From assembly GCA_017860255.1 (NCBI GenBank), contig JAFNAR010000001.1, positions 1 through 64,000 of the forward strand: a DNA stretch of 64,000 nt. Reading direction: 5' to 3'. The stretch's first letter is position 1. Each line of letters opens with the position of its first letter. The translations under genes and the position numbers were made by a program. A model generated the notes under the pieces. The model saw nothing but the letters and a program-made list of their open reading frames with translations, was not told the DNA's origin and searched no databases. The stretch is from Bacteroidota bacterium (GTDB lineage: Bacteria > Bacteroidota > Bacteroidia > Bacteroidales > P3). Of the stretch, positions 1 through 64,000 are shown in pieces.

Positions 1-341
1 GTTGGGGTTTTATCCATAATGAGGGATTGAAAAGGGTTTGAGAATAAAGTGTGGGTATTAAACTCATGAAGAAAAATACACAAACGAATGATAATAATAC
101 TCGTTTCATAATACTAAAAGGGTTAATTATTAATTTTTTGAATATTTGCGGCAAACATAGGAAATAGTTTTTAAACCTGCAAATTAATTTTGCAGGTTTT
201 TTGATAAATATTTTCAATGCATTGATTTTAAGTAATGTAAAATTATGTTAATTTAAAAATATATTGCTATTTAATTTGATATATTTTTAATTATGATTGA
301 TGTTTTTTGGAATAAGCTAAGGATAAAGTAAGATAAGCTTA
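1..341. other. Intergenic region at the left edge
   Basis: No gene can be supported here. The stretch is AT-rich and has stops in all frames. The only clear element is the terminator hairpin at 173-202. It probably holds the 3' flank of a gene that lies to the left of the window and the downstream flank of the minus-strand gene at 342-1130. Confidence 0.6.
173..202 (+). terminator. Rho-independent terminator
   Basis: A perfect 11-bp stem (AAACCTGCAAA at 173-183 pairing with TTTGCAGGTTT at 189-199, 5-nt loop) is followed by a T run. The T run lies on the plus side only, so it terminates rightward transcription coming from outside the window. Confidence 0.8.
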
Positions 342-1130
342 TTATTTATTGTTGACTCCATATCCAAAAAGAGAGAAATCGCTAAGGGTAGGGTCTTCAG
401 GAAAAACTTCTTTTAGTTTGACAGTTATTTCAAGAGCTGTTTGCATATTGGCTTGTTTTGACTTAGTCAGGTTTAGCAAAAGGGCTTGCTGATGTACATG
501 TGTGTCAACTGGAATTATTAAATCTTCTGGTTTTAGAATTGTCCAAATGCCTAAATCAACTATATTATCATTTCTAACCAACCAGCGAAGCAACATACAA
601 AGTCGTTTGCAGGCTGATTTTGTGTTTATTGGAATACCTTCAACGTCTTTAAAGATTTCAATTATTATTTCAATAACCTCTAAGCAAGGATTTGAATTAA
701 TTTTATCTTGCTCAATGTTTTTTTGTTTTAGTTTCAGCTCTTTTTCTATTTTTTCTTCAAGCGAATTATTGTTCTCTTGAATATAGATTTTGTGTAATGT
801 GTTGCAAAGGTTGTAGAAGTCGTTGTGTTTGTAGAAACGATAGAGGGATTGATAATTGTTTTTGTGTTTTTCGAAACCTCTTTGCTTAATATATTCAAAT
901 GGGCTGTTGGAGTAGTTGAGGTTAATTTCTTGATGAATTAAATTCAGGGTTTGAAGAATTGCTTTTCTATTGCCATAAGCCAGCCAGGAGCTAATAAAGG
1001 AGGAGATTTCAATATCCTGTTTTTTTGAATATTGATGAGGAAAACTTATAGGATCAGTTTCAATAAAGTCTTTGGTGTTATATGTCTTGGCATATTCAAT
1101 TAGAAGTGTGGCTTTAGCTTTTGAAATCAT
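342..1130 (-). CDS. TIGR02757 (DUF2400) family protein
   Basis: A conserved Bacteroidota protein of unknown biochemical role, about 262 residues. I recognise the family from the N-terminal signature FIETDPISFPHQY and the following WLAYGNRK segment. It has no signal peptide and no membrane segment, so it should be cytosolic. The ATG at 1130 is preferred over an in-frame TTG at 1142 because MISKAK is the better N-terminus and TTG starts are rare. It lies 18 bp downstream of the NagZ/beta-lactamase gene on the same strand and is probably co-transcribed with it. Confidence 0.8.
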   Translation of the reverse strand: MISKAKATLLIEYAKTYNTKDFIETDPISFPHQYSKKQDIEISSFISSWLAYGNRKAILQTLNLIHQEINLNYSNSPFEYIKQRGFEKHKNNYQSLYRFYKHNDFYNLCNTLHKIYIQENNNSLEEKIEKELKLKQKNIEQDKINSNPCLEVIEIIIEIFKDVEGIPINTKSACKRLCMLLRWLVRNDNIVDLGIWTILKPEDLIIPVDTHVHQQALLLNLTKSKQANMQTALEITVKLKEVFPEDPTLSDFSLFGYGVNNK

Positions 1131-1148
1131 GTAGGGGAACAAAAATAT

Positions 1149-4079
1149 TTAGTAGTTTCTTATTGATTCGTAAAGCAAGTCGTGAATATTTGTCCTAATA
1201 TTTTTTTTAGAAAGCTTGCCATTGTTTTGATCAGGATAAACTCTATTTGCAAGGAATACAAATGTTAAGTTTTCCTTTGGTTCAACCCAAAAATAAGTTC
1301 CAGTAAATCCAGTGTGACCAAAACTTTCTTTAGAAGCGTATTGTGAACATGGAGATGAATTTCCCTGCTCTTTTGGCACTGGCTTGTCAAATCCCAACAC
1401 TCTTCTGCTGTTTTTGAAATATGCTGTGTTGAAAAGCTTTATTGTACTTTCATTTATATATCTATGATTATTATACACTCCTCCATTAAGTAGCATTTGG
1501 CAAAGTTGAGCAATATCCATAGCATTGGCAAAAAGTCCAGCATGACCAGCAACTCCTCCAAACATTGCAGCAGCTGGGTCGTGAACATAACCTAAAATTT
1601 GTCTATGCCTAAAAGTATTATCCATTTCAGTTGGAGCAATATTTTTGTTTGAAAATCTTTCCAAAGGTTTATAGCCAATAAATTTTAATCCCATTGGGTC
1701 ATAGAAATTTTCATATGCATAAACATTCAAAGGAGTCTTAGTAATATTTTCAATAACTTCACCTAAAAGTATAAAACCAAAATCGGAGTAAACATATTTT
1801 TTCTCTTTATTCAAATCAGTCTTAACTATTCTGTCTAAAATTGTTTTTTTGTATGATTTAAGAATGTAAAGGTTATCACATACTGGAACATATTTGTCTG
1901 AGTTTGGATTTTGAAATTTGTAGATAGAAGTTTTTAAATTATCGTCATTCATTGTAGCTTTATAGAATGCCTCCCATGCCTTTAAACCAGCATTATGAGA
2001 AAGAACTTCTTTGAAAGTGATATTTTCTTTATTTGAGTTCTCTAAAATAGGAAGGTATTTTGAAAGTTTATCATCCAAATTATATTGTGATTCGTCGTAG
2101 AGTTTCATCATGGAAATTGTAGTGCTCATAACCTTAGTAACTGAAGCAACATCATAAAGAGTGTTATTATTTACTTTTTGAAGAGAATCGTAAGTTAAAT
2201 AGCCATAAGATTTTTCGTAAACAAGTTTATTATCTTTATAAACCACAATTTGACAACCAGGATAAGCCTTGTCTTTTATTCCTTGATTTGCAATGCTGTC
2301 AATTTTCTTGAAATAAAGAGGGTTCATATGAGCATCATTGCAATTAATATAACTCATAGCTTCGTCATCAAAACGCAATCCTAAATTAACCTTATAGTTT
2401 TCTGAGCATGTAACTGGAAGTTTACCTCTAACATCAATTTTCCCAAAAATACTTTTAGCCAAAGAAATTTGTAAAGCAGGTATATTTTCATAACCTACAA
2501 GTATTGCTTTAATATTTTTTAAACTATCTATTAATTGAAGAGAGTAGGGGTTCGCAAAAAGAGCAAGAATGGTTTTTTCGTTTTTCTGCAATTGATTCAA
2601 GTTCTGTATTGAAGTGGAATCTATTCCAAAGTTAGTTTTAATACCTCTTTTTATATTTCCACAAATTGTAGCAACAACATAATCATAATCAATAAGTTTT
2701 CCTTCAATATTACTTAATGTGTCATTAGCTCCTAATTTAAAAACATCAACATCACAATAGTCTTTAATTGTTGAAGTAAAAGGATTAATATCTCCATTTC
2801 CCAACTGTACTACAGCAATTTTTATATTATGTCTGTCATAAATAGGAAGCATATTGCAATCATTCTTTACAAGAGTAATTATGCTTTCTGACAATTGAGT
2901 TGTTATATCTTCAGCTTGTTTAATCAAATTATCATTTGGAACGGATAATACTTTAATTTCATCATCAAATAACCCCAATTCATATTTCAAATTAAGAACT
3001 TTCTTGCATTTTTCATCAATTTCTTCAATACTAATTCTATTATCTTTTATTGCTTGTAAAATTGCACTTACAGCCTTATATGCATCATTAGGCATTAATA
3101 AAATATCTACTCCAGCCATTAGAGACAATACTTCAGCTTCACCATTAGAGTATTCGTTAGTAACACCTTTCATTGTTAGTGCATCTGTAATAACAATTCC
3201 ATTAAAACAAAGTTCATTTTTTAAATAATCAGTAATAACTTCTTTGCTTAGAGAAGAAGGGAGTTTTTCATTAGGTATAAGAGATGGAATATTCAAATGA
3301 CCAACCATAACCATTTTAGCTCCTCTTTCTATTCCATAAATGAAAGGATAGGAGTCAACAGAATCTATGAAATCCTTGCTATGACTAATTGTTGGTAAAG
3401 AATAATGAGAATCTGTTTCAGTGTCTCCATGACCAGGGAAATGTTTTAAAGAACCTAAAACACCATTATCTTGCATCCCTTTCATATAAGCCCATCCAAG
3501 TTTGGCAACTCTTTCTTTGTCTTCACCAAATGAACGAAAACCAATTACAGGATTTTTTGGATTTAGATTAATATCAATTGTAGGTGCAAAATTAATATGA
3601 ATGCCTAAAGACTTTGCTTGAAGAGCAATATTCTTACCCATTTCGTAAATTAAGGAATCATTTTCTGTTGCTCCAAGAGTAATTTGAGTAGGATAAGAAT
3701 ATGAGTCAGTTAATCTCATTGCTAAACCCCATTCTCCATCAATGCTTATTAAAAGAGGAGTTTTGGCAACGGAATTATATTTCTTATTCAATTCAATTAA
3801 ATCATTTGAAGTACCCTTGAAAAAACAAACTCCACCAATCTTTAAACTATCTATGCTTTTTGTTATATCATTAATGCTTGAATTCTTGGTATTTGCATCT
3901 GAGCCAATTATAATTAACTGTCCAATCTTTTCCTCAATAGACATTGAATTAAGTTTATTGCTTACAAAAGCTTCTTGTTGAGAAAGTTTTGCAGGACTTG
4001 GTTTTCTTCCAGTTGCAGAAACACATGAAAAAAGTAAAATACTTAAAGAGAAAGAAACAATAATTAATTTGTACTTCAT
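1149..4079 (-). CDS. Lipoprotein NagZ-like glycoside hydrolase family 3 fused to a serine beta-lactamase-like domain
   Basis: The predicted protein is a two-enzyme envelope protein of 976 residues. It starts with a lipoprotein signal (LLFSC, Cys19). Residues roughly 35-380 form a GH3 domain with the NagZ signature KHFPGHGDTETDSH near 211-224. That motif contains the His/Asp dyad of beta-N-acetylhexosaminidases that act on peptidoglycan fragments. A middle alpha/beta domain follows. Residues roughly 600-970 form a class C beta-lactamase/DD-peptidase-like domain with SVTK (SxxK, about 645), YSD (YxN-like, about 765) and HTG (about 926). The likely role is periplasmic peptidoglycan turnover or recycling; actual beta-lactamase activity is not implied. 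The fusion order is known in Bacteroidota. A TATCTTTG promoter box lies upstream (4117-4124). Confidence 0.9.
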   Translation of the reverse strand: MKYKLIIVSFSLSILLFSCVSATGRKPSPAKLSQQEAFVSNKLNSMSIEEKIGQLIIIGSDANTKNSSINDITKSIDSLKIGGVCFFKGTSNDLIELNKKYNSVAKTPLLISIDGEWGLAMRLTDSYSYPTQITLGATENDSLIYEMGKNIALQAKSLGIHINFAPTIDINLNPKNPVIGFRSFGEDKERVAKLGWAYMKGMQDNGVLGSLKHFPGHGDTETDSHYSLPTISHSKDFIDSVDSYPFIYGIERGAKMVMVGHLNIPSLIPNEKLPSSLSKEVITDYLKNELCFNGIVITDALTMKGVTNEYSNGEAEVLSLMAGVDILLMPNDAYKAVSAILQAIKDNRISIEEIDEKCKKVLNLKYELGLFDDEIKVLSVPNDNLIKQAEDITTQLSESIITLVKNDCNMLPIYDRHNIKIAVVQLGNGDINPFTSTIKDYCDVDVFKLGANDTLSNIEGKLIDYDYVVATICGNIKRGIKTNFGIDSTSIQNLNQLQKNEKTILALFANPYSLQLIDSLKNIKAILVGYENIPALQISLAKSIFGKIDVRGKLPVTCSENYKVNLGLRFDDEAMSYINCNDAHMNPLYFKKIDSIANQGIKDKAYPGCQIVVYKDNKLVYEKSYGYLTYDSLQKVNNNTLYDVASVTKVMSTTISMMKLYDESQYNLDDKLSKYLPILENSNKENITFKEVLSHNAGLKAWEAFYKATMNDDNLKTSIYKFQNPNSDKYVPVCDNLYILKSYKKTILDRIVKTDLNKEKKYVYSDFGFILLGEVIENITKTPLNVYAYENFYDPMGLKFIGYKPLERFSNKNIAPTEMDNTFRHRQILGYVHDPAAAMFGGVAGHAGLFANAMDIAQLCQMLLNGGVYNNHRYINESTIKLFNTAYFKNSRRVLGFDKPVPKEQGNSSPCSQYASKESFGHTGFTGTYFWVEPKENLTFVFLANRVYPDQNNGKLSKKNIRTNIHDLLYESIRNY

Positions 4080-4116
4080 TTTAATTTATTGATTGGTGAT
4101 GATGTTTATAATTGTG

Positions 4117-4124
4117 CAAAGATA
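4117..4124 (-). promoter_or_regulatory. -7 promoter box (TATCTTTG) for the NagZ-like gene
   Basis: Read on the minus strand this is TATCTTTGC, an exact match to the Bacteroidota -7 consensus TAnnTTTG, 38 bp before the ATG at 4079. No good TTG box is seen 19 bp upstream. Confidence 0.6.
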
Positions 4125-4174
4125 ATGAAAATAGATGTATTGTTGTATGTGAATTTGGAATTAATATAAACAAA

Positions 4175-4205
4175 AAGAGCTGTCAAACTTAATTTGACAG
4201 CTCTT
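4175..4205 (-). terminator. Rho-independent terminator
   Basis: A perfect 13-bp stem (arms 4175-4187 and 4193-4205, 5-nt loop) lies 19 bp past the stop of the minus-strand lipoprotein at 4224. A T-rich run follows on the minus strand. Confidence 0.85.
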
Positions 4206-4223
4206 AAAATTTTCAATAAAAAA

Positions 4224-4676
4224 TTATTTAGAAGCAGAAACTATAACAATAGCTGCTTGTTGAACTCTTGATTTGTAAGCAGGGTTAGAAACGCATTCTT
4301 TTACTTTAGCATCTCTTGAAGCAACTTCTTTCTTAAGAGTTAACCATTCTTCAAGATTTTTTGGAGAATTAGCTTTAACTTTCTTTGCACTTTGAAGTCT
4401 TGTTGCATATCCTTCGTATTCAGCAACTAATTTTTCGCAAGGATCAACTTTTGGTTGTTCTTTTTTTGCTGGTTTTGCTGCTGGTTTAGCAGTTGTAGTT
4501 GCTTTTGCAGGAGCTGGAGCAGGAGTAGCTACTGGTTCTTCAACTGGAGTTTCTGTTTCTACAGCTGGAGTTTCAATTGCTGTTTCTGTTGGAGTTTCAA
4601 CAGGTGCTTCTTTCTTTCCACAAGCTGCAACTAATGCAACTAATGCAATACCTAATAATAAGTGTTTTACCTTCAT
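4224..4676 (-). CDS. Small lipoprotein with Pro/Ala/Glu/Lys-rich linker
   Basis: I do not recognise a family. About 150 residues: a lipoprotein signal peptide (ALVALVAAC), a long low-complexity segment of TPVE and APAPAK runs (about residues 25-80), then a basic, probably helical C-terminal part (about 85-150) with CEKL and KECV cysteines. It is probably anchored in the outer membrane with an extended periplasmic linker. The start is set at the ATG at 4676 because the signal peptide follows directly; the longer frame to 4733 adds an implausible leader. It has its own promoter (4720-4749) and terminator (4175-4205), so it is monocistronic. Confidence 0.75.
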   Translation of the reverse strand: MKVKHLLLGIALVALVAACGKKEAPVETPTETAIETPAVETETPVEEPVATPAPAPAKATTTAKPAAKPAKKEQPKVDPCEKLVAEYEGYATRLQSAKKVKANSPKNLEEWLTLKKEVASRDAKVKECVSNPAYKSRVQQAAIVIVSASK

Positions 4677-4719
4677 AATTTTTTTAATTTTAAAATTAGT
4701 AATCATAAATTTGACATTG

Positions 4720-4749
4720 CAATAATACAACAAATTTTCAATTTAGCAA
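4720..4749 (-). promoter_or_regulatory. Promoter of the small lipoprotein gene
   Basis: On the minus strand there is TTG (4747-4749), then exactly 19 nt, then TATTATTG (4720-4727). This is one mismatch from the consensus -7 box TAnnTTTG with ideal spacing. Confidence 0.6.
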
Positions 4750-4950
4750 GAGTTTAATAGAAATAAAAAATAAGAGATTTGAATGTTTATTTGTTTTGAA
4801 TTTTGGAATCAATAAGTTAAATGTGAAAAAAATGTTTGACAAAAATAATTTTGATTATTTAATACTTCTCCCAATTGTCACATTGTATGAGTTTTGTTGT
4901 ATAGTATTATCAAAAAAGATTATTTGCTAATGTAATAAAAACAATTATTG

Positions 4951-4958
4951 TAATTTTG
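4951..4958 (+). promoter_or_regulatory. -7 promoter box (TAATTTTG)
   Basis: Exact TAnnTTTG match, 21 bp before the ATG of the hydroxyacid dehydrogenase at 4980. A TTTG at 4923-4926 is a little far (24-nt gap). The rest of 4677-4979 is AT-rich and empty. Confidence 0.55.
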
Positions 4959-4979
4959 CTCCATAAATTTTAAAAGGAT

Positions 4980-5912
4980 ATGAAAATAGTAAGTGTTGAA
5001 CCAATAGGAATTAGTGTTGAAAAAGCAGAGCAAATAAGAAAAGAATTTTTAGATTTAGGGCATGACTTTCATTGTTATATGGATAGAAAAGAAGATGAAG
5101 AAACTTTGAAAGAAAGAATGCATGAAGCTGATATTGTAATAATCTCTAATATTAAATTAAGTACTGAAGTTCTTAAATCTTGCACTAATTTAAAAATGCT
5201 TTCAGTTGCATTCACTGGTTTAGACCATATTGATTTGGATTATTGTAAAGAAAATAATATTATAGTTGTAAATGCTTCAGGATATGCAACTGTTGGTGTT
5301 GCTGAACTTGCAATTGGATTAATGATTGACGTTTATCGTCATATTACATTATTAAACCAAGATACAAGAAATGGTAAAACTAGAAATAACTTTTTAGGGC
5401 GTCAATTAAGAGGTAAAACTGTTGGAATTGTAGGGACTGGAGCCATTGGATTGGAAACAGCAATAATGTTGAAAGCAATGGGTTGTAATATTATTGCATG
5501 GAGCAGAACAGAAAAAGAAGAAGTTAAAAAACATAATATTAAACATGTATCACTTCAAGATTTAATGAAGCAGTCTGATATTATTTCACTTCACGTTCCT
5601 TTAACAAAAGAAACTCACCATTTAATTAACAGGGATTTATTATCTCTTTGTAAGAAAGATGCAATTTTAATAAACACTGCAAGAGGAAATGTTGTGGATA
5701 TGGAAGCATTAGCTGAAAGTTTAAGAGAAGGTCTTTTGGCAGGAGCAGGTATTGATGTTTTTGAAACAGAACCTCCATTAGCTAAAAATCATCCACTAAT
5801 AAATGTTCCTAATTGTGTTCTAACTCCTCATATTGCATATGCTACACGCGAAGCATTTGATATTCGAATTGATATTGTGATTAATAATATTAAATCAATG
5901 ATTAATGGTTAG
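4980..5912 (+). CDS. D-isomer-specific 2-hydroxyacid dehydrogenase
   Basis: NAD(P)-dependent oxidoreductase that interconverts a 2-keto acid and a D-2-hydroxy acid in the cytosol. At 310 residues it is the usual size. A catalytic domain wraps around a Rossmann domain with the dinucleotide motif GIVGTGAIG (about residue 150). The catalytic triad of the family is visible: Arg in NTARGNVVD, Glu in ETEPP and His in LTPHIAYAT. The substrate cannot be told from sequence; phosphoglycerate, glyoxylate/hydroxypyruvate and D-lactate are all possible. It appears to be a single-gene unit with its own promoter. Confidence 0.85.
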   Translation: MKIVSVEPIGISVEKAEQIRKEFLDLGHDFHCYMDRKEDEETLKERMHEADIVIISNIKLSTEVLKSCTNLKMLSVAFTGLDHIDLDYCKENNIIVVNASGYATVGVAELAIGLMIDVYRHITLLNQDTRNGKTRNNFLGRQLRGKTVGIVGTGAIGLETAIMLKAMGCNIIAWSRTEKEEVKKHNIKHVSLQDLMKQSDIISLHVPLTKETHHLINRDLLSLCKKDAILINTARGNVVDMEALAESLREGLLAGAGIDVFETEPPLAKNHPLINVPNCVLTPHIAYATREAFDIRIDIVINNIKSMING

Positions 5913-5946
5913 TGATTAATGGTTGATTTAGTTTTGTAATTGGTAT

Positions 5947-5972
5947 CTTCCCCTTTAGGGGAATGAGGGTTA
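5947..5972 (+). repeat. A-type repeat, half copy
   Basis: CCCCTTTAGGGG core followed by a degenerate GAGGGTTAA. It matches one end of the A family seen repeatedly between 13 and 53 kb. Confidence 0.6.
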
Positions 5973-6004
5973 ATTATAAAGATTTATTTCTTCTAAATTC
6001 TTTT

Positions 6005-6163
6005 GTCTTGATACAAAAGAAACAAAAAATCAAGACTGTTCACAAATAAGCTAAAAATTAAAGCCTTGAACTAAAAGTTTATAAACTCGCCTGCGGCTCA
6101 AACATATAACTTTCTTAACGTTCAAGACTTTAATTTTCTTTACGCTTATTTGTAAAAGGTCGG
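6005..6163 (+). repeat. B-type hairpin element, copy B1
   Basis: Starts with the small hairpin TCTTGAT...ATCAAGACTGTT and ends in GGTCGG. The outer stem pairs ACAAATAAGC with GCTTATTTGT, and the core reads AAAGTTTATAAACTCGC. The outer stem sequence differs from the other copies but is fully complementary to its own partner. Confidence 0.75.
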
Positions 6164-6219
6164 GGGTTATGTTTAGGCATTGAAATAATACAACTAAACA
6201 AATACACGACTAAACAATA

Positions 6220-7248
6220 TTAATTATCCTTAAATATTTCATTTTGAATACGAATAGATTCTTGATGAATTGATTCAAAAATATCTTTAATAAATTCTTC
6301 GTCTAATTTACTGCCTTTTGCATTTTCCAATCTTTTTTGAATCATTTCGTCTAAACGTTTAATTTGCAAGATTGGAATATTCTTTTCTTTTTTAATTTTA
6401 GCAACCTCAATTGCTAAATTCATTCTTTGTTTTAAAATATCTAACAGTTCAAAATCAAGGCTATCAATTTCAGCTCTTAATGTTTTAATTGAATCAATTT
6501 TTTCAATGCTATTATTAGGAATAATAAGTTCTTCCAATAATTGTTTTAGCTCATAGGGAGTTATTTGCTGTTTTTTATCTGTTAGAGCTAAATCAGGGTT
6601 ATTATGAACCTCAATCATTAATCCATTTAGACCAATATTTATAGCTGTTTGAGAAATATCCTTAACCAAACAACTTTTACCAGCAATATGGCTTGGATCA
6701 CAAATAATAGGAATATCGGGGAATATTCTTTTTAGTTCTATAGGTATCTTCCAATAGGGGGTTTGACGATAAATGCCATTATCGGCAAATGAAAAACCTC
6801 TATGTATTGCATATATTTTACCATTGCAGCAAGATTTTATTCTTTCAATTGCTCCAACCCATAGTTTTATATCTGGATTTAGGGGGTTTTTGATGAAAAT
6901 GGGGATATTTACTCCTTTTAAACTTTCTGCAATTTCTTGAACATTAAAAGGATTTGTTGTTGTTCTTGAACCAATCCAAATCCCATCAATAGAGTGTTCT
7001 AAGCATTTTTCAATATGTAAAGGAGTTCCAACTTCAGTCATCACTTTTAAAGGAGTTTGTTTTTTTACTTCAGAGAGCCAACGCAAACCCTTAACTCCAA
7101 CTCCTTCGAAATGATTTGGTCTTGTGCGAGGTTTCCAAATGCCTGCCCTAAACCAATTTATGCCACCAATAGTGCTTATTTCTTTAGCTGTACTTAAAAT
7201 TTGTTCTTTTGATTCTGCAGAACAAGGTCCTGCTATTAATTCAAGCAC
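6220..7248 (-). CDS. Bifunctional DAHP synthase / chorismate mutase (type II, AroQ)
   Basis: Catalyses the first step of the shikimate pathway (phosphoenolpyruvate plus erythrose 4-phosphate to DAHP) and the conversion of chorismate to prephenate. Of 342 residues, about 1-250 are a KDSA-type DAHP synthase (IAGPCSAES, GIWKPRT, CDPSHIAGK). Residues 255-342 are a helical AroQ chorismate mutase (LRAEIDSLDFELLDILKQR). The fusion is typical of Bacteroidota. It must start at the GTG at 7248: an in-frame TGA lies two codons upstream. There are therefore only about 5 residues before the IAGPC strand, fewer than I remember for homologues. The start overlaps the 3' end of a 63-codon ORF by 13 nt, which suggests translational coupling. 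Confidence 0.9.
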   Translation of the reverse strand: MLELIAGPCSAESKEQILSTAKEISTIGGINWFRAGIWKPRTRPNHFEGVGVKGLRWLSEVKKQTPLKVMTEVGTPLHIEKCLEHSIDGIWIGSRTTTNPFNVQEIAESLKGVNIPIFIKNPLNPDIKLWVGAIERIKSCCNGKIYAIHRGFSFADNGIYRQTPYWKIPIELKRIFPDIPIICDPSHIAGKSCLVKDISQTAINIGLNGLMIEVHNNPDLALTDKKQQITPYELKQLLEELIIPNNSIEKIDSIKTLRAEIDSLDFELLDILKQRMNLAIEVAKIKKEKNIPILQIKRLDEMIQKRLENAKGSKLDEEFIKDIFESIHQESIRIQNEIFKDN

Positions 7249-7427
7249 AACTCAAAATCATGATTTAAAGTTAAACTTTCAAATCTTTCGCAATTTGCAT
7301 AAGAAAGAATAGTTGTGAAAACTTTATTGCTAGGAAGTAATGAAGTTTCTTCTTGATTTGAACTTTCATTTTCAAAAAGATCTTCTTCCCACGATGTTAA
7401 TAAATCAAATATGTAATTTTCTGCCAT
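7236..7427 (-). CDS. Small acidic ORF overlapping the DAHP synthase start
   Basis: 63 residues, no family recognised, acidic N-terminal half (WEEDLFENES). In favour of it being real: it runs into the DAHP synthase GTG with a 13-nt overlap, as in coupled gene pairs, and that GTG has no visible Shine-Dalgarno. Against: its ATG sits directly after the T run of the terminator at 7431-7474, leaving no room for an ordinary ribosome site. It could be a leader ORF or chance. Confidence 0.4.
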   Translation of the reverse strand: MAENYIFDLLTSWEEDLFENESSNQEETSLLPSNKVFTTILSYANCERFESLTLNHDFELCLN

Positions 7428-7430
7428 AAA

Positions 7431-7474
7431 AAAATTTGTTAGTTGCTTTTATTGGAAAACGACTAACAAATTTT
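7431..7474 (-). terminator. Terminator after the ECF sigma factor gene
   Basis: A perfect 13-bp stem (arms 7431-7443 and 7462-7474) with an 18-nt loop. On the minus strand the distal arm ends in a seven-T run (plus-strand A run 7428-7434). It follows the sigma factor stop at 7508 by about 34 bp. Confidence 0.75.
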
Positions 7475-7507
7475 ATTATTATATGCTATTATCCTTTTAA
7501 GAATTTT

Positions 7508-8092
7508 TTACATATGTAAAACCATTGAGTTTTCTTCAGCCAAACGACGCATATTTATTAATGCATAACGCATTCTTCCAAGTGCTGTGTTTATGCTAAC
7601 TCCAGTTTTGTCTGCAATTTCTTTGAAGCTTAAATTTGAATAATGACGTAAAACCAAAACTCTTCTTTGCTCTTCAGGAAGTTGACGAACAAGTTTCCTT
7701 ACGTCATCATGAATTTGATTTTTTATCATTTTGTGTTCAATTGATTCTTCTCTGCTATCAATCACATCAAAGATATCAAAGCTTTCATCTGTTTTGATTG
7801 TAGGGAATCGTTGATTTTTGCGAAAATAATCTATAACCAAATTATGTGCAATTCTCATTGCCCATTGTATATATTTACCTTCGTTTCTATATTTTCCTCC
7901 TCTAAGAGTGTTTATGATTTTTATATTTGTATCTTGAAAAAGATCATCTGCAAGAGCTTTTTCTTTAACTAAAGAAAGAATGTAATTGTAAATTTTGCTT
8001 TGGTGACGAGATAATAGAATTTCAAAAGCTTGCTTATCATCTTGCATGAATGCAGAAACCAACTCATTGTCGCTCATTTTATCATATAACAT
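7508..8092 (-). CDS. ECF-type RNA polymerase sigma factor (sigma-70 family)
   Basis: 194 residues. Region 2 (about 10-90) contains DNELVSAFMQDDKQAFE and the DLFQDTN/WAMRIAHN segments that bind core polymerase and the -10 element. Region 4 (about 130-185) contains LPEEQRRVLVLRHYSNLSFKEIADKTGVS, the helix-turn-helix that reads the -35 element. No anti-sigma gene is next to it. The ATG at 8092 has a strong Shine-Dalgarno (AAGGAGG on the minus strand at 8099-8105), which decides the start over the internal Met at MSDNE. It is transcribed divergently from the TPR lipoprotein from a consensus promoter and ends at its own terminator. Confidence 0.9.
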   Translation of the reverse strand: MLYDKMSDNELVSAFMQDDKQAFEILLSRHQSKIYNYILSLVKEKALADDLFQDTNIKIINTLRGGKYRNEGKYIQWAMRIAHNLVIDYFRKNQRFPTIKTDESFDIFDVIDSREESIEHKMIKNQIHDDVRKLVRQLPEEQRRVLVLRHYSNLSFKEIADKTGVSINTALGRMRYALINMRRLAEENSMVLHM

Positions 8093-8192
8093 AGGAAACC
8101 TCCTTTTTTATTATTTAAGTTTATATTGTTAAAAAAGTAATTTTCCTATTCGATAATCGTTGTTTTTTGATTTCTAAAATTATTTTATGGTG

Positions 8193-8222
8193 CAAAGATA
8201 AATATAAATTTTTAAAATGCAA
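8193..8222 (-). promoter_or_regulatory. Consensus promoter of the ECF sigma gene
   Basis: On the minus strand: TTG (8220-8222), exactly 19 nt, TATCTTTGC (box 8193-8200). A full match to the Bacteroidota housekeeping promoter. Confidence 0.75.
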
Positions 8223-8252
8223 GTATTGTGCTGATTTTTTTTCTAAAAATAT

Positions 8253-8260
8253 TATCTTTG
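8253..8260 (+). promoter_or_regulatory. -7 promoter box of the TPR lipoprotein gene
   Basis: TATCTTTGC, the same box as in the divergent sigma promoter, 31 bp before the ATG at 8292. The two promoters share an intergenic space of about 200 bp. A possible TTG lies at 8226-8228. Confidence 0.65.
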
Positions 8261-8291
8261 CACCCGAATAAAATGTATAAAAATATAAAGT

Positions 8292-9278
8292 ATGAGATGT
8301 TTTAGAATAATTTTTATTGTTATATTTCTTTTTGGAGTAATTTCTTGTGGACAGGATAAAAAAGACAATAAAAACGAAATTAAAGATGAGTTAGCTCTTT
8401 TGGATGTGAAAATAAGGCAAGAGCCTAAAAATGCTGATTTATATTATGCTCGTTCTAAAGTTTTGTTAGAAAAAGGTAATATGAAGGAAAGTCTTATGGA
8501 TATTCAAACCGCTATTGATTTAAATAAAAAAGAGGTTAAATATTACGTTAGAAAAGCTGATATTCTTTTTAAAACTGGAGAAACAACATTAGCTTTTGCT
8601 GCATTGCAGGAAGCTCAAAAGATAAATCCAAAATCTTCCGATGTATATTTAAAAACTGCAGAGATTGCTTTATTGTTGAAAGACTATGATAAAACAATGT
8701 TTAATGTAAATGAAGCATTAAAAATTGATAAATTAAGTGCACAAGCCTACTATTTGAGAGGATGGACATTAAAAGAAAAGGGAGATACAATTCATGCAGT
8801 TGAAAGTTATAAACAGGCAATAGAATTAAAGCCTGATTATGAAGAACCATTTGAAGAATTAGGTTTACTTTATGCACTTAAAGGAGATAGATTGGCAATA
8901 GATTATTTAACTTCTACAATCAACATAAATCCTAAAAACGTTAATGCAATGTATGCTTTAGGACTTTTCTATCAAGAACATTCAATGATGCAAAAGGCAT
9001 TAGATACTTATCAACAGATTTTAACTATTAATCCAAAACATGCTGATGCACTTCATAATGTTGGGTACATAAATTTAGTTTATAAGAAATCCTATCAAGA
9101 TGCATTAATTCTATTCTCTAAAGCAATTGAAGCAGATACTAATTTTTATCAGGCATATTTCAATAGAGGAATAACATATGAACATTTGAAAGATATTCCA
9201 AAAGCTCAATCGGACTTTAAAAAAGTATTAGAAATAAATCCAGAACATAAGTTAGCAAAACAACATCTGAAAAAATAG
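8292..9278 (+). CDS. TPR-repeat lipoprotein
   Basis: 328 residues with a lipoprotein signal (VISCGQ, Cys about 19). About eight tetratricopeptide repeats follow (NADLYYARSKVLLEKGN, AQAYYLRGWTLKEKGD, VNAMYALGLFYQEHS, ADALHNVGYINLVYK, YQAYFNRGITYEHLKD). Such proteins act as scaffolds in envelope complexes; no catalytic motif is visible and the partner is unknown. It is divergent from the ECF sigma gene. That arrangement may be regulatory or simply adjacent. Confidence 0.8.
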   Translation: MRCFRIIFIVIFLFGVISCGQDKKDNKNEIKDELALLDVKIRQEPKNADLYYARSKVLLEKGNMKESLMDIQTAIDLNKKEVKYYVRKADILFKTGETTLAFAALQEAQKINPKSSDVYLKTAEIALLLKDYDKTMFNVNEALKIDKLSAQAYYLRGWTLKEKGDTIHAVESYKQAIELKPDYEEPFEELGLLYALKGDRLAIDYLTSTININPKNVNAMYALGLFYQEHSMMQKALDTYQQILTINPKHADALHNVGYINLVYKKSYQDALILFSKAIEADTNFYQAYFNRGITYEHLKDIPKAQSDFKKVLEINPEHKLAKQHLKK

Positions 9279-9333
9279 TATGAATTATTATAAAAAAAAA
9301 TCAAAAAAAATATCCATATAAAAAATAAAGATG

Positions 9334-9341
9334 TAATTTTG
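9334..9341 (+). promoter_or_regulatory. -7 promoter box of the pyrBI leader
   Basis: TAATTTTGC matches TAnnTTTG and sits 22 bp before the leader-peptide ATG. No TTG is seen at the usual distance; the upstream region is an A-rich tract. Confidence 0.6.
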
Positions 9342-9363
9342 CACGAACAATTAAAGAGGAAAA

Positions 9364-9441
9364 ATGTTTGAAAAAATAAACATAAATAACACATTAAATA
9401 GTATCTATTACGATATTAAGAATTTTAGTTTTTACAATTAA
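9364..9441 (+). CDS. Putative 25-residue pyrBI leader peptide
   Basis: A 25-codon ORF with a good Shine-Dalgarno (AAAGAGGA at 9353-9360) directly after a promoter box. Its stop codon touches the base of the terminator hairpin at 9440-9470, ahead of pyrB. The distal part of its mRNA is U-rich (AATTTTAGTTTTTAC). The layout is the same as pyrL in enteric bacteria, where UTP level sets polymerase pausing and the trailing ribosome blocks the terminator. That function is inference; the arrangement is seen directly. Confidence 0.6.
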   Translation: MFEKININNTLNSIYYDIKNFSFYN

Positions 9442-9470
9442 GCGACTTTATTTTTAGTCGCTTTTTTTTT
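9440..9470 (+). terminator. Attenuator terminator ahead of pyrB
   Basis: 8-bp stem (AAGCGACT with AGTCGCTT), 8-nt loop, followed by a run of about eight further T. It lies between the leader ORF and pyrB (ATG at 9508), with no new promoter visible in the 37 bp between. Confidence 0.8.
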
Positions 9471-9507
9471 GGAATAAAATTAATAAACATATAAAAAAGC
9501 AAATTAA

Positions 9508-10422
9508 ATGAATTTAAAAGGCAAAAATTTAATTTCAATTACAGATTACTCAAAGGAAGAATATTTAGATATACTTCGTTTGGCTGCAGAATTTGAAAAA
9601 AATCCTAAACAGGAAATTTTAAGAGACAAGGTTGTAGCTTCAATTTTCTTTGAACCTTCAACAAGAACTCGTTTAAGTTTTGAAAGTGCAGCTTCAATGT
9701 TGGGAGCAAAAGTTATTGGCTTTTCTAACCCTTCAGCAACATCACAATCAAAAGGAGAATCACTTCACGACACAATTAAAATGTTGTCATCCTATGTTGA
9801 TATTATTGTTATGCGTCATTCTATTGAAGGAGCAGCACGCTATGCAGCAGAAGTTGCAAGTGTACCTTTTATTAATGCAGGAGATGGTGCAAATCAACAC
9901 CCAACTCAATGTATGTTGGATTTATATTCAATTCTTAAAACGCAAGGTACTTTAGAAAACCTAAATATTGCCTTAGTAGGAGATCTTAAATATGGAAGAA
10001 CAGTTCACTCACTTGTTCAAGCCATGAGTAATTTTAATGCAACTTTCCATTTAGTTTCTCCTAACGAATTGAAATTACCTTCTTCTGTTAAGATGCATAT
10101 TAAAGATGCAAATCTAAAATATGAACAATACACTAATTTGGAAGATGTAATTCCATTTGCAGATATTATTTATATGACACGTATTCAAAGAGAAAGATTT
10201 TCTGATCCATTAGAATACGAAAAAGTAAAAGATTCTTACATTTTAGATTCAGCAATGCTAAAAGGATGTAAAGAAACTATGAGAATACTTCATCCACTTC
10301 CAAGAGTTAATGAAATTGCAACAGACGTTGACAAAACTCCTTATGCATACTATTTCCAACAAGCAAGAAATGGAGTTTATGTTCGTCAAGCACTAATGGC
10401 AGCAATTTTGGGAGTTAAGTAA
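9508..10422 (+). CDS. pyrB: Aspartate carbamoyltransferase catalytic subunit
   Basis: Condenses carbamoyl phosphate with L-aspartate to N-carbamoyl-L-aspartate, the committed step of pyrimidine synthesis. 304 residues, the normal length. The carbamoyl-phosphate loop FFEPSTRTRLSFESA is at about 47-61 (STRTR 51-55), HPTQ is near 131, and the aspartate-binding region with MTRIQRERF and LHPLPRVNEIATDVD is in the C-terminal half. The pyrI gene follows after 67 bp, so the holoenzyme should be the allosteric PyrB6-PyrI6 type. A leader peptide and terminator precede it. Confidence 0.97.
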   Translation: MNLKGKNLISITDYSKEEYLDILRLAAEFEKNPKQEILRDKVVASIFFEPSTRTRLSFESAASMLGAKVIGFSNPSATSQSKGESLHDTIKMLSSYVDIIVMRHSIEGAARYAAEVASVPFINAGDGANQHPTQCMLDLYSILKTQGTLENLNIALVGDLKYGRTVHSLVQAMSNFNATFHLVSPNELKLPSSVKMHIKDANLKYEQYTNLEDVIPFADIIYMTRIQRERFSDPLEYEKVKDSYILDSAMLKGCKETMRILHPLPRVNEIATDVDKTPYAYYFQQARNGVYVRQALMAAILGVK

Positions 10423-10489
10423 AAAATTAAATTCATTGTGTCTTAAATTTAAAGATAAGGGATTAAAAAAGCTTAAAAATAAAAATAAA

Positions 10490-10951
10490 ATGACAAAACA
10501 AAATAAGAAAGAATTAGTAGTATCTGCAATTGAAAACGGAACTGTAATTGATCATATTCCAGTAGATACAGTACTTATGGTATTAAGCATTTTGGGCTTA
10601 GATAAATACGAAGATGAAGTATTGATAGGAAACAACCTTAATAGTAAGAAATATGGCAAGAAAGGAATTATTAAGGCAAGAAACAAGTTTTTTGAACAAG
10701 AAGATATAAACAAAATAGCTCTTGTAGCTCCAAATGCAACTCTAATTGTGATTAGAGACTATGAAGTTGTAGAGAAAAAATTTGTTGAAATACCTAAAAA
10801 GATAGAAAAGATATTAAAATGTATAAATCCAAATTGCATAACCAATAAGGAAACAATCGAGACGAAGTTTAATGTTATTGAAGAAAAACCATTAAAAATT
10901 CAATGTCATTATTGCGAAAAAACAATGACTAACATTCGTTTTGCAGAATAG
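10490..10951 (+). CDS. pyrI: Aspartate carbamoyltransferase regulatory subunit
   Basis: Binds CTP/ATP and links catalytic trimers. 153 residues from the ATG at 10490; the longer open frame back to 10436 adds a low-complexity leader (KLKNKNK) absent from the family. The N-terminal nucleotide-binding domain begins KKELVVSAIENGTVIDHIP. The C-terminal zinc domain has four cysteines in the expected C-x4-C ... C-x2-C order (CINPNC, CHYC). It forms an operon with pyrB. Confidence 0.95.
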   Translation: MTKQNKKELVVSAIENGTVIDHIPVDTVLMVLSILGLDKYEDEVLIGNNLNSKKYGKKGIIKARNKFFEQEDINKIALVAPNATLIVIRDYEVVEKKFVEIPKKIEKILKCINPNCITNKETIETKFNVIEEKPLKIQCHYCEKTMTNIRFAE

Positions 10952-11036
10952 ATAATATTTACTATCCAATTTCTTAAAAATAGAGATTATCAAGCAGTAT
11001 TTTAAAACCATATTAAAAAAATGGTGGGCAACGTCT

Positions 11037-11933
11037 TTGGTTTTCTTCAAGATAATGATACCAGTAAGTATTATTATTAAAATCTTGCAGGAAACCAATG
11101 CGATGCCTTTCATCAGTCAAATTTTTGAGCCCTTAATGCATCCTTTAGGACTTCCTTCTGAGATGAGTTTGGTTTGGGTTACGTCAATGTTATCCAATAT
11201 TTATGGAGGCATATTAGCTTTAAGCAGTATTTATGCCAATAATCCACTCACCATGGCTCAAATGACAACTCTAACAACATTAATACTATTTGCACATACT
11301 CTATTAATAGAAATTCCAATATGTAAAAAAGCAGGAACAAAAATATTACCAATATTTCTAATTCGTGTAGTAGGAGGATATGTTTTTGCTCTAATTTTAA
11401 ATTTAATATATTCATCATTGGGTGTCTTTCAAAATCAAATAGCAATTCCTATGCTAACTCCCGATAATCTTTCTTTAGGTAACTGGGCTTTATTGGAGGT
11501 TAGAAAATACATAATAATTGCACTTATTGTATTGTCTTTAATAATCACTTTAGATATTTTAGAAAGAATAAAAGTGATTAGCATAATAAATAAGTTATTA
11601 TATCCAATAATTAAACTTTTAGGAATAAGTGAGAAAGTTCTCCCACTCACCCTAATTGGAATGACATTAGGATTGGCTTATGGAGGAGGACTTATTATTA
11701 CAGAATCTAAACAAAAGGATATTTCATCCAAAGATATATTTCTTTCATTGGCACTCTTAAGCCTTTTTCATTCAATAATTGAAGACTCTCTTCTTATGAT
11801 AGGACTTGGAGCTTCTTGGACAGGAATATTCTTGTTCCGATTTGTTGTTTCAATCCTTGCAATGTTTGTAATTGTTAAGCTTGTAAATAAGCTACCTGTA
11901 AAATATTTTATGAGCACTTCTCGCTCAAAATAA
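11037..11933 (+). CDS. Nucleoside recognition (Gate) domain membrane protein
   Basis: Polytopic inner-membrane protein of about 298 residues with around eight hydrophobic segments and the Gate-type pattern (IMIPVSIIIKIL near the N-terminus, LGLPSEMSLVWVTSMLSNIYGG). The relatives are spore-maturation/nucleoside-transport-like proteins of uncertain substrate. The start is a problem. The only standard start is the TTG at 11037, but the frame stays open back to 10956 and encodes a plausible N-terminus (KTILKKWWATS) without any ATG, GTG or TTG. A non-standard start (ATT or ATA around 10980-10991) or loss of the original start is possible. It lies 85 bp after pyrI on the same strand. Confidence 0.75.
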   Translation: MVFFKIMIPVSIIIKILQETNAMPFISQIFEPLMHPLGLPSEMSLVWVTSMLSNIYGGILALSSIYANNPLTMAQMTTLTTLILFAHTLLIEIPICKKAGTKILPIFLIRVVGGYVFALILNLIYSSLGVFQNQIAIPMLTPDNLSLGNWALLEVRKYIIIALIVLSLIITLDILERIKVISIINKLLYPIIKLLGISEKVLPLTLIGMTLGLAYGGGLIITESKQKDISSKDIFLSLALLSLFHSIIEDSLLMIGLGASWTGIFLFRFVVSILAMFVIVKLVNKLPVKYFMSTSRSK

Positions 11934-11956
11934 TCTAACTTTAAACAAACAATTTA

Positions 11957-11987
11957 TTTGTTCGTTATTCAAAAAACTCTATTTTTG
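11957..11987 (+). promoter_or_regulatory. Consensus promoter of the lipoprotein gene at 12008
   Basis: TTTG (11957-11960), exactly 19 nt, TATTTTTG (11980-11987), 20 bp before the ATG. This is the cleanest match to the Bacteroidota promoter in the window. Confidence 0.8.
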
Positions 11988-12007
11988 CAAAAATAAAAGT
12001 ATTAATT

Positions 12008-12715
12008 ATGAAAAAATTAGCATTTTATTCCATTTTACTATCTCTTGTAGCTTTTAGTTATAGCTGTGGAGGAGATGATGATACAACTACAACAAAACCT
12101 TCATCAAACCAAACATCCATATCAAACACAAATGTTAATCTGAAAGTTGGAGAAACAGCCAATGTTGTAATAAAAAATTACGATTCTATAGTTCTTGTAA
12201 ATAATTCCAATATAGCTTCAATTGAAAAGATAGATTCATTAAATTATAGAATAGTTGGAAGAAAAGTAGGTAAAACATTTATAGATTTAAAAAATGTAAA
12301 ATGCAATATTACAATCAATAGATATTATGCATATTTCAGAGATCCAAATCTATCATGGGGAGAAGGAAAAAATATTGTTAAATCTTATGAATTAAGAATT
12401 CTAAAAACAGATGAACCATCTTCACTACTATATCAAGAAAACAATAGTGTTTGTCTAAAATATGTTAATTATCTTTTTACTGATTACAAACTTTCAAGCA
12501 TAAATATGTATTTTCTACCAGAAAAAACTATTGAAATCAGTAATTATCTTAACGATTATTATATTCAATCAGCTCAAATTGATCCTGAATATGATTTATA
12601 CGAAAGTCCACTTCCAAAAACAGATCCAAAATTTTTCAATGTTAGAGTAAAAAAGACACCTGTTAATTTTAATAATGTTGATTATATACTTATAACACTT
12701 TCTAATCCAAACTAA
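12008..12715 (+). CDS. Hypothetical lipoprotein with a bacterial Ig-like N-terminal region
   Basis: 235 residues with a lipoprotein signal (FSYSCGGDDD; the acidic residues after Cys resemble a surface-export signal of Bacteroidota lipoproteins). A Thr/Ser-rich linker follows. Next comes a stretch with the rhythm of BIG2-type repeats (NVNLKVGETANVVIKNYDS ... IVGRKVGKTFIDLKN). The C-terminal half is unrecognised. It is probably a surface or outer-membrane lipoprotein of unknown role. It is transcribed alone from the consensus promoter at 11957-11987. Confidence 0.7.
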   Translation: MKKLAFYSILLSLVAFSYSCGGDDDTTTTKPSSNQTSISNTNVNLKVGETANVVIKNYDSIVLVNNSNIASIEKIDSLNYRIVGRKVGKTFIDLKNVKCNITINRYYAYFRDPNLSWGEGKNIVKSYELRILKTDEPSSLLYQENNSVCLKYVNYLFTDYKLSSINMYFLPEKTIEISNYLNDYYIQSAQIDPEYDLYESPLPKTDPKFFNVRVKKTPVNFNNVDYILITLSNPN

Positions 12716-12941
12716 AAGTAATTTAATCGTTTCTTAATTTAGTATTTATTCTCTCATAATATAAAAGGAGCATACAAACTATTGCTCCCAATCAATCATA
12801 ACACTTTGTATAATCAAAATTGTACAAATAAAACTTTATTCCTATAAAACAAAATATAGAGTTAATATTCATAAAATAAGTGAACTAAATCTTTTTTTAA
12901 TTTTTTCTTTTAAAATTAATACAAGATAAGAAAATTATTAT

Positions 12942-13008
12942 TAAATTTGCCAATTAAACAAAAATACCGCCAGAGACAATAAAACTAATGTAACTGACGG
13001 TGCTTTGC
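12942..13008 (+). ncRNA. Candidate structured element, copy 1
   Basis: A promoter-like TAAATTTG box, then a hairpin: ACCG/CGGT outer stem (12966-12969, 12998-13001), CAG/CTG inner stem, 20-nt loop ending TGTAA, followed by GCTTTGC. A second copy at 17786-17859 has a different outer stem that still pairs. Whether it is transcribed is unknown. Confidence 0.4.
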
Positions 13009-13083
13009 TATTTTAGAAAGTAACTCAGTAAAATAAATGTTTGAACTTTGATTAAACTGATTATATGATGAACTATGAGTGTT

Positions 13084-13160
13084 AACCCCTAAATCCCCTA
13101 AAGGGGACTTTTGATGACACATAACGCATACCCAGTTCCCCTTTAGGGGGCAGGGGTGAA
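13084..13160 (+). repeat. A-type repeat, copy A2
   Basis: Begins TTAACCCCTAAATCCCC, contains CCCCTAAAGGGG and ends CCCCTTTAGGGGGCAGGGGT, so the two ends are inverted copies of each other. Confidence 0.75.
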
Positions 13161-13258
13161 AAAGAAATATCAAGAAAAACAGCAAATCAGTACAATCTAT
13201 ATAAAAGACAAAAACAACTCAAAAACTAAACGACTAAACAAATCAACAATAAAAAATC

Positions 13259-14134
13259 ATGAAAGGTATAGTATTAGCAGGAGGTTCGGGAACAAGACTT
13301 TTCCCAATCACTAAAGGTGTTAGTAAACAAATGCTTCCAATATATGATAAACCAATGGTATATTATCCAATATCAGTTTTAATGTTGGCAGGAATAAGAG
13401 AGATACTTATAATTTCAACACCTGAAGATTTGCCAGGATTTAAAAGACTATTGGGCAATGGTTCCGATTATGGAGTAGAATTTACCTATGAAGAACAACC
13501 TTCTCCAGATGGTTTGGCACAAGCATTTATAATTGGAGAGAAGTTTATTGGAAATGATTCTGCATGTTTGGTATTAGGGGATAATATATTCTATGGCCAA
13601 AACTTTTCATCAATGCTTCAAACAGCATTAAATGATGCAGAGAAAAACAATATGGCAACAGTATTTGGATATTATGTAAATGATCCAGAAAGATATGGAG
13701 TTGCAGAGTTTGACCAAGAAGGAAAAGTTCTTTCCATTGAAGAAAAACCAAAAGAACCAAAATCCAATTATGCAGTTGTGGGATTGTATTTTTATCCAAA
13801 CAAGGTAGTGGAAGTTGCAAAAAATATAAAACCATCAGCAAGGGGAGAATTGGAAATAACCACTGTAAACCAAGAATTCCTTAAATCTCAACAACTAAAA
13901 GTACAACTCTTAGGACGTGGTTTTGCATGGTTAGATACTGGAACACACGATTCTCTTAGTGAAGCATCCACATTTATAGAAGTATTAGAAAAACGCCAAG
14001 GACTAAAAATTGCATGTCTTGAAGAAATAGCATATACAAAAGGCTGGATAGCCAAAGATAAACTTCAAGAATTAGCAAAACCAATGATAAAAAACCAATA
14101 CGGACAATACCTTTTAGGATTAGTGAAAAACTAA
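13259..14134 (+). CDS. rmlA: Glucose-1-phosphate thymidylyltransferase
   Basis: Makes dTDP-glucose from dTTP and glucose 1-phosphate, the entry to dTDP-deoxysugars. 291 residues, normal length. The nucleotidyltransferase signature [11 protein letters not shown] with [12 protein letters not shown] is at about 8-33. [10 protein letters not shown] (metal-binding Asp) is near 103-112, [15 protein letters not shown] near 161, and TGTHDSL near 222. rmlB is nearby, but rmlC and rmlD are absent from the window, so the product probably feeds the dideoxyhexose genes at 19.9-23.2 kb rather than rhamnose. It stands alone between A-type repeats. Confidence 0.96.
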
Positions 14135-14141
14135 TTTTAAT

Positions 14142-14276
14142 TACCCCAACCCCCTAAAGGAGGCTAGCCAGAACATATATTTATCCCTTTAGTGCAGAAG
14201 TAAAATATAGACAAGAGTTTTTTTCAGGATAAAGTTTAATAGTACTTGTTCCCCTTTAGGGGTTAGGGGTAAAAAA
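14142..14276 (+). repeat. A-type repeat, copy A3
   Basis: About 135 bp, beginning ACCCCAACCCCCTAAAGG and ending CCCCTTTAGGGGTTAGGGGT. It fills the gap between rmlA and the next gene, and the middle part differs from A4/A5. Confidence 0.75.
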
Positions 14277-14306
14277 AGAAAACTAAATTTAAAAATAGTT
14301 CAAAAG

Positions 14307-14603
14307 GTGGAAATACTTTCAGGAGTAGTTCATGAAGTGCCTGAGGATATGCTCAGAGTTTTTGAAGATAGTGAAGAAATTCTAAAAATTTGGAATGGGT
14401 TAACTCCAATTCAAAGAAATGAATGGATATGTTGGACAACAATTGTAAAAAAGCAGGAAACAAGAAAAAAACATATTCAAAGAATGATTGAAGAATTAAA
14501 AGAAGGAGTAAAACAACCTTGTTGCTGGCCTGGATGTCCCCACAGACACCCAGAAAGAAAAACCTACTTTAAGAACATAAAAGAATACGAAGCAAAAAAG
14601 TAA
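14307..14603 (+). CDS. YdeI/OmpD-associated (bacteriocin-protection) family small protein
   Basis: 98 residues starting at GTG (no ATG is available before residue 15). The HEVPEDMLRVFEDSEEILKIWNGLTPIQRNEWICWTTIVKK part resembles the C-terminal domain of YdeI/OmpD-associated proteins (PF13376). The C-terminus carries CCWPGCPHRHPERKTY, a Cys/His cluster that could bind metal. The function is unknown and the link to polysaccharide synthesis is only positional. Repeats flank it on the left. Confidence 0.6.
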   Translation: MEILSGVVHEVPEDMLRVFEDSEEILKIWNGLTPIQRNEWICWTTIVKKQETRKKHIQRMIEELKEGVKQPCCWPGCPHRHPERKTYFKNIKEYEAKK

Positions 14604-14689
14604 GTAAGAAGCAAAAATTAAAGATTAATTAATAATTACAACTAAACGCCTAAACGCCTAAACAACTCAACAACTAAACCCCCACAACA

Positions 14690-15562
14690 ATGCTCTACCT
14701 CTTCCTAAGTATTTTCTCAAGTATTGCAATTCTAATTATTTTTAAGGTTATTGGGAAATACAATATTAAGGTAATTCAACCAATAATTATTAACTATTTT
14801 GTAGCATCAATATTAGGATTTCTATCTGCAGGACTAACCCCTAAAGAAATCATAGAAATTCCAACAGATTGGATATTGCCAGGAGTTTTTATTGGAAGTC
14901 TCTATGTTTTTACATTCTTTCTTATTGGATATTCAACCAAAAAAGCAGGAATGGCATTAACAACCATAGCTTCCAAGATGAGCTTCGTTTTTCCAATGTT
15001 CTTCTCCATACTAATTGATGCTAATGATAATTATTCAAACACCAAACTCATACTATTACTAATGGCAATACTTGCAGTATTTCTATCAGTATATAAAAAG
15101 AAAACAAAAACAATAGACTCATTATTTATAATCTTACTGCCATTTATACTCTTCGTGCTAATGGGAATTGCTGATTCTCTTGTGAAGTTTGCTCAAAACT
15201 CATTTGTGAAAAATGAAAGTCAATCCTCAATCTTCTCGTTTCTAATTTTCTCCTTTGCTGCAATATGGGGATTAATCCTGATAATGTTTCAAAAAGACAA
15301 AAAAGAAATCATTCAATCAAAAGTATTAATTACAGGACTAATATTAGGAATATGCAATTTTGGCTCCCTCTACTTTTTTATAAATGCATTAAACTCCCTA
15401 ACATTCAACAATTCATTAGTAATAGCCTTAAACAATATGGGAGTAGTCCTGTTTTCAATAATAATAGCCCTAAGCTTTTTTAAAGAAAAAATAACAAAAC
15501 TAAACAAAGCAGGAATAGCATTCACAATAATAACATTTATTGCAATAATTGCTTTTTTATAA
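14690..15562 (+). CDS. EamA/DMT-superfamily membrane transporter
   Basis: 290 residues with about ten hydrophobic segments spread evenly, the layout of drug/metabolite transporters with two EamA repeats. The second repeat ends with NNMGVVLFSIIIALSFFKEKITKLNKAGIAFTI, the typical final-helix pattern. The substrate cannot be predicted. It ends seven bp before an A-type repeat. Confidence 0.75.
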   Translation: MLYLFLSIFSSIAILIIFKVIGKYNIKVIQPIIINYFVASILGFLSAGLTPKEIIEIPTDWILPGVFIGSLYVFTFFLIGYSTKKAGMALTTIASKMSFVFPMFFSILIDANDNYSNTKLILLLMAILAVFLSVYKKKTKTIDSLFIILLPFILFVLMGIADSLVKFAQNSFVKNESQSSIFSFLIFSFAAIWGLILIMFQKDKKEIIQSKVLITGLILGICNFGSLYFFINALNSLTFNNSLVIALNNMGVVLFSIIIALSFFKEKITKLNKAGIAFTIITFIAIIAFL

Positions 15563-15568
15563 AGTAAC

Positions 15569-15706
15569 ACCCCCAACCCCCTAAAGTGGGCTTAACCAAT
15601 ATAACGAATATCTCCCTTTAGGGTAGGGTTAATACACATTTATTCCCCTTGTTTTTATGATAAAAGTTCAATAGCACAATTCCCCTTTAGGGGTTAGGGG
15701 TAAAAA
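15569..15706 (+). repeat. A-type repeat, copy A4 (left flank of the DUF559 gene)
   Basis: 138 bp, nearly identical in sequence and length to A5 at 16079-16215, and in the same orientation. Its right end runs to within 5 bp of the DUF559 ATG. Confidence 0.85.
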
Positions 15707-15710
15707 AATC

Positions 15711-16076
15711 ATGCAAATCATTATAAAACCATCAATGTTTTATGGAGCAAATCCAGAAATATTTGTAAAAGCAAAAGAGTTACGTGAAAACATGACTGAT
15801 GCTGAGAAAATATTATGGAGTCGTTTGAAAAATAAGCAAATTGGAGAAAGATTTAAACCCCAACATCCTATTTCAATATTTATAGTTGATTTCTATTGCC
15901 ATAGTAAAAAACTTGTAGTTGAAATTGATGGGGGTTATCATAAAACTCAATTAGAATATGATAATGGAAGAACATCTGAACTTGAACATTTTGGAATAAA
16001 GGTAATTAGATTTACAAATGAAGAAGTATTAAATAATATAGATAAAGTATTGGATGTGATTAAGAAGCATCTTTAA
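15711..16076 (+). CDS. DUF559 domain protein (Vsr/restriction-endonuclease-like fold)
   Basis: 121 residues. The family signature is clear: KAKELRENMTDAEKILWSRLKNKQIGERFKPQHPI, then FIVDFYCHSKKLVVEIDGGYH. The D...E-x-D pattern (VDFYC, VEIDG) matches the PD-(D/E)XK-like active site of Vsr-type nucleases. No cognate methylase is adjacent. The gene is bracketed at a distance of 3-5 bp by two near-identical direct repeats (A4, A5), so it reads as a discrete inserted unit inside the rml region. Its function in vivo is unknown. Confidence 0.85.
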   Translation: MQIIIKPSMFYGANPEIFVKAKELRENMTDAEKILWSRLKNKQIGERFKPQHPISIFIVDFYCHSKKLVVEIDGGYHKTQLEYDNGRTSELEHFGIKVIRFTNEEVLNNIDKVLDVIKKHL

Positions 16077-16078
16077 CT

Positions 16079-16215
16079 ACCCCCAACCCCCTAAAGGGGG
16101 CTTAACAAATATAACGAATATCTCCCTTTAGGGCAGGGGTAATACATATTTATTCCCCTTGTTTTTAGGAATAAAGTTCAATAGCACGATTCCCCTTTAG
16201 GGGTTAGGGGTAAAA
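16079..16215 (+). repeat. A-type repeat, copy A5 (right flank of the DUF559 gene)
   Basis: Starts 2 bp after the DUF559 stop. It has the same end motifs and the same internal ACGAATATCTCCC and TTTATTCCCCTTG blocks as A4, so the two form a direct repeat around the gene. Confidence 0.85.
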
Positions 16216-16259
16216 ATAGAATAAAGATATTAATAATTAATAATAAACTTATACTAAAT

Positions 16260-16328
16260 TACCCCAACCCCCTAAAGGGGGCTTAATCATTACATCTAAT
16301 AACTCCCTTTAGGGGTTAGGGATAAAAA
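16260..16328 (+). repeat. A-type repeat, short copy A6
   Basis: About 69 bp with both ends (ACCCCAACCCCCTAAAGG and CCCTTTAGGGGTTAGGG) but lacking the second half of the longer copies. It sits just before rmlB. Confidence 0.75.
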
Positions 16329-16344
16329 AATAAAATAAATAGAA

Positions 16345-17403
16345 ATGAAAAGAAATATATTAATAACAGGAGGAGCAGGATTTATTGGCTCCCATGTAGT
16401 AAGGCTATTTGTAAATAAATATCCTGAATATAATATTGTCAATCTTGATAAGCTTACCTATGCTGGTAATTTGGCAAACTTAAAAGATATTGAGAATAAA
16501 CCAAATTATAAATTTATCAAAGCTGATATATGCGATTTTGATAACATAATGAAAATATTCACAAATGAAAAAATAGATGGAGTTCTTCACCTTGCAGCTG
16601 AAAGCCATGTTGACAGAAGTATAAAAGACCCTTTTACATTTGCTCAAACCAATGTTATGGGAACCTTAAGTCTTTTGCAAGCTGCCAAACACCATTGGGA
16701 AGGAAACTATGAAGGAAAACTCTTCTATCATATTTCTACTGATGAAGTTTATGGAGCATTAGAGTTTAATGATACACTCTTTACTGAAAACACTTCCTAT
16801 GATCCTCATTCACCTTATTCAGCATCCAAAGCCTCCTCTGACCATTTTGTAAGAGCTTTCCACGATACTTATGGACTACCAGTAGTAATAACCAACTGTT
16901 CCAACAATTATGGACCTTACCAATTCCCAGAAAAACTAATACCACTATTCCTCAATAATATAAGAAATAATAAACCACTTCCAGTTTATGGAAAAGGAGA
17001 AAACGTAAGAGACTGGCTGTTTGTTGAAGACCATGCAAGAGCAATAGATTTAATCTTCCATAAATGCAAAATAGGCGACACCTACAATATTGGAGGCTTC
17101 AATGAATGGAAAAATATTGACCTGATTAAAGTAATGATAGGTACAGCCGACCGAATATTAGGAAGAAAAGAAGGTGAAAGCGAAAAACTGATAACCTACG
17201 TTAAAGACCGTGCAGGACACGACCTTCGCTATGCCATAGACTCCACAAAACTAAAAACAGAATTAGGCTGGGAACCAAGCCTTCAATTTGAAGAAGGAAT
17301 AGAAAAAACAATAAAATGGTATTTAGAAAACCAGGACTGGGTAGATAACATCACCTCAGGAGAATACGAAAAATACTATAAAGAAATGTACGGAAATAGG
17401 TAG
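16345..17403 (+). CDS. rmlB: dTDP-glucose 4,6-dehydratase
   Basis: Converts dTDP-glucose to dTDP-4-keto-6-deoxyglucose. 352 residues, normal length for this extended short-chain dehydrogenase. The NAD motif GGAGFIGSHV is near 7-16, HLAAESHVDRSI near 80, STDEVYG (catalytic Thr/Asp/Glu) near 132, and YSASKASSDH (catalytic Tyr/Lys) near 157. The C-terminal substrate part contains NCSNNYGPYQFPEKLIPL and VRDWLFVEDH. It works directly after RmlA, 2.2 kb upstream; the two are separated by unrelated genes and repeats rather than forming a tight operon. Confidence 0.97.
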   Translation: MKRNILITGGAGFIGSHVVRLFVNKYPEYNIVNLDKLTYAGNLANLKDIENKPNYKFIKADICDFDNIMKIFTNEKIDGVLHLAAESHVDRSIKDPFTFAQTNVMGTLSLLQAAKHHWEGNYEGKLFYHISTDEVYGALEFNDTLFTENTSYDPHSPYSASKASSDHFVRAFHDTYGLPVVITNCSNNYGPYQFPEKLIPLFLNNIRNNKPLPVYGKGENVRDWLFVEDHARAIDLIFHKCKIGDTYNIGGFNEWKNIDLIKVMIGTADRILGRKEGESEKLITYVKDRAGHDLRYAIDSTKLKTELGWEPSLQFEEGIEKTIKWYLENQDWVDNITSGEYEKYYKEMYGNR

Positions 17404-17452
17404 ATTCCAGTGAAAAACTAAAAGTTAAAATTGAAAAATCTCTTTAATAGAT

Positions 17453-17607
17453 TGACATTTTAAAATTATCGTAAAGTGGAAGAGACTTAAAACCGTAAAG
17501 AAAGTTTATTCTGTTTGAGTGAAACGAGTTTATAAACTTTTAGGTTTTCAGACTCTGGAATAGGTAATTTTGTATAGTCTTGATTTTTGCTTCGTTTGTA
17601 TCAAGAC
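17453..17607 (-). repeat. B-type hairpin element, copy B2 (reverse)
   Basis: Reverse orientation of the family: begins at the GTCG-type end (GACATTTTAAAATTATCG) and ends with GTATCAAGAC. The outer stem pairs AAAATTA with TAATTTT. Confidence 0.7.
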
Positions 17608-17785
17608 ACCCGAAGACCAAAGTTCGAGAGCATCGAAGAGAAATGAAGGTAATAAGAAAGTAAAAGCAATAAAACTCCCATCACCGAGTCAAAAGACCAC
17701 TACCTATTTACCTAATTTATACAACAAAACTAAACAAATACAAGAATTTAAATAAAAAACTACCAATTAAGACAAGAATAAGTAT

Positions 17786-17859
17786 TATATTTGCTCTTTC
17801 AAAAACAAAACAACACTCCAGCAGTAACAAACCTAAATATGTAACTGAGGGAGCTTTGC
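17786..17859 (+). ncRNA. Candidate structured element, copy 2
   Basis: A TATATTTG box, then hairpin CTCC/GGAG (17816-17819, 17850-17853), CAG/CTG inner stem, a 20-nt loop ending TGTAA, then GCTTTGC. Compared with copy 1 the outer stem has changed on both sides while still pairing. Confidence 0.4.
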
Positions 17860-17912
17860 CATTTAATGAGGTCTAAACTCTGATTTAACAGATTAACTGA
17901 TTAGTATGAGTG

Positions 17913-18014
17913 TTAACCCCTAAATCCCCTAAAGGGGACTTAACCATTACAAATAATAACTCCCTTTAGGGTAGGGGTAATACATATTTGTTCCCTTTAG
18001 GGGTCAGGGGTATA
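17913..18014 (+). repeat. A-type repeat, copy A7
   Basis: TTAACCCCTAAATCCCC start, internal CCCTTTAGGGTAGGGGTAA, end CCCTTTAGGGGTCAGGGGT. Confidence 0.7.
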
Positions 18015-18102
18015 TAAAGTGAAAAACTGCTTCGCCCCAACCGACATTTTGAATTTGTCCACGAATTACTCTAATTGCACAAAGATATACGGCATCGCCC
18101 AA

Positions 18103-18258
18103 TCGACATTTTAAAATTACCGTAAAGTGTAAGAGACTTAAAATTGTAAAGAAAGTTTATACTGTTTGAGCGAAGCGAGTTTATAAACTTTTAGATTTTC
18201 AGACTCTGGAATAGGTGATTTTGAACAGTCTTGATCTTTTGTTACTTTTGCATCAAGG
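18103..18258 (-). repeat. B-type hairpin element, copy B3 (reverse)
   Basis: Reverse orientation. The outer stem AAAATTACC pairs with GGTGATTTT, the core reads AACGAAGC-type GCGAAGCGAGTTTATAAAC, and it ends with the TTGATC...CATCAAG hairpin. Confidence 0.75.
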
Positions 18259-18334
18259 TAAAAGTAAGTTGAAAAGAAGATAAAAGTAATTGTCTGAACC
18301 AAGATTAAACAGATTAAATGGTTTACCATGAATG

Positions 18335-18415
18335 TTAACCCCTAAATCCCCTAAAGGGGACTTTTTGCCGACACACAAGCTTTACACGGTTTCCCCTTTA
18401 GGGGTCAGGGGTAAA
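18335..18415 (+). repeat. A-type repeat, copy A8
   Basis: Resembles A2 (same TTAACCCCTAAATCCCC start and a variable middle with ACACA), ending CCCCTTTAGGGGTCAGGGGT. It lies 70 bp before the nucleotide-sugar dehydrogenase. Confidence 0.7.
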
Positions 18416-18484
18416 AAGAAAGAGGCAAGAGGAGAAATAGAAATCAAGAGAAAAATAAGTAGAAAAGAAAATAATAAAAAACAT

Positions 18485-19753
18485 ATGAAAGATATAAAAA
18501 TAGCAGTCATTGGTTTAGGCTACGTTGGCCTACCTTTAGCAAGGTTGTTTTCAACCAAGTTTCCAACAATTGGATACGACATTAACCAGGAAAGAATAAA
18601 CCGCCTTATGCAAGGCAAAGATGACACCCTTGAAGTTGATGATGCTCTATTGAAAGACGCAATAGACAAACATAATTTTATTTGCACTACCGATTTAGAC
18701 AAGATACGCGAGTGTAATTTCTATGTTGTTACAGTACCAACTCCTGTTGATAGACATAATAATCCAGATCTTACTCCACTATACAAAGCTTCTGAAACAG
18801 TAGGTAAGGTAATAAGCAAGGGAGATATTGTTGTATATGAATCTACAGTTTATCCAGGAGTAACAGAAGAAGAATGTTTACCAGTAGTTGAAAGAGTATC
18901 AGGCCTTAAATTCAATCAAGACTTTTTCGCAGGTTATAGCCCGGAAAGAATAAATCCAGGCGACAAAGAACATACAGTAGAAAAGATTAGAAAAGTAACT
19001 TCTGGTTCAACACCTGAGATTGCAACTATAGTTGATGATACCTATAATTCAGTTTTAATAAATGGAACACATAAAGCAAGCTCAATAAGAGTAGCTGAAG
19101 CATCCAAGATAATTGAAAACTCACAAAGAGACGTAAACATTGCCTTTATGAACGAGTTGGCTAAAATCTTTAATGCAATGGGGATAGACACAAATGATGC
19201 AATTGAAGCAGCAGGTTCTAAATGGAATTTTATAAAACTTAAACCAGGCTTAGTTGGAGGACATTGCATTTCAGTTGACCCATATTACCTAATTCAAAAA
19301 GCTCAAGTTTATGGAGTATTGCCAAGAATAATGTCAGACGCAAGACGACTAAACGACAATATGGGTGAATATGTAGCCAATAGAGTTATAAAGCTAATGA
19401 ACCTTAAAGGAGTAGTGGTAAAAGATGCCAAAATCCTTATCTTAGGAATTACTTTCAAAGAAAACTGCCCAGACATACGCAACACAAAAGTAGTGGATAT
19501 AGTTCATACCCTTGAACCATACACAAAAAACATTACAATCTACGACCCATGGGCAAACCAAAAAGAAGTTAAACACGAATATAAAGTAGAAATAACTAAC
19601 ACACTACCAAAAGAAGAATACGACACAATTATACTTGCAGTTGCTCATAATGAGTTCTTAGAACTAGACCTAAATTCTTTGAGAAAAGAAAATGGAGTAT
19701 TGTATGATGTGAAAAATATACTTCCAAAAGAAATAGTAGATGGTAGATTGTAA
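18485..19753 (+). CDS. UDP-sugar 6-dehydrogenase (UDP-HexNAc dehydrogenase type, TviB/WbpA/WecC-like)
   Basis: Oxidises C6 of a UDP-hexose or UDP-N-acetylhexosamine in two NAD-dependent steps to the uronic acid. 422 residues from the ATG at 18485; the open frame continues upstream through an A-type repeat and that part is not protein. The N-terminal Rossmann domain is IAVIGLGYVGLPLARLF. The middle has YSPERINPGDKEHTV. The catalytic region is LVGGHCISVDPYYL with the nucleophilic Cys. The C-terminal domain contains LGITFKENCPDIRNTKVVDI. The overall pattern favours the UDP-GlcNAc/ManNAc/GalNAc group over UDP-glucose. Paired with wecB at 40.4 kb it could make UDP-ManNAcA; the exact substrate is uncertain. 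Confidence 0.9.
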   Translation: MKDIKIAVIGLGYVGLPLARLFSTKFPTIGYDINQERINRLMQGKDDTLEVDDALLKDAIDKHNFICTTDLDKIRECNFYVVTVPTPVDRHNNPDLTPLYKASETVGKVISKGDIVVYESTVYPGVTEEECLPVVERVSGLKFNQDFFAGYSPERINPGDKEHTVEKIRKVTSGSTPEIATIVDDTYNSVLINGTHKASSIRVAEASKIIENSQRDVNIAFMNELAKIFNAMGIDTNDAIEAAGSKWNFIKLKPGLVGGHCISVDPYYLIQKAQVYGVLPRIMSDARRLNDNMGEYVANRVIKLMNLKGVVVKDAKILILGITFKENCPDIRNTKVVDIVHTLEPYTKNITIYDPWANQKEVKHEYKVEITNTLPKEEYDTIILAVAHNEFLELDLNSLRKENGVLYDVKNILPKEIVDGRL

Positions 19754-19900
19754 TTTTATATTTAATTTATGATAAAGTTTATTGATAATAGACAAATAAA
19801 TATTTTATGATTTAAAGATGTTAAACTAATGTACAAATGGATGAAATATAATATATGTATGTTGAGATTAATTAGTAAATTATATAAATAATAAGTTATT

Positions 19901-21325
19901 ATGAGTGATATAGTACATGATTCTTATTCTTTTCTAAAAAGTGCTTTTGCAGTCGAAGGTTCGTTTTTACCAACAAAAGATGTAATTAAATGGCTTCAAA
20001 AACAAAATGAAGAAGTCTATGTAAATATAAGAAAGACAAATTTTGATGAACTTTCGAATTGGATTATTGATTGTAATAATATTAGACATGAATCAGGAAA
20101 GTTCTTTAGTATTGATGGAATAAATATAAAAACCAATTGGGGAACAATTTGTGAATGGGAACAACCAATAATCAATCAACCAGAAATTGGATATTTAGGA
20201 TTTATTTCTAAAGAATTTAATGGTGTTTTACATTTTCTTATGCAGGCTAAAATTGAGCCAGGAAATGTAAATTATGTACAATTGTCTCCTACTTTGCAAG
20301 CAACAAGGAGTAATTATTCTCAGGTTCATAATGGTAAGAAACCTCTATATTTAGAATATTTCCAAAATGCAAAACCTAATCAAATATTATTAGATCAACT
20401 TCAATCTGAACAAGGAGCAAGATTCTTAAGAAAAAGAAATAGAAATATAATAATAAAGGTTGATGAGGATTTACCACTTCATAAAAATTTTATTTGGCTA
20501 ACATTAGGACAATTAAAACAATTAATGTTACATAATAATTTAGTGAATATGGATACTCGAACTGTAATTTCTGGTATCCCTTTTGGTAGTTTTGAACCTG
20601 AGGTAATAGATTTTTATAATTATCTTTATTATAAAAACAATACAAATGAAATTAGTCAAGCGTTATTAAAATCAACTTTAATTAATAAAGGAAGTCTTCA
20701 TTCAATTGAAAATATAATAACATTTCTTACTCAAAAAAAAAGTATTTACGATTTAGATGTTAATAAAATTCAAATAAATAAACTTAAGAATTGGATTGTT
20801 AGAGAAAATGAAATTGTACATGTAGATAATAAATTCTTTAAAATTATTGCTGTTGATGTTGAAATTGGAAATAGAGAAGTTGTAAATTGGAGTCAACCAA
20901 TGGTTGAACCTGCACAAGAAGGTTTATGTGCTTTTGTTTGTAAAGAAATTAATGGAATATTACATTTTGCTGTTCAAACTAAACTTGAATGTGGAAATCA
21001 TGATATTATTGAATTTGCACCAACGGTACAGTGTTTAACAGGGAATTATAAACTCACAAAAAGAGGGGATTTACCCTTCTTAGAATATGTTTTAAATGCA
21101 AATAAAGATCAAATTATCTTTGATACACTTCAATCTGAAGAGGGAGGAAGGTTCTATAAGGAACAAAATAGAAATATGATAATAATTGGTAAGGAAGATA
21201 TTCCTTTAGAGTTGCCAGATAATTATATATGGATGACATTAAATCAATTATCTACTTTCCTTAAATTCAATAATTATTTGAACATTCAAGCAAGAAGTTT
21301 AATTGCAGCAATATCTTTTGTGTAA
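19901..21325 (+). CDS. NDP-hexose 2,3-dehydratase family protein
   Basis: 474 residues made of two homologous halves (about 15-235 and 255-474). Each has a WxQP/GYLGFISKEFNGVLHFLMQAKIE-like block, then SPTLQATRSNY or APTVQCLTGNY, then LDQLQSEQGARF/FDTLQSEEGGRF. This duplicated layout is that of the NDP-hexose 2,3-dehydratases (PF03559; TylX3/EvaA/Gra-Orf27 type). They remove the C2 hydroxyl of dTDP-4-keto-6-deoxyglucose to give the 3,4-diketo-2,6-dideoxy sugar. It starts an apparently continuous operon that runs to 32.4 kb. The two genes that follow are of the kinds needed next. Confidence 0.88.
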   Translation: MSDIVHDSYSFLKSAFAVEGSFLPTKDVIKWLQKQNEEVYVNIRKTNFDELSNWIIDCNNIRHESGKFFSIDGINIKTNWGTICEWEQPIINQPEIGYLGFISKEFNGVLHFLMQAKIEPGNVNYVQLSPTLQATRSNYSQVHNGKKPLYLEYFQNAKPNQILLDQLQSEQGARFLRKRNRNIIIKVDEDLPLHKNFIWLTLGQLKQLMLHNNLVNMDTRTVISGIPFGSFEPEVIDFYNYLYYKNNTNEISQALLKSTLINKGSLHSIENIITFLTQKKSIYDLDVNKIQINKLKNWIVRENEIVHVDNKFFKIIAVDVEIGNREVVNWSQPMVEPAQEGLCAFVCKEINGILHFAVQTKLECGNHDIIEFAPTVQCLTGNYKLTKRGDLPFLEYVLNANKDQIIFDTLQSEEGGRFYKEQNRNMIIIGKEDIPLELPDNYIWMTLNQLSTFLKFNNYLNIQARSLIAAISFV

Positions 21326-21336
21326 AATATATTATT

Positions 21337-22341
21337 ATGATAAATATAGGTATAATTTGTCCTTCTGAAATTGCCTTACGTAGGTTTATGCCTGCATTGT
21401 CTAAGGTAAAAGATTTTAATTTTATTGGTGTAGCTTATGCAGATAAATCAGAATGGGAAGGGGCTAATGATGAAATCATTGAGAATGAAAAAATAAAAGC
21501 AAGTTTATTTGTTGAACAATATGGAGGAAAACTATTTAATTCTTATTCAAGTTTAATAAATTCAAATGAAGTAGATGCTATCTATTTTCCTTTGCCTCCT
21601 TCTCTACATTATTATTGGGGTAAAAAGGCTCTTTTATCTGGAAAACATATATTACTAGAAAAACCAGCTACAACAAAAATAGAGGATACTATTGATATAA
21701 TCGAAACTGCAAGAAATAATAATTTAGCTGTTCATGAAAATTATATGTTCATCTTTCATAATCAAATTACTGAAATAAATAATATTATTAGTTCTGGAAA
21801 AATTGGAGATGTTAGATTATATAGAATAAGCTTTGGCTTCCCAAGAAGAGAGAAAAATGATTTTAGATATATTAAAAAATTAGGAGGAGGAGCATTATTA
21901 GATGCTGGAGGATATACTATTAAATATGCTTCGATGCTTTTAGGGGGAAAATCAAAGATTGTTCAAGCTAAAATGAATTATATAGATGAATTTGATGTAG
22001 ATATTTTTGGTTCTGCAGTACTTATGAACGAAAATGGAACGATAGCACAAATTTCATTTGGAATGGATAATAGTTATAAATGCGATTTGGAGGTTTGGGG
22101 AAGTAAAGGAAGTTTATTTTCAGGTCGAGTTTTAACAGCGCCTGAGGGATTTATTCCTGAAATAGAAATCAAAATAGGAAATGATATTGAATTAATCTCT
22201 TTAACATCAGATGATGCTTTTATGAAATCAATTCAATATTTTCAGAAAACAATTATAAATAATATAGTAAGAAATGATAATTATTTATCAATCACTAAGC
22301 AAGCAAGTTTAATTGATGAATTTTTAAGTAATAATAATTAA
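21337..22341 (+). CDS. Gfo/Idh/MocA family oxidoreductase, probable 3-ketoreductase of a dideoxyhexose pathway
   Basis: 334 residues with an N-terminal Rossmann domain (INIGIICPSEIALRRFMPAL). The family LLEKPATT motif (Glu-Lys-Pro, catalytic Lys) is near residue 107, and GGGALLDAGGYTIKYASMLLG is in the substrate domain. In natural-product pathways enzymes of this family (KijD10 type) reduce C3 of the unstable 3,4-diketo product of the 2,3-dehydratase. Here it starts 12 bp after that dehydratase gene. Function is inferred from family plus position; inositol- or other sugar-dehydrogenase activity is not excluded. Confidence 0.8.
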   Translation: MINIGIICPSEIALRRFMPALSKVKDFNFIGVAYADKSEWEGANDEIIENEKIKASLFVEQYGGKLFNSYSSLINSNEVDAIYFPLPPSLHYYWGKKALLSGKHILLEKPATTKIEDTIDIIETARNNNLAVHENYMFIFHNQITEINNIISSGKIGDVRLYRISFGFPRREKNDFRYIKKLGGGALLDAGGYTIKYASMLLGGKSKIVQAKMNYIDEFDVDIFGSAVLMNENGTIAQISFGMDNSYKCDLEVWGSKGSLFSGRVLTAPEGFIPEIEIKIGNDIELISLTSDDAFMKSIQYFQKTIINNIVRNDNYLSITKQASLIDEFLSNNN

Positions 22342-22342
22342 T

Positions 22343-23221
22343 ATGAAATGTTTAATAATTGGGTCTGAGGGATATATTGGAAGCCATTTAAAATACTATA
22401 TTAAAAGTAAAGGATTTGAATTGTATTGTTATGATTACATTGATTTATTGGAAGAAAAATATAGTAAAATTGATATTTTAGACTATGATTCAGTAAAAAC
22501 TATTGATTTTAATGTTGATTTAGTTTTTCTGATAGCTGGAAAAACTGGAACTTATGATGGTTTTGATAATTATGAGGATTATATTAATATCAATGAATTA
22601 GGTTTATTAAATGTTTTAAATGCAATTAGGATTTCAGAGTTTAGACCAAGACTTATATTTCCTTCAACTAGATTAGTATATAAAGGAAGTGATTACCCTT
22701 TAAAAGAATCAGATGAAAAATATCCAAAAACCATTTATGCTGTTAATAAATTAGCATGTGAACATTATCTAAATATTTATAAGGAGAATTTTAAAATTAA
22801 TTATACAATCTTCAGAATTTGCGTTCCTTTTGGTAATATTTTTAGTGATGATTATTCTTTTGGTACCATAGGTTTTTTTATTAAACAAGCTAAATCAGGA
22901 AAAAATATTAACTTGTATGGGAATGGTAGTATAAAAAGAACATTCACTTATATTAATGATTTAATTTTTCAAATTGTTGAAGCAAGTATACTGTCTGAAT
23001 CAAAAAATGAAATTTATAATATTGGAGGAATTACATTGTCATTAAAACAAGCAGCAGAGATTGTATCGTTACACTTTGATAAAATCAAAATAAATTATAT
23101 ACCTTGGCCTAAACAAGATTTAATTATTGAATCAGGATCTACTTTTTTTGATGATACAAAATTGAAAAAAATAATAGGAAAGATTAATTATGTAAATTTA
23201 AAAGAAATTAAAATATGTTAA
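22343..23221 (+). CDS. NAD-dependent epimerase/dehydratase, probable dTDP-4-keto-sugar reductase
   Basis: 292 residues, extended short-chain dehydrogenase. GSEGYIGSHL nucleotide motif is near 7-16, the catalytic STRLVY and YAVNK (Tyr-x3-Lys) are in the middle, and RTFTYINDL is near 205. It directly follows the Gfo/Idh/MocA gene (1-bp gap) and overlaps pseB by 7 bp. It most plausibly reduces C4 of the dideoxy intermediate to finish the dTDP-2,6-dideoxyhexose. The stereochemistry, and so the sugar name (olivose, digitoxose, boivinose or other), cannot be read from sequence. Confidence 0.75.
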   Translation: MKCLIIGSEGYIGSHLKYYIKSKGFELYCYDYIDLLEEKYSKIDILDYDSVKTIDFNVDLVFLIAGKTGTYDGFDNYEDYININELGLLNVLNAIRISEFRPRLIFPSTRLVYKGSDYPLKESDEKYPKTIYAVNKLACEHYLNIYKENFKINYTIFRICVPFGNIFSDDYSFGTIGFFIKQAKSGKNINLYGNGSIKRTFTYINDLIFQIVEASILSESKNEIYNIGGITLSLKQAAEIVSLHFDKIKINYIPWPKQDLIIESGSTFFDDTKLKKIIGKINYVNLKEIKIC

Positions 23222-24237
23222 ACCAAAAATCAGTATTAATTACTGGAGGAACTGGTTCCTTTGGTAAGAAGTTTATTGAGACAATTCTAAGAGATTATCC
23301 CAATGTTAAAAGAATTGTAATTTATTCTAGAGATGAATTAAAACAGTTTGAACTTAAACAAAAATACCCTGAAAAACAATTTCCTCAATTACGATTTTTT
23401 ATTGGTGATGTTAGGGATGGTGAAAGATTAATAAGAGCATGTGAAGGTATAGATGTTATTATTCATGCAGCAGCAATTAAACAAGTAGATACTGCTGAAT
23501 ATAATCCAGATGAGTGTATAAAAACAAATGTTAATGGTGCTCAAAATGTTATTAATGCTGCTTTGAAAAGTGGTGTAAAAAATGTAGTAGCTCTTTCTAC
23601 AGATAAAGCATGTGCTCCTATAAATTTATATGGTGCAACAAAACTTTGCTCAGATAAATTGTTTGTAGCCGCAAATAATATTACAGGATCAAAAGATATA
23701 AAATTTTCAGTTGTTAGATATGGAAACGTTATGGGCTCAAGAGGTTCCGTAATTCCTTTCTTTATAAATAAAGCGAGAGAAGGAGCAAAAGAGCTCCCAA
23801 TTACTGATTTTCAGATGACCAGATTTAATATTTCTCTTGAAGAAGGGGTTGCATTAGTAATGTTTGCAATTGATAATCATTTAGGAGGAGAAATATTTAT
23901 TCCAAAAATTCCTTCATACAATATTGTTGATGTTGCTAAAGCAATTGCTCCAAATATTCAATTGAAAGAAGTTGGGATTCGCCCAGGAGAAAAACTACAT
24001 GAAGAAATGATAACTGTTACAGATGCTTTAAATACAATTGATTTAGGAAAGTATTATGCAATTTTACCATCTGTTTCATTAAAACACAAAGAAGAAGTAT
24101 ATATAAAACATCATAATGCAACTAAGGTTTCAAAGAAATTTTATTATAGTTCCGATACAAATACTCAATGGGAAACTGTTGAATCGATGAGAGAAAATAT
24201 AGTAAAATTTGTTGATCCTAATTTTAAACCTTTCTGA
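23215..24237 (+). CDS. pseB: UDP-N-acetylglucosamine 4,6-dehydratase (inverting)
   Basis: First step of pseudaminic acid synthesis: UDP-GlcNAc to the 4-keto-6-deoxy-L-arabino sugar. 340 residues. GGTGSFGKKF is at 10-19, YSRDELKQFELKQKY is near 42 (a hallmark of PseB/FlaA1-type dehydratases), IHAAAIKQVDTAEYNP is near 83, and STDKACAPINLYGATK carries the catalytic Asp/Lys and Tyr/Lys. It overlaps the preceding gene by 7 bp and is 2 bp from pseC. Confidence 0.93.
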   Translation: MLNQKSVLITGGTGSFGKKFIETILRDYPNVKRIVIYSRDELKQFELKQKYPEKQFPQLRFFIGDVRDGERLIRACEGIDVIIHAAAIKQVDTAEYNPDECIKTNVNGAQNVINAALKSGVKNVVALSTDKACAPINLYGATKLCSDKLFVAANNITGSKDIKFSVVRYGNVMGSRGSVIPFFINKAREGAKELPITDFQMTRFNISLEEGVALVMFAIDNHLGGEIFIPKIPSYNIVDVAKAIAPNIQLKEVGIRPGEKLHEEMITVTDALNTIDLGKYYAILPSVSLKHKEEVYIKHHNATKVSKKFYYSSDTNTQWETVESMRENIVKFVDPNFKPF

Positions 24238-24239
24238 GA

Positions 24240-25397
24240 ATGAAACCAATTCCTTACGGTCATCAATGTATTACTGATGAAGATATAAGAGTAGTAGTAG
24301 AAACATTAAAATCAGATTATTTAACTCAAGGGCCAAAAATTACTGAGTTTGAAGCAAAATTTTCTAATTATTGTAATGCAAAATATTGTTCAATAGTTAG
24401 TAATGGAACCGCTGCATTACATCTTTGTGCTTTAGCATTAGATGTAAGACCAGGAGATAGAATAATAACAACTCCAATTACTTTTGTGGCTAGTGCTAAT
24501 GGGTTTAAATATTGTGGAGCAGAGATTTATTTTTGTGATATAGATAAAAAAACATATATATTAGATTTAGATAAATTAGAAGAAAAATTATCTCAAAAAC
24601 CAAAAGGATATTATAAAGGAGTAGTAGTTGTTGATTTTGCTGGTTATCCCGTAAATATGGAAAAGCTAAGAACAATTGCAGATAAGTTTGGGCTTTGGAT
24701 AGTAGAGGATGCTTGTCATTCTCCAGGTGGATATTTTATTGATAGTAATAGTGATAAACAAATATGTGGAAATGGGAAGTATTCAGATTTAACTGTTTTT
24801 TCTTTTCATCCTGTTAAGCATATTGCAACTGGTGAAGGAGGAGCAATTACAACAAATAATCTTGAATTACATAAGAAAATTCAGCTGTATAGAACACATG
24901 GAATTACAAAAGATTCTGAATTTTTAAATGAAAATCATGGACTTTGGTACTATGAAATGATAGAATTGGGATTTAATTATAGAATAACAGATTTTCAAGC
25001 AGCATTAGGAATTTCTCAGCTTTCTAGAGCAGATGAAGGAATTATTAGAAGAAATGAAATAGCAAAAAAATATAATGATGCATTTTCCAAAATAGATAAA
25101 ATCAAAACACCATTTGTTGAAGATAATGTATTTCATGCATATCATCTTTATGTTATTCAAGTCGAAGATAGATTAGGTATATATAATTATTTACGTTCTC
25201 AAAATATTTTTGCTCAAGTTCATTATGTCCCAGTCCACTTAATGCCATACTATAAACAATTTGGTTGGAAAGAAGGAGATTTACCAATAGCAGAAGATTA
25301 TTATAAACATTGTTTAAGCCTTCCAATGTATCCAACATTAACTGATGAAGAACAAGAATTTGTAATCAAAACAATAAAGGATTATATCTTAAATTAA
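24240..25397 (+). CDS. pseC: UDP-4-amino-4,6-dideoxy-N-acetyl-beta-L-altrosamine transaminase
   Basis: PLP-dependent aminotransferase of the DegT/DnrJ/EryC1 family, second step of the pseudaminic acid route. 385 residues. SNGTAALHLCALAL is near 60, EDACHSPGG near 157, and SFHPVKHIATGEGGAITTNN carries the PLP lysine near 190. Placement directly between pseB and pseF supports PseC rather than another sugar aminotransferase. Confidence 0.92.
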   Translation: MKPIPYGHQCITDEDIRVVVETLKSDYLTQGPKITEFEAKFSNYCNAKYCSIVSNGTAALHLCALALDVRPGDRIITTPITFVASANGFKYCGAEIYFCDIDKKTYILDLDKLEEKLSQKPKGYYKGVVVVDFAGYPVNMEKLRTIADKFGLWIVEDACHSPGGYFIDSNSDKQICGNGKYSDLTVFSFHPVKHIATGEGGAITTNNLELHKKIQLYRTHGITKDSEFLNENHGLWYYEMIELGFNYRITDFQAALGISQLSRADEGIIRRNEIAKKYNDAFSKIDKIKTPFVEDNVFHAYHLYVIQVEDRLGIYNYLRSQNIFAQVHYVPVHLMPYYKQFGWKEGDLPIAEDYYKHCLSLPMYPTLTDEEQEFVIKTIKDYILN

Positions 25398-25399
25398 AA

Positions 25400-26095
25400 A
25401 TGAATAACATTTGTATAATTCCTGCAAGAGGAGGCAGTAAAAGAATTCCAAGAAAAAATATCAAAGACTTTTTAGGTAAGCCAATAATTGCATATTCAAT
25501 AGAGTTAGCGCTAAATTCTAATCTCTTTGATGAAGTAATGGTATCTACAGATGATTCTGAAATTGCAGAAATTGCAGTAAAATATGGAGCTAAAGTTCCT
25601 TTTATGCGTAGTGAAGAAAATGCAAATGATTTTTCAGGATTAGCAGAAGTAATAGAAGAGGTTTTATTTGAATATAGAAAATTAGGAGAAGACTATAATA
25701 ATTTTTGTTGCATTTTATCCACTTCACCATTAATTCGAATCACTGATTTAAAATCAGGCTATGATTTACTTATTAAAAATAATTTTGATTCTGTTTATCC
25801 TATAGTTCAATTCTCTTACCCAATTCTTCGTTCGCTTAATTTGGATGAAAATAAGAAAATTACTATGAATTGGCCTGAATATTATAACTCAAGAAGTCAA
25901 GACCTTAAATCTGCTTATCATGATAGTGGAACATTCTATTGGATGAAATCGGAAAAGCTTTTACAATATAAAAAATTAATCACTCCAAATACTGGAGGTA
26001 TTATTATTGATGAGCTCTTAGTTCAAGATATTGACACAGAAACTGATTGGAAATTAGCTGAATTAAAATATGAATTGCTACAAAATACTAAATAA
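25400..26095 (+). CDS. pseF: Pseudaminic acid cytidylyltransferase
   Basis: Activates pseudaminic acid with CTP to CMP-Pse. 231 residues. CMP-nonulosonate synthetase motifs: IIPARGGSKRIPRKNIKDFLGKPII at 6-30, STDDSEIAEIA near 50, YHDSGTFYW near 170. The size and the short N-terminus are those of PseF rather than NeuA. It overlaps the next gene by 26 bp. Confidence 0.9.
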   Translation: MNNICIIPARGGSKRIPRKNIKDFLGKPIIAYSIELALNSNLFDEVMVSTDDSEIAEIAVKYGAKVPFMRSEENANDFSGLAEVIEEVLFEYRKLGEDYNNFCCILSTSPLIRITDLKSGYDLLIKNNFDSVYPIVQFSYPILRSLNLDENKKITMNWPEYYNSRSQDLKSAYHDSGTFYWMKSEKLLQYKKLITPNTGGIIIDELLVQDIDTETDWKLAELKYELLQNTK

Positions 26096-26633
26096 ACAAG
26101 TCTTTTCTAAGGGAGCTTATTCTATCGTTCCAATTCGATATGAAGATCGTTTCGATATTATGAAATGGAGAAATGAACAAATTTATCATTTGAGACAATC
26201 GGAACCATTAACAATTGAAAAACAAAATTATTATTTTGATAATATTGTTTCAAAATTATTTGAAGAAGAAAAACCTACACAATTATTATTTTCTTTTTTA
26301 GAAAATGAAATCTGTATAGGCTATGGAGGCTTGGTTCATATAAATTGGATTGATAATAATGCTGAGATTTCTTTTATAATGAACACTGAATTAGAAATGA
26401 AAGAATTTCATAAACATTGGGGCATTTTTCTCGATTTATTAGAACAAGTTGCTTTTAACGAGCTTAATTTACATAAAATTTATACATATGCCTTTGATCT
26501 TAGAGCTCATTTATATGAAGCAATTGAGCAAAAAGGTTATCAAAAGGAAGCAATATTAAAAGAACACTGTTTTTTTGATGGAAAATATAAAGATGTAATA
26601 ATACATACTAAATTAAATAATTATGGATATTAA
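26070..26633 (+). CDS. GNAT-family acetyltransferase of the pse cluster
   Basis: 187 residues. YSIVPIRYEDRFDIMKWRNEQIYHLRQ at the N-terminus and the IGYGGLVHINWIDNNAEISFIMN block show a GNAT acetyltransferase fold. It overlaps pseF (26 bp) and the next acetyltransferase (11 bp), so it is translated with them. It is the less PseH-like of the two acetyltransferases. It may acylate another position of the nonulosonate or a neighbouring amino-sugar, or represent a remnant of a PseG-GNAT pair, since no PseG domain exists here. Confidence 0.75.
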   Translation: MNCYKILNKQVFSKGAYSIVPIRYEDRFDIMKWRNEQIYHLRQSEPLTIEKQNYYFDNIVSKLFEEEKPTQLLFSFLENEICIGYGGLVHINWIDNNAEISFIMNTELEMKEFHKHWGIFLDLLEQVAFNELNLHKIYTYAFDLRAHLYEAIEQKGYQKEAILKEHCFFDGKYKDVIIHTKLNNYGY

Positions 26634-27165
26634 ATTGAGAAAAGTTGCGGAAAAAGATATTGAACAAATTCGAAATTGGAGAAATTCAGAAGAAGTGTCA
26701 AAATACATGTATACTAATAATCTAATTACAAAAGAACAACAAATAAAATGGTTTGAGAAAATATCTAATTCTATTGATTCAATTTATTGGGTAATTGAAT
26801 ATAATCAAAAGCCATTAGGATTAGCGAGTGTAACAGATATTAATTATAACTTACAAAGTTGCTATTGGGCATTTTATTTAGGAGACACTTCATGCAGAGG
26901 AGCTGGTATTGGTAGTAAAGTAGAGTATAATGTAATTAGTTATGTTTTTGATGAGTTAAAATTAAATAAATTAAGATGTGAAGTTTTTGTTTTTAATGAT
27001 AATGTTATTAAAATGCATGAAAAATTTGGTTTTAGAAGAGAAGCTTATTATAGAGAACATTGCATTAAAAATAATATAAAAATTGATGTAGTTGGTTTGG
27101 CATTATTAAAATCAGATTGGATTTTACTGAAAGATATATTTAAAAGTAAGATATATCAGAATTAA
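26623..27165 (+). CDS. pseH: UDP-4-amino-4,6-dideoxy-N-acetyl-beta-L-altrosamine N-acetyltransferase
   Basis: 180 residues, GNAT fold. LRKVAEKDIEQIRNWRNSEEVSKYMYT at the N-terminus, the acetyl-CoA loop GAGIGSKVEY near 102, and KLRCEVFVFNDNVIKMHEKFGFRREAYYREH are the typical PseH pattern. It N-acetylates C4 of the aminated sugar. A 95-bp AT-rich gap follows before pseI, the largest gap in this operon. Confidence 0.85.
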   Translation: MDIKLRKVAEKDIEQIRNWRNSEEVSKYMYTNNLITKEQQIKWFEKISNSIDSIYWVIEYNQKPLGLASVTDINYNLQSCYWAFYLGDTSCRGAGIGSKVEYNVISYVFDELKLNKLRCEVFVFNDNVIKMHEKFGFRREAYYREHCIKNNIKIDVVGLALLKSDWILLKDIFKSKIYQN

Positions 27166-27260
27166 TATTATGAAATTTTAGATAATAATAATTCAATATT
27201 ATTTCATTTGAAAAAAAATATTTGCACTTATGTGGATAACACAATCTTTAGAAGATAAAT

Positions 27261-28277
27261 ATGAAAGATAATAAAGTTTTTATTATTGCTGAACTATCAG
27301 CAAATCATAATGGTAGTTTAGAAGTAGCATTAGAAAGCATTAGAGAAGCTAAGAAAACAGGAGTAGATGCAATAAAAATTCAAACTTATACTGCTGATAC
27401 AATTACATTAGATTGCGATAAAAAAGATTTTTGGATTGAAGGAACTGAACTTTGGAATGGAAGAAAGCTTTATGATTTATATAAAGAAGCATATACTCCT
27501 TGGGAATGGCATGCTGAAATATTTAAGGTTGCTAAAGAAGAAGGTTTAATTTGTTTTTCAACTCCTTTTGACAAAACTGCAGTTGATTTATTGGAATCGT
27601 TAAATAATCCAATCTATAAAATAGCTTCATTTGAAATAACTGATGTTAATTTAATAGAATATTGTGCAAAAACAATGAAACCGATCATTATTTCCACAGG
27701 TATAGCAACAATTGAAGATATTGAATTAGCTATTGAAACTTGTAGGAAAGCTGGAAATAATGATATAACGTTATTAAAATGTACTTCATCTTATCCTGCA
27801 CCAATTGAGAATGCAAATCTACTTACCATACAAGACATGAAAGAAAGATTTGGAGTTAAAGTTGGTTTATCTGACCATACAATGGGTGCAGATGTTGCAA
27901 TTGCGGCTGTGGCATTGGGTGCTAATGTTGTAGAAAAACATTTTATAATTGATAGAAGTATTGGAGGCCCTGATTCAGAATTTTCAATGAATAAAGAAGA
28001 ATTTTCTTCAATGGTAGCTTCAATAAGAAATGTTGAAAAAGCATTGGGAAAAATTGATTATCCAACTGATATAAATAAAATAAAAGGAAGACAATTCGCT
28101 CGCTCGCTCTATGTGGCTGAAGATATTAAAAAAGGAGAAACCTTTACTGAAAAAAATATTCGTTCCGTTCGTCCAGGTTACGGACTTCATCCAAAATATC
28201 TGAAAGATATAATCGGGGAAATAGCTAAGGAGGATATGGAAAAAGGAAGTTCATTTAAGATAGATCGTTTAAAATAA
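27261..28277 (+). CDS. pseI: Pseudaminic acid synthase (NeuB family)
   Basis: Condenses the 6-deoxy-2,4-diacetamido-altrose with phosphoenolpyruvate. 338 residues. An N-terminal TIM barrel (FIIAELSANHNGSLEVALESI, DAIKIQTYTADTITLD, GLSDHTMG, VVEKHFIIDRSIGGPDSEFSM) is followed by a C-terminal SAF/antifreeze-like domain (ARSLYVAEDIKKGETFTEKNIRSVRPGYGLHPKYL). TLDCDKKDFWI fits PseI better than NeuB or LegI. Confidence 0.93.
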   Translation: MKDNKVFIIAELSANHNGSLEVALESIREAKKTGVDAIKIQTYTADTITLDCDKKDFWIEGTELWNGRKLYDLYKEAYTPWEWHAEIFKVAKEEGLICFSTPFDKTAVDLLESLNNPIYKIASFEITDVNLIEYCAKTMKPIIISTGIATIEDIELAIETCRKAGNNDITLLKCTSSYPAPIENANLLTIQDMKERFGVKVGLSDHTMGADVAIAAVALGANVVEKHFIIDRSIGGPDSEFSMNKEEFSSMVASIRNVEKALGKIDYPTDINKIKGRQFARSLYVAEDIKKGETFTEKNIRSVRPGYGLHPKYLKDIIGEIAKEDMEKGSSFKIDRLK

Positions 28278-28278
28278 A

Positions 28279-29742
28279 ATGAATAAATATATTGATTTAA
28301 TTAAGAAAGCTTCAAAAAATAAGGTTTTGAATTATATATTTAGCAGATATGCCACTTATTTAATTCAATTTATTAATTCACTTTTTATAGCTGTATATTT
28401 AGGGCCTTATTATTTAGGAATTTGGGGTTTTATTTCTTTAGTAATACATTACATTAATCAAATAAATTTTGGTATATCGCATTCTGTTAATGCAATAATT
28501 GCAATCCATAAAGATAATGAATTGTATGTTAAAAAAATAATTGGAACTTCAATTACTATGTTGTTGGGTTTATCATTTCTTTTAATTTTATTATTTATAA
28601 CGAACGATTTTTTTGATTTAAATATAGGCTCTAAATATAATTTTTCTTCCTATGCTCCTATGGTTGCAATCATTGGAATTTTATCATATTTTAATTCATT
28701 ATTTAGTAATATATTTAGAGTATATGGAAAAGTTTTAGAAATGGCAATTAATCAATCAGCTTTTCCAATACTGATGTTAATAGCAATTATTTTCTTTAGG
28801 GGCGAAGATTTATTATTAGCATTAGTTTATACAAATCTTATCTCTTTTTTATTCTCTTTAATATTGTATTTATGTAGAGTTCCTATAAAGTTTAAACCAG
28901 TTTTTATTCCTCGATTAATAAAAACAATACAAAAAAAAGGCTGGTATCTTTTCATTTATAATACTTCTTTTTATCTTATCGTGATTTCAACTAGATCATT
29001 TGTTAGTACATATTACAAAGTTGATGAATTTGGATATTTTACATTTGCATTTTCACTTGCAAATGTAATATTATTATTATTACAGTCATTTTCATATTTG
29101 ATATTTCCAAAAATATTAAATAGATTTTCAAATAAAAATACTGAAAGTAATAATCAATTACTAAATAGGTTGAGAAATACATATATAACAACTTCACATT
29201 TATTACTTTATATTTCATTAATAACCTTTCCTATTTTATTAATTCTAATTCCAAAATACAGTGATTCTTTTGAAGCATTTTCATTGATAACATTAACAGT
29301 TGTTCTTTATACAAATTCATTTGGATATTCAGGATTGCTTATTGCAAAAGGAAAAGAAAAGACATTAGGCTATGTTTCTTTTGCATCATTGCTATTAAAT
29401 ATAATTCTGGTTTACATTTTGACCAATATCCTTAAGGTTGATTTTTCAATGGCTATTCTTGGAACAATGATTTCATATTTTGTATTTGTGTTTTTATTAA
29501 CTAAGTTAGGAAGAAAGTATATTCAATTAGAATCAAGTTTAAATTCATGTTTGAAAGACGCTTTTCCAATAAGACTAGCATTACCATTTATATTAGCTAC
29601 CATTTTTGCAATAATAAAACTAAATTCACTATTAATGATAATACCTTTAATGATTTTTATTATCTTAAATTACAAGATACTAATATCATTAAAACAAGAT
29701 GTTAAACAATTAATTATAAATCCTAATATTACTGATATATAA
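28279..29742 (+). CDS. Polysaccharide repeat-unit flippase (Wzx-like)
   Basis: 487 residues with around 12-14 hydrophobic segments and the N-terminal pattern YIFSRYATYLIQFINSLFIAVYLGPYYLGIWGFISL, typical of the oligosaccharide flippase (MOP) family. It would move the lipid-linked repeat unit across the inner membrane. It starts 1 bp after pseI and is followed 3 bp later by the next gene. Confidence 0.85.
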   Translation: MNKYIDLIKKASKNKVLNYIFSRYATYLIQFINSLFIAVYLGPYYLGIWGFISLVIHYINQINFGISHSVNAIIAIHKDNELYVKKIIGTSITMLLGLSFLLILLFITNDFFDLNIGSKYNFSSYAPMVAIIGILSYFNSLFSNIFRVYGKVLEMAINQSAFPILMLIAIIFFRGEDLLLALVYTNLISFLFSLILYLCRVPIKFKPVFIPRLIKTIQKKGWYLFIYNTSFYLIVISTRSFVSTYYKVDEFGYFTFAFSLANVILLLLQSFSYLIFPKILNRFSNKNTESNNQLLNRLRNTYITTSHLLLYISLITFPILLILIPKYSDSFEAFSLITLTVVLYTNSFGYSGLLIAKGKEKTLGYVSFASLLLNIILVYILTNILKVDFSMAILGTMISYFVFVFLLTKLGRKYIQLESSLNSCLKDAFPIRLALPFILATIFAIIKLNSLLMIIPLMIFIILNYKILISLKQDVKQLIINPNITDI

Positions 29743-29745
29743 AAA

Positions 29746-31131
29746 ATGATTACTAATTCAAAGAGAAGTAAATATGAAAAATACGTTGAATCAACAGAAA
29801 TAAATAAAATTCTAAAATTTGATTCGATGTTTTTAGAATCATTCTATGATTATTTAGAAATGATGGATTACTCGACTTCTCAATATAAAAGAAAACCAGC
29901 ATATTCAATTTTTTTTAGTATTGGAGGAATAATTATAGGAATAATTATAGGATTCTATATTAGATTAAAATATAAAAATACAAAGATAAATAATGCTGAT
30001 TTTGAATTTATTTCAAGCCCTTCTCATTTTAATAGATTTATAGAGGTTAATTCCTATATTCATAATTCTATTATTATATATATGCCTGAATTCTATAATA
30101 AATTATTATTATCAAATCTTAGACAACATAAGGAAAATAATAATAATATCTATGTTATAACATATAGTTTATCTACATTGTTTTTTTATTTAAAGAATCT
30201 ATTGCATAACTGGAAAATATATAAAAAAATAATATGTTTAAGTAAAACAAATATATTAGATATTCGTGTGCAAAATGCTGCAATTGCATTTCTTCTCAAA
30301 TATATTTTGTATAAACAAAGTATAGAAAAAATAGGTGCACATATATTTAAAAATAAAATAATAGTATTTGATCATGATAAAGCAGCTTATTCGTATTTAT
30401 TTAAGCAAATTACAAATAAGACTGTGACTTTATGCCATGGCTCTTTTGTTGGGAATAATTTATATTATGTTAGATCTTTAGCTAATTATATTTTGTCTAC
30501 ATGTTTAAGAGAGAAAAATACTATAATCAAATATTCAAATAATATTGAAGAAAATAATATTTTCTCTGTTGGAGTGCCTCTTCAATCTTTTGAATTATAT
30601 AAATCACTCAAGATGGTAGATAAAAAAGATAAAATACTTATTATAGGCACAACTGGACATTTTGAGATGCAAATAACATTATTGCGATTTCTCAATGAAA
30701 CAAATGCTAACTATATTTATAGATTTAGGCCAGCCTCTAAAAACAAAGACTATGAGATCCTGAGAGATTATCTTAATATAGAATCTATTTCAATTATTCC
30801 ATCATTAGAAGAAGATTGTTCTCATTATAAAAAAATCATTTCTTTTTCTTTAGATGCTTTAGGAACTTGTATTAGAAACAAAAATCAAATTTTAATTTAT
30901 ATATCAAATGAAGAGTATAATAATTATGATATGGTTGGGATTTGTACTAATGAAATAATAGTAACATCTGACAATGATGTGGTAAAAGATTTTATTTTAA
31001 GCCCTTATATTATAATAGAAGAATATAGTGAAAATACAGAAAAATGGATTATTGATAATATAGGTCATTACCAAAAAGATAGAGTTTACAATAATATTGT
31101 TTCAGCATTAAAACTTATTTTAGATGATTAG
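29746..31131 (+). CDS. Unrecognised protein, possible glycosyltransferase
   Basis: 461 residues. No family is certain. There is a hydrophobic stretch near 55-75 (IGGIIIGIIIGFYI), probably a membrane anchor or dip. A later TVTLCHGSFVG block (near 228), IIGTTGHFEMQITLL (near 302), YRFRPAS (near 328) and SFSLDALGTCI (near 367) resemble the second half of GT-B enzymes that have an HG motif, an Arg/His-Pro motif and a Ser/Gly-rich loop (sialyl-, Kdo- or glycerophosphate-transferase-like). Its place between flippase and polymerase, overlapping the latter by 8 bp, fits a pseudaminic acid transferase, but this is inference. Confidence 0.45.
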   Translation: MITNSKRSKYEKYVESTEINKILKFDSMFLESFYDYLEMMDYSTSQYKRKPAYSIFFSIGGIIIGIIIGFYIRLKYKNTKINNADFEFISSPSHFNRFIEVNSYIHNSIIIYMPEFYNKLLLSNLRQHKENNNNIYVITYSLSTLFFYLKNLLHNWKIYKKIICLSKTNILDIRVQNAAIAFLLKYILYKQSIEKIGAHIFKNKIIVFDHDKAAYSYLFKQITNKTVTLCHGSFVGNNLYYVRSLANYILSTCLREKNTIIKYSNNIEENNIFSVGVPLQSFELYKSLKMVDKKDKILIIGTTGHFEMQITLLRFLNETNANYIYRFRPASKNKDYEILRDYLNIESISIIPSLEEDCSHYKKIISFSLDALGTCIRNKNQILIYISNEEYNNYDMVGICTNEIIVTSDNDVVKDFILSPYIIIEEYSENTEKWIIDNIGHYQKDRVYNNIVSALKLILDD

Positions 31132-32419
31132 TATTGCTGCAATTACATTTTTAGTTGGTTTTCTTTTTTACATATTCAATAAAAAATATGTACTATTTTA
31201 TTATCTGATTTGGCAATTATTATTTCCATATCTCTTAAGATTGTTTATACCTTTTTTACCAGATGATCTTGTTAAACAATACTCTGGTTTTTCTAACTAT
31301 TTTCTTATTTCAATTTTCCTATTCAATATTCATAAAATTAATTATAGAAAATATCAAAAACTAATAATAATTCTTTTTTCTATTTCTCTGCTTTTGCTTA
31401 TATTATCAATTTATCATGGATTAAATCTATATAACTATCAAAGTTTTATTATATCTAATTTATTACCTCCTTTAATATTCATTTCTCTTCTTGATATTTT
31501 TAAGGTAGATAAAATAAATATTTTAAAATTTTTTCTATTGTTTTTTGTTCTAGAAATAATTTTAGGGCTAACTCAGTATCTATTTGAAATAGGTATTGTA
31601 GAGACTTTTAATAGATATTCTGTAAAGCCACTTCTAGGAACATTTACAAATAATAATATATATATATCATTTATTCTATTTTTGTATCTTTTTTCTTTAT
31701 TTTATAAAGGGAAAAAACTAATTAAATATATTAGCTTGAAATTATTATTTGCATTATTGATCTTTATATTAGTGATGCTTTCTGGAATAAGAACTTATTT
31801 GTTATTATATTTTATTTTTCTACCATTAATATTTTATATGAGTAGTCCTTATAAGCTACTTGTTGTAACATTATCACTACCTATTATTGCAATTATTTTT
31901 TCCTATATTTTTTCCGTTAATACTGTTGGATATACAACTAAAGATGCTGATAATGCAGTAGAAAGGCAAATTTATGGAGCTTCTAATTTTTTATCTGGAA
32001 ATGATGAGGGAAGTACTTTAAATTTATCAACATATTTATTGGAATATTTTTATAATAAACCTTTTTTTGGATCTGGATTATATTTTACAAATTTAGGATA
32101 TGGTGGGAAAATAGCTTCAGATACTGGTAATTCTACTGATGTAACTTTTGTCCTTTATCTAACTGAGTTTGGGATATTTGGATTTTTTCTAATTATGCTT
32201 TTTTTTATTAAGCTATTTGATATTTCTCTCAGGAATAAGAAAGGATTAATTTTGTACTTATATTTACTTATTTCAACTATTACTGACCCAGGTATATTTA
32301 GTAATACAAATCAAGTATTTTTGATTTTAATGATTTATTGTTTCTCAAAAGATCAATTAAGAAATAGTGTTGTGGTTGACAATAGTATAAATTCTCAATT
32401 AGTATCAATTCATAACTAG
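31124..32419 (+). CDS. O-antigen/capsule polymerase (Wzy-like)
   Basis: 431 residues, very hydrophobic, about ten or more membrane segments. A long periplasmic loop (about 265-325, containing KDADNAVERQIYGASNFLSG) precedes a hydrophobic segment and NKPFFGSGLYF. That layout and the H/R-poor but GSG-containing loop are characteristic of Wzy/O-antigen ligase proteins, which share little sequence identity. It ends the 19.9-32.4 kb operon. Confidence 0.75.
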   Translation: MISIAAITFLVGFLFYIFNKKYVLFYYLIWQLLFPYLLRLFIPFLPDDLVKQYSGFSNYFLISIFLFNIHKINYRKYQKLIIILFSISLLLLILSIYHGLNLYNYQSFIISNLLPPLIFISLLDIFKVDKINILKFFLLFFVLEIILGLTQYLFEIGIVETFNRYSVKPLLGTFTNNNIYISFILFLYLFSLFYKGKKLIKYISLKLLFALLIFILVMLSGIRTYLLLYFIFLPLIFYMSSPYKLLVVTLSLPIIAIIFSYIFSVNTVGYTTKDADNAVERQIYGASNFLSGNDEGSTLNLSTYLLEYFYNKPFFGSGLYFTNLGYGGKIASDTGNSTDVTFVLYLTEFGIFGFFLIMLFFIKLFDISLRNKKGLILYLYLLISTITDPGIFSNTNQVFLILMIYCFSKDQLRNSVVVDNSINSQLVSIHN

Positions 32420-32953
32420 TTAATATTAATTTTTATACAAAAAACCTACGATGTAGTGAAATTTATAAATTTTAAATTGGTTGATTTTATAAATTATAAT
32501 TTAGAAGGTGTGGATATTTTAAATTCTAATTTTAAATTGGTTTTGAATCTTAGTAAAAAAATAATCAGAAGAATTATGGTTACGATAAAAAATCTTTAAA
32601 ATAATAAACTCAAAATTCAAAATTCACAAAAAAAATTATCAAACTAAACAATATAATAAAATATCTCATCGTTTAACTTGTAGTTATTTGTTCAATTAAA
32701 AAGTTTTGGTTTAAGATTATTTGGAGTTTTATATTTTAGACTTAGTTATTTTTGATTTAGATTTCTTGTTTTTACTTTTAGATTTGCTCTTTTTACTTTT
32801 TAACTTCTTGTTTATGGTCAAAAAGTGCCACTTATGAGGTCAAAAAGTGCCACTTATTAAGTTGAAAAGTGCCACTTATTGAATATAAAGACTAAGTTAT
32901 TTGAAATTTAGACTAAGTTATAATTTAAAATTAGGGCTTTAAAATTCATAATC
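32420..32953. other. Intergenic region between wzy and the HU-like genes
   Basis: About 530 bp, strongly AT-rich, no gene. Near its right end are three exact-period direct repeats (32816-32879) and two copies of GACTAAGTTAT just before the HU-like ORF. No TAnnTTTG promoter box is obvious. Confidence 0.65.
32816..32879 (+). repeat. Three direct repeats with exact 22-bp period
   Basis: The core AGTGCCACTTAT starts at 32824, 32846 and 32868, each preceded by a short A tract (AAAAA, AAAAA, AAAA). The spacing equals two helical turns. The array ends 74 bp before the HU-like gene and could be a protein-binding array or a bent-DNA site. Confidence 0.8.
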
Positions 32954-33373
32954 ATGGCGATTAAGTTTTATAAATATAAAAGGAAGATTACAAAGGATTC
33001 AGTACCTGAGTATAAGTACATGCCAAAGAATCATGTTGAGGCTATAGTTGGATTAGAGGAGTTGGCGGAAATGATTGAAAAGAAAAGTAGTATGAGTAGG
33101 GGTGATATTTTGGGTGTTCTGGCAGAAGTGGAAACAACTGTTTGTTATATGTTGGAAAATGGTCATCCAGTTAAGTTGGGAATTTTGGGAACTTTTTACC
33201 CTTCCATTGAAACAAAATCGGTTGATAGTCCTGAAGAGGTTACTGGTAAGTTGATTAAGAGATTTAAAGTAATATTTAAACCATCAAAATATTTAAAGAA
33301 TAGATTTAAGAATGTAGAGTTTGTGCTTGGGGATAGTGTTGTTAGGAATGCTTATTATAAGAAGAAAAATTAA
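32954..33373 (+). CDS. HU/IHF-like DNA-binding protein (HU-HIG type)
   Basis: 139 residues. The body (VGLEELAEMIEKKSSMSRGDILGVLAEVETTVCYMLENGHPVKLGILGTFYPSI) has the HU-HIG pattern: two helices followed by the GxxVKLGxLGTF strand. The C-terminal ...KVIFKPSKYLKNRF... is the end of the DNA-binding arms. Such proteins are frequent in Bacteroidota polysaccharide loci and are thought to shape local DNA. Two are encoded here in tandem, directly after the phased 22-bp repeats. Confidence 0.85.
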   Translation: MAIKFYKYKRKITKDSVPEYKYMPKNHVEAIVGLEELAEMIEKKSSMSRGDILGVLAEVETTVCYMLENGHPVKLGILGTFYPSIETKSVDSPEEVTGKLIKRFKVIFKPSKYLKNRFKNVEFVLGDSVVRNAYYKKKN

Positions 33374-33439
33374 TTATAATAATATGGAATAACAGTTACC
33401 AATGTCAATATTGGCAGAAATTTCTTTTATGCAAAAGTT

Positions 33440-33841
33440 ATGCTTTTTAAGAAAAAGAAAAGAAAGATCACTACAGGCGCATCACCTGGTGATAAGTTTG
33501 TAGCTCAGCTTGACAGAGGTGTTAAAGTAAACACTGAACAATTAGCTGAAATGATGGTAACTTCCAGCACTGTTACCAAAGGGGACATGTTGAATTCAAT
33601 TGATTCACTCATTACCCAAATGTATTACGTGTTACAACTTGGTCATTCTGTTAAACTTAGAGGATTTGGAACCTTCTATGTTAAGACTAAGGTAAAAGCA
33701 GTTAACACTGCTGACGAAGTAACTGCTGATACTATTGAAAGAATTACCATAGGGTTTATTCCAGATGTTGAAGTTAGAGATCGAATGAAAAAGGTTTCCA
33801 TCACAGTTGAATCAGAAGAGGGGGCTTCACCTACTCCTTAA
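33440..33841 (+). CDS. HU/IHF-like DNA-binding protein (HU-HIG type), second copy
   Basis: 133 residues, same fold as its neighbour (VNTEQLAEMMVTSSTVTKGDMLNSIDSLITQMYYVLQLGHSVKLRGFGTFYVK). It has a basic start (LFKKKKRKITTG) and an acidic tail. The two copies are clearly divergent, so they are an old pair or separate acquisitions. A hairpin at 33921-33953 follows. Confidence 0.85.
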   Translation: MLFKKKKRKITTGASPGDKFVAQLDRGVKVNTEQLAEMMVTSSTVTKGDMLNSIDSLITQMYYVLQLGHSVKLRGFGTFYVKTKVKAVNTADEVTADTIERITIGFIPDVEVRDRMKKVSITVESEEGASPTP

Positions 33842-34162
33842 TTCTTTCAAAATTAGGTCATAAAATACAAAAGAGATGATTCTTTTGAAGGTTTTATGGC
33901 GTGTTGTTAACCAATAAAAGCAAAGAGAAGCTCATGGAAAGGGCTTCTCTTTGAGGTTAAAGGCAATTTGGAATTAATTAAACATTCCACATTCAAAACT
34001 CCTAATTGAATTAAAGAAAAGAACAATGAAAAAAACTCTATATTTACCATCAAAAGAGATAAATTATGTTTTTACTAAATAAAGATGACCAAATCTGATT
34101 CTTTGGATGTGGATTTAGAAGGATAAGGAAAAAAGGATAAATAATAATTGAATAAAAATTAT
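33842..34162. other. Intergenic region after the HU-like genes
   Basis: Contains an imperfect inverted repeat (CATAAAA...AAAAGA / TTCTTTT...TTTTATG, about 33857-33899) and the perfect 11-bp hairpin at 33921-33953. No gene is seen; the rest is AT-rich. Confidence 0.6.
33921..33953 (+). terminator. Terminator-like hairpin after the HU-like genes
   Basis: Perfect 11-bp stem (CAAAGAGAAGC with GCTTCTCTTTG, 11-nt loop). The T run is missing on the plus side, so termination is plausible but not certain. Confidence 0.55.
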
Positions 34163-35197
34163 ATGTCGAACAAAGTAATATTTATAGGAGGAATAGGAAA
34201 GAAAAAAGAATTTGGTGGAGAATTAACCAAAAATAAATATATAATTACAAGACTTGAAGAATTAGGCAAAACAGTAATATCAGTTGATACTTATCAAAGC
34301 AGAAGAAAACCATGGAAATTATGGAAGCTTCCCTTTGTTTTATTGGTTTATCCAAAATCTACATTAATTCTATCATCTTCGTTGGGGAATATTTATTATA
34401 TAATCAAATTTCTTTATTATGTCAGATTAAAGAAAAATGTAATTTATTGGGGTATTGGTGGTATTTTTGCTGAAAGAATTAAAAATGGGGACTTTAATAA
34501 GAAATATTTTAATTATTTGAAAGCGATTTTTGTTGAAGGTGATATAATGAAAGATGCTTTATTTGAAATTGGGATAAAAAATGTTGTTACAATGCATAAT
34601 TTTAAAAAGATTGAATACATTCCAGAAAAGAAATATGGTAGTAATGAAATTATTAAATTTGTATTTTTGTCTCGTATTCTTCCCGTAAAAGGAGTAGATT
34701 ATATAATTGAAGCTACAAAAATATTAAATGCAGATGGATATTCTAATAAGTTTATTGTAGATTTTTACGGAAGAATTGAGCCCTCTTATAAAGAAAATTT
34801 CTTAAATAATGTATCTTCTATTTCAAATATTAACTATTCCGGAACTTTAGATTTGAGTATTAATAAAGATATAGATAAATTAGCAAGTTATGATATAATG
34901 TTATTCCCAACTTATTCAAAAAGTGAAGGATTTCCTGGAGTTGTAATTAGTGCTTATATTTCAGGATTACCAATAATTGCATCAGATTGGAATTTGAATA
35001 AAGAATTTATTATAGATAAAGAAACTGGTATAATTATTCCAACACATTCAATAGAAATATTATATAAATCGATGGTAGATTTAATTCAAAATCCAGAACA
35101 AATAATAAACATGTCAAAAATATGTCAATCGAAAGTTAGAGAATTTGATTTAAATACAATAATTACTGATGAATTTATAAGTAGTTTTAAAATATAA
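34163..35197 (+). CDS. Glycosyltransferase, GT4/group 1 type
   Basis: 344 residues from the ATG at 34163; an in-frame TTG at 34148 adds five residues and is less likely. C-terminal nucleotide-sugar domain: FVFLSRILPVKGVDYIIEA near 172, DIMLFPTYSKSEGFPGVVISAYISGLPIIASDW near 244 (the GT4 E-x-F-G ... E-like region, with Ser instead of the usual second Glu), and ETGIIIP near 293. It should transfer one sugar of the repeat unit at the cytosolic face. Donor and acceptor are unknown. Confidence 0.85.
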   Translation: MSNKVIFIGGIGKKKEFGGELTKNKYIITRLEELGKTVISVDTYQSRRKPWKLWKLPFVLLVYPKSTLILSSSLGNIYYIIKFLYYVRLKKNVIYWGIGGIFAERIKNGDFNKKYFNYLKAIFVEGDIMKDALFEIGIKNVVTMHNFKKIEYIPEKKYGSNEIIKFVFLSRILPVKGVDYIIEATKILNADGYSNKFIVDFYGRIEPSYKENFLNNVSSISNINYSGTLDLSINKDIDKLASYDIMLFPTYSKSEGFPGVVISAYISGLPIIASDWNLNKEFIIDKETGIIIPTHSIEILYKSMVDLIQNPEQIINMSKICQSKVREFDLNTIITDEFISSFKI

Positions 35198-35234
35198 ATT
35201 TAAATAAAAGGGAATAAATATTTCATTCAAAAAT

Positions 35235-35346
35235 TAAAAAATATTGCGAAAAAGTGGGTTTTAGGAGTTGTGACCCATATGATGGACTTAAATCTAAGTT
35301 TTTTCAAGCTTTGCATTATTTAAAAATCTATTCTTTTTTTGTTTAA
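35235..35346 (+). pseudogene. N-terminal remnant of a VpsJ-like alpha/alpha-toroid protein
   Basis: One frame reads KVGFRSCDPYDGLKSKFFQALHY (in parts) and stops after KIYSFFV. The CDPYDGLKSKF part matches the KGYDPADLLNSKY start of the intact gene at 39052. There is no ATG in frame and nothing continues downstream. It looks like the surviving beginning of a second member of that family; the matching C-terminal piece is at 40298-40445. Confidence 0.55.
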
Positions 35347-35461
35347 TGATTATTCAAAGATATTTAAAATAATTTAAATGTATCATATGCTTAATAATTA
35401 ATATATTGCTTCTGCCATATATTAATTCAAATTTGTTTAGATTAATACTTTGTAAATTATA

Positions 35462-36868
35462 ATGAAAGCTAAAACAACAATTAAAATTAAAAATATAAGC
35501 TCAGTTGCAAAAAGCAATATTTGTACTGGATGTGGTTTGTGTGCTTCAATTTGTCCTGAAAATTGTATATCAATGGTTATGGATAAGAAGAAAGGAGTAT
35601 ATCAATCACAAATTGATATAAATAAATGTACAAATTGTTCTGTCTGTATAAAAACTTGTCCTCCTATAACATGGTCAAATAAGCCAACAACATCAAATGC
35701 AGATATTAGATTAGGAGATTATATTGAATTTAAGGCTCTTTTTTCAAATAATGAGATTATTCGAAAAGAATCTGCTTCAGGAGGTTTTATTACAAGTTTA
35801 TTAGTTTATTTATTAAATAATCAAATAATTGATGGTGCTATTATTTCAAAAAGAAATCCTGATAATCCATTAATAGGAATTCCCTTTATTGCGACTACAG
35901 TAGAAGAAATTACTGAAAATAGCACATCTATTTATGGCCCAGTAAAGTTTGATGAAATAATAAAGCATTTATTAAGTACTAATGATCCAACAAAAAAATA
36001 TGTATTGGTTGGACTTCCATGTCATATTGAAGGGATTTCAAGAGCTCAAAGATTATACAAAATATTAACTAAAAATATTTATCTAAAAATTGGAATTGTA
36101 TGCGGACAATCACCTAGTATATTTGCTTATGATTACAGTTTTAAAAAACTTAAAGTCGATAAAAGTAACATAACAAGTTTTAAAAACAGGGGTGGTGGTT
36201 GGCCAGGATTTATGCAAATAGGTGTTAATAATAAAGATATAAAATATCCTTACCCTGGAAAATATTCTATGGGAATGGTTTTAGGGAACCCTTTATTTAC
36301 TCCAACTGCATGCCAAAAATGTGTTGATGCTGTTGGGTATAATGCAGATTTAACAGCTTCAGATGCTTGGTTGTCAAAATTTGAAAATGACAAAATAGGT
36401 AGAAGTTTTGTAATGATTAAGACCTCTTTAGGAAAAGAAATAGTGGAAAATGCAATTTTAAATCAAATATTCACTTCTGAAGAGATAAACAGAACTGATT
36501 TTATTAAAGCGAATATTGGTGTTATTAACAAAGCTTATAAAGGGAAAATAAATAGTATATTACTGAAAACTAAATCGTATAAAAATACTTACCATACAGA
36601 AATGATATTTCCAGAAAATGTAGGTTTAAAGCGATTAATACTTCTTTATATTTATAGTATAAATATTTTTCCAATACAGTTTATTGGAGCAAATAAATTG
36701 AGTAAAATAGCAAATGATACAATTCTATTTTATTTTAAGTTTATTAACTTATTGAAAAAGAAATCTATTCATTTAGGTTATTATAATAGTAGTTATCAAA
36801 CACTAATAAAAGATAAAATATCACAAATTGAAATTGAATCAAATAATTGTAAAAAAAATATTTTTTGA
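35462..36868 (+). CDS. Coenzyme F420 hydrogenase/dehydrogenase beta-subunit family iron-sulfur protein
   Basis: 468 residues. The N-terminal double 4Fe-4S domain has CTGCGLCASICPENC (about 20-34) and CTNCSVCIKTCPP (about 57-69). FrhB-type N and C domains follow (ESASGGFITSLLVYLL, VGLPCHIEGISRAQRL, CGQSPSIFAYDY, CQKCVDAVGYNADLTASDAW). This family is common in bacterial polysaccharide loci, usually next to a polysaccharide pyruvyltransferase gene as here. Its role there is not established; a redox modification of a sugar is the usual guess. It is not evidence for F420-dependent methanogenesis. Confidence 0.88.
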   Translation: MKAKTTIKIKNISSVAKSNICTGCGLCASICPENCISMVMDKKKGVYQSQIDINKCTNCSVCIKTCPPITWSNKPTTSNADIRLGDYIEFKALFSNNEIIRKESASGGFITSLLVYLLNNQIIDGAIISKRNPDNPLIGIPFIATTVEEITENSTSIYGPVKFDEIIKHLLSTNDPTKKYVLVGLPCHIEGISRAQRLYKILTKNIYLKIGIVCGQSPSIFAYDYSFKKLKVDKSNITSFKNRGGGWPGFMQIGVNNKDIKYPYPGKYSMGMVLGNPLFTPTACQKCVDAVGYNADLTASDAWLSKFENDKIGRSFVMIKTSLGKEIVENAILNQIFTSEEINRTDFIKANIGVINKAYKGKINSILLKTKSYKNTYHTEMIFPENVGLKRLILLYIYSINIFPIQFIGANKLSKIANDTILFYFKFINLLKKKSIHLGYYNSSYQTLIKDKISQIEIESNNCKKNIF

Positions 36869-36934
36869 TTTATCTGATTTAAAATACAAATAAGGTTAAT
36901 ATATATTAAATAATAATAAATTAACAATCAAAAA

Positions 36935-37798
36935 TTACTATAGCTTATTTATTAGCTTCTAAGCAAGAAATTGATTAATATCCATATATTGTTGTTAAAG
37001 CAGTCGAAAATGGTAAAATGTCAAATATTTTGTTAAATGTAAAAATAAAAATGAAATAATTGATATTATTATTCCTCAGGGAGAATTCTTTTATAATGAT
37101 TCTTATAAAAAATATTGTTCTTATAACTGCAGGTAGTGGAATAACGCCTTTATTTTGATTTTAAAAAGTTATCTTTTAAAATCAAAGAAAAATATTGTAA
37201 TAGTATACCAAAATAGAAATAATGAAAATATAATCTTGTCAAATGAACTATCCGCTTTGAAAAATCATTATAAAGATAGATTTAATATAATAAATGTTAT
37301 TTCAAGAGAAAAAAACGATAATACTTATTACTGTTATATAGACCATTTAATCATTTCAAAAGCTAAAGAAAAGCTTAATTTACAAAAAAAATATTATTTT
37401 TTTTTGGTACTCTGTTAATGATTGAGAGTCTTGAATCTATTCTCTAAAAATAATATTAGTCCAAATAATATTTTTAAGGAAGCATTTATCTAAGTTCGGA
37501 ATAAAAAGAGGTGAAAGAATTTGTAAAAATAAATAAGGTTATAGATTCTAGAATTGACATCCTTGAATTTGATAGTGTTTTCAATGATTTACAATCTGAT
37601 GCAGGTCAGTCAATTTTACAAGCTGCAACATATAATGATATTTATATACCACATCCTTGTCTTACTGTTGATTGCAAATTATGTAAATGTAAATTTATTA
37701 AATTCAATGTTATAAATAAAAATTCGTTAATAAAAAGTCCTGGCGATAATATTCTGACTTGTATTTATTATCCACTTTTAAATGAAATCAAAAATTGA
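36935..37798 (+). pseudogene. Degenerate ferredoxin-NAD(P) reductase with 2Fe-2S domain (PaaE/phenol hydroxylase reductase type)
   Basis: Pieces of one reductase run left to right in shifting frames. First VVKAVENGKMSN (near 36989), then IIDIIIPQGEFF (near 37060), then NIVLITAGSGITPLF (near 37110). Next comes the NAD-binding part with IVIVYQNRNNENII and NELSALKNHYKDRFNIINVISRE (37155-37330). The last piece is a 2Fe-2S domain with PHPCLTVDCKLCKCKF and a distal ILTC (GTG at 37511 to 37798). At least four frameshifts or stops separate them. The ferredoxin domain alone keeps all four cysteines (C-x4-C-x2-C ... C) and could still be expressed. Confidence 0.8.
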
Positions 37799-37804
37799 AA
37801 AATT

Positions 37805-39046
37805 ATGAATAAAATTTTAATTACTCAACATTTTAGCAGAAACAAAGGAAATGTTTCTCTACTTTATAGTTTAGTAGAATCTATAAAAAAAAATATACCA
37901 GATTCGGATATAATTGTTAGTTCTTATAATCCTAATGAGACTACTAAAATTTTTAATTATAATTGCTGTGAATGGCCTTTTATTACACGTAATATAATTG
38001 AAAAAAAAGGAATGTTTATGATTTGGAATATGTTTAAAGAGTCAATTATAATTTGTCTTCAAATTATTGTAGCTATATTAGTCCGCTTTAAGGTTATAAA
38101 AGCAAATAATTTAAAAGGTCGATTTTATTTTATAAATATCTTATCTTCTGTAGATAAAGTAGTTTCACCTGGGGGGCATCTTTTTACTAATTTTAATCAA
38201 TTTGGTGCAGTTTTTGCACATTTTTATCCTCTTTTTTTATCAAGTATTATTAAAAAAGACTATTATGTTTTAGCTCAAACTCTTGGACCCTTCTTTGGGA
38301 AATGGAGATTTTTTGCAGTTTTACTTACAAAATATGTTGTAAAACATGCAAAATATGTTTCTGTAAGAGATAATTATTCTCTAAATAACCTATCTTCACT
38401 AAAAATTCCAACATCAATGATTCATAAAACTAATGAAATTGTATTTCTATATCCAGATGAATCTAAATTTGAGGAAGATAATGTTATAAATGACTCTATA
38501 ACTGTTGGAGTTACAATACATCATCTTTATTATAAACATTTTATGTCAAAAGAAAAATATTTACATGAAACGGTATCTTTCTTATCAAAAATACTTGAAT
38601 TAGGGAACATTAATATCAAATTAATTTCAATGGAATTAAATGTTAATGATAAAGGTGACCATCTTTTTTTAAAGGAAATTATTCAACATTTTCCAAATAA
38701 TGAAAATATTTATATTGATTATATATCGATGGATCCAAGAAAAGTTTTAAATACGTTTTCGAAATTAAACTATCTAATTGCAACTAAAACACATTCTGTA
38801 GTCTATGGCTTAAGAAAATCTGTACCTACTTTAGCAATTGCTTATAATGAGAAAACTACTTATTTTATGAAAGATTTTAATCTTTCCCAATATAGTATAC
38901 CATTAAAGGATTTTAATGCAAATGATGCATTTGATATATTCAAATTATTAATGAATAATACTGATAATGTAAAAGAAACAATAAAAATGAATTTAGCTAA
39001 TATTCAAAAACAAGCATTAGAAAATATAATTATTTTAAAGGATTAA
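37805..39046 (+). CDS. Polysaccharide pyruvyltransferase family protein
   Basis: 413 residues, PF04230 type. The N-terminal ITQHFSRNKGNVSLLYSLVESI is the family start. VVSPGGHLFTNFNQFG is near 120, YVLAQTLGPFFGKWRFF near 155, VSVRDNYSLNNL near 186, and the C-terminal LIATKTHSVVYGLRKSVPTLAIAYNEKTTYFM contains the conserved His. It transfers pyruvate from PEP to a sugar as a ketal, or is one of the sugar-transferase members of this family. It lies with an F420-beta-type gene upstream, the usual pairing. Confidence 0.85.
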   Translation: MNKILITQHFSRNKGNVSLLYSLVESIKKNIPDSDIIVSSYNPNETTKIFNYNCCEWPFITRNIIEKKGMFMIWNMFKESIIICLQIIVAILVRFKVIKANNLKGRFYFINILSSVDKVVSPGGHLFTNFNQFGAVFAHFYPLFLSSIIKKDYYVLAQTLGPFFGKWRFFAVLLTKYVVKHAKYVSVRDNYSLNNLSSLKIPTSMIHKTNEIVFLYPDESKFEEDNVINDSITVGVTIHHLYYKHFMSKEKYLHETVSFLSKILELGNINIKLISMELNVNDKGDHLFLKEIIQHFPNNENIYIDYISMDPRKVLNTFSKLNYLIATKTHSVVYGLRKSVPTLAIAYNEKTTYFMKDFNLSQYSIPLKDFNANDAFDIFKLLMNNTDNVKETIKMNLANIQKQALENIIILKD

Positions 39047-39051
39047 AATCA

Positions 39052-40212
39052 ATGAACTATATCGAGAAAATTGAATTAATAATAAAGGAATCCCTTGAAT
39101 CCATAGAAACAAATCAATATAAAGGATATGATCCTGCTGATTTATTAAATTCAAAGTATAACTTTATAAAAAAATTACCAGGTGGAATTTTAAAAGTAAT
39201 TTCTCTCATTAATATATATTCTCCTTATAATTTTAGACCAATATTAAAAGTACAACCTGCTGAAAATACTACAGCTATGGTTATTTTAGGTCATATTTAT
39301 CTTAATTTATATAAAGTATATAAAGATGAAGTTTACTTAACTAAAATTAATTTTATTGAATCTTGGTTGCTGAATAATGCAATAAAAGATAATAATACTT
39401 TAGGGTGGGCTAGAATTATTGATTATCAATTTAATTCCAAACAAGATTTTAAAAATAATAGTAGTCTTACTTTTATTAATGCAGAAGCACTAAAACTATT
39501 TCTTGATTTATATGAATACACAAAATATAGTAAATATTTAGATTACTCAATAAAAATAGCAGATCATCTTAGTTTAGAAACTAATATTATAAAAAGAGAA
39601 TTTGGATATTGTTTAAGTTATGCAAGTAAGCTTAATATTGAAATATATAATGCCTCAATAATTGCAGGTTCACAACTAAATAGATTATATAAATACACAA
39701 ATAACGAAGATTATTTAGAACTTTCTCTTAGAATACTTGAATATACTTTACAAATACAAAAGAAAGATGGTTCATGGTATTATAGTTTAAATAATGGAAA
39801 AGAGAAAAAACAAATTGATTTTCATCAAACATATATGTTATCTGGAATAATTGATTATGAATTTGAAATTGAAAACAAAGAGGTAATAAATAATTATAAT
39901 AATGGACTTGATTTTTATGTAAAAAAAATGTTTGATGATAGAGGATTACCTTATTGGAGATATCCTATAAAATATCCTATCGATGTACATAATATTAGTC
40001 ATGCTATATTATTTTTCTCTAAATATAATATTGAGCCTGATTTAAATAGAAAGCTAATTAATCTGTTGATTGATGAATTTTATAATAAAAGGATGAAACA
40101 GTTCTATTATCATAAATGGCCTTTTCTAAAAAATAAAATTCATTACTTCCGTTGGAATACAATATGGTCTATTTATGCTTTAAGTGTATATGTACTAAAA
40201 AATAAAATGTAA
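39052..40212 (+). CDS. Predicted alpha/alpha-toroid glycan-processing protein (VpsJ-like)
   Basis: 386 residues, helical throughout, with the rhythm of (alpha/alpha)6 barrels (TAMVILGHIYLNLYKVYKDEVYL, AEALKLFLDLYEYTKYSKYLDYSIKIADHL, NASIIAGSQLNRLYKYTNNEDYLELSLRILEYTL). QKKDGSWYYSLNNGKEKKQIDFHQTYMLSGI and the C-terminal HYFRWNTIWSIYALSVYVL complete the pattern. I place it with VpsJ-like or GH88/GlcA-epimerase-like toroids of polysaccharide loci; no catalytic residues can be assigned. Fragments of a paralogue sit on both sides (35235-35346, 40298-40445). Confidence 0.6.
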   Translation: MNYIEKIELIIKESLESIETNQYKGYDPADLLNSKYNFIKKLPGGILKVISLINIYSPYNFRPILKVQPAENTTAMVILGHIYLNLYKVYKDEVYLTKINFIESWLLNNAIKDNNTLGWARIIDYQFNSKQDFKNNSSLTFINAEALKLFLDLYEYTKYSKYLDYSIKIADHLSLETNIIKREFGYCLSYASKLNIEIYNASIIAGSQLNRLYKYTNNEDYLELSLRILEYTLQIQKKDGSWYYSLNNGKEKKQIDFHQTYMLSGIIDYEFEIENKEVINNYNNGLDFYVKKMFDDRGLPYWRYPIKYPIDVHNISHAILFFSKYNIEPDLNRKLINLLIDEFYNKRMKQFYYHKWPFLKNKIHYFRWNTIWSIYALSVYVLKNKM

Positions 40213-40297
40213 TATTCGTAATAATAAATTAATAACTTGTATAAGACCACGTTCTGTATTTTCCATAAGACTATAGTTCTCATTTTTTTATATAAAT

Positions 40298-40445
40298 ATG
40301 CAGGATAAAAAGGGGTATATCTACTATAAATTAAAAAGGAATTAGTTCTAAAATATCATATATGAGATGGAGTAATGCTTTTATGTTTAATGCTCTTTCA
40401 TATTATTTATTAGAACAAAGTAAAAATAAATTTACTAATATATGA
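40298..40445 (+). pseudogene. C-terminal remnant of a VpsJ-like toroid protein
   Basis: MQDKKGYIYYKLKR in one frame, then a one-base shift and SSKISYMRWSNAFMFNALSY plus LLEQSKNK to a stop at 40445. The MRWSNAFMFNALS block is the counterpart of FRWNTIWSIYALS at the end of the intact gene just upstream. It overlaps the wecB start by 4 bp. With the N-terminal remnant at 35.2 kb it may represent one gene split by a later insertion. Confidence 0.7.
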
Positions 40446-41530
40446 AACTAACAATAATAGCAGGGGCAAGACCAAATTTTATGAAGATTGCTCCAATAAT
40501 ACACTCAATTCAAAAATACAACAAAATTCAAAATTCAATTGAGTATCGTTTAATTCATACAGGTCAACACTATGACAAGAATATGAGTGATACTTTTTTT
40601 GCAGAATTGAATATTCCAATGCCAAATGCAAATTTGGGAGTAGGAGGTGGAACACAAGCAGAACAAACAGCTGGAATAATGATTGAGTTTGAAAAGGAAC
40701 TTATTCAAAACCCAACAGATTTAGTTATTGTAGTGGGTGATGTCACTTCAACAATGGCTTGTTCAATTGTGGCTAAGAAATTAAATACTAAAGTTGCACA
40801 TATCGAAGCTGGAATTCGTTCTTGGGATTTAACTATGCCAGAGGAAATAAACCGTATGGTTACAGATTCTCTGGCTGATTATTTCTTTACTACAACAGAA
40901 ATTGCAAATGAAAATCTTAGACATTTTGGAGCAAAGGAAGAACAAATTTACTTTGTTGGAAATGTTATGATAGATACTTTACTTGCAAATATTAATAGAT
41001 TCTGTAAACCTGATGTTTTTGATAAGCTAAACCTAAAAGAAAAGGAATATATAATGCTTACAATGCATCGACCTGGAAATGTGGATGAGGCAGAAAAATT
41101 AAAAGCATTAATGAGTGAAATAGTAAATAATGTTCAAGGTTTGCCAATAATTTTTCCAATTCATCCAAGAACAGCAAAGATATTTACAGATTTAGGAATT
41201 AGAGCTGATAATTTGCATATTGTCGAACCAATGGGATATTTGGAATTTAATTATATGGTAAAACATTCTAAATCTGTAATAACAGATTCTGGTGGTATAA
41301 CTGAAGAAACAACTGTAATGGGAATCCCATGTATAACTTTAAGAGATAATACTGAAAGACCAGAAACCTGCACAGTTGGGACAAATGAACTAATAGGAAC
41401 TAATCCAAATGCAATAAAACCAGCTTTAGAAAAACTATTTTCTGGTAATTGGAAAAAAGGAGGAATTCCAGAACTTTGGGATGGGAAAACATCAGATAGG
41501 ATAATTGAAAAATTGATAGAAATATTATAA
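40442..41530 (+). CDS. wecB: UDP-N-acetylglucosamine 2-epimerase (non-hydrolysing)
   Basis: Interconverts UDP-GlcNAc and UDP-ManNAc. 362 residues, normal size. GARPNFMKIAPII is near 6-18, HTGQHYDKNMSDTFF near 39, GDVTSTMAC near 99, HIEAGIRSWD near 120, MPEEINRMVTD near 131, TMHRPGNVDE near 206, and TDSGGITEETTVMGIPCITLRDNTERPET near 280. Together with the UDP-sugar dehydrogenase at 18.5 kb it would supply UDP-ManNAcA; with the next gene it could supply a ManNAc(A) residue to the repeat unit. Confidence 0.95.
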   Translation: MKLTIIAGARPNFMKIAPIIHSIQKYNKIQNSIEYRLIHTGQHYDKNMSDTFFAELNIPMPNANLGVGGGTQAEQTAGIMIEFEKELIQNPTDLVIVVGDVTSTMACSIVAKKLNTKVAHIEAGIRSWDLTMPEEINRMVTDSLADYFFTTTEIANENLRHFGAKEEQIYFVGNVMIDTLLANINRFCKPDVFDKLNLKEKEYIMLTMHRPGNVDEAEKLKALMSEIVNNVQGLPIIFPIHPRTAKIFTDLGIRADNLHIVEPMGYLEFNYMVKHSKSVITDSGGITEETTVMGIPCITLRDNTERPETCTVGTNELIGTNPNAIKPALEKLFSGNWKKGGIPELWDGKTSDRIIEKLIEIL

Positions 41531-41533
41531 GCT

Positions 41534-42235
41534 ATGCTTGAATCAAGAATTATTAATGGAGTAAAAGTAAATGGTTTTAATTCTAAAGAAGATGTTATAA
41601 ATTTTGCATTTGCTAATAAAGGTATTTTAGTTGCTGTTAATGCTGAGAAAATTATCAATGCTACAGATAAAACACGTCAAATCATTAATAATAATATTTC
41701 TTATCCTGATGGGATTGGTGCTGTTATGGCTCTAAATCATAAAGGATATAAACATGCTACCAAGATTCCTGGTTGTGAACTTTGGTTAGATATTGTTAAG
41801 TCTTCATATAAGGATAAATCTTTTTATTTGATTGGCGGAACAGAAGACACAATTCAAAATACTAAGACAAAATTATTAGAAGATTTTGAAGGAATTAATA
41901 TTATTGGATATAGAAACGGATATATAAAAACTGAAGAAGAAAGATTAAAACTAATTGAAGATATAGAATTAAAAAAACCTGATATAGTTTTTGTTGCTAT
42001 GGGTTCTCCTAAACAAGAGCTTTTAATGCAAGAAATGTTGGAAAAACATAAGGCAGTTTATCAAGGATTAGGGGGTAGTTTTGATGTCTATATCGGCAAG
42101 GTAGAAAGAGCCCCAGAATGGTGGTTGAAAAATAATCTTGAATGGGCATATAGGCTTTTTAAACAACCAACAAGAATAAAAAGACAAATTCCACTTTTGA
42201 AATTTCTATTTCTTTTAAAGATTGGGAAGTTGTAA
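41534..42235 (+). CDS. WecG/TagA/CpsF family glycosyltransferase (GT26)
   Basis: 233 residues. VNAEKIINATDKTRQIINNNISYPDGIGAVMAL (catalytic Asp within PDG) is near 35, FYLIGGTEDTIQNTK near 98, and FVAMGSPKQELLM near 155, as in WecG (ManNAcA transferase) and TagA (ManNAc transferase). It adds ManNAc or ManNAcA as an early sugar of a lipid-linked oligosaccharide. It begins 3 bp after wecB, which supports a ManNAc-type donor. Confidence 0.9.
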   Translation: MLESRIINGVKVNGFNSKEDVINFAFANKGILVAVNAEKIINATDKTRQIINNNISYPDGIGAVMALNHKGYKHATKIPGCELWLDIVKSSYKDKSFYLIGGTEDTIQNTKTKLLEDFEGINIIGYRNGYIKTEEERLKLIEDIELKKPDIVFVAMGSPKQELLMQEMLEKHKAVYQGLGGSFDVYIGKVERAPEWWLKNNLEWAYRLFKQPTRIKRQIPLLKFLFLLKIGKL

Positions 42236-42267
42236 GAGAGGGAAATTAATTAAATATTGAATAATAA

Positions 42268-43290
42268 ATGTTTGATTTTGAAGGATTATTAAAACAAATA
42301 CAAGAATGGACAAATAAAGTTCCTCTAATCATATTGGGAAGTGGTGCTTCTGTTTCATTTGGTTTACCATCAATGAGGGAGCTTGGTGAGTATATAAAAA
42401 CGACTTTGTCTTTTGAAAAAGAGGAAGATATTAGTCAATTTGAAAAATTCAAAAGTAATCTTGATAAAAGTAATGATTTAGAAAAAGCTATGTCGGATAT
42501 ATATCTTAATGATAATGTTTTAATAGCTGTAATAAAAGCTACATGGGACTTGATTACAGAAGCCGATTTAAAAGCATACGAACAGTTTGTATTGAATGGA
42601 AAAGTAATCCCATTAGTAAAATTAATGAATCATTTGCTTAAAACAACCAATAGGAAACTATCTATAGTTACAACTAATTATGATCGTATAGCTGAATATA
42701 GTGCAAGCATATCAGAAGCAATTATTTGTACTGGATTTGCCCAAAATTACATTGGACATTTCTCAGAGAAAATTCACACTAATGCTTTGGATCACATTAA
42801 AGGATATAGCGGTCAGGTGAATATTTGGAAAGTTCATGGTTCTTTGGATTGGTTTGAAACTCCAAGTAAAGAAAAAGTTCATTTATCTTTACGTAAAGAT
42901 ATTCCTAAGGATTTTAAACCATTGATTGTGACTCCTGGACTTAGTAAATATGCAGAAACACATAACGAACCATATAGAACAATATTTGCGCAATCAGATA
43001 TAGAAATTCAAAATGCAAATGGTTTTTTGTGTATTGGATATGGCTTTAACGATGATCATGTACAACCAAAACTTATTCAGCAAATTAAATCCAAACCAAT
43101 AATTGTAATAACAAAAAAATTAACTCCAAAAACAAAAGAAGCAATAATTGAAGGCGGTTGTAAAAATTATATTTTAATGGAAGAAATCAGTGATAAGGAT
43201 ACAAAGATATATTCCTCAAGTCAAGGTGAACATATTTATCAAGAAGTTAGTTATTGGGATTTAGTAGAATATTTAGAACTAATAAAATAA
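42268..43290 (+). CDS. SIR2-family NADase component of a SIR2-HerA anti-phage system
   Basis: 340 residues. SIR2-type nucleotide-binding features: LIILGSGASVSFGLPSMRELG (GSGAS at 24-28), VTTNYDRIAEYSA (about 133), KVHGSLDWF (His about 190) and FLCIGYGFNDDHV (about 252). In described SIR2-HerA (Nezha) systems this subunit degrades NAD+ upon phage infection and forms a large complex with HerA. The HerA gene follows after 7 bp. This assignment is from established knowledge of the family pair. Confidence 0.85.
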   Translation: MFDFEGLLKQIQEWTNKVPLIILGSGASVSFGLPSMRELGEYIKTTLSFEKEEDISQFEKFKSNLDKSNDLEKAMSDIYLNDNVLIAVIKATWDLITEADLKAYEQFVLNGKVIPLVKLMNHLLKTTNRKLSIVTTNYDRIAEYSASISEAIICTGFAQNYIGHFSEKIHTNALDHIKGYSGQVNIWKVHGSLDWFETPSKEKVHLSLRKDIPKDFKPLIVTPGLSKYAETHNEPYRTIFAQSDIEIQNANGFLCIGYGFNDDHVQPKLIQQIKSKPIIVITKKLTPKTKEAIIEGGCKNYILMEEISDKDTKIYSSSQGEHIYQEVSYWDLVEYLELIK

Positions 43291-43297
43291 AAATAAT

Positions 43298-45049
43298 ATG
43301 GCAATATTCAATTTTGAAGACAATTTGTCTATTGGAACTGTTTTTAGTGTTGATACAGCAACTTTAATTATAAAGGTTGAAGAACTTGAAAAGCTAAGAA
43401 AATTGCAAGTAAATCATTTAGTTGCAATTGAAAGTTCAAAAGCAGGACAATATTTAATTGGAATAATCAATAGAATAACTCGAAAGGTTTCTGATGAAGA
43501 ACAGCCTATAGGTGACGATTTAGGATTAAGCAATTTCCTTTTTACTGAAAATATTTTGAAAGTAAATTTGATAGGAACTTTATTGAATAAATTTGGCACA
43601 AAAGAAAATGTTTTTAAAAGAACACTTGATACAGTTCCAGAAATCGAAGCTAAATGTTTTCCAATAGATGGTGAGAATATTACTAAGTTTATGCAAACTA
43701 TTTCTACTAAAGAGAATTATGAAATTCCTCTTTCAATTGGGAAGTATTCTATAGATGAAAATGCAGAAGCTTTTCTGGACGGAGATAAACTTTTTCAAAG
43801 ACATGCTGTAATTGTTGGTAGTACTGGTTCAGGGAAGTCTTGGTGCGTAGCAAAAATAATTGAACAAATGGCAAAATTGCCAATGGCAAATTCTATATTA
43901 TTTGATATACACGGAGAATATAGTGGAGATAACTTTAAAGCAAAAGGAATACAACATTTTAGAATTGCTAATCCTTCTGATTTAGGAAAAACAGGAAATC
44001 TCGCAAATGGTATTTTGATGTTGCCTTATTGGATGTTAACTTATGAAGAAATGTTAGCAATGTTATTAGATCGAAGTGATAGCAATGCACCTAATCAAGC
44101 TATGCTTTTTTCAAAAACAGTATATTCAGAAAAGCAAAAATATCTTAATTATATTAAAGATACTTTATTTAAAGATAGTATTACAATTGATAGTCCAATT
44201 CCTTATAGAATTGAAAAGGTTATTGAAGAATTAGAGCAACTTGATGTAGAAATGGTTTCAGGGGCAAGACAAGGAACAGAAAAACAAGGTGCTTTTTATG
44301 GGAAATTGACAAGATTTATTCAAAGATTAGAGGCGAAAAGTCAGGATAAAAGATTAGGCTTTCTATTTCAAATTTCTGAAGATGAGTTGAAAATAGATTG
44401 GCTTAATGATTTTTGTAGTGCTTTAATGCAAGGTTCAAATTTGAATGTGAACAAATCAGGAGTAAAAGTTATAGATTTTTCGGAAGTGCCTTCAGATGTT
44501 TTACCTTTAGTAATAGGTTTAGTTGCTAGAATAATTTTTACAGTTCAACAATGGACTGCAAAAGCTAAACAACATCCTATTTGTTTACTTTGTGACGAAG
44601 CTCATTTATATATTCCAGAAAGAATAAATCAAGATAGTGCATCTGAACTTGGATTGAAAAATTTTGAAAGAATTGCTAAAGAAGGAAGAAAATATGGAGT
44701 AAGTTTAACTGTAATAAGTCAAAGACCTTCTGAAGTAAATAGAACAGTTCTAAGTCAATGTAATAATTTTATTGCATTAAGACTTTCAAATGCAGAAGAT
44801 CAGTCTGTTATAAAACGACTTTTGCCAGATAACCTTATGGGGTTGACAGACGTTCTTCCAATATTAGATATTGGAGAAGCTTTAGTGGTAGGAGATGCTT
44901 CATTGTTACCAACAAGAGTATTAATTTCTGAGCCATCAATAAAACCAGATAGTGCTACAATTAAATTTTGGGGTAAATGGAGCGATGAAAATTCGGAACA
45001 AGATATTAAAAATGCAGTAATAGGACTTCGTAAACAATCAAAGAATTAA
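43298..45049 (+). CDS. HerA-like ATPase (DUF87) of the SIR2-HerA system
   Basis: 583 residues. An N-terminal HAS-barrel (NFEDNLSIGTVFSVDTATLIIKV) is followed by the FtsK/HerA ATPase core with Walker A VGSTGSGKS (about 172-180), Walker B ICLLCDEAHLYIP (about 427), and SQRPSEVNRTVLSQCNNFIALRLSNAEDQ (sensor/arginine-finger part, about 478). It should be a hexameric translocase-type ATPase that assembles with the SIR2 subunit. No NurA nuclease gene is present, which favours the SIR2-HerA defence pair over HerA-NurA. Confidence 0.88.
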   Translation: MAIFNFEDNLSIGTVFSVDTATLIIKVEELEKLRKLQVNHLVAIESSKAGQYLIGIINRITRKVSDEEQPIGDDLGLSNFLFTENILKVNLIGTLLNKFGTKENVFKRTLDTVPEIEAKCFPIDGENITKFMQTISTKENYEIPLSIGKYSIDENAEAFLDGDKLFQRHAVIVGSTGSGKSWCVAKIIEQMAKLPMANSILFDIHGEYSGDNFKAKGIQHFRIANPSDLGKTGNLANGILMLPYWMLTYEEMLAMLLDRSDSNAPNQAMLFSKTVYSEKQKYLNYIKDTLFKDSITIDSPIPYRIEKVIEELEQLDVEMVSGARQGTEKQGAFYGKLTRFIQRLEAKSQDKRLGFLFQISEDELKIDWLNDFCSALMQGSNLNVNKSGVKVIDFSEVPSDVLPLVIGLVARIIFTVQQWTAKAKQHPICLLCDEAHLYIPERINQDSASELGLKNFERIAKEGRKYGVSLTVISQRPSEVNRTVLSQCNNFIALRLSNAEDQSVIKRLLPDNLMGLTDVLPILDIGEALVVGDASLLPTRVLISEPSIKPDSATIKFWGKWSDENSEQDIKNAVIGLRKQSKN

Positions 45050-45454
45050 TTATATCCAACCTTATAAAGGCGAGCTCGAGTAATGGTATTTTAATAATCG
45101 CTCCCTGTATGTTGATTTTATGATTATCTTTTTAACTGTATGGGTAATTATTTTTCCTAAGAGTGATTTGGTTTATAAAGTTTTTCCTTCGCTGCCAAGA
45201 TTGAACAAAGAGATTTTTAAATTGTAATTTTTAAATTTTTAATTTGGGACTGTTCACATATTAATAAAAAACCTAAAAAGTCTATAATTTATTCTGCAAT
45301 ATTGATAAGCGTTTTACTTTTGTGGAACGCTTATTTCTATTTTAATCCACAGACTTTATAGTGAAAAGATAATAGAGAAAAGTGAATAGTGAATAGTGAC
45401 CTGTTGAACAGAGTTCGAGAGTATCGAAGTTAATAGTTTTCTACTTACTTTTAC

Positions 45455-45609
45455 TTTGATGCAAAAGTAACAAAAGATCAAGACTGTTCGAATTTAGCTA
45501 TTCCATAAATTTTAAAACTAAAAGTTTATAAACTCGCTTCGCTCAGATAGTATAAACTTTCTTTACCTTTTAAAACTTCTTCCATTTAACACTAAATTCA
45601 AAATGTCGG
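45455..45609 (+). repeat. B-type hairpin element, copy B4
   Basis: TTTGATGCAAAAGTAACAAA start; outer stem GAATTT/AAATTC (weaker GG position changed to AG); core AAAGTTTATAAACTCGC with TATAAACTTT; end TGTCGG. First unit of the tandem array. Confidence 0.8.
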
Positions 45610-45742
45610 TTTTTAAAGATAAAATTTTTTCTGCTTGTTTCCCCTTTATAGGAGTTAGGGGTGATTAAAGTGAAAAGATTAAAGTGACCCGAAGAACTGA
45701 GTTCGAGACCATCGAAGATAATAGTTTTCTACTTACTTTTAC

Positions 45743-45896
45743 CTTGATGCAAAAGTTACAAAATATCAAGACTGTTCGAATTTGGCTATTCCATAAATTT
45801 TAAAACTAAAAGTTTATAAACTCGCTTCGCTCAGACAGTATAAACTTTCTTTACGTTTAAAACTTCTTTCACTTAACGCCAAATTCAAAATGTCGG
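45743..45896 (+). repeat. B-type hairpin element, copy B5
   Basis: Second unit, 288 bp after B4. The outer stem GAATTTGG pairs with CCAAATTC (GCCAAATTC on the right). Same core and end. Confidence 0.8.
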
Positions 45897-46042
45897 TTTT
45901 TTAAGTAAAAAATTTCTTCTGCTTGTTTCCCCTTTAGGGGTTAGGGGTGATTAAAGTGAAAAGATAAAAGTAAAAAGTGAATAGTGACCTGTAGAACAGA
46001 GCTCGAGAGCATCGAAGATAATAGTTTTCTACTTACTTTTCA

Positions 46043-46198
46043 CTTGATAGAAAAGTAACAAAAGATCAAGACTGTTCGAATTTGGTTATTCCATAAATTT
46101 TAAAACTAAAAGTTTATAAACTCACTTCGCTCAGACAGTATAAACTTTCTTTACGTTTTAAAACTTCTTCCATTTAACACCAAATTCAAAAGGTCGGT
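46043..46198 (+). repeat. B-type hairpin element, copy B6
   Basis: Third unit, 300 bp after B5. Outer stem GAATTTGG/CCAAATTC; ends AGGTCGG rather than TGTCGG. Confidence 0.8.
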
Positions 46199-46227
46199 TT
46201 TTAAAGATAAAATTTCTTCTGCTTATT

Positions 46228-46370
46228 TCCCCTTTAGGGGTTTGAGGGGTGGTGTTAATGGTTTATTCTTTATTCTTCCACTTTAGGGGATTGTGGGGTG
46301 AGTTGAATAGTTAATTTGAATTTGTAAATTTTTTCTTCTCTATTCATTCCCCTTTAGGGGTTAGGGGTAA
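46228..46370 (+). repeat. A-type half palindromes after the tandem array
   Basis: Three imperfect CCCCTTTAGGGG-type halves in a row (46228, 46281, 46349), each followed by a G-rich GAGGGGTGG, GTGGGGTGA or TTAGGGGTAA tail. They are separated by AT-rich spacers. Confidence 0.65.
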
Positions 46371-46423
46371 TTAAAGTGAAAAATTAAAAATTACAATTTC
46401 CCAATTAATAAATCCTTTGTGAA

Positions 46424-46513
46424 GCAACATCAAATTTTGTAAGTATCCCTATATTTGGGACAAAAATCATTACTTTTTGCCCTGTAATTGGGACAAAATT
46501 CTTGTGATGTTGC
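46424..46513 (+). repeat. Inverted repeat with two GGGACAAAA motifs at 33-bp spacing
   Basis: GCAACATCA (46424-46432) is inverted at 46505-46513. Inside, GGGACAAAA starts at 46457 and 46490, exactly 33 bp apart (three helical turns). It ends 22 bp before the -7 box of the AAA ATPase gene, so an operator is plausible. Confidence 0.7.
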
Positions 46514-46534
46514 CCTTGTTATGTTACAAATGTG

Positions 46535-46542
46535 TATATTTG
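46535..46542 (+). promoter_or_regulatory. -7 promoter box (TATATTTG) of the AAA/DUF4143 gene
   Basis: Exact TAnnTTTG match 26 bp before the ATG at 46568. TTG candidates at 46510 and 46516 give gaps of 22 and 16 nt. Confidence 0.6.
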
Positions 46543-46567
46543 CATTTGATTTTTAATGGATTGATTT

Positions 46568-47911
46568 ATGTTTAAGAGAGATATTCTTGATGACTTAAGA
46601 CTTTGGGCTTCTAAACCTAATAGGAAACCTCTTGTTTTAAGGGGTGCTCGTCAGGTGGGTAAAACTACTGTTGTTAATTATTTTGGAAAGGATTTTGATA
46701 ATTTTCTTAATGTTAATTTGGAAGATAGGATAGCTTCTGCCATTTTTGAGTCTTCCAATTCTATTAATGAACTAATTATTGATTTGTTTGCTTTTAAGGG
46801 TATTCAAAGGAAAAATGGTCGAACATTAATATTTATTGATGAAATTCAAAATTCGCCACAGGCTGTAGCTCGTTTACGTTATTTTTATGAGGAAATGCCA
46901 GAGGTTTTTGTTATTGCTGCAGGTTCTTTGTTGGAGAGTTTGATTGATATTCATATTTCTTTTCCTGTTGGTAGGGTAGAATATATGGCTATTCATCCTT
47001 TCTCTTTTCGTGAGTTTATGGTTGCTGAGGGTAATGAAATGTTAAGGCAAAGAATTTCTGATTCTCCTAGTTCATCAATTGTATTTCATGATAAATTGAT
47101 TTCATCTTTTAATCGCTATGCTTTAATTGGTGGGATGCCTGAAATTGTAAAATCTTATTTTATTAATCAGGATATTGTTTCGCTTGCTGATATTTATGAG
47201 TCATTATTGCAAGGTTACAAGGATGATGTTGAAAAATATGCTTCAAACAGGACTCAAATGGAGGTTATTAGATATATTTTGACTTCTGGTTGGGCTATGG
47301 CTGGTCAATCTATTAAATTTAATGGTTTTGCTGGTTCTGAATATAAATCAAGAGAAATGGGAGAGGCTTTTCGTACTTTAGAGAAGGCTATGCTTTTGGA
47401 ATTAGTTTATCCAATTACTCAAACTTGTTTGCCTGTTTTGCCTGAAAGAAAACGTTCTCCAAAACTTATTTGGTTAGATTCTGGTTTGGTTAACTATGCT
47501 GCAAATAGTCAGAAAGAAGTGTTTGGAGCAAAAGATATATTAGATGCTTGGAGAGGAAAATTAGGAGAGCATATTATTGCTCAAGAGTTATTGACTTTAT
47601 CTAATAGGGTAAGTAATAAAAGATTCTTTTGGACAAGGGCTAAGGCTAATTCGAGTGCAGAGGTTGATTTTATTTTTAATTTTGATTCTCATATAATTCC
47701 TATTGAAGTTAAAACTGGTCATAATTCACATTTGCGTTCATTACATTCTTTTGTTGATAATAGTGAAGATTGTAAGTTGGGTGTTCGTGTTTGGTCTGAG
47801 CCATATTCTGTTGATAAGGTTAAAACAATAAGTGGAAAAGAGTTTAAATTATTGAATATTCCTTTTTATTTATTTGGCTTTTTACCAAAAATATTAGAGA
47901 TGGAATTTTAA
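46568..47911 (+). CDS. AAA_14/DUF4143 ATPase
   Basis: 447 residues. N-terminal P-loop PLVLRGARQVGKTTVVNYF (Walker A about 26-34) and Walker B LIFIDEIQNSP (about 86-96), then AAGSLLES. The C-terminal DUF4143 domain has RFFWTRAKANSSAEVDFIFNFDSHIIPIEVKTG, with the E-x-D ... E-V-K pattern of a PD-(D/E)XK nuclease-like fold. These proteins are abundant in Bacteroidota and scatter through accessory regions; their function is not established, with roles in defence or transfer suggested. It is full length and preceded by phased repeats. Confidence 0.9.
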   Translation: MFKRDILDDLRLWASKPNRKPLVLRGARQVGKTTVVNYFGKDFDNFLNVNLEDRIASAIFESSNSINELIIDLFAFKGIQRKNGRTLIFIDEIQNSPQAVARLRYFYEEMPEVFVIAAGSLLESLIDIHISFPVGRVEYMAIHPFSFREFMVAEGNEMLRQRISDSPSSSIVFHDKLISSFNRYALIGGMPEIVKSYFINQDIVSLADIYESLLQGYKDDVEKYASNRTQMEVIRYILTSGWAMAGQSIKFNGFAGSEYKSREMGEAFRTLEKAMLLELVYPITQTCLPVLPERKRSPKLIWLDSGLVNYAANSQKEVFGAKDILDAWRGKLGEHIIAQELLTLSNRVSNKRFFWTRAKANSSAEVDFIFNFDSHIIPIEVKTGHNSHLRSLHSFVDNSEDCKLGVRVWSEPYSVDKVKTISGKEFKLLNIPFYLFGFLPKILEMEF

Positions 47912-48135
47912 ATTGTTCTTGTTTTATTTTTAAATTGTTGTTTGTCTGAATCAGGATTATTCAAGATTAGAGGATTTATAGGATTTTGCCGCTTTGCGTC
48001 ATTCCTCTTTAGGAGTTAGGGGTGGTATTAATGGTTAATTATGAATGATTAATGGTTAATTCTTTATTCTTCCCCTTTAGGGGTTAGGGGTGATTAAAGT
48101 GAAAAGATAATAGTGGAGTGTAGGGAGTGATGTGC

Positions 48136-48212
48136 AAAAAGTTGTATATTTCTATTGACATAAGTGGAAAAAAGTTGTATTATTCTGATGTAAATACTGG
48201 AAATAAGTTGTA
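48136..48212 (+). repeat. Three direct repeats with exact 33-bp period
   Basis: AAGTTGTA occurs with GTT at 48141, 48174 and 48207, each preceded by an A tract. The 33-bp period equals three helical turns and is the same as in the repeat before the AAA ATPase gene. Confidence 0.75.
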
Positions 48213-48380
48213 AAAGATTTTTAATTTTCTGCTAACATAGGGACAAAATGTCCCCAAGTATCAATGATTGTAGAAAATTATTACCTCTCAGAATGTAAAA
48301 CAATTTTATCAATAAAAGAAGATGAAAATAATAAGTGGTTAGGTATTATAGAGATTTATAAATTGATTTTGTTTTTTTTG

Positions 48381-48410
48381 TTTGAAGTTACGTGTTTTTC
48401 CGTATCTTTG
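48381..48410 (+). promoter_or_regulatory. Promoter of the AbiE operon
   Basis: TTTG (48381-48384), 18 nt, TATCTTTGC (box 48403-48410), 18 bp before the ATG at 48429. Confidence 0.7.
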
Positions 48411-48428
48411 CGGCTAAATTAAAATATT

Positions 48429-49196
48429 ATGAAGAAATATTTGGGTGTACTTCATCAGAAAAAGATATTTACTTTAAATGATGTTGTTGGATTAACTAAT
48501 AATGTTAACTCAGCAAAGGATTTGCTTCAAAATTACAAAAAACAAAATCTGATTATACAAATTAGAAGGAATTTATATAGTGTCTGTGATTTGGCTACTG
48601 GAGTTACAGTGACAAATAAGTTTGAGATTGCTAGTAATATTTCTTCTTCTTCATATATTTCCTATCGTTCTTCATTTGAATATTATGGTATTGCTCATCA
48701 AATATATTATGATATTTATGTTTCAAGTAGTTCTCGGTTTAATAATTTTGATTTTGAAAGTATTCAATACCTTTATTCTAAGTCTATAATTAATGTTGGT
48801 GTAGAAACTCCGAGCATGGATTCTCTTGTAAGGGTTACAAATTTAGAGAGAACTGTTGTTGATTGTATTGATCGCATTGATCGTGCTGGAGGTATTGAGG
48901 AGTTGGTTCATTGTCTGAGTTTGATTGGATATCTTAATGAAAATAAATTGCTTGAGTATTTAGCTGCCTATAATAAATCTATTCTTTATAAGAAAGTAGG
49001 TTTTGTACTTGAGTCTTTTAAAGAGAAATTGAAATTAAGTAATGAATTTATTGAGCTTTGTGCACAGAATGGCAAAAAACATATTGGTTATCTTACAGAC
49101 AAGAATGAATCTAATTTTTTTCATAATTCTTGGAATATCTATGCTCCAAAGAATATTTTATCTTACTTAGAACAAGGGAATAATGAGCTTGTATAG
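48429..49196 (+). CDS. AbiEi-like antitoxin / transcriptional regulator (type IV toxin-antitoxin)
   Basis: 255 residues. An N-terminal winged-helix region (YLGVLHQKKIFTLNDVVGLTNNVNSAKDLLQNYKKQNLIIQIRRNLYSV) is followed by the AbiEi C-terminal part (ISYRSSFEYYGIAHQIYYDIYVSSSS, VRVTNLERTVVDCIDRIDRAGGIEELV). In AbiE systems the antitoxin represses its own operon and counteracts the nucleotidyltransferase toxin. It overlaps the toxin gene by 14 bp. Confidence 0.85.
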   Translation: MKKYLGVLHQKKIFTLNDVVGLTNNVNSAKDLLQNYKKQNLIIQIRRNLYSVCDLATGVTVTNKFEIASNISSSSYISYRSSFEYYGIAHQIYYDIYVSSSSRFNNFDFESIQYLYSKSIINVGVETPSMDSLVRVTNLERTVVDCIDRIDRAGGIEELVHCLSLIGYLNENKLLEYLAAYNKSILYKKVGFVLESFKEKLKLSNEFIELCAQNGKKHIGYLTDKNESNFFHNSWNIYAPKNILSYLEQGNNELV

Positions 49197-50127
49197 TAAA
49201 AAAGATTTAGATGTTATTTCTAAAAACAATGGTTTTATTAGAGATAATTTAGAAAAAGTATATAGGCTTATTGAGGTTCTGGAATATATTAACTTAAATC
49301 CTCTTTTGTCTGATGCTTTGGTTTTAAAAGGTGGTACTGCTATTAATTTGATTGTATTTGATATGCCAAGATTATCAGTTGATATTGATTTGGATTTTAG
49401 TATTGAGTCTTCAAAAGAGGAAATGCTTTTATATAGAGAAAAAATAAATGATGATATTAAGGGTTATATGAGATTGCAGGGCTATGTTTTGAATAGTAAT
49501 TCTAAAAATCCACACTCTTTAGACTCATGGGTTTTTAATTATCAAAACTCCGTAGGTAATAGAGATAATATTAAAATTGAGATTAATTATTCTATGAGGA
49601 ATCATATTTATCCTCCTGTTGTTTCAAACTCTAATATTAGTTTTCTTCCTTCTTTTAATGTAAAAACTTTATCTTTTTTAGAATTATTTGGAGGAAAGAT
49701 TAAGGCTTTGATTGAAAGAACAGCACCTCGAGATCTTTATGATGTGAATAATATGATTGTAAATAATGTCTTTTGTGAGGATGATTTAGATTCCTTACGA
49801 AAGGTTGTAATTTTTTACTTGACAATAGGTGGTAGCGATAAATGCAAAACTCATTATGATTTTAATTCAATTGATAACTTAGGATATAAACAAATTAGAG
49901 ATAATCTTATACCTATGCTTAGAAAATCAGAGCATTTTGATTTTGAAAGGACAAAAGCAAATGTTAAAGATTTTCTTATTAAGCTTATGAATTTTGACGA
50001 TAGAGAGATTAGATATATTGAGGAGTTTAATAATAAGCATTATAAACCTGAATTACTTTTTAATTATAGTATAGTATTAGATAGAATTAGGTCGCATCCT
50101 ATGGCAATTTGGAAAACAAGAGTATAA
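49183..50127 (+). CDS. AbiEii-like nucleotidyltransferase toxin
   Basis: 314 residues, PF08843 family. LVLKGGTAINLIVF (about 46-59, nucleotide-binding GG) and LSVDIDLDFS (about 64-73, catalytic Asp-x-Asp) are the nucleotidyltransferase motifs. FLELFGGKIKALIERTAPRDLYDVNNM (about 166) is the third conserved block. It would modify a cellular RNA to stop growth, giving abortive infection when the antitoxin fails. All motifs are intact, so it looks functional. Confidence 0.88.
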   Translation: MSLYSKKDLDVISKNNGFIRDNLEKVYRLIEVLEYINLNPLLSDALVLKGGTAINLIVFDMPRLSVDIDLDFSIESSKEEMLLYREKINDDIKGYMRLQGYVLNSNSKNPHSLDSWVFNYQNSVGNRDNIKIEINYSMRNHIYPPVVSNSNISFLPSFNVKTLSFLELFGGKIKALIERTAPRDLYDVNNMIVNNVFCEDDLDSLRKVVIFYLTIGGSDKCKTHYDFNSIDNLGYKQIRDNLIPMLRKSEHFDFERTKANVKDFLIKLMNFDDREIRYIEEFNNKHYKPELLFNYSIVLDRIRSHPMAIWKTRV

Positions 50128-50287
50128 TTATTTTTGTCCACGAATTACACGGATTCTTGCTTTGGCAAGCGGCAAGCCAATAAGCACGAATTTATTTGCC
50201 GCTTTGAGTCATTCCCCTTTAGGGGTTAGGGGTTAATAAAGTGAAAAACTAAAAGTTAAAAGTGATAATTAAAACAAAAAAAATAAT
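50128..50287. repeat. C-type and A-type repeat fragments before gmd
   Basis: TTTGTCCACGAATTACAC (C-type end, from about 50133), an inverted CTTGCCG/CGGCAAG-like stretch near 50157-50177, then GCCGCTTTGAGTCATTCCCC leading into an A-type half (about 50214-50233). Confidence 0.65.
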
Positions 50288-51334
50288 ATGAAAAAGGCAT
50301 TAATTACTGGTATTACTGGTCAGGATGGGAGTTTCTTGGCTGAGTTTCTTTTGGAAAAGGGTTATGAGGTTCATGGCATTTTGAGGAGGAGTTCTTCTTT
50401 TAATACTGGAAGGATTGAACATCTATATCTTGAGGAATGGATTAAGGATATGAGTAAGAACAGAGCTGTTAATCTTCATTATGGGGATATGACCGATTCT
50501 TCTTCTTTGATTAGAATTATCCAGACTGTTAAGCCTGATGAGATTTATAATCTTGCGGCTCAAAGCCATGTTAAGGTCTCGTTTGATGTGCCTGAATATA
50601 CTGCAGAAACTGATGCTGTTGGAACTTTGCGTTTGTTGGAGGCTGTTAGGATTTTGAATATGGAAAAGCAGTGTAAGATTTACCAGGCTTCTACTTCTGA
50701 GCTTTTTGGTTTGGTGCAGGAGGTTCCTCAATGTGAAACAACACCTTTTTATCCTCGTTCTCCTTATGGGGTGGCTAAGCTTTATGGTTTTTGGATTACA
50801 AAGAACTATCGTGAGAGTTATGGTATGTTTGCTGTAAATGGTATTTTGTTTAATCATGAAAGTGAACGCAGGGGTGAGACTTTTGTAACTCGTAAGATTA
50901 CTCTTGCTGCTGCCCGTATTGCTAAGGGTAAACAGGATAAATTGTTCTTAGGTAATCTTTCTGCTCTAAGGGATTGGGGATATGCTAAGGATTATGTTGA
51001 ATGTATGTGGTTGATTTTGCAACATTCAAAACCTGAAGATTTTGTTATTGCAACTGGTGAATATCATACTGTTCGTGAGTTTTGTACTTTAGCTTTCAAA
51101 TATGCTGGAATTGAACTTAAATGGGAGGGAGAAGGAGTGAATGAAAAAGGTATTGATATGAAAACAGGTAAGGTTTTAGTGGAAGTTGATCCAAAATATT
51201 TCCGTCCAGCAGAGGTAGAACAATTGTTAGGAAACCCAACAAAAGCAAAAACCCTTCTAGGCTGGAATCCAAATAAAACTTCATTTGAAGAACTGGTTAA
51301 AATTATGGTTCAGCATGATCTTAAGATTGTTTAG
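50288..51334 (+). CDS. gmd: GDP-mannose 4,6-dehydratase
   Basis: First step of GDP-L-fucose synthesis. 348 residues. [15 protein letters not shown] is near 7-21, [18 protein letters not shown] near 31, [31 protein letters not shown] near 90, [10 protein letters not shown] (catalytic Thr/Ser/Glu) near 126, and PRSPYGVAK (Tyr/Lys) near 157. [16 protein letters not shown] is near 189. fcl follows 0.87 kb downstream, interrupted by a GxxExxY gene and its repeats. Confidence 0.97.
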
Positions 51335-51338
51335 TTTT

Positions 51339-51430
51339 TTTTCCCACAAATTTCTCAAATTTTCACGAATTTATAATTAAATATTTAAAATAAAGAATTG
51401 AAGGAATTAGTGTAATTATTGGATGAAAAA
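51339..51430 (+). repeat. C-type repeat, copy C3
   Basis: Starts with CCCACAAATTTCTCAAATTT and ends AATTAGTGTAATTATTGG; about 90 bp and similar along its length to C4. Confidence 0.7.
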
Positions 51431-51464
51431 ATGAAATACAAATAAAATTTTGCCAGAGATTTTT

Positions 51465-51550
51465 TGTCCACGAATTTCTCAAATTTACACGAATTGATAA
51501 TTAAATATTTACAATAAAGAATTAGAGGAATTAGTGTAATTAGTGGACAA
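51465..51550 (+). repeat. C-type repeat, copy C4 (left flank of the GxxExxY gene)
   Basis: 86 bp with inverted ends: TTGTCCACGAATT at the left, AATTAGTGGACAA at the right. The interior is AT-rich (TTAAATATTTACAATAAAG), shared with C3. Confidence 0.75.
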
Positions 51551-51596
51551 CAAATGAAATTTAATTAGTTGATAAAAAAAGATAACATATAATGTT

Positions 51597-51983
51597 ATGA
51601 CTGATTTATTAAACCAAATATTATATAAAGAAGAGAGCTATAACATAGTTGGAGCTTGTATGGAGGTTCATAAGAATCTCGGTTGTGGATTTTTAGAGCC
51701 TGTTTATCAAGAAGCATTAGAAATTGAGTTAAAAGTAAAATTGATACCTTATGAAAGAGAAAAAATATTAAAAATCTATTATAAAGGTGTATTACTAGAT
51801 AAAGATTATCGTGCTGATTTTATTTGTTATGATAATATCTTACTTGAATTAAAGGCGTTAGATAGTTTGCGATCAGAACATACCTCGCAAGTACTAAATT
51901 ATTTAAAGGCTACTGGATATAAATTAGGTTTATTAATAAATTTTGGAAAAGAAAGTTTGGAATATAAAAGGATATTGCTTTAA
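51597..51983 (+). CDS. GxxExxY family protein
   Basis: 128 residues. Family signature [24 protein letters not shown] (the GxxExxY motif is GFLEPVY), then [18 protein letters not shown] (D ... E-L-K, the PD-(D/E)XK-type active-site pattern), then [20 protein letters not shown]. Function is unknown. The gene splits gmd from fcl and is flanked on both sides by C-type repeats. Confidence 0.9.
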
Positions 51984-52006
51984 TTATATCTTTTGATTTA
52001 CAGTTT

Positions 52007-52182
52007 TTAGTCCACGAATTTCTTAAATTTTTACGAATTAATTTTATACTTTTGAATATAAATTGGGTAAGAAAAAAAAGATTAGAATAATTTGTGTAAT
52101 TAGTTTACAACAAGATAAAAGAATAATTAGAGTAATTTGTTTATAAAAAAGATTAGATCAATTCGTGTAATTCGTGGACAAG
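52007..52182 (+). repeat. C-type repeat, copy C5 (right flank of the GxxExxY gene)
   Basis: Begins AGTCCACGAATTTCTTAAAT and ends AATTCGTGTAATTCGTGGAC. It is longer (about 175 bp) because the right-hand motif (AGATTAGA..AATTNGTGTAATT) is repeated about three times. Confidence 0.7.
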
Positions 52183-52201
52183 AAAGAATAAAGAAGTGAA
52201 T

Positions 52202-53293
52202 ATGGAAAAGAATAGTAAGATATTTGTTGCAGGACATAATGGTTTGGTTGGTTCTGCTATATTGAAGAATTTAAAAGATAGAGGTTATACAAATTTTGTT
52301 TTAAGGTCATCAAAAGAACTTGATTTAAGAAGTCAAACATCAACAGAAGAGTTTTTTGCAAAAGAAAGACCTGATTATGTTTTTTTAGCTGCTGCTTTTG
52401 TTGGTGGTATTATTGCAAACTCTAAGTATAGAGCTGATTTTATTATTAATAATCTTCAAATTCAAAATAATGTAATAGGCTCTGCTTATAAGTATGGGGT
52501 TAAGAAATTATTGTTTCTTGGTTCAACCTGTATTTATCCTGCTGCTTGTCCTCAACCAATGAAAGAAGATGCACTTTTAACCATGCCTTTGGAATATACT
52601 AATGAACCTTATGCTATTGCTAAGATTGCTGGTTTAAAGATGTGTGAAAGTTTCAATATTCAATATGGAACAAATTTTATTGCAGTGATGCCAACTAATC
52701 TTTATGGACCTAATGATAATTTTAATTTAGAAAGAAGTCATGTTTTACCAGCTTTAGTTAGAAAGGCTCATCTTGGTAAATGTTTGATGAATGATGATTG
52801 GAAAGGTTTAGTTAAGGATTTAAACAGGTATCCTATTGAAGGAGTAGATGGGAATGCAAAAAAAGAAGAGATTTTAGAGAAATTGAATAAATATGGTATT
52901 ACAGTTTCTGATAAAGGTGTTTCAATTGAAATTTGGGGAACAGGTAAACCATTAAGAGAGTTTCTTTGGAGTGAGGAAATGGCTGATGCTTGTGTGTTTG
53001 TTATGGAGAATGTGAATTATGAAGACCTTAAACCAAAAAATACTAAGGAAATTAGAAATTGCCATATAAATATTGGAACGGGAAATGAGATTTCAATTAA
53101 GGATTTGGCTTATTTAATTGCTCAAAAGATAGGATTTAAAGGTGAAATACGCTTTAATGAAGATAAACCTGATGGAACAATGAGAAAACTAAACGATCCT
53201 TCAAAACTCCATTCCTTAGGCTGGCATCATAAAATTGAAATTGAAGAAGGAATTGACAAAATGTACCGATGGTACATTTTGAGTGAAAAGTGA
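52202..53293 (+). CDS. fcl: GDP-L-fucose synthase
   Basis: Epimerises and reduces GDP-4-keto-6-deoxymannose to GDP-L-fucose. 363 residues from the ATG at 52202; a GTG two codons earlier is not needed. FVAGHNGLVGSAILKNL is near 8-24, LAAAFVGGIIANSKYRADFI near 62, LGSTCIYP (catalytic Ser/Cys) near 103, and EPYAIAKIAG (Tyr/Lys) near 138. An insertion of about 40-50 residues around 195-240 (MNDDWKGLVKDLNRYPIEGVDG), compared with the short enterobacterial form, is usual in Bacteroidota. Confidence 0.95.
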   Translation: MEKNSKIFVAGHNGLVGSAILKNLKDRGYTNFVLRSSKELDLRSQTSTEEFFAKERPDYVFLAAAFVGGIIANSKYRADFIINNLQIQNNVIGSAYKYGVKKLLFLGSTCIYPAACPQPMKEDALLTMPLEYTNEPYAIAKIAGLKMCESFNIQYGTNFIAVMPTNLYGPNDNFNLERSHVLPALVRKAHLGKCLMNDDWKGLVKDLNRYPIEGVDGNAKKEEILEKLNKYGITVSDKGVSIEIWGTGKPLREFLWSEEMADACVFVMENVNYEDLKPKNTKEIRNCHINIGTGNEISIKDLAYLIAQKIGFKGEIRFNEDKPDGTMRKLNDPSKLHSLGWHHKIEIEEGIDKMYRWYILSEK

Positions 53294-53682
53294 TTTTTTT
53301 CGATCTTCATTTCACTTCGTGGCTCTCGAGCTTTGCTCTTCGGGTGTCTTGATACAAACGAAGCAAAAATCAAGACTGTTCGAATTTTCCTAAAATTCAA
53401 CTCAAACTTCTACAAGTTTATAAACTCGCTTCGCTCAGACAGAATAAAATTGCTTAATGAATTTTGAATTGAATTTCTTAACGTCAAATTCAAAATGTCG
53501 CTCTTTTATGTGATAAGTTGTTTTATTTGGCTTCCCCTTTAGGGGGTAGGGGTAAAAATCATAGTCTGTCATATAAATCAGTTAAATCATGGTTCAAGAC
53601 AAATATTTATATTTTTGTCACTATTCTGTTATAAAGTTATATTTGAACTTCATTTATCAATAATCATTTATCATTAATAAGT
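53294..53682. other. Intergenic region with B7 and an A-type half
   Basis: Holds the forward B7 element (53348-53500), its left flank GGCTCTCGAGCTTTGCTCTTC, and an A-type half (53533-53556). No gene or consensus promoter is seen before the deacetylase. Confidence 0.7.
53348..53500 (+). repeat. B-type hairpin element, copy B7
   Basis: TCTTGATACAAACGAAG start, ATCAAGACTGTTCG, core AAGTTTATAAACTCGCTTCG, end TGTCG. Outer stem AATTTT.../GAATTTTGAATT is more degenerate than in B4-B6. Its left flank resembles the reverse complement of the B2 flank. Confidence 0.7.
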
Positions 53683-54513
53683 ATGAAAATTCTAACTATT
53701 GACGTTGAGGAGTGGTTTCAGTTTTTTGAGGATTTGGATTATGGGGAGAGGTATAAGAACTATGAGGTTAGGATTTATGAGAATGTTGATAGGATTTTAG
53801 GTTTATTGGAGGAGAATGATATTAAGGCTACTTTCTTTGTTGTTGGTTGGATTGCCAAACGTTATCCTGATATTGTTAAAAGAATTTCTAAAGATTATGA
53901 GATTGGTTCTCATTCGATGAGTCATAAATTAATTAGTAGTTTAAATAGGAATGAGTTTTATAATGAGGTTAATTCTTCTATTTCTCTTATTGAGGATTTG
54001 ACTGCTAAAAAGGTTAGTGCTTTTCGAGCTCCTGGATTTTCAATTGGAAAGAATGAATTATGGGCTTTTGAGGTTTTAAATGATTTGGGGATTAGTATTG
54101 ATTCTTCTTTTTTGCCTTATAAATTTGGACTTAATGTTTCAAAAACATCTCCTTGTTTGATAGAATATAATAGAATTAAGATTAAGGAGTTTCCAATTAA
54201 TTATAAAACTGTTTTATCTAAAGGAATTATTTATAGTGGGGGAGGTTATTTCAGGTTCTTCCCTTATAAATTATTAAATTCTTGGATTAAAGATTTGGAT
54301 TATTTTTTAGCTTATATACATCCAAGAGATTTGGATTCAACGCAACCATTTATTGAAGAATTGTCATTTGGTCAGAAATTTCGCTCCTATTACGGATTGA
54401 GATTTTCAAATTCGAAATTTCAAAAGCTAATAAAGGATTATAATTTTATTGATATAGATTCTGCAGATAAGCAAATTGATTGGGAAAAGGTTGAAATTAT
54501 TAAATTAAATTGA
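53683..54513 (+). CDS. Polysaccharide deacetylase (NodB-type, carbohydrate esterase 4)
   Basis: 276 residues. ILTIDVEEWFQFF at 3-15 (metal-binding Asp of motif 1), ATFFVVGWIAKRYPDIV near 49, GSHSMSHKL near 73 (the two His ligands of motif 2), and FRAPGFSIG near 113 (motif 3 Arg). This layout, with DVEEW and a C-terminal HPRDLD near 207, is the type found in exopolysaccharide loci. It lacks a signal peptide, so it may act on a lipid-linked sugar in the cytosol or be exported otherwise. Confidence 0.85.
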   Translation: MKILTIDVEEWFQFFEDLDYGERYKNYEVRIYENVDRILGLLEENDIKATFFVVGWIAKRYPDIVKRISKDYEIGSHSMSHKLISSLNRNEFYNEVNSSISLIEDLTAKKVSAFRAPGFSIGKNELWAFEVLNDLGISIDSSFLPYKFGLNVSKTSPCLIEYNRIKIKEFPINYKTVLSKGIIYSGGGYFRFFPYKLLNSWIKDLDYFLAYIHPRDLDSTQPFIEELSFGQKFRSYYGLRFSNSKFQKLIKDYNFIDIDSADKQIDWEKVEIIKLN

Positions 54514-54664
54514 GAATAATCTTCTTATTTTATCTAAAAATGTTAATAAAGATTATGCAATTGATGAAATCTATCAATGTTAGAAAAACGTCTTATAAGT
54601 CTTGTAATTAGTGACCTTACGCGTATAATGTTCAAAATAAATATTATTTTAAACATAGAAAAGC

Positions 54665-54694
54665 TTGTTTTTTAAGAAACATATTGTATTTTTG
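54665..54694 (+). promoter_or_regulatory. Promoter of the OmpA-family gene
   Basis: TTG (54665-54667), exactly 19 nt, TATTTTTGC (box 54687-54694), 46 bp before the ATG. Confidence 0.75.
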
Positions 54695-54740
54695 CTCGTA
54701 TTAAACAAAACGAAGTTTCAAAATTGAATATAAATTAAAA

Positions 54741-56009
54741 ATGAAAGAGATGAAAAAAATTATCATTACAAGTTTATTTATACTTGTGTCAGCATTTAGT
54801 TTTGCTCAAGAAGCAGAAAAGCAAGAATTAAAGCCAAATGAGTCATATCTTGTTGGTTCTTTAAAGGACAATTGGTTCTTTTCTCTTGGAGTTGGTGCTC
54901 AAACCTATTTAGGTGAAAATTATAGTACTGGTTCATTCTTTGGCCATATTTCTCCTGCATTTGATATTGCAGCTGGAAAATGGTTTACTCCTGTTATGGG
55001 AACTAGATTACAATTATCTGGATTTAATGCGAGAGGATACAATTCTCTTCAATCTCCTTATGTTTCTGGCAATCCTAATGATGATGGTACATATGAAATG
55101 AATTTTAATTATCTTAATGTACATGCTGATTTCCTATTTAATTTAACTGCACAACTTTTCAGATATAATGAAAATAGATGTTATGAATTAATTCCATTTG
55201 CTGGATTTGGTTGGGCAGGAATTTTAAAAGATGGAATATCTGAAAATGAATTAGCTTTTAGTGCTGGTTTGATTAATCAATTTAGAGTAAATGACAAATT
55301 GGATATCAATCTTGAATTAAAAGGAATGCTTGTTAACCAAAGATTTGATGGTACTGTAGGAGGTCGTGTATTAGAAGGAACAATTGGTTTAACAGCTGGT
55401 ATAACTTATAAATTTGGAAAAGAAACAGAATTTAAAGCAGGAATTACTCCTGATGTAATAGCTGAAGTTGAAAAGAAATCTGCTCAAAAAGAAAGCGAAC
55501 TTCAAAACCAAAATGATGCTTTAAAGAATTCTGCTACTGATTTACAAAGAAAATCTAATGATTTAAGCAAAGCATTAGAACAAGAAAAACAAAAGAATGC
55601 TAAGTTACAAAAAGAAATTGAAGAACTAAAAAATAGACCTCAAACTACTTCAACACCAACTCAAACTCCAGCATCAACTCCAAAAGAAGTAAAAGCAGAT
55701 TTTACTGGAATTAAGGTTTTCTTCGAAATAGGAAAAACAACTTTAGATGATAAAAACTTTGCTAACCTTGAAAATGTAGCAAAGTGTATTAAAGATTCTA
55801 AAAGAAAAGTTACCATTACAGGTTATGCTGATTCTTCAACAGGAAAGATGAGTGTAAATAAAAAGTTAGCTCTTAAGAGAGCTCAAAATATTTATAATAT
55901 TTTGGTTGAAAAATATGGTGTAAATAAAGATTTACTTTCTGTTGAATCTTCAGTTGTTGATCCAAAAGGATTGGCTCCAGAAATGATGAGAATGGTAGAA
56001 ATAAAATAA
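54741..56009 (+). CDS. OmpA-family outer membrane protein
   Basis: 422 residues. A signal peptide (IIITSLFILVSAFSFAQ) is followed by an N-terminal beta-barrel (about 30-235: WFFSLGVGAQTYLGENY ... LTAGITYKFGKE). A coiled coil follows (about 250-300, ELQNQNDALKNSATDLQRKSNDL), then a Thr/Pro linker (QTTSTPTQTPASTPK). The C-terminal peptidoglycan-binding OmpA domain (about 315-422) has FFEIGKTTLDDKNFANLENVAKCI, ITGYADSSTGKMSVNKKLALKRAQNIYNIL. It anchors the outer membrane to the cell wall. The start could also be the second Met (MKKIIIT), three residues on. Own promoter and terminator. Confidence 0.9.
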   Translation: MKEMKKIIITSLFILVSAFSFAQEAEKQELKPNESYLVGSLKDNWFFSLGVGAQTYLGENYSTGSFFGHISPAFDIAAGKWFTPVMGTRLQLSGFNARGYNSLQSPYVSGNPNDDGTYEMNFNYLNVHADFLFNLTAQLFRYNENRCYELIPFAGFGWAGILKDGISENELAFSAGLINQFRVNDKLDINLELKGMLVNQRFDGTVGGRVLEGTIGLTAGITYKFGKETEFKAGITPDVIAEVEKKSAQKESELQNQNDALKNSATDLQRKSNDLSKALEQEKQKNAKLQKEIEELKNRPQTTSTPTQTPASTPKEVKADFTGIKVFFEIGKTTLDDKNFANLENVAKCIKDSKRKVTITGYADSSTGKMSVNKKLALKRAQNIYNILVEKYGVNKDLLSVESSVVDPKGLAPEMMRMVEIK

Positions 56010-56037
56010 GATATTTGTTAAAACAAATTGATTTCTT

Positions 56038-56075
56038 AAGGGAGGATGATTGATTTCATTCTCCCTTATTTTTTT
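56038..56075 (+). terminator. Rho-independent terminator of the OmpA-family gene
   Basis: Stem AAGGGAG-g-ATGA with TCAT-t-CTCCCTT and a 6-nt loop, followed by TTATTTTTTT. It lies 28 bp after the stop codon. Confidence 0.85.
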
Positions 56076-56148
56076 ATCCCAATTGGATTGATGAATTTTG
56101 AATTTCATAATTCTTTCTTCTTAGCAATACATATAGAAATAAATTATG

Positions 56149-56156
56149 TACTTTTG
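56149..56156 (+). promoter_or_regulatory. -7 promoter box (TACTTTTG)
   Basis: Exact TAnnTTTG match 78 bp before the ATG at 56235; no good TTG box 19 bp upstream. Confidence 0.5.
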
Positions 56157-56234
56157 CTAACTACATACCAAATTAGACTTTTCTCTTTTGGTTATTGTTA
56201 AACAAATAAAGTTAATAAACTAAATCAATGTTTT

Positions 56235-56978
56235 ATGAGAAGACTTTATATATTAATTATTCTATTATTTATTTCCTCAGTTAATTCTTTTTCTCAATCA
56301 GATTCTCTTTTAAACACTTCAAAATCAATCCTTAACAAAGGTGTTAAACATTTTGGATTTAGAATTGGGCTTTCAAAGAAAGATATTGAAAATGACAGAC
56401 TCTTAACTATTGTTGATTTGGATGAGGTTAAGAATTTTAGTTATGAGTTTGCTCTTTCAGGTTCATGGTTTATTGATGAAAATGTTGCTTGGGGAGCAAA
56501 AGTTAATTATGGATTTAGTGATCAGAGATACACAATTTCATCAAATCTGCTTTCTCTTTTGATTGAAGCCCAAACTTATAGTACAAATACTGTAACAACA
56601 AATTTTGAAATAGGAACAGGAGTTAAAAACTATGTGCCTTTTGGACCAGGGAATCGCTTTTTTGTTTTCAACGAAACCAATATTTCTTACAACTATATTT
56701 CTTCTCTAACAAGAGATGTTTATGATGGAGGTATGGATATTAAGAAATCAATGAAAACAACCCATGAACTAAGTCTTGGTCTTTCTCCTGGAGTTATGTA
56801 TTTCTTGAAAAAAGGCTTTGCATTTGAATTTGCTTTCAATCCAGTGATGATTTCATATAATAGAACTTTTATTAAGCAAGATGAAATAAAAAATGGAGGA
56901 GGCTCCGATTTTGCAATAGATTTTAAATTCAATCTATTAAAGATATACTTTGGGTTTGCTTATTATTTTGGAATATAG
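56235..56978 (+). CDS. Outer membrane beta-barrel protein of unknown function
   Basis: 247 residues. A signal peptide (LYILIILLFISSVNSFSQ) is followed by alternating amphipathic strands (FEIGTGVKNYVPFG, FVFNETNISYNYIS, FAFEFAFNPVMISYN) and a C-terminal strand LKIYFGFAYYFGI. The terminal aromatic fits a barrel signal for the BAM machinery. No specific family is recognised; the KKxGFRIGLSKKDIEND motif and size are similar to many small Bacteroidota outer membrane porin-like proteins. Confidence 0.7.
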   Translation: MRRLYILIILLFISSVNSFSQSDSLLNTSKSILNKGVKHFGFRIGLSKKDIENDRLLTIVDLDEVKNFSYEFALSGSWFIDENVAWGAKVNYGFSDQRYTISSNLLSLLIEAQTYSTNTVTTNFEIGTGVKNYVPFGPGNRFFVFNETNISYNYISSLTRDVYDGGMDIKKSMKTTHELSLGLSPGVMYFLKKGFAFEFAFNPVMISYNRTFIKQDEIKNGGGSDFAIDFKFNLLKIYFGFAYYFGI

Positions 56979-56984
56979 TTTTGT

Positions 56985-57150
56985 CTTATCCACAGATTCA
57001 CACAGATTAACTCAGATTAACTCAGATTAACTCAGATTAACTCAGATTGTAATAATATAGATAAAAATCCTATTAATCATTAAATCTTGAAAATTCTGAT
57101 TCTGACAAAAGAAATAATCCTATAAATTTGTGCAAATCTGTGGGCAAAAA
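56985..57150 (+). repeat. C-like repeat with a 10-bp tandem expansion
   Basis: Left end ATCCACAGATTCACACAGATT, right end AATTTGTGCAAATCTGTGGG, so the ends are inverted copies. Inside the left half CTCAGATTAA is repeated with CAGATT at 56993, 57003, 57013, 57023, 57033 and 57043, an exact 10-bp period. Confidence 0.75.
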
Positions 57151-57165
57151 GAAAAATAAAAAAAT

Positions 57166-58410
57166 ATGAAAAGAATATTATTATCCCTATTCCTATTATC
57201 AACAATCTTTCTTTCATGTGTTGATGAAAAATATTATAAAGAATCTCAAGAGTGCAATATATTGGTTTTTGATATTCAGGGACAGATAAATAATAGAATA
57301 ATTGAAGGAGGAAATGCTGATACAGGAATAGTTGAGGTGAGTGTTCCGATAACTTTGAATTTAAATGATTTGACTGTTTTGTCTTCAAAGTATTCAAGTC
57401 TTGCAAAAGCAGATAAAGATGCTTTGAAAATCAAAAATTTCACCAATGAAGTATATCTAAAACTTACAGCAGAAGATGATGAGGTTTCAAAGGTTTGGGT
57501 TGTAAGAGTAAGATATGCTGATGCTCCATTGCAATTAGCATATTCGGATATGAAAAAATGGACAATTGCAAAGGATGAAAATGGAAACGATATTAAAATT
57601 GGCTCAACCTATGCCTATTTCCCAGGAGAGACAAATATATTCTCACCTTGGCAACACTCAGCTAAAGCAAACACCCTAACAGGTTTCTTTTCAGTTAATC
57701 CAAAGTCAGATGTGGTTTCTGCAGACTATGCATCCATAGAAACAAAACTTTATCCAATTGGAGCAATGATGCATTCCGCAGTTGTTACAGGAGCATTATT
57801 TACAGGGAAATTCCTTTTCAACTACTCCCATTTGCCAAACGGTAGCGATCCCAATCCAAGAAAACTTATAAACTTTGGAACAGCCTTCTATAATAAACCT
57901 CAGGCAGTTAAATTCAAGGTTAGATATAAGCCAGGAATGGTTATGAAAGATGGAGATGCAAGAGATATTTTGCAAAATGACCCTTTGGGAAGACCTTATA
58001 AGGATTCTTGTGAGATATATTTTATGCTTCAAAACAGAAATATGGATAATAGCAAATATTATAGAGTTGCCACTGCATGGCTTAGAACAGGGGACTCAAT
58101 AGGTAGCTTTGAAAATGAATCAGGCTTTGTGGAAATAACTCTACCATTTATTTATGGTCAGCCATCGGCTCAAATGCTTACAGAAAAACCATATATGAAA
58201 ATTGGAGGAGCAAGAGGAGAGTTGGTTTTCTATCGTTTTGTTCAAAATGGAACAAGTTTTGATAAAATTCAAATGCTTGAAGAATACGCACCTCCAACAG
58301 CAAATGTTGATAATATAATTGTTGTCTTATCCTCAAGTGCTTATGGCGATATGTTTTGGGGAGCACCAGGCTCACGATTAGATATAAAAGACATAGAATT
58401 TATTTATTAA
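57166..58410 (+). CDS. PCMD-domain lipoprotein (putative carbohydrate metabolism domain)
   Basis: 414 residues. A lipoprotein signal (LFLLSTIFLSC, Cys about 18) precedes an Ig-like N-terminal region (about 25-130, ending KVWVVRVRYAD). The PCMD domain follows (about 145-414), with the characteristic end NIIVVLSSSAYGDMFWGAPGSRLDIKDIEFIY. These proteins belong to Bacteroidota glycan-handling regions and are thought to be surface-exposed binding or processing proteins. No SusC/SusD pair is adjacent. Confidence 0.85.
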   Translation: MKRILLSLFLLSTIFLSCVDEKYYKESQECNILVFDIQGQINNRIIEGGNADTGIVEVSVPITLNLNDLTVLSSKYSSLAKADKDALKIKNFTNEVYLKLTAEDDEVSKVWVVRVRYADAPLQLAYSDMKKWTIAKDENGNDIKIGSTYAYFPGETNIFSPWQHSAKANTLTGFFSVNPKSDVVSADYASIETKLYPIGAMMHSAVVTGALFTGKFLFNYSHLPNGSDPNPRKLINFGTAFYNKPQAVKFKVRYKPGMVMKDGDARDILQNDPLGRPYKDSCEIYFMLQNRNMDNSKYYRVATAWLRTGDSIGSFENESGFVEITLPFIYGQPSAQMLTEKPYMKIGGARGELVFYRFVQNGTSFDKIQMLEEYAPPTANVDNIIVVLSSSAYGDMFWGAPGSRLDIKDIEFIY

Positions 58411-58533
58411 CACTTTCAGAGTTAAAAGGATTCTATTTAAAAACTATTTGTCTGATTTATATCTTAAAAACATTCCATTTCTTAAGCTTAAGAACTAATA
58501 AAATAAGCTTTAAATCTCATTAGACTTTGTTTA

Positions 58534-58584
58534 AATCTGATATAATGCCATTATAATGTTGGTTTAATGGCATTATATCAGATT
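58534..58584. repeat. Perfect 20-bp inverted repeat
   Basis: Arms 58534-58553 and 58565-58584, 11-nt loop; each arm contains ATAATGCCATTA. No T run follows, so a terminator is not indicated. The ATGGCATT core recurs in the array at 58.9 kb. Confidence 0.85.
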
Positions 58585-58937
58585 GTATCCTTATCTGAAT
58601 AGATTAAAGTCTTATAATCATAGATTTATAAGAGACTTATACTGAAATATGTTTACACTCTTTCAGTTTATTACTAATTCTAATTTACATTTTATCTTTT
58701 TACTCCTAAATCCAATTTATAGATAAATTTTTAATTCCTTTATATACTTGACTCAAAAGGTAATATTGTATATCATTTTGTTCTATAAAATTAAAATAAG
58801 AATATTATCCTGTCATTTTGTTGGAAAAGAATAAAGAAAGGTGTAAATGTTATTTAATAAAGCTTTTAGAGTCAGTAAATAGGATTATAAACTTGTTTGA
58901 CAAGCTTTCAGTCTCACTAAACTTCCTTTAAAACTCA

Positions 58938-59045
58938 AAACAATGTCATTGTTTTGAAGAAACAACCGCATTGTTTTTGGCAAACAATGGCATTGTATTA
59001 GTAAAACAACCGCATTGTTTTGAGTAAACAATGGCATTGTTTTGA
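58938..59045. repeat. Alternating array of five palindrome-like units, 22-bp period
   Basis: CATTGT starts at 58947, 58969, 58991, 59013 and 59035, exactly 22 bp apart. Units alternate ACAATG(T/G)CATTGT and ACAACCGCATTGT in the order A-B-A-B-A, separated by short A/T/G linkers. It is too short-period for CRISPR and has no spacers. Confidence 0.85.
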
Positions 59046-59215
59046 GATAAAAGTCTTATTTGATTAATTTTAATCTTCGATTTTGTAGTTATACTTATCG
59101 TTTGGATAGAAAAAGATGGGTTTAAGTTTTATAAGAATAAGCTCTTTCAATAAAAAAGTCAATATTCATCTTAAAATAATAATGGTTTGTTTATATCTAA
59201 AATAAGTCTTTCTAA

Positions 59216-59244
59216 TTGCAATATTTAAAAAAGTTGTATATTTG
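59216..59244 (+). promoter_or_regulatory. Promoter of the DUF6794-like/DUF4838 operon
   Basis: TTG (59216-59218), 18 nt, TATATTTG (59237-59244), 87 bp before the ATG at 59332. Confidence 0.65.
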
Positions 59245-59331
59245 TTGAAATAATATATTTGGAGTAAATAAATAATCTAAATTACAATTGAAACAAACCT
59301 CCAAAAAGAATTTATATCAATAATAAAAACT

Positions 59332-60426
59332 ATGAAAAAGATAGCTTTACTTTGTTTGTACTTAATACTTAGTTCCGTTAGTATTTCTCAAGAAATTTAT
59401 CAGCCTAAAAATCTAAAACAAGCTGTTAAGTTTTTAGATAACGCTTCCTCTCAATCCCTTAAAGATAGTGTTATTAAAACAGACGATAATTTACTTGAAA
59501 ATCTTTTTTATCCTAGTTCAAAGGTAACAATAGATGATAAATATGTTTTTGAATGGACCACTAATCCTTCCAAACTTAAAAATTATTTAAGCAAGAAAGG
59601 ATTAAAATATTTTCATGAACAAGTATTATTATCTTCTTTTAAATATTATTTAATTAATGGGAAGTTAGATGAAGATAAAATTTTGTTGCCTTATATTGAA
59701 AAATCTAAAAGGTATGCTTATGAAGATGAGAATAGAAAGACAATAGATACTTTGCGTGGAGTATATATTCCAAAAGACCTTGATGATTGCTTTAAACAAC
59801 TTGATGTTCTTATTATTGACTTTGATAAAAATATTATTAAAGTAGTTAAAGAAGAGGAATTAATTTCAAATTATCATTTTGGATTAGGTATGTGGTTAAG
59901 AAATAATTGGCAATTATGGGGAGGAAGTAGGTTATCTTATTATTTTAATGATATGGGGATTACTGAACCTGATGATATGTCAAGCATTATTTTAACTTCA
60001 TACCAAAGAAATCTAAAAGGAGAAAAAATTAAACTTGAAGAACAAATCAAATTTTATCAAGATTATTGGAGGGAACAAAAAGAATCTGCTGATCAGCAAA
60101 ATGAATTAGAGTTTAATCATTTTAATATAGGGGATACAATATCTTATAGATATCATAGTGGATATGTAAGTAATGAACAAGAGGAAAAATATTTTAATAG
60201 AGATTGTGTAGCAAAAGGAATTGTATTGTCAATAAATCGAAATGAGAAATTATTGCAAGTAAAGATAATAGATTGTTGTGATAGGAAAGGAATAATAGTT
60301 TCTAATGAAGAATTTGAATATAATGAAAAGTTGGATAAGATGGTTAAAATGGAAAAACCTATAATAAAGAAAGCTAAGAAAGATAAAATTGAATGGTTTA
60401 AATATGATTTGTGGTATAAAGAATAA
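59332..60426 (+). CDS. Secreted protein of unknown function with a DUF6794-like domain
   Basis: 364 residues with a cleavable signal peptide (IALLCLYLILSSVSISQ). A conserved block at about 145-245 (DDCFKQLDVLI ... HFGLGMWLRNNWQLWGGSRL, YFNDMGITEPDDMSSIIL) is what I recall as DUF6794; the name is from memory. The C-terminal part (about 255-364) is charged and holds FNIGDTISYRYHSG. No catalytic motif is visible. It is followed by the DUF4838 gene after 7 bp, so the two are one operon. Confidence 0.65.
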   Translation: MKKIALLCLYLILSSVSISQEIYQPKNLKQAVKFLDNASSQSLKDSVIKTDDNLLENLFYPSSKVTIDDKYVFEWTTNPSKLKNYLSKKGLKYFHEQVLLSSFKYYLINGKLDEDKILLPYIEKSKRYAYEDENRKTIDTLRGVYIPKDLDDCFKQLDVLIIDFDKNIIKVVKEEELISNYHFGLGMWLRNNWQLWGGSRLSYYFNDMGITEPDDMSSIILTSYQRNLKGEKIKLEEQIKFYQDYWREQKESADQQNELEFNHFNIGDTISYRYHSGYVSNEQEEKYFNRDCVAKGIVLSINRNEKLLQVKIIDCCDRKGIIVSNEEFEYNEKLDKMVKMEKPIIKKAKKDKIEWFKYDLWYKE

Positions 60427-60433
60427 ATAGTTT

Positions 60434-62758
60434 ATGAAAAAAATAGTTCTACTTTGTTTATGCTTGTTAATAAGCATAGGTTCTTTTGCCCAAAAAGATA
60501 AATTAACTTTAGTTAAGGATGGGAAGAGTGATTATGTTATTGTTATTCCTAAGTATAAAAGAAATAAGTATGCTGCAAATGTTGAAAAGGTTCAATATGC
60601 TGCAGAGCTTTTACAAAATGATATTTTTAAGGTAACGGGCTGTAAGATTCCAATTGTTGATGATGATTCAAAACCACAAAAGAAAGAAATTCGTATTGGA
60701 TATACAAGAAGGGATAAATCATATTATGATAAAACGGGGTCTATATATGCATTAGGGAGATATAGATATTGGATTGAAAATGAAAAATTATTAATATGTG
60801 GTACTAATAATGATTTTGAAGATAATTTTGATATTTATGCTGTTGTTGATTTCTTAGAGAAGGAAGTAGGAATAAGAAAGTTTTCTCCTGATTGTGAAAT
60901 ATATCCTCAAAAGAAAACTCTTACAATTGAAATTGATAAATATTATCCTCCAATATATGGATCAATGAATACTTTCCGTCAAGTTCGTTCTGTTTTTACT
61001 CGTGAGAATAAGGATTTTCGTTATTGGTTAAAGCAACATTTGCAGGAGGATATGTTTGCTGAAGGTTTCTTTGTCCATACTTTTGAAAAGTTGGTGCCAA
61101 GGGCTAAGTATTTTGAAACTCATCCTGAATATTTTTCTCTTATTAATGGAAAGAGAATGCATGACCAGTTATGTTTAAGCAATGAGGATGTTTTTAAGAT
61201 TGTTGTTGAAAGGTTGAGGGAGGAAATGAAGAAACAACCAAATGCGAAGGTTTGGTCAGTCAGTCAGAATGATAATTTCTCCTATTGCTCTTGTCCAGAA
61301 TGTCAAAAGAAAAATGAAAGAGAAGAGTCGCCTTCAGGTGCATTAATTGAATTTGTAAACAGGGTTGCAAGAGAATTTCCTGATAAGACAATCTCTACCT
61401 TAGCTTATCAATATTCTCGAAAGGCTCCAAAATACATTAAACCAGAAGATAATGTTCAAATTATGCTTTGCACAATTGAAGAGGATAGGAAAAAAACAAT
61501 AGAAGAGTCAAGTATTGATGCTTTGAAAAAGAATCCAAATGCTCAAACCTTTGCAAAGGATATTCAGGATTGGGGGAAGATAACTAAGAATATATTCCTT
61601 TGGGATTATAATGTTGATTTTGCTTATTCTGTTTCCCCATTTCCTAACTTACATGTTTTTAAGCCAAACCTAAAGTTCTTTATGGATAATAATGCTTTTC
61701 AACATTTCCAACAAGCCAATTCAGAACAAGGACATGAGTTTGCAGAGCTTAAAACCTATTTGATAAGTAAACTGCTTTGGGATATTAATGCTGATCAAGA
61801 TTCAATTATTAATGAGTTTTTGCAAGGTTATTATGGAAAGGCTTCTACTTTTATTAGACAATATATTGATACACTTCAATACTTTGGACAAAACTCTAAA
61901 GTGTTCTTAGATATTTACTCTCCACCAACAAACTATTCAAAAACATTTCTATCAAAAGATAAGATAGATATTTATTCTTCAATATTTGATAAAGCAGAAG
62001 AAGCAGTTAAGGCAGATTATGTATATCTTTTAAGAGTTAGAACTGCTCGTTTGCCAATTTGGTATGCAATTATGGAAATTGGTAAGGCTGATATGTTTGG
62101 TGAAAGAGGTTGGTATTCAAAAAATGCTGAAGGGAAATATATTTTGCGAAAGGATATGAGTCAAATGCTTGAAGATTTTTATTCCACTTGTTTTAATGCT
62201 AAGGTAAGAAACCTAAATGAAAACAATCTATTACCAATAGAATACTATAAATCAACCAAACGATTTATTGAAATAAGTGTAGAAAACAATATTGCATTTG
62301 AAAAGAAAGTTATTTCTTTGCCTAATCCAAGCCCTTTATATAGTGAAGGTAATATGTCAACTATAACAAATGGGGTTAGAGGAGATTCGGAATATAAAAT
62401 ACATTGGTTGGGTTGGCATGGTGTTGATTTTAGTTTAGTTTTGGATTTGGAGCAAGTTGTTAGTAACAAAACAATAAAACTTTCTTCTTTATATTCTCCA
62501 AAGAGTTGGATATTACATCCAAACAGAGTTGAGTGTTTAGTTTCAAAAGATGGATTGGATTATGTTAGTGTTGGAAATGTTGAAATTGGGAATATTCAAA
62601 AATATGAAGATATAACTAAGGAGTATGTCTTTTCTACAAGAGATATTGATTACAGATACGTTAAGTTTGAGATAAAAGGAACTAAAACTCTCCCTTCATG
62701 GCATCCTTCAGAAGGAGGAACAAGTTGGGTATTCTTGGATGAAATTATAGTTGAGTAG
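60434..62758 (+). CDS. DUF4838-domain secreted protein, GH20-like, with C-terminal F5/8-type carbohydrate-binding region
   Basis: 774 residues with a signal peptide (VLLCLCLLISIGSFAQ). An N-terminal GH20-domain-2-like region is at about 25-170 (YAAELLQNDIFKVTGCKIPIVDDD, VVDFLEKEVGIRKFSPDCEIYPQ). The DUF4838 core follows (about 200-480: HPEYFSLINGKRMHDQLCLSN, VWSVSQNDNFSYCSCPECQKKNE, ISTLAYQYSRKAPK, MLCTIEEDR). A helical segment comes next. The C-terminal part (about 640-774) looks like an F5/8 type C (discoidin) module. It is probably a periplasmic or secreted glycan hydrolase; the catalytic residues are not established. Confidence 0.8.
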   Translation: MKKIVLLCLCLLISIGSFAQKDKLTLVKDGKSDYVIVIPKYKRNKYAANVEKVQYAAELLQNDIFKVTGCKIPIVDDDSKPQKKEIRIGYTRRDKSYYDKTGSIYALGRYRYWIENEKLLICGTNNDFEDNFDIYAVVDFLEKEVGIRKFSPDCEIYPQKKTLTIEIDKYYPPIYGSMNTFRQVRSVFTRENKDFRYWLKQHLQEDMFAEGFFVHTFEKLVPRAKYFETHPEYFSLINGKRMHDQLCLSNEDVFKIVVERLREEMKKQPNAKVWSVSQNDNFSYCSCPECQKKNEREESPSGALIEFVNRVAREFPDKTISTLAYQYSRKAPKYIKPEDNVQIMLCTIEEDRKKTIEESSIDALKKNPNAQTFAKDIQDWGKITKNIFLWDYNVDFAYSVSPFPNLHVFKPNLKFFMDNNAFQHFQQANSEQGHEFAELKTYLISKLLWDINADQDSIINEFLQGYYGKASTFIRQYIDTLQYFGQNSKVFLDIYSPPTNYSKTFLSKDKIDIYSSIFDKAEEAVKADYVYLLRVRTARLPIWYAIMEIGKADMFGERGWYSKNAEGKYILRKDMSQMLEDFYSTCFNAKVRNLNENNLLPIEYYKSTKRFIEISVENNIAFEKKVISLPNPSPLYSEGNMSTITNGVRGDSEYKIHWLGWHGVDFSLVLDLEQVVSNKTIKLSSLYSPKSWILHPNRVECLVSKDGLDYVSVGNVEIGNIQKYEDITKEYVFSTRDIDYRYVKFEIKGTKTLPSWHPSEGGTSWVFLDEIIVE

Positions 62759-62797
62759 AGTATAAGAAGACATAGAGTAAATTCTTTTTTCCAAATC

Positions 62798-62832
62798 TTG
62801 GTCAAGTATTCTCTATAAAAATCTTATATTTG
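62798..62832 (+). promoter_or_regulatory. Promoter of the DUF4199 genes
   Basis: TTG (62798-62800) and TATATTTGC (box 62825-62832), gap 24 nt. The box covers an in-frame TTG at 62830, which argues against a start there and for the ATG at 62857. Confidence 0.55.
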
Positions 62833-62856
62833 CAGATTAAAAATTATACAAGACGT

Positions 62857-63495
62857 ATGAAAAGCAAGAATATTTGGAAATATGGATTTAATTGGGGTTC
62901 TATAGTTGGGGGAATTTATTTCCTTTACAACCTTTTAGGATTTTTAATGAAAATTGAAAGTAGTATCTTTTGGTCCTTACTTGGCACTTTTATAATAGTG
63001 TTTGGTTTGGTTTGGGCAATGGCAAACTATAAGAAAAACATTGCAAAAGAAAACCTTTCTTTTGGTAAGTATTTTTCAATAGGTACTGTAATGTGTTTGG
63101 TTATTGCATTGTTTGTAACATTGTATATGACCATTTATACATTAAAACTTAACCCATTATTCTATGATAATTTATTAATACAATATCAAGATATGCTTGA
63201 TGAAATGGGATTAAAGATTAATGTTCTTGATAATAGTGAGTTTCAAAGATTATTTCAAATTTCATTCTTACCTTCAAGTTATATTTCAACTTTCATAGGT
63301 AATTTGTTCTATGTGCTTCTCCTTTCATTCCTTCTTTCAAGACCAACCTTTGGAGCACCTAATCAAACTCCAAGTAATCAAAACTATAATGATTATGTTC
63401 CATATAAGGATGTAAAAGAAGATACTTCAGAAGATGATGAAAAAGAAGAAGAGTCATCAGAAAAACAAGAAAATAAAGACAGTTTAGAAAAATAA
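62857..63495 (+). CDS. DUF4199 family membrane protein
   Basis: 212 residues from the ATG at 62857. Four hydrophobic segments (about residues 15-35, 45-60, 80-105, 145-165: IVGGIYFLYNLLGFL, LGTFIIVFGLVWAMA, GTVMCLVIALFVTLYMTIY, FIGNLFYVLLLSFLL) with the family SFGKYFSIG turn. The C-terminal tail is cytosolic-looking and strongly acidic (EDTSEDDEKEEESSEK). Function unknown. Its stop overlaps the next start by 1 bp. Confidence 0.85.
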   Translation: MKSKNIWKYGFNWGSIVGGIYFLYNLLGFLMKIESSIFWSLLGTFIIVFGLVWAMANYKKNIAKENLSFGKYFSIGTVMCLVIALFVTLYMTIYTLKLNPLFYDNLLIQYQDMLDEMGLKINVLDNSEFQRLFQISFLPSSYISTFIGNLFYVLLLSFLLSRPTFGAPNQTPSNQNYNDYVPYKDVKEDTSEDDEKEEESSEKQENKDSLEK

Positions 63496-64000
63496 TGGAC
63501 ACACAAACGCAAACTAAAACAAAATTCTCAGGAAACTACTTCTCAGGAATTATTAAATACGGATTATTGATTGGCTTGGGTTTATCCCTTTTTGTTTTAA
63601 TTCGTTTTGTCTTTAATAAACCTATATCAAGTATAATGAGCTATTTGGAAATTATATGCTTATTGTTTTTAATCTATTTTGGAGTATGGCTTTATAGAAA
63701 AGGATTAAAAGAAAAGAAAATATCATATAAGGAGAGTTATTTTGTTGCTTTTGGTTCTGGAATTATTGGCTCAATTATTTATGGAATGTTTGTTTTTGTT
63801 TATGCTAATTATATTGATTCTGCATTCCAAGATCGTTGTTTTGCAATCCAAAGAGCTGTTTCAACAAATGCTAATTTAACAAATCAGCAGATTGAATATA
63901 TGGTTAAACCTTCCTCAATTGCTGCTTCTTCAATACTAATAGTATCTTTAATAAGTATATTATCAGGATTTATTATTGCATTTTTGTTTATTAACAAGAA
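63495..64000 (+). CDS. DUF4199 family membrane protein, second copy (truncated by the window end)
   Basis: Open from the ATG at 63495 to the window edge with no stop (168 codons visible). Same architecture as its neighbour: IIKYGLLIGLGLSLFVLIRF, YLEIICLLFLIYFGVWLYRKG, KEKKISYKESYFVAFGSGIIGSIIYGMFVFVY, and a last segment IAASSILIVSLISILSGFIIAFLF. It is translationally coupled to the upstream paralogue (TAATG overlap), a tandem duplicate pair. Only the C-terminus is missing. Confidence 0.85.
   Translation, partial: MDTQTQTKTKFSGNYFSGIIKYGLLIGLGLSLFVLIRFVFNKPISSIMSYLEIICLLFLIYFGVWLYRKGLKEKKISYKESYFVAFGSGIIGSIIYGMFVFVYANYIDSAFQDRCFAIQRAVSTNANLTNQQIEYMVKPSSIAASSILIVSLISILSGFIIAFLFINK

Follow-up and report, generated by a model that had tools for sequence, protein, structure and literature searches.

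DUF559 nuclease genes between hairpin arms look like an undescribed kind of tiny mobile element

The window, the whole 64-kb stretch of DNA analysed here, belongs to the 2.58-Mb assembly of a Bacteroidota bacterium (G000). Close to rmlA and rmlB it carries a short open reading frame that matches the DUF559 profile PF04480 with an E value of 5e-35 and 120.1 bits, far above the curated Pfam cut-off of 20.6; no other DUF559 match at E ≤ 0.001 occurs in the assembly. The first-pass annotation had described this gene as bracketed by near-identical direct repeats, A4 and A5, and this holds: 128 of 138 aligned columns are identical (89% over 158 nt in the repeat-family comparison), with gaps of 4 bp to the ATG (15711) and 2 bp from the stop (end 16076). 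The further copies it had placed at 13084, 14142, 16260, 17913 and 18335 were all located, offset by no more than 2 bp. What had gone unnoticed is that each A repeat is itself a pair of inverted arms, which makes the unit a MITE-like element of inverted repeats in addition to a direct repeat. The features concerned, all on the forward (+) strand, are:

13084..13157, +, gene-less two-arm element 5' of rmlA; present in the congener G002, not seen in G010
14143..14270, +, gene-less two-arm element in the interval between rmlA and the OmdA-family gene; a DUF559 copy lies at the equivalent G002 site
15569..15706, +, upstream two-arm repeat A4, left arm ACCCCCAACCCCCTAAAGTGGGC, right arm TTCCCCTTTAGGGGTTAGGGGT; from the sequence, its end-to-end fold being a prediction
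15711..16076, +, DUF559 nuclease gene, 121 aa, by PF04480 profile match
16079..16215, +, downstream two-arm repeat A5, oriented as A4 and equal to it in 128/138 columns
16261..16323, +, short two-arm element in the interval between A5 and rmlB
17915..18011, +, gene-less two-arm element 3' of rmlB
18337..18412, +, gene-less two-arm element 5' of the UDP-sugar dehydrogenase gene

Each repeat in the window starts with an outer C-run, followed after 2-4 nt by CCCCTAAAGGGG (A4 differs by one base), and its far end consists of CCCCTTTAGGGG, 2-4 nt and a G-run. The core palindrome CCCCTAAAGGGG is found in 40 exact copies in the genome, against none for a reversed-letter control, and with up to one mismatch 22 times in the window, where shuffles predict 0.06. 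Its distribution is uneven: the window holds 17 of the 40 exact copies, and about one would be expected under an even spread. Inverted arm pairs in this genome measure 47-116 bp. The window also contains repeats of other kinds. A second family (17451-17597, 18101-18275, 45437-45611, 45725-45854, 46025-46199 and 53294-53464) is distinct from the A-type arms and interleaved with them; its members are up to 175 nt long, 74-88% alike in pairs and present in both orientations, one strand reading AAGTTTATAAACTCGCTTCGCTCAGACAG. Between 45365 and 46251, a 299-nt unit is repeated three times head-to-tail (79-90% identical) with an A-type arm near the end of each, and at 58938-59069 there are 22-nt units in tandem (AAACAATGNCATTGTTTT...), each with a short palindrome.

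What kind of protein do these repeats enclose? A structure model built from 36 sequences reached a mean pLDDT of 86.7 (a single-sequence model, at 58.5, was discarded), and the top structural matches to it are NGO0050 (3hrl, Z 14.4), the homing endonuclease I-Bth0305I (3r3p, Z 10.5, rmsd 2.5, 89 aligned) and Vsr (1cw0, Z 8.8). Mitoribosomal chains are also among them (Z 8.3-9.0); TnsA reaches Z 6.1, in the range deemed common by the comparison tool. A sequence search agrees on the top two folds (3hrl 2.5e-30, 3r3p 2.3e-7), and a YcjD profile has been reported to detect Vsr, as far as the accessible part of that paper goes (PMC1189080). Residues E32, D60, E71, D73 and H77 are invariant in the 36-sequence alignment, window protein included, and are putatively catalytic, an inference from the modelled fold. 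Between the G000 gene and the G002 copy in the rmlA-OmdA interval, dN/dS is 0.28 (NG86) or 0.15 (YN00), which is consistent with purifying selection on the gene but comes from one pair only. PADLOC returned three weak matches, the best (E 1.2e-4) to part of the 1078-position DpdF model.

The first-pass annotation had proposed testing whether DUF559 genes adjoin such repeats far more often than expected, and the wider sampling shows that they do. A first sample consisted of DUF559 loci from named genomes, the best 80 of 527 confirmed relatives; four loci with short flanks were dropped, and 55 of the remaining 76 had flank-to-flank repeat scores above the 95th percentile set by 296 non-adjacent control ORFs. 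The 37 genomes behind these loci, with 1-13 DUF559 copies each, formed a second sample of 106 DUF559 domains (E ≤ 1e-12), of which 100 were assembled and 98, from 36 genomes, had sufficient flank. Of these 98 genes, 73 have a hairpin-plus-run arm within 300 bp upstream and 79 within the same distance downstream; 64 have one on both sides and 88 on either side. The same rule applied to 129 control ORFs yields 7, 9, 0 and 16, respectively. For ten of the 98, an arm was recognised on neither side, and 34 lack one on at least one side. Since the flanks of control ORFs are often coding, intergenic windows from 12 of the 36 genomes were added as a control, and 6 of 348 contained an arm. The arm rule, like the generic arm pattern used below, was devised after inspection of flanks that were partly those of the same loci; without any arm rule, the flank-to-flank repeat score still exceeds the controls' 95th percentile in 80 of the 98 genes. 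An underpowered comparison in 100-kb samples of 12 genomes (one of 40 kb) revealed few copies of a genome's own arms and no clearer specificity of the flanks for own than for foreign arms. One locus (L281, G076:C23:253966-255408) consists of a tandem of three near-identical DUF559 genes.

Arm counts across whole genomes follow DUF559 as well. Among 296 Bacteroidota genomes, the 126 with DUF559 (E ≤ 1e-15) average 16.7 generic arms and the 170 without it 1.6, compared to 0.5 and 1.06 for the reversed-pattern control; overlapping variants of one arm were tallied separately. The link persists within families, where genomes with DUF559 have the higher count in 20 of 24 mixed families and the lower in 3, and where none of 5000 within-family permutations matched the observed difference. 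At genus level, they are higher in 12 of 17 mixed genera, lower in 2 and tied in 3. After subtraction of four arms per DUF559 gene the mean is 10.2 and the median 0, and 26 of the 126 genomes retain at least 10 arms; the median of 0 implies that wide dispersal of arms is limited to a subset of DUF559-carrying genomes. At least 8 pattern matches are also found in 8 of the 170 genomes without DUF559. Of 61 relatives, 13 have a DUF559 match below 1e-15; the exact palindrome has 31-40 copies in 3 of these and no more than 7 in each of the other 10, and its count does not exceed 12 in the relatives without such a match, an unevenness showing that the arm sequence varies by lineage.

The relationship between gene-bearing and gene-less copies is most readily seen in G096. 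Its own 22-nt arm is present 113 times (up to 2 mismatches), compared to once in 13 other genomes combined and not at all for the reversed control. The loci read in this genome contain 27 inverted arm pairs: 21 are gene-less and 65-155 bp long, three of 544-551 bp each have DUF559 inside, and three are longer (654, 678 and 2416 bp) without being a DUF559 unit of their own, the 2416-bp pair beginning at another arm and reaching into a DUF559 unit included in the count above. The inverted ends of one unit, L332, are perfect over 30 bp. In this genome, units with and without the gene have terminal inverted repeats in common, which is the criterion for a pair of IS element and MITE. No target-site duplication was detected in 25 of the 27 pairs (two with short flanks were omitted), the mean longest match being 2.44 versus 2.47 in shuffles. 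In seven pairs of DUF559 copies, six of them intragenomic, homology ends at the outer end of the right arm in two (the G084 pair, 97.7% identical, and L332/L334 of G096) and at that of the left arm in two (L302/L314 and L328/L329); the other three have no arm-end boundary. The two G084 copies have the gene and right arm in common but not the left spacer, a difference more in keeping with a resident element having been converted than with the whole unit having moved. The 654-bp pair of G096 (L370, G096:C235:22240-22893) surrounds open frames other than DUF559, by chance or possibly as a captured gene.

Sites that carry a repeat and no gene, which the first-pass annotation had suggested looking for as a trace of clean excision, do exist, although excision itself is not shown. 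Within the window's genus, the rmlA-OmdA interval has a single repeat in G000 and G010 and repeat-gene-repeat-repeat in G002; in the EamA-rmlB interval, it is G000 that has repeat-gene-repeat-repeat, and G010 has two repeats and no gene. The second G002 site is partly N in the sequence and was left as such. At one leuS site compared in 10 genomes (going by their record titles, 6 Flavobacterium, 2 Gillisia, Xanthomarina and Dokdonia), 3 are empty, 2 carry an in-frame gene-less arm pair and 5 an in-frame DUF559 unit; the insertion lies in what we take to be the editing domain. An AddA/UvrD-like gene contains a DUF559 unit in 3 of 6 Flavobacterium genomes and lacks it in the other 3. In leuS and the AddA-like gene, the insert takes the place of about 10 residues and about 16 bp of variable linker; the exact junctions are unresolved, and the AddA-like one was read by eye, the MAFFT alignment being poor away from it. 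Two loci, L189 (G066) and L192 (G090), are gene-less arm pairs in the leuS frame that add about 39 residues.

Placement in an open frame of at least 500 aa is seen for 28 of the 106 DUF559 domains. Hosts in the 16 DUF559-carrying frames scanned comprise leuS (two positions), ileS, metH, hsdR, tryptophan dioxygenase, a DegT aminotransferase, MmeI-like and Eco57I-like RM genes, and UvrD-like and Lhr-like helicases; in a hemD host frame, DUF559 is at the N-terminus. On a DUF559 tree with 103 rows and 108 columns, in which 46 of the 100 inner branches are open, location labels require 18 changes as opposed to 33.3 in shuffles, and the AddA-site copies cluster with the Flavobacterium and Gillisia leuS copies (support 94, not starred). 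This pattern is expected if units occasionally change genes and are otherwise inherited in place. leuS site A has been used in many lineages, and its copies form clusters on the tree, needing 7 changes where shuffles average 12.4. One 1315-aa LeuRS open frame (L152, G093) has two DUF559 inserts at two different positions.

The arrangement is not restricted to Bacteroidota. Arms of like layout flank DUF559 in loci with record titles naming Chloroflexi, Anaerolineaceae, Armatimonadetes, Deltaproteobacteria, Phormidium and Nitrospirae, and among 6 inspected records of the 39 plasmid-collection matches they lie on both sides in Picosynechococcus, Deinococcus, Azospirillum and Sphingomonas, and downstream of DUF559 only in Photobacterium and E. 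coli KE47. Carriage as phage or plasmid cargo was considered and rejected, DUF559 being rare there: tblastn with the window protein hit 3 of 50,697 phage and 39 of 72,556 plasmid records. KE47 itself is a 4.94-Mb record filed as a plasmid. A pattern derived from the arm downstream of its DUF559 gene, ycjD, has 12 further matches (up to 3 mismatches) and none for the reversed control; one of the 12 (3 mismatches, opposite orientation) is also beside ycjD, the two arms lying 12 and 232 bp after the ycjD match. An inverted repeat that is not of the arm type, perfect over 19 bp and with a loop of 7 nt, lies upstream of E. coli ycjD (L146).

The E. coli arm leads to a repeat with a long history. 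E. coli has been known since the 1990s to carry BoxC/PIT/TM repeats, with their manner of distribution left open, according to the available portion of PMC4666352, which counts them in over 260 genomes, at very high frequency in some enterobacteria and cyanobacteria, and ties them to instability. The same portion reports no transposase or integrase remnants around TMECO sites and a triplex formed by the E. coli motif in vitro but not in vivo; BoxC itself is given as 50 bp with 22(20) copies in the accessible part of PMC2267715. By eye, our arms are like them in having a motif of three C/G-run blocks, which stands alone or in inverted pairs, lies between genes and is present in many genomes. 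The arm beside ycjD has T-T-A between two G-rich blocks, as the excerpt available from PMC4666352 gives for 'TMECO type A'. The layout of C-run and C/G-hairpin was recognised by eye in many of the DUF559 flanks shown, and there are no triplex data. Within the open-licence literature, we found no paper linking BoxC/PIT/TM to DUF559, none on DUF559 that deals with repeats (by title and start of abstract) and none on PF04480, COG2852 or YcjD that deals with mobility (by listing).

DUF559 genes are associated with arms, share ends with gene-less units, alternate with gene-less states at one site and are found with arms in several phyla. Since the pairing of DUF559 and arms recurs in many bacteria, even in frame in core enzyme genes, it has the appearance of a tiny mobile element of a kind not yet described; the long-known and unexplained E. 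coli repeat may be among its gene-less copies. We think it probable that the window harbours a member of a family of very small mobile elements in which DUF559 is the mover and the gene-less arm pairs are non-autonomous derivatives. We are less sure, while still inclining towards it, that DUF559 proteins are what makes the BoxC/PIT/TM 'triplex' repeats mobile. The two would then form a class of mobile element not recognised so far, with a gene-bearing form of ~0.5 kb, a Vsr/homing-endonuclease fold and hairpin/triplex ends, distributed over Bacteroidota, Cyanobacteria, Pseudomonadota, Deinococcota, Chloroflexi and others, and persisting in frame in core enzymes (LeuRS, IleRS). The inference of the first-pass annotation is upheld, with a reach well beyond the window: there is good support for the association, the cassette structure and the unit's mobility, and the role of the enzyme is a strong inference, though an untested one.

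How could such an element move? The gene-bearing unit of ~0.5 kb would consist of the DUF559 gene flanked by two inverted arms, each an outer C run followed after 2-6 nt by a C/G hairpin, and the gene-less arm pairs (~47-155 bp) would stand to it as MITEs stand to transposons and REPs/REPINs to RAYTs, namely as non-autonomous derivatives. That the unit is mobile is indicated by the ends that its copies share, by the derivatives without a gene and by the empty sites. The nuclease (PD-(D/E)XK / Vsr / EDxHD fold) may recognise the hairpin arm, perhaps as an extruded single strand or a triplex; the C/C/G arrangement could in principle form a triplex, and the form of DNA recognised is unresolved. 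Judging from the DUF559 fold, it would then nick or cut at the arm, and repair of the break from another copy would carry the element, or the gene with one arm pair, to a new place or into a resident arm pair. Insertion would proceed without a detectable target-site duplication, a short target stretch being replaced at the two sites examined. The lack of a duplication, the replaced linkers, the difference in the left half of the G084 copies and the G002 gene in a resident repeat site all suggest copying by break repair and not cut-and-paste. Since in-frame read-through of the arms is possible, copies would survive inside core genes. It is an inference, with no biochemistry behind it, that DUF559 is what moves the arms, that it acts on the arm as substrate and that copying occurs by repair.

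Several of these observations would also be met if DUF559 were a homing-endonuclease-like gene that merely copies itself into resident arm pairs or conserved sites in host genes, the arms being old and spread by other means. I-Bth0305I is among the closest folds, the G002 gene occupies a site with only a repeat in G000 and G010, the G084 copies combine a common gene and right arm with different left spacers, and leuS site A recurs in many lineages in a tree-clustered manner (7 changes versus 12.4). Homing alone, however, leaves the dependence of arm counts on DUF559, within families too, without an explanation, as it does the G096 arms, which are nearly confined to that genome among 14 and form 65-155 bp pairs with the same ends as the DUF559 units, and the arms that flank DUF559 in frame within genes having an empty state elsewhere; we consider it unlikely, though still a serious candidate. 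Far less plausible is that DUF559 serves the host as a Vsr-like repair nuclease, trimming or policing hairpin repeats and retained in their vicinity. The Vsr-like fold agrees with such a role, as does a Caulobacter DUF559 protein tied to a cytosine methyltransferase and predicted to be a mismatch-repair endonuclease, to judge from the part of that work at hand (PMC12907096). A repair enzyme would nonetheless have no need to be flanked by its substrate, to be present in 1-13 copies per genome or to sit in frame in leuS, ileS and metH.

Hairpin repeats of the REP type without target-site duplication are typical of Y1 systems, and this counts for the idea that a Y1 transposase of the RAYT/IS200 type, or another transposase, moves the arms with DUF559 as a passenger. 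Y1 matches (PF01797, E ≤ 0.001) were indeed found in 6 of the 10 genomes searched (G096 with 10, G084, G091, G066, G072 and G090), other transposase families lying outside the search. None was detected in G000, G002, G010 or G070, on which ground RAYT/Y1 was rejected as the driver as far as the Y1 family is concerned; moreover, DUF559 is the gene that recurs between arms across phyla, and of the 27 G096 pairs none exceeds 700 bp except the one entering a DUF559 unit. We give this idea very little credence. That the arms are ordinary intergenic filler or terminators beside an unrelated gene finds some support in single arms that resemble terminator hairpins and in the 10 of 98 DUF559 genes without arms, but it is contradicted by the flank association (64/98 versus 0/129 on both sides), by the phylum-wide dependence of arm counts on DUF559 in 296 genomes and by arms within coding frames, and can practically be discarded.

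DUF559 is still listed as of 'unknown function' in Pfam; should the mobile-element reading be right, it would suggest a function for this nuclease family, add a new enzyme class to the known DNA mobility systems and explain in-frame inserts in aminoacyl-tRNA synthetases and other core genes. With a candidate enzyme at hand, the question of how BoxC/PIT/TM repeats are distributed becomes testable in E. coli K-12 with and without ycjD.

Finally, we would compare the DUF559 element with systems already described. RAYTs are Y1 (HUH) transposases, encoded by a small gene in few copies per genome and accompanied by many hairpin repeats, often in inverted pairs, whose foot is of the GTAG type. The likeness in logic to RAYT-REP pairs with a different enzyme fold, anticipated by the first-pass annotation, is supported: here, too, a small gene in few copies stands beside many small hairpin repeats, partly as inverted pairs (40 palindromes in G000), but the protein has a Vsr/EDxHD nuclease fold, the foot of the arm is a C-run, and G000, the window's own genome, has no Y1 transposase domain, nor do G002 and G010. 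Membership among the RAYTs fails because the fold differs and Y1 is absent from G000. The EDxHD homing endonuclease I-Bth0305I resembles DUF559 in the sequence and fold of the catalytic domain and in insertion into conserved genes; DUF559, however, is found at many unrelated sites (with leuS site A recurring) and has hairpin ends in common with gene-less copies, for which reasons we do not class it as a homing endonuclease. A length of 121 aa also leaves little room for the extra DNA-binding regions that EDxHD homing endonucleases have, as stated in the accessible part of PMC3943268.

In-frame insertion in protein genes is a trait shared, without any sequence comparison on our part, with the Rickettsia palindromic elements, which are short palindromes found in frame in protein genes and in which we know of no nuclease gene. 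MITEs and autonomous transposons form gene-bearing and gene-less units with the same inverted ends, as DUF559 units and arm pairs do; the differences are another class of nuclease and the absence of a detected target-site duplication, which is usual, not universal, for IS elements and MITEs. From BoxC/PIT/TM repeats as published, the elements described here differ in that a nuclease gene is linked to the repeat and that copies lie in frame within genes.
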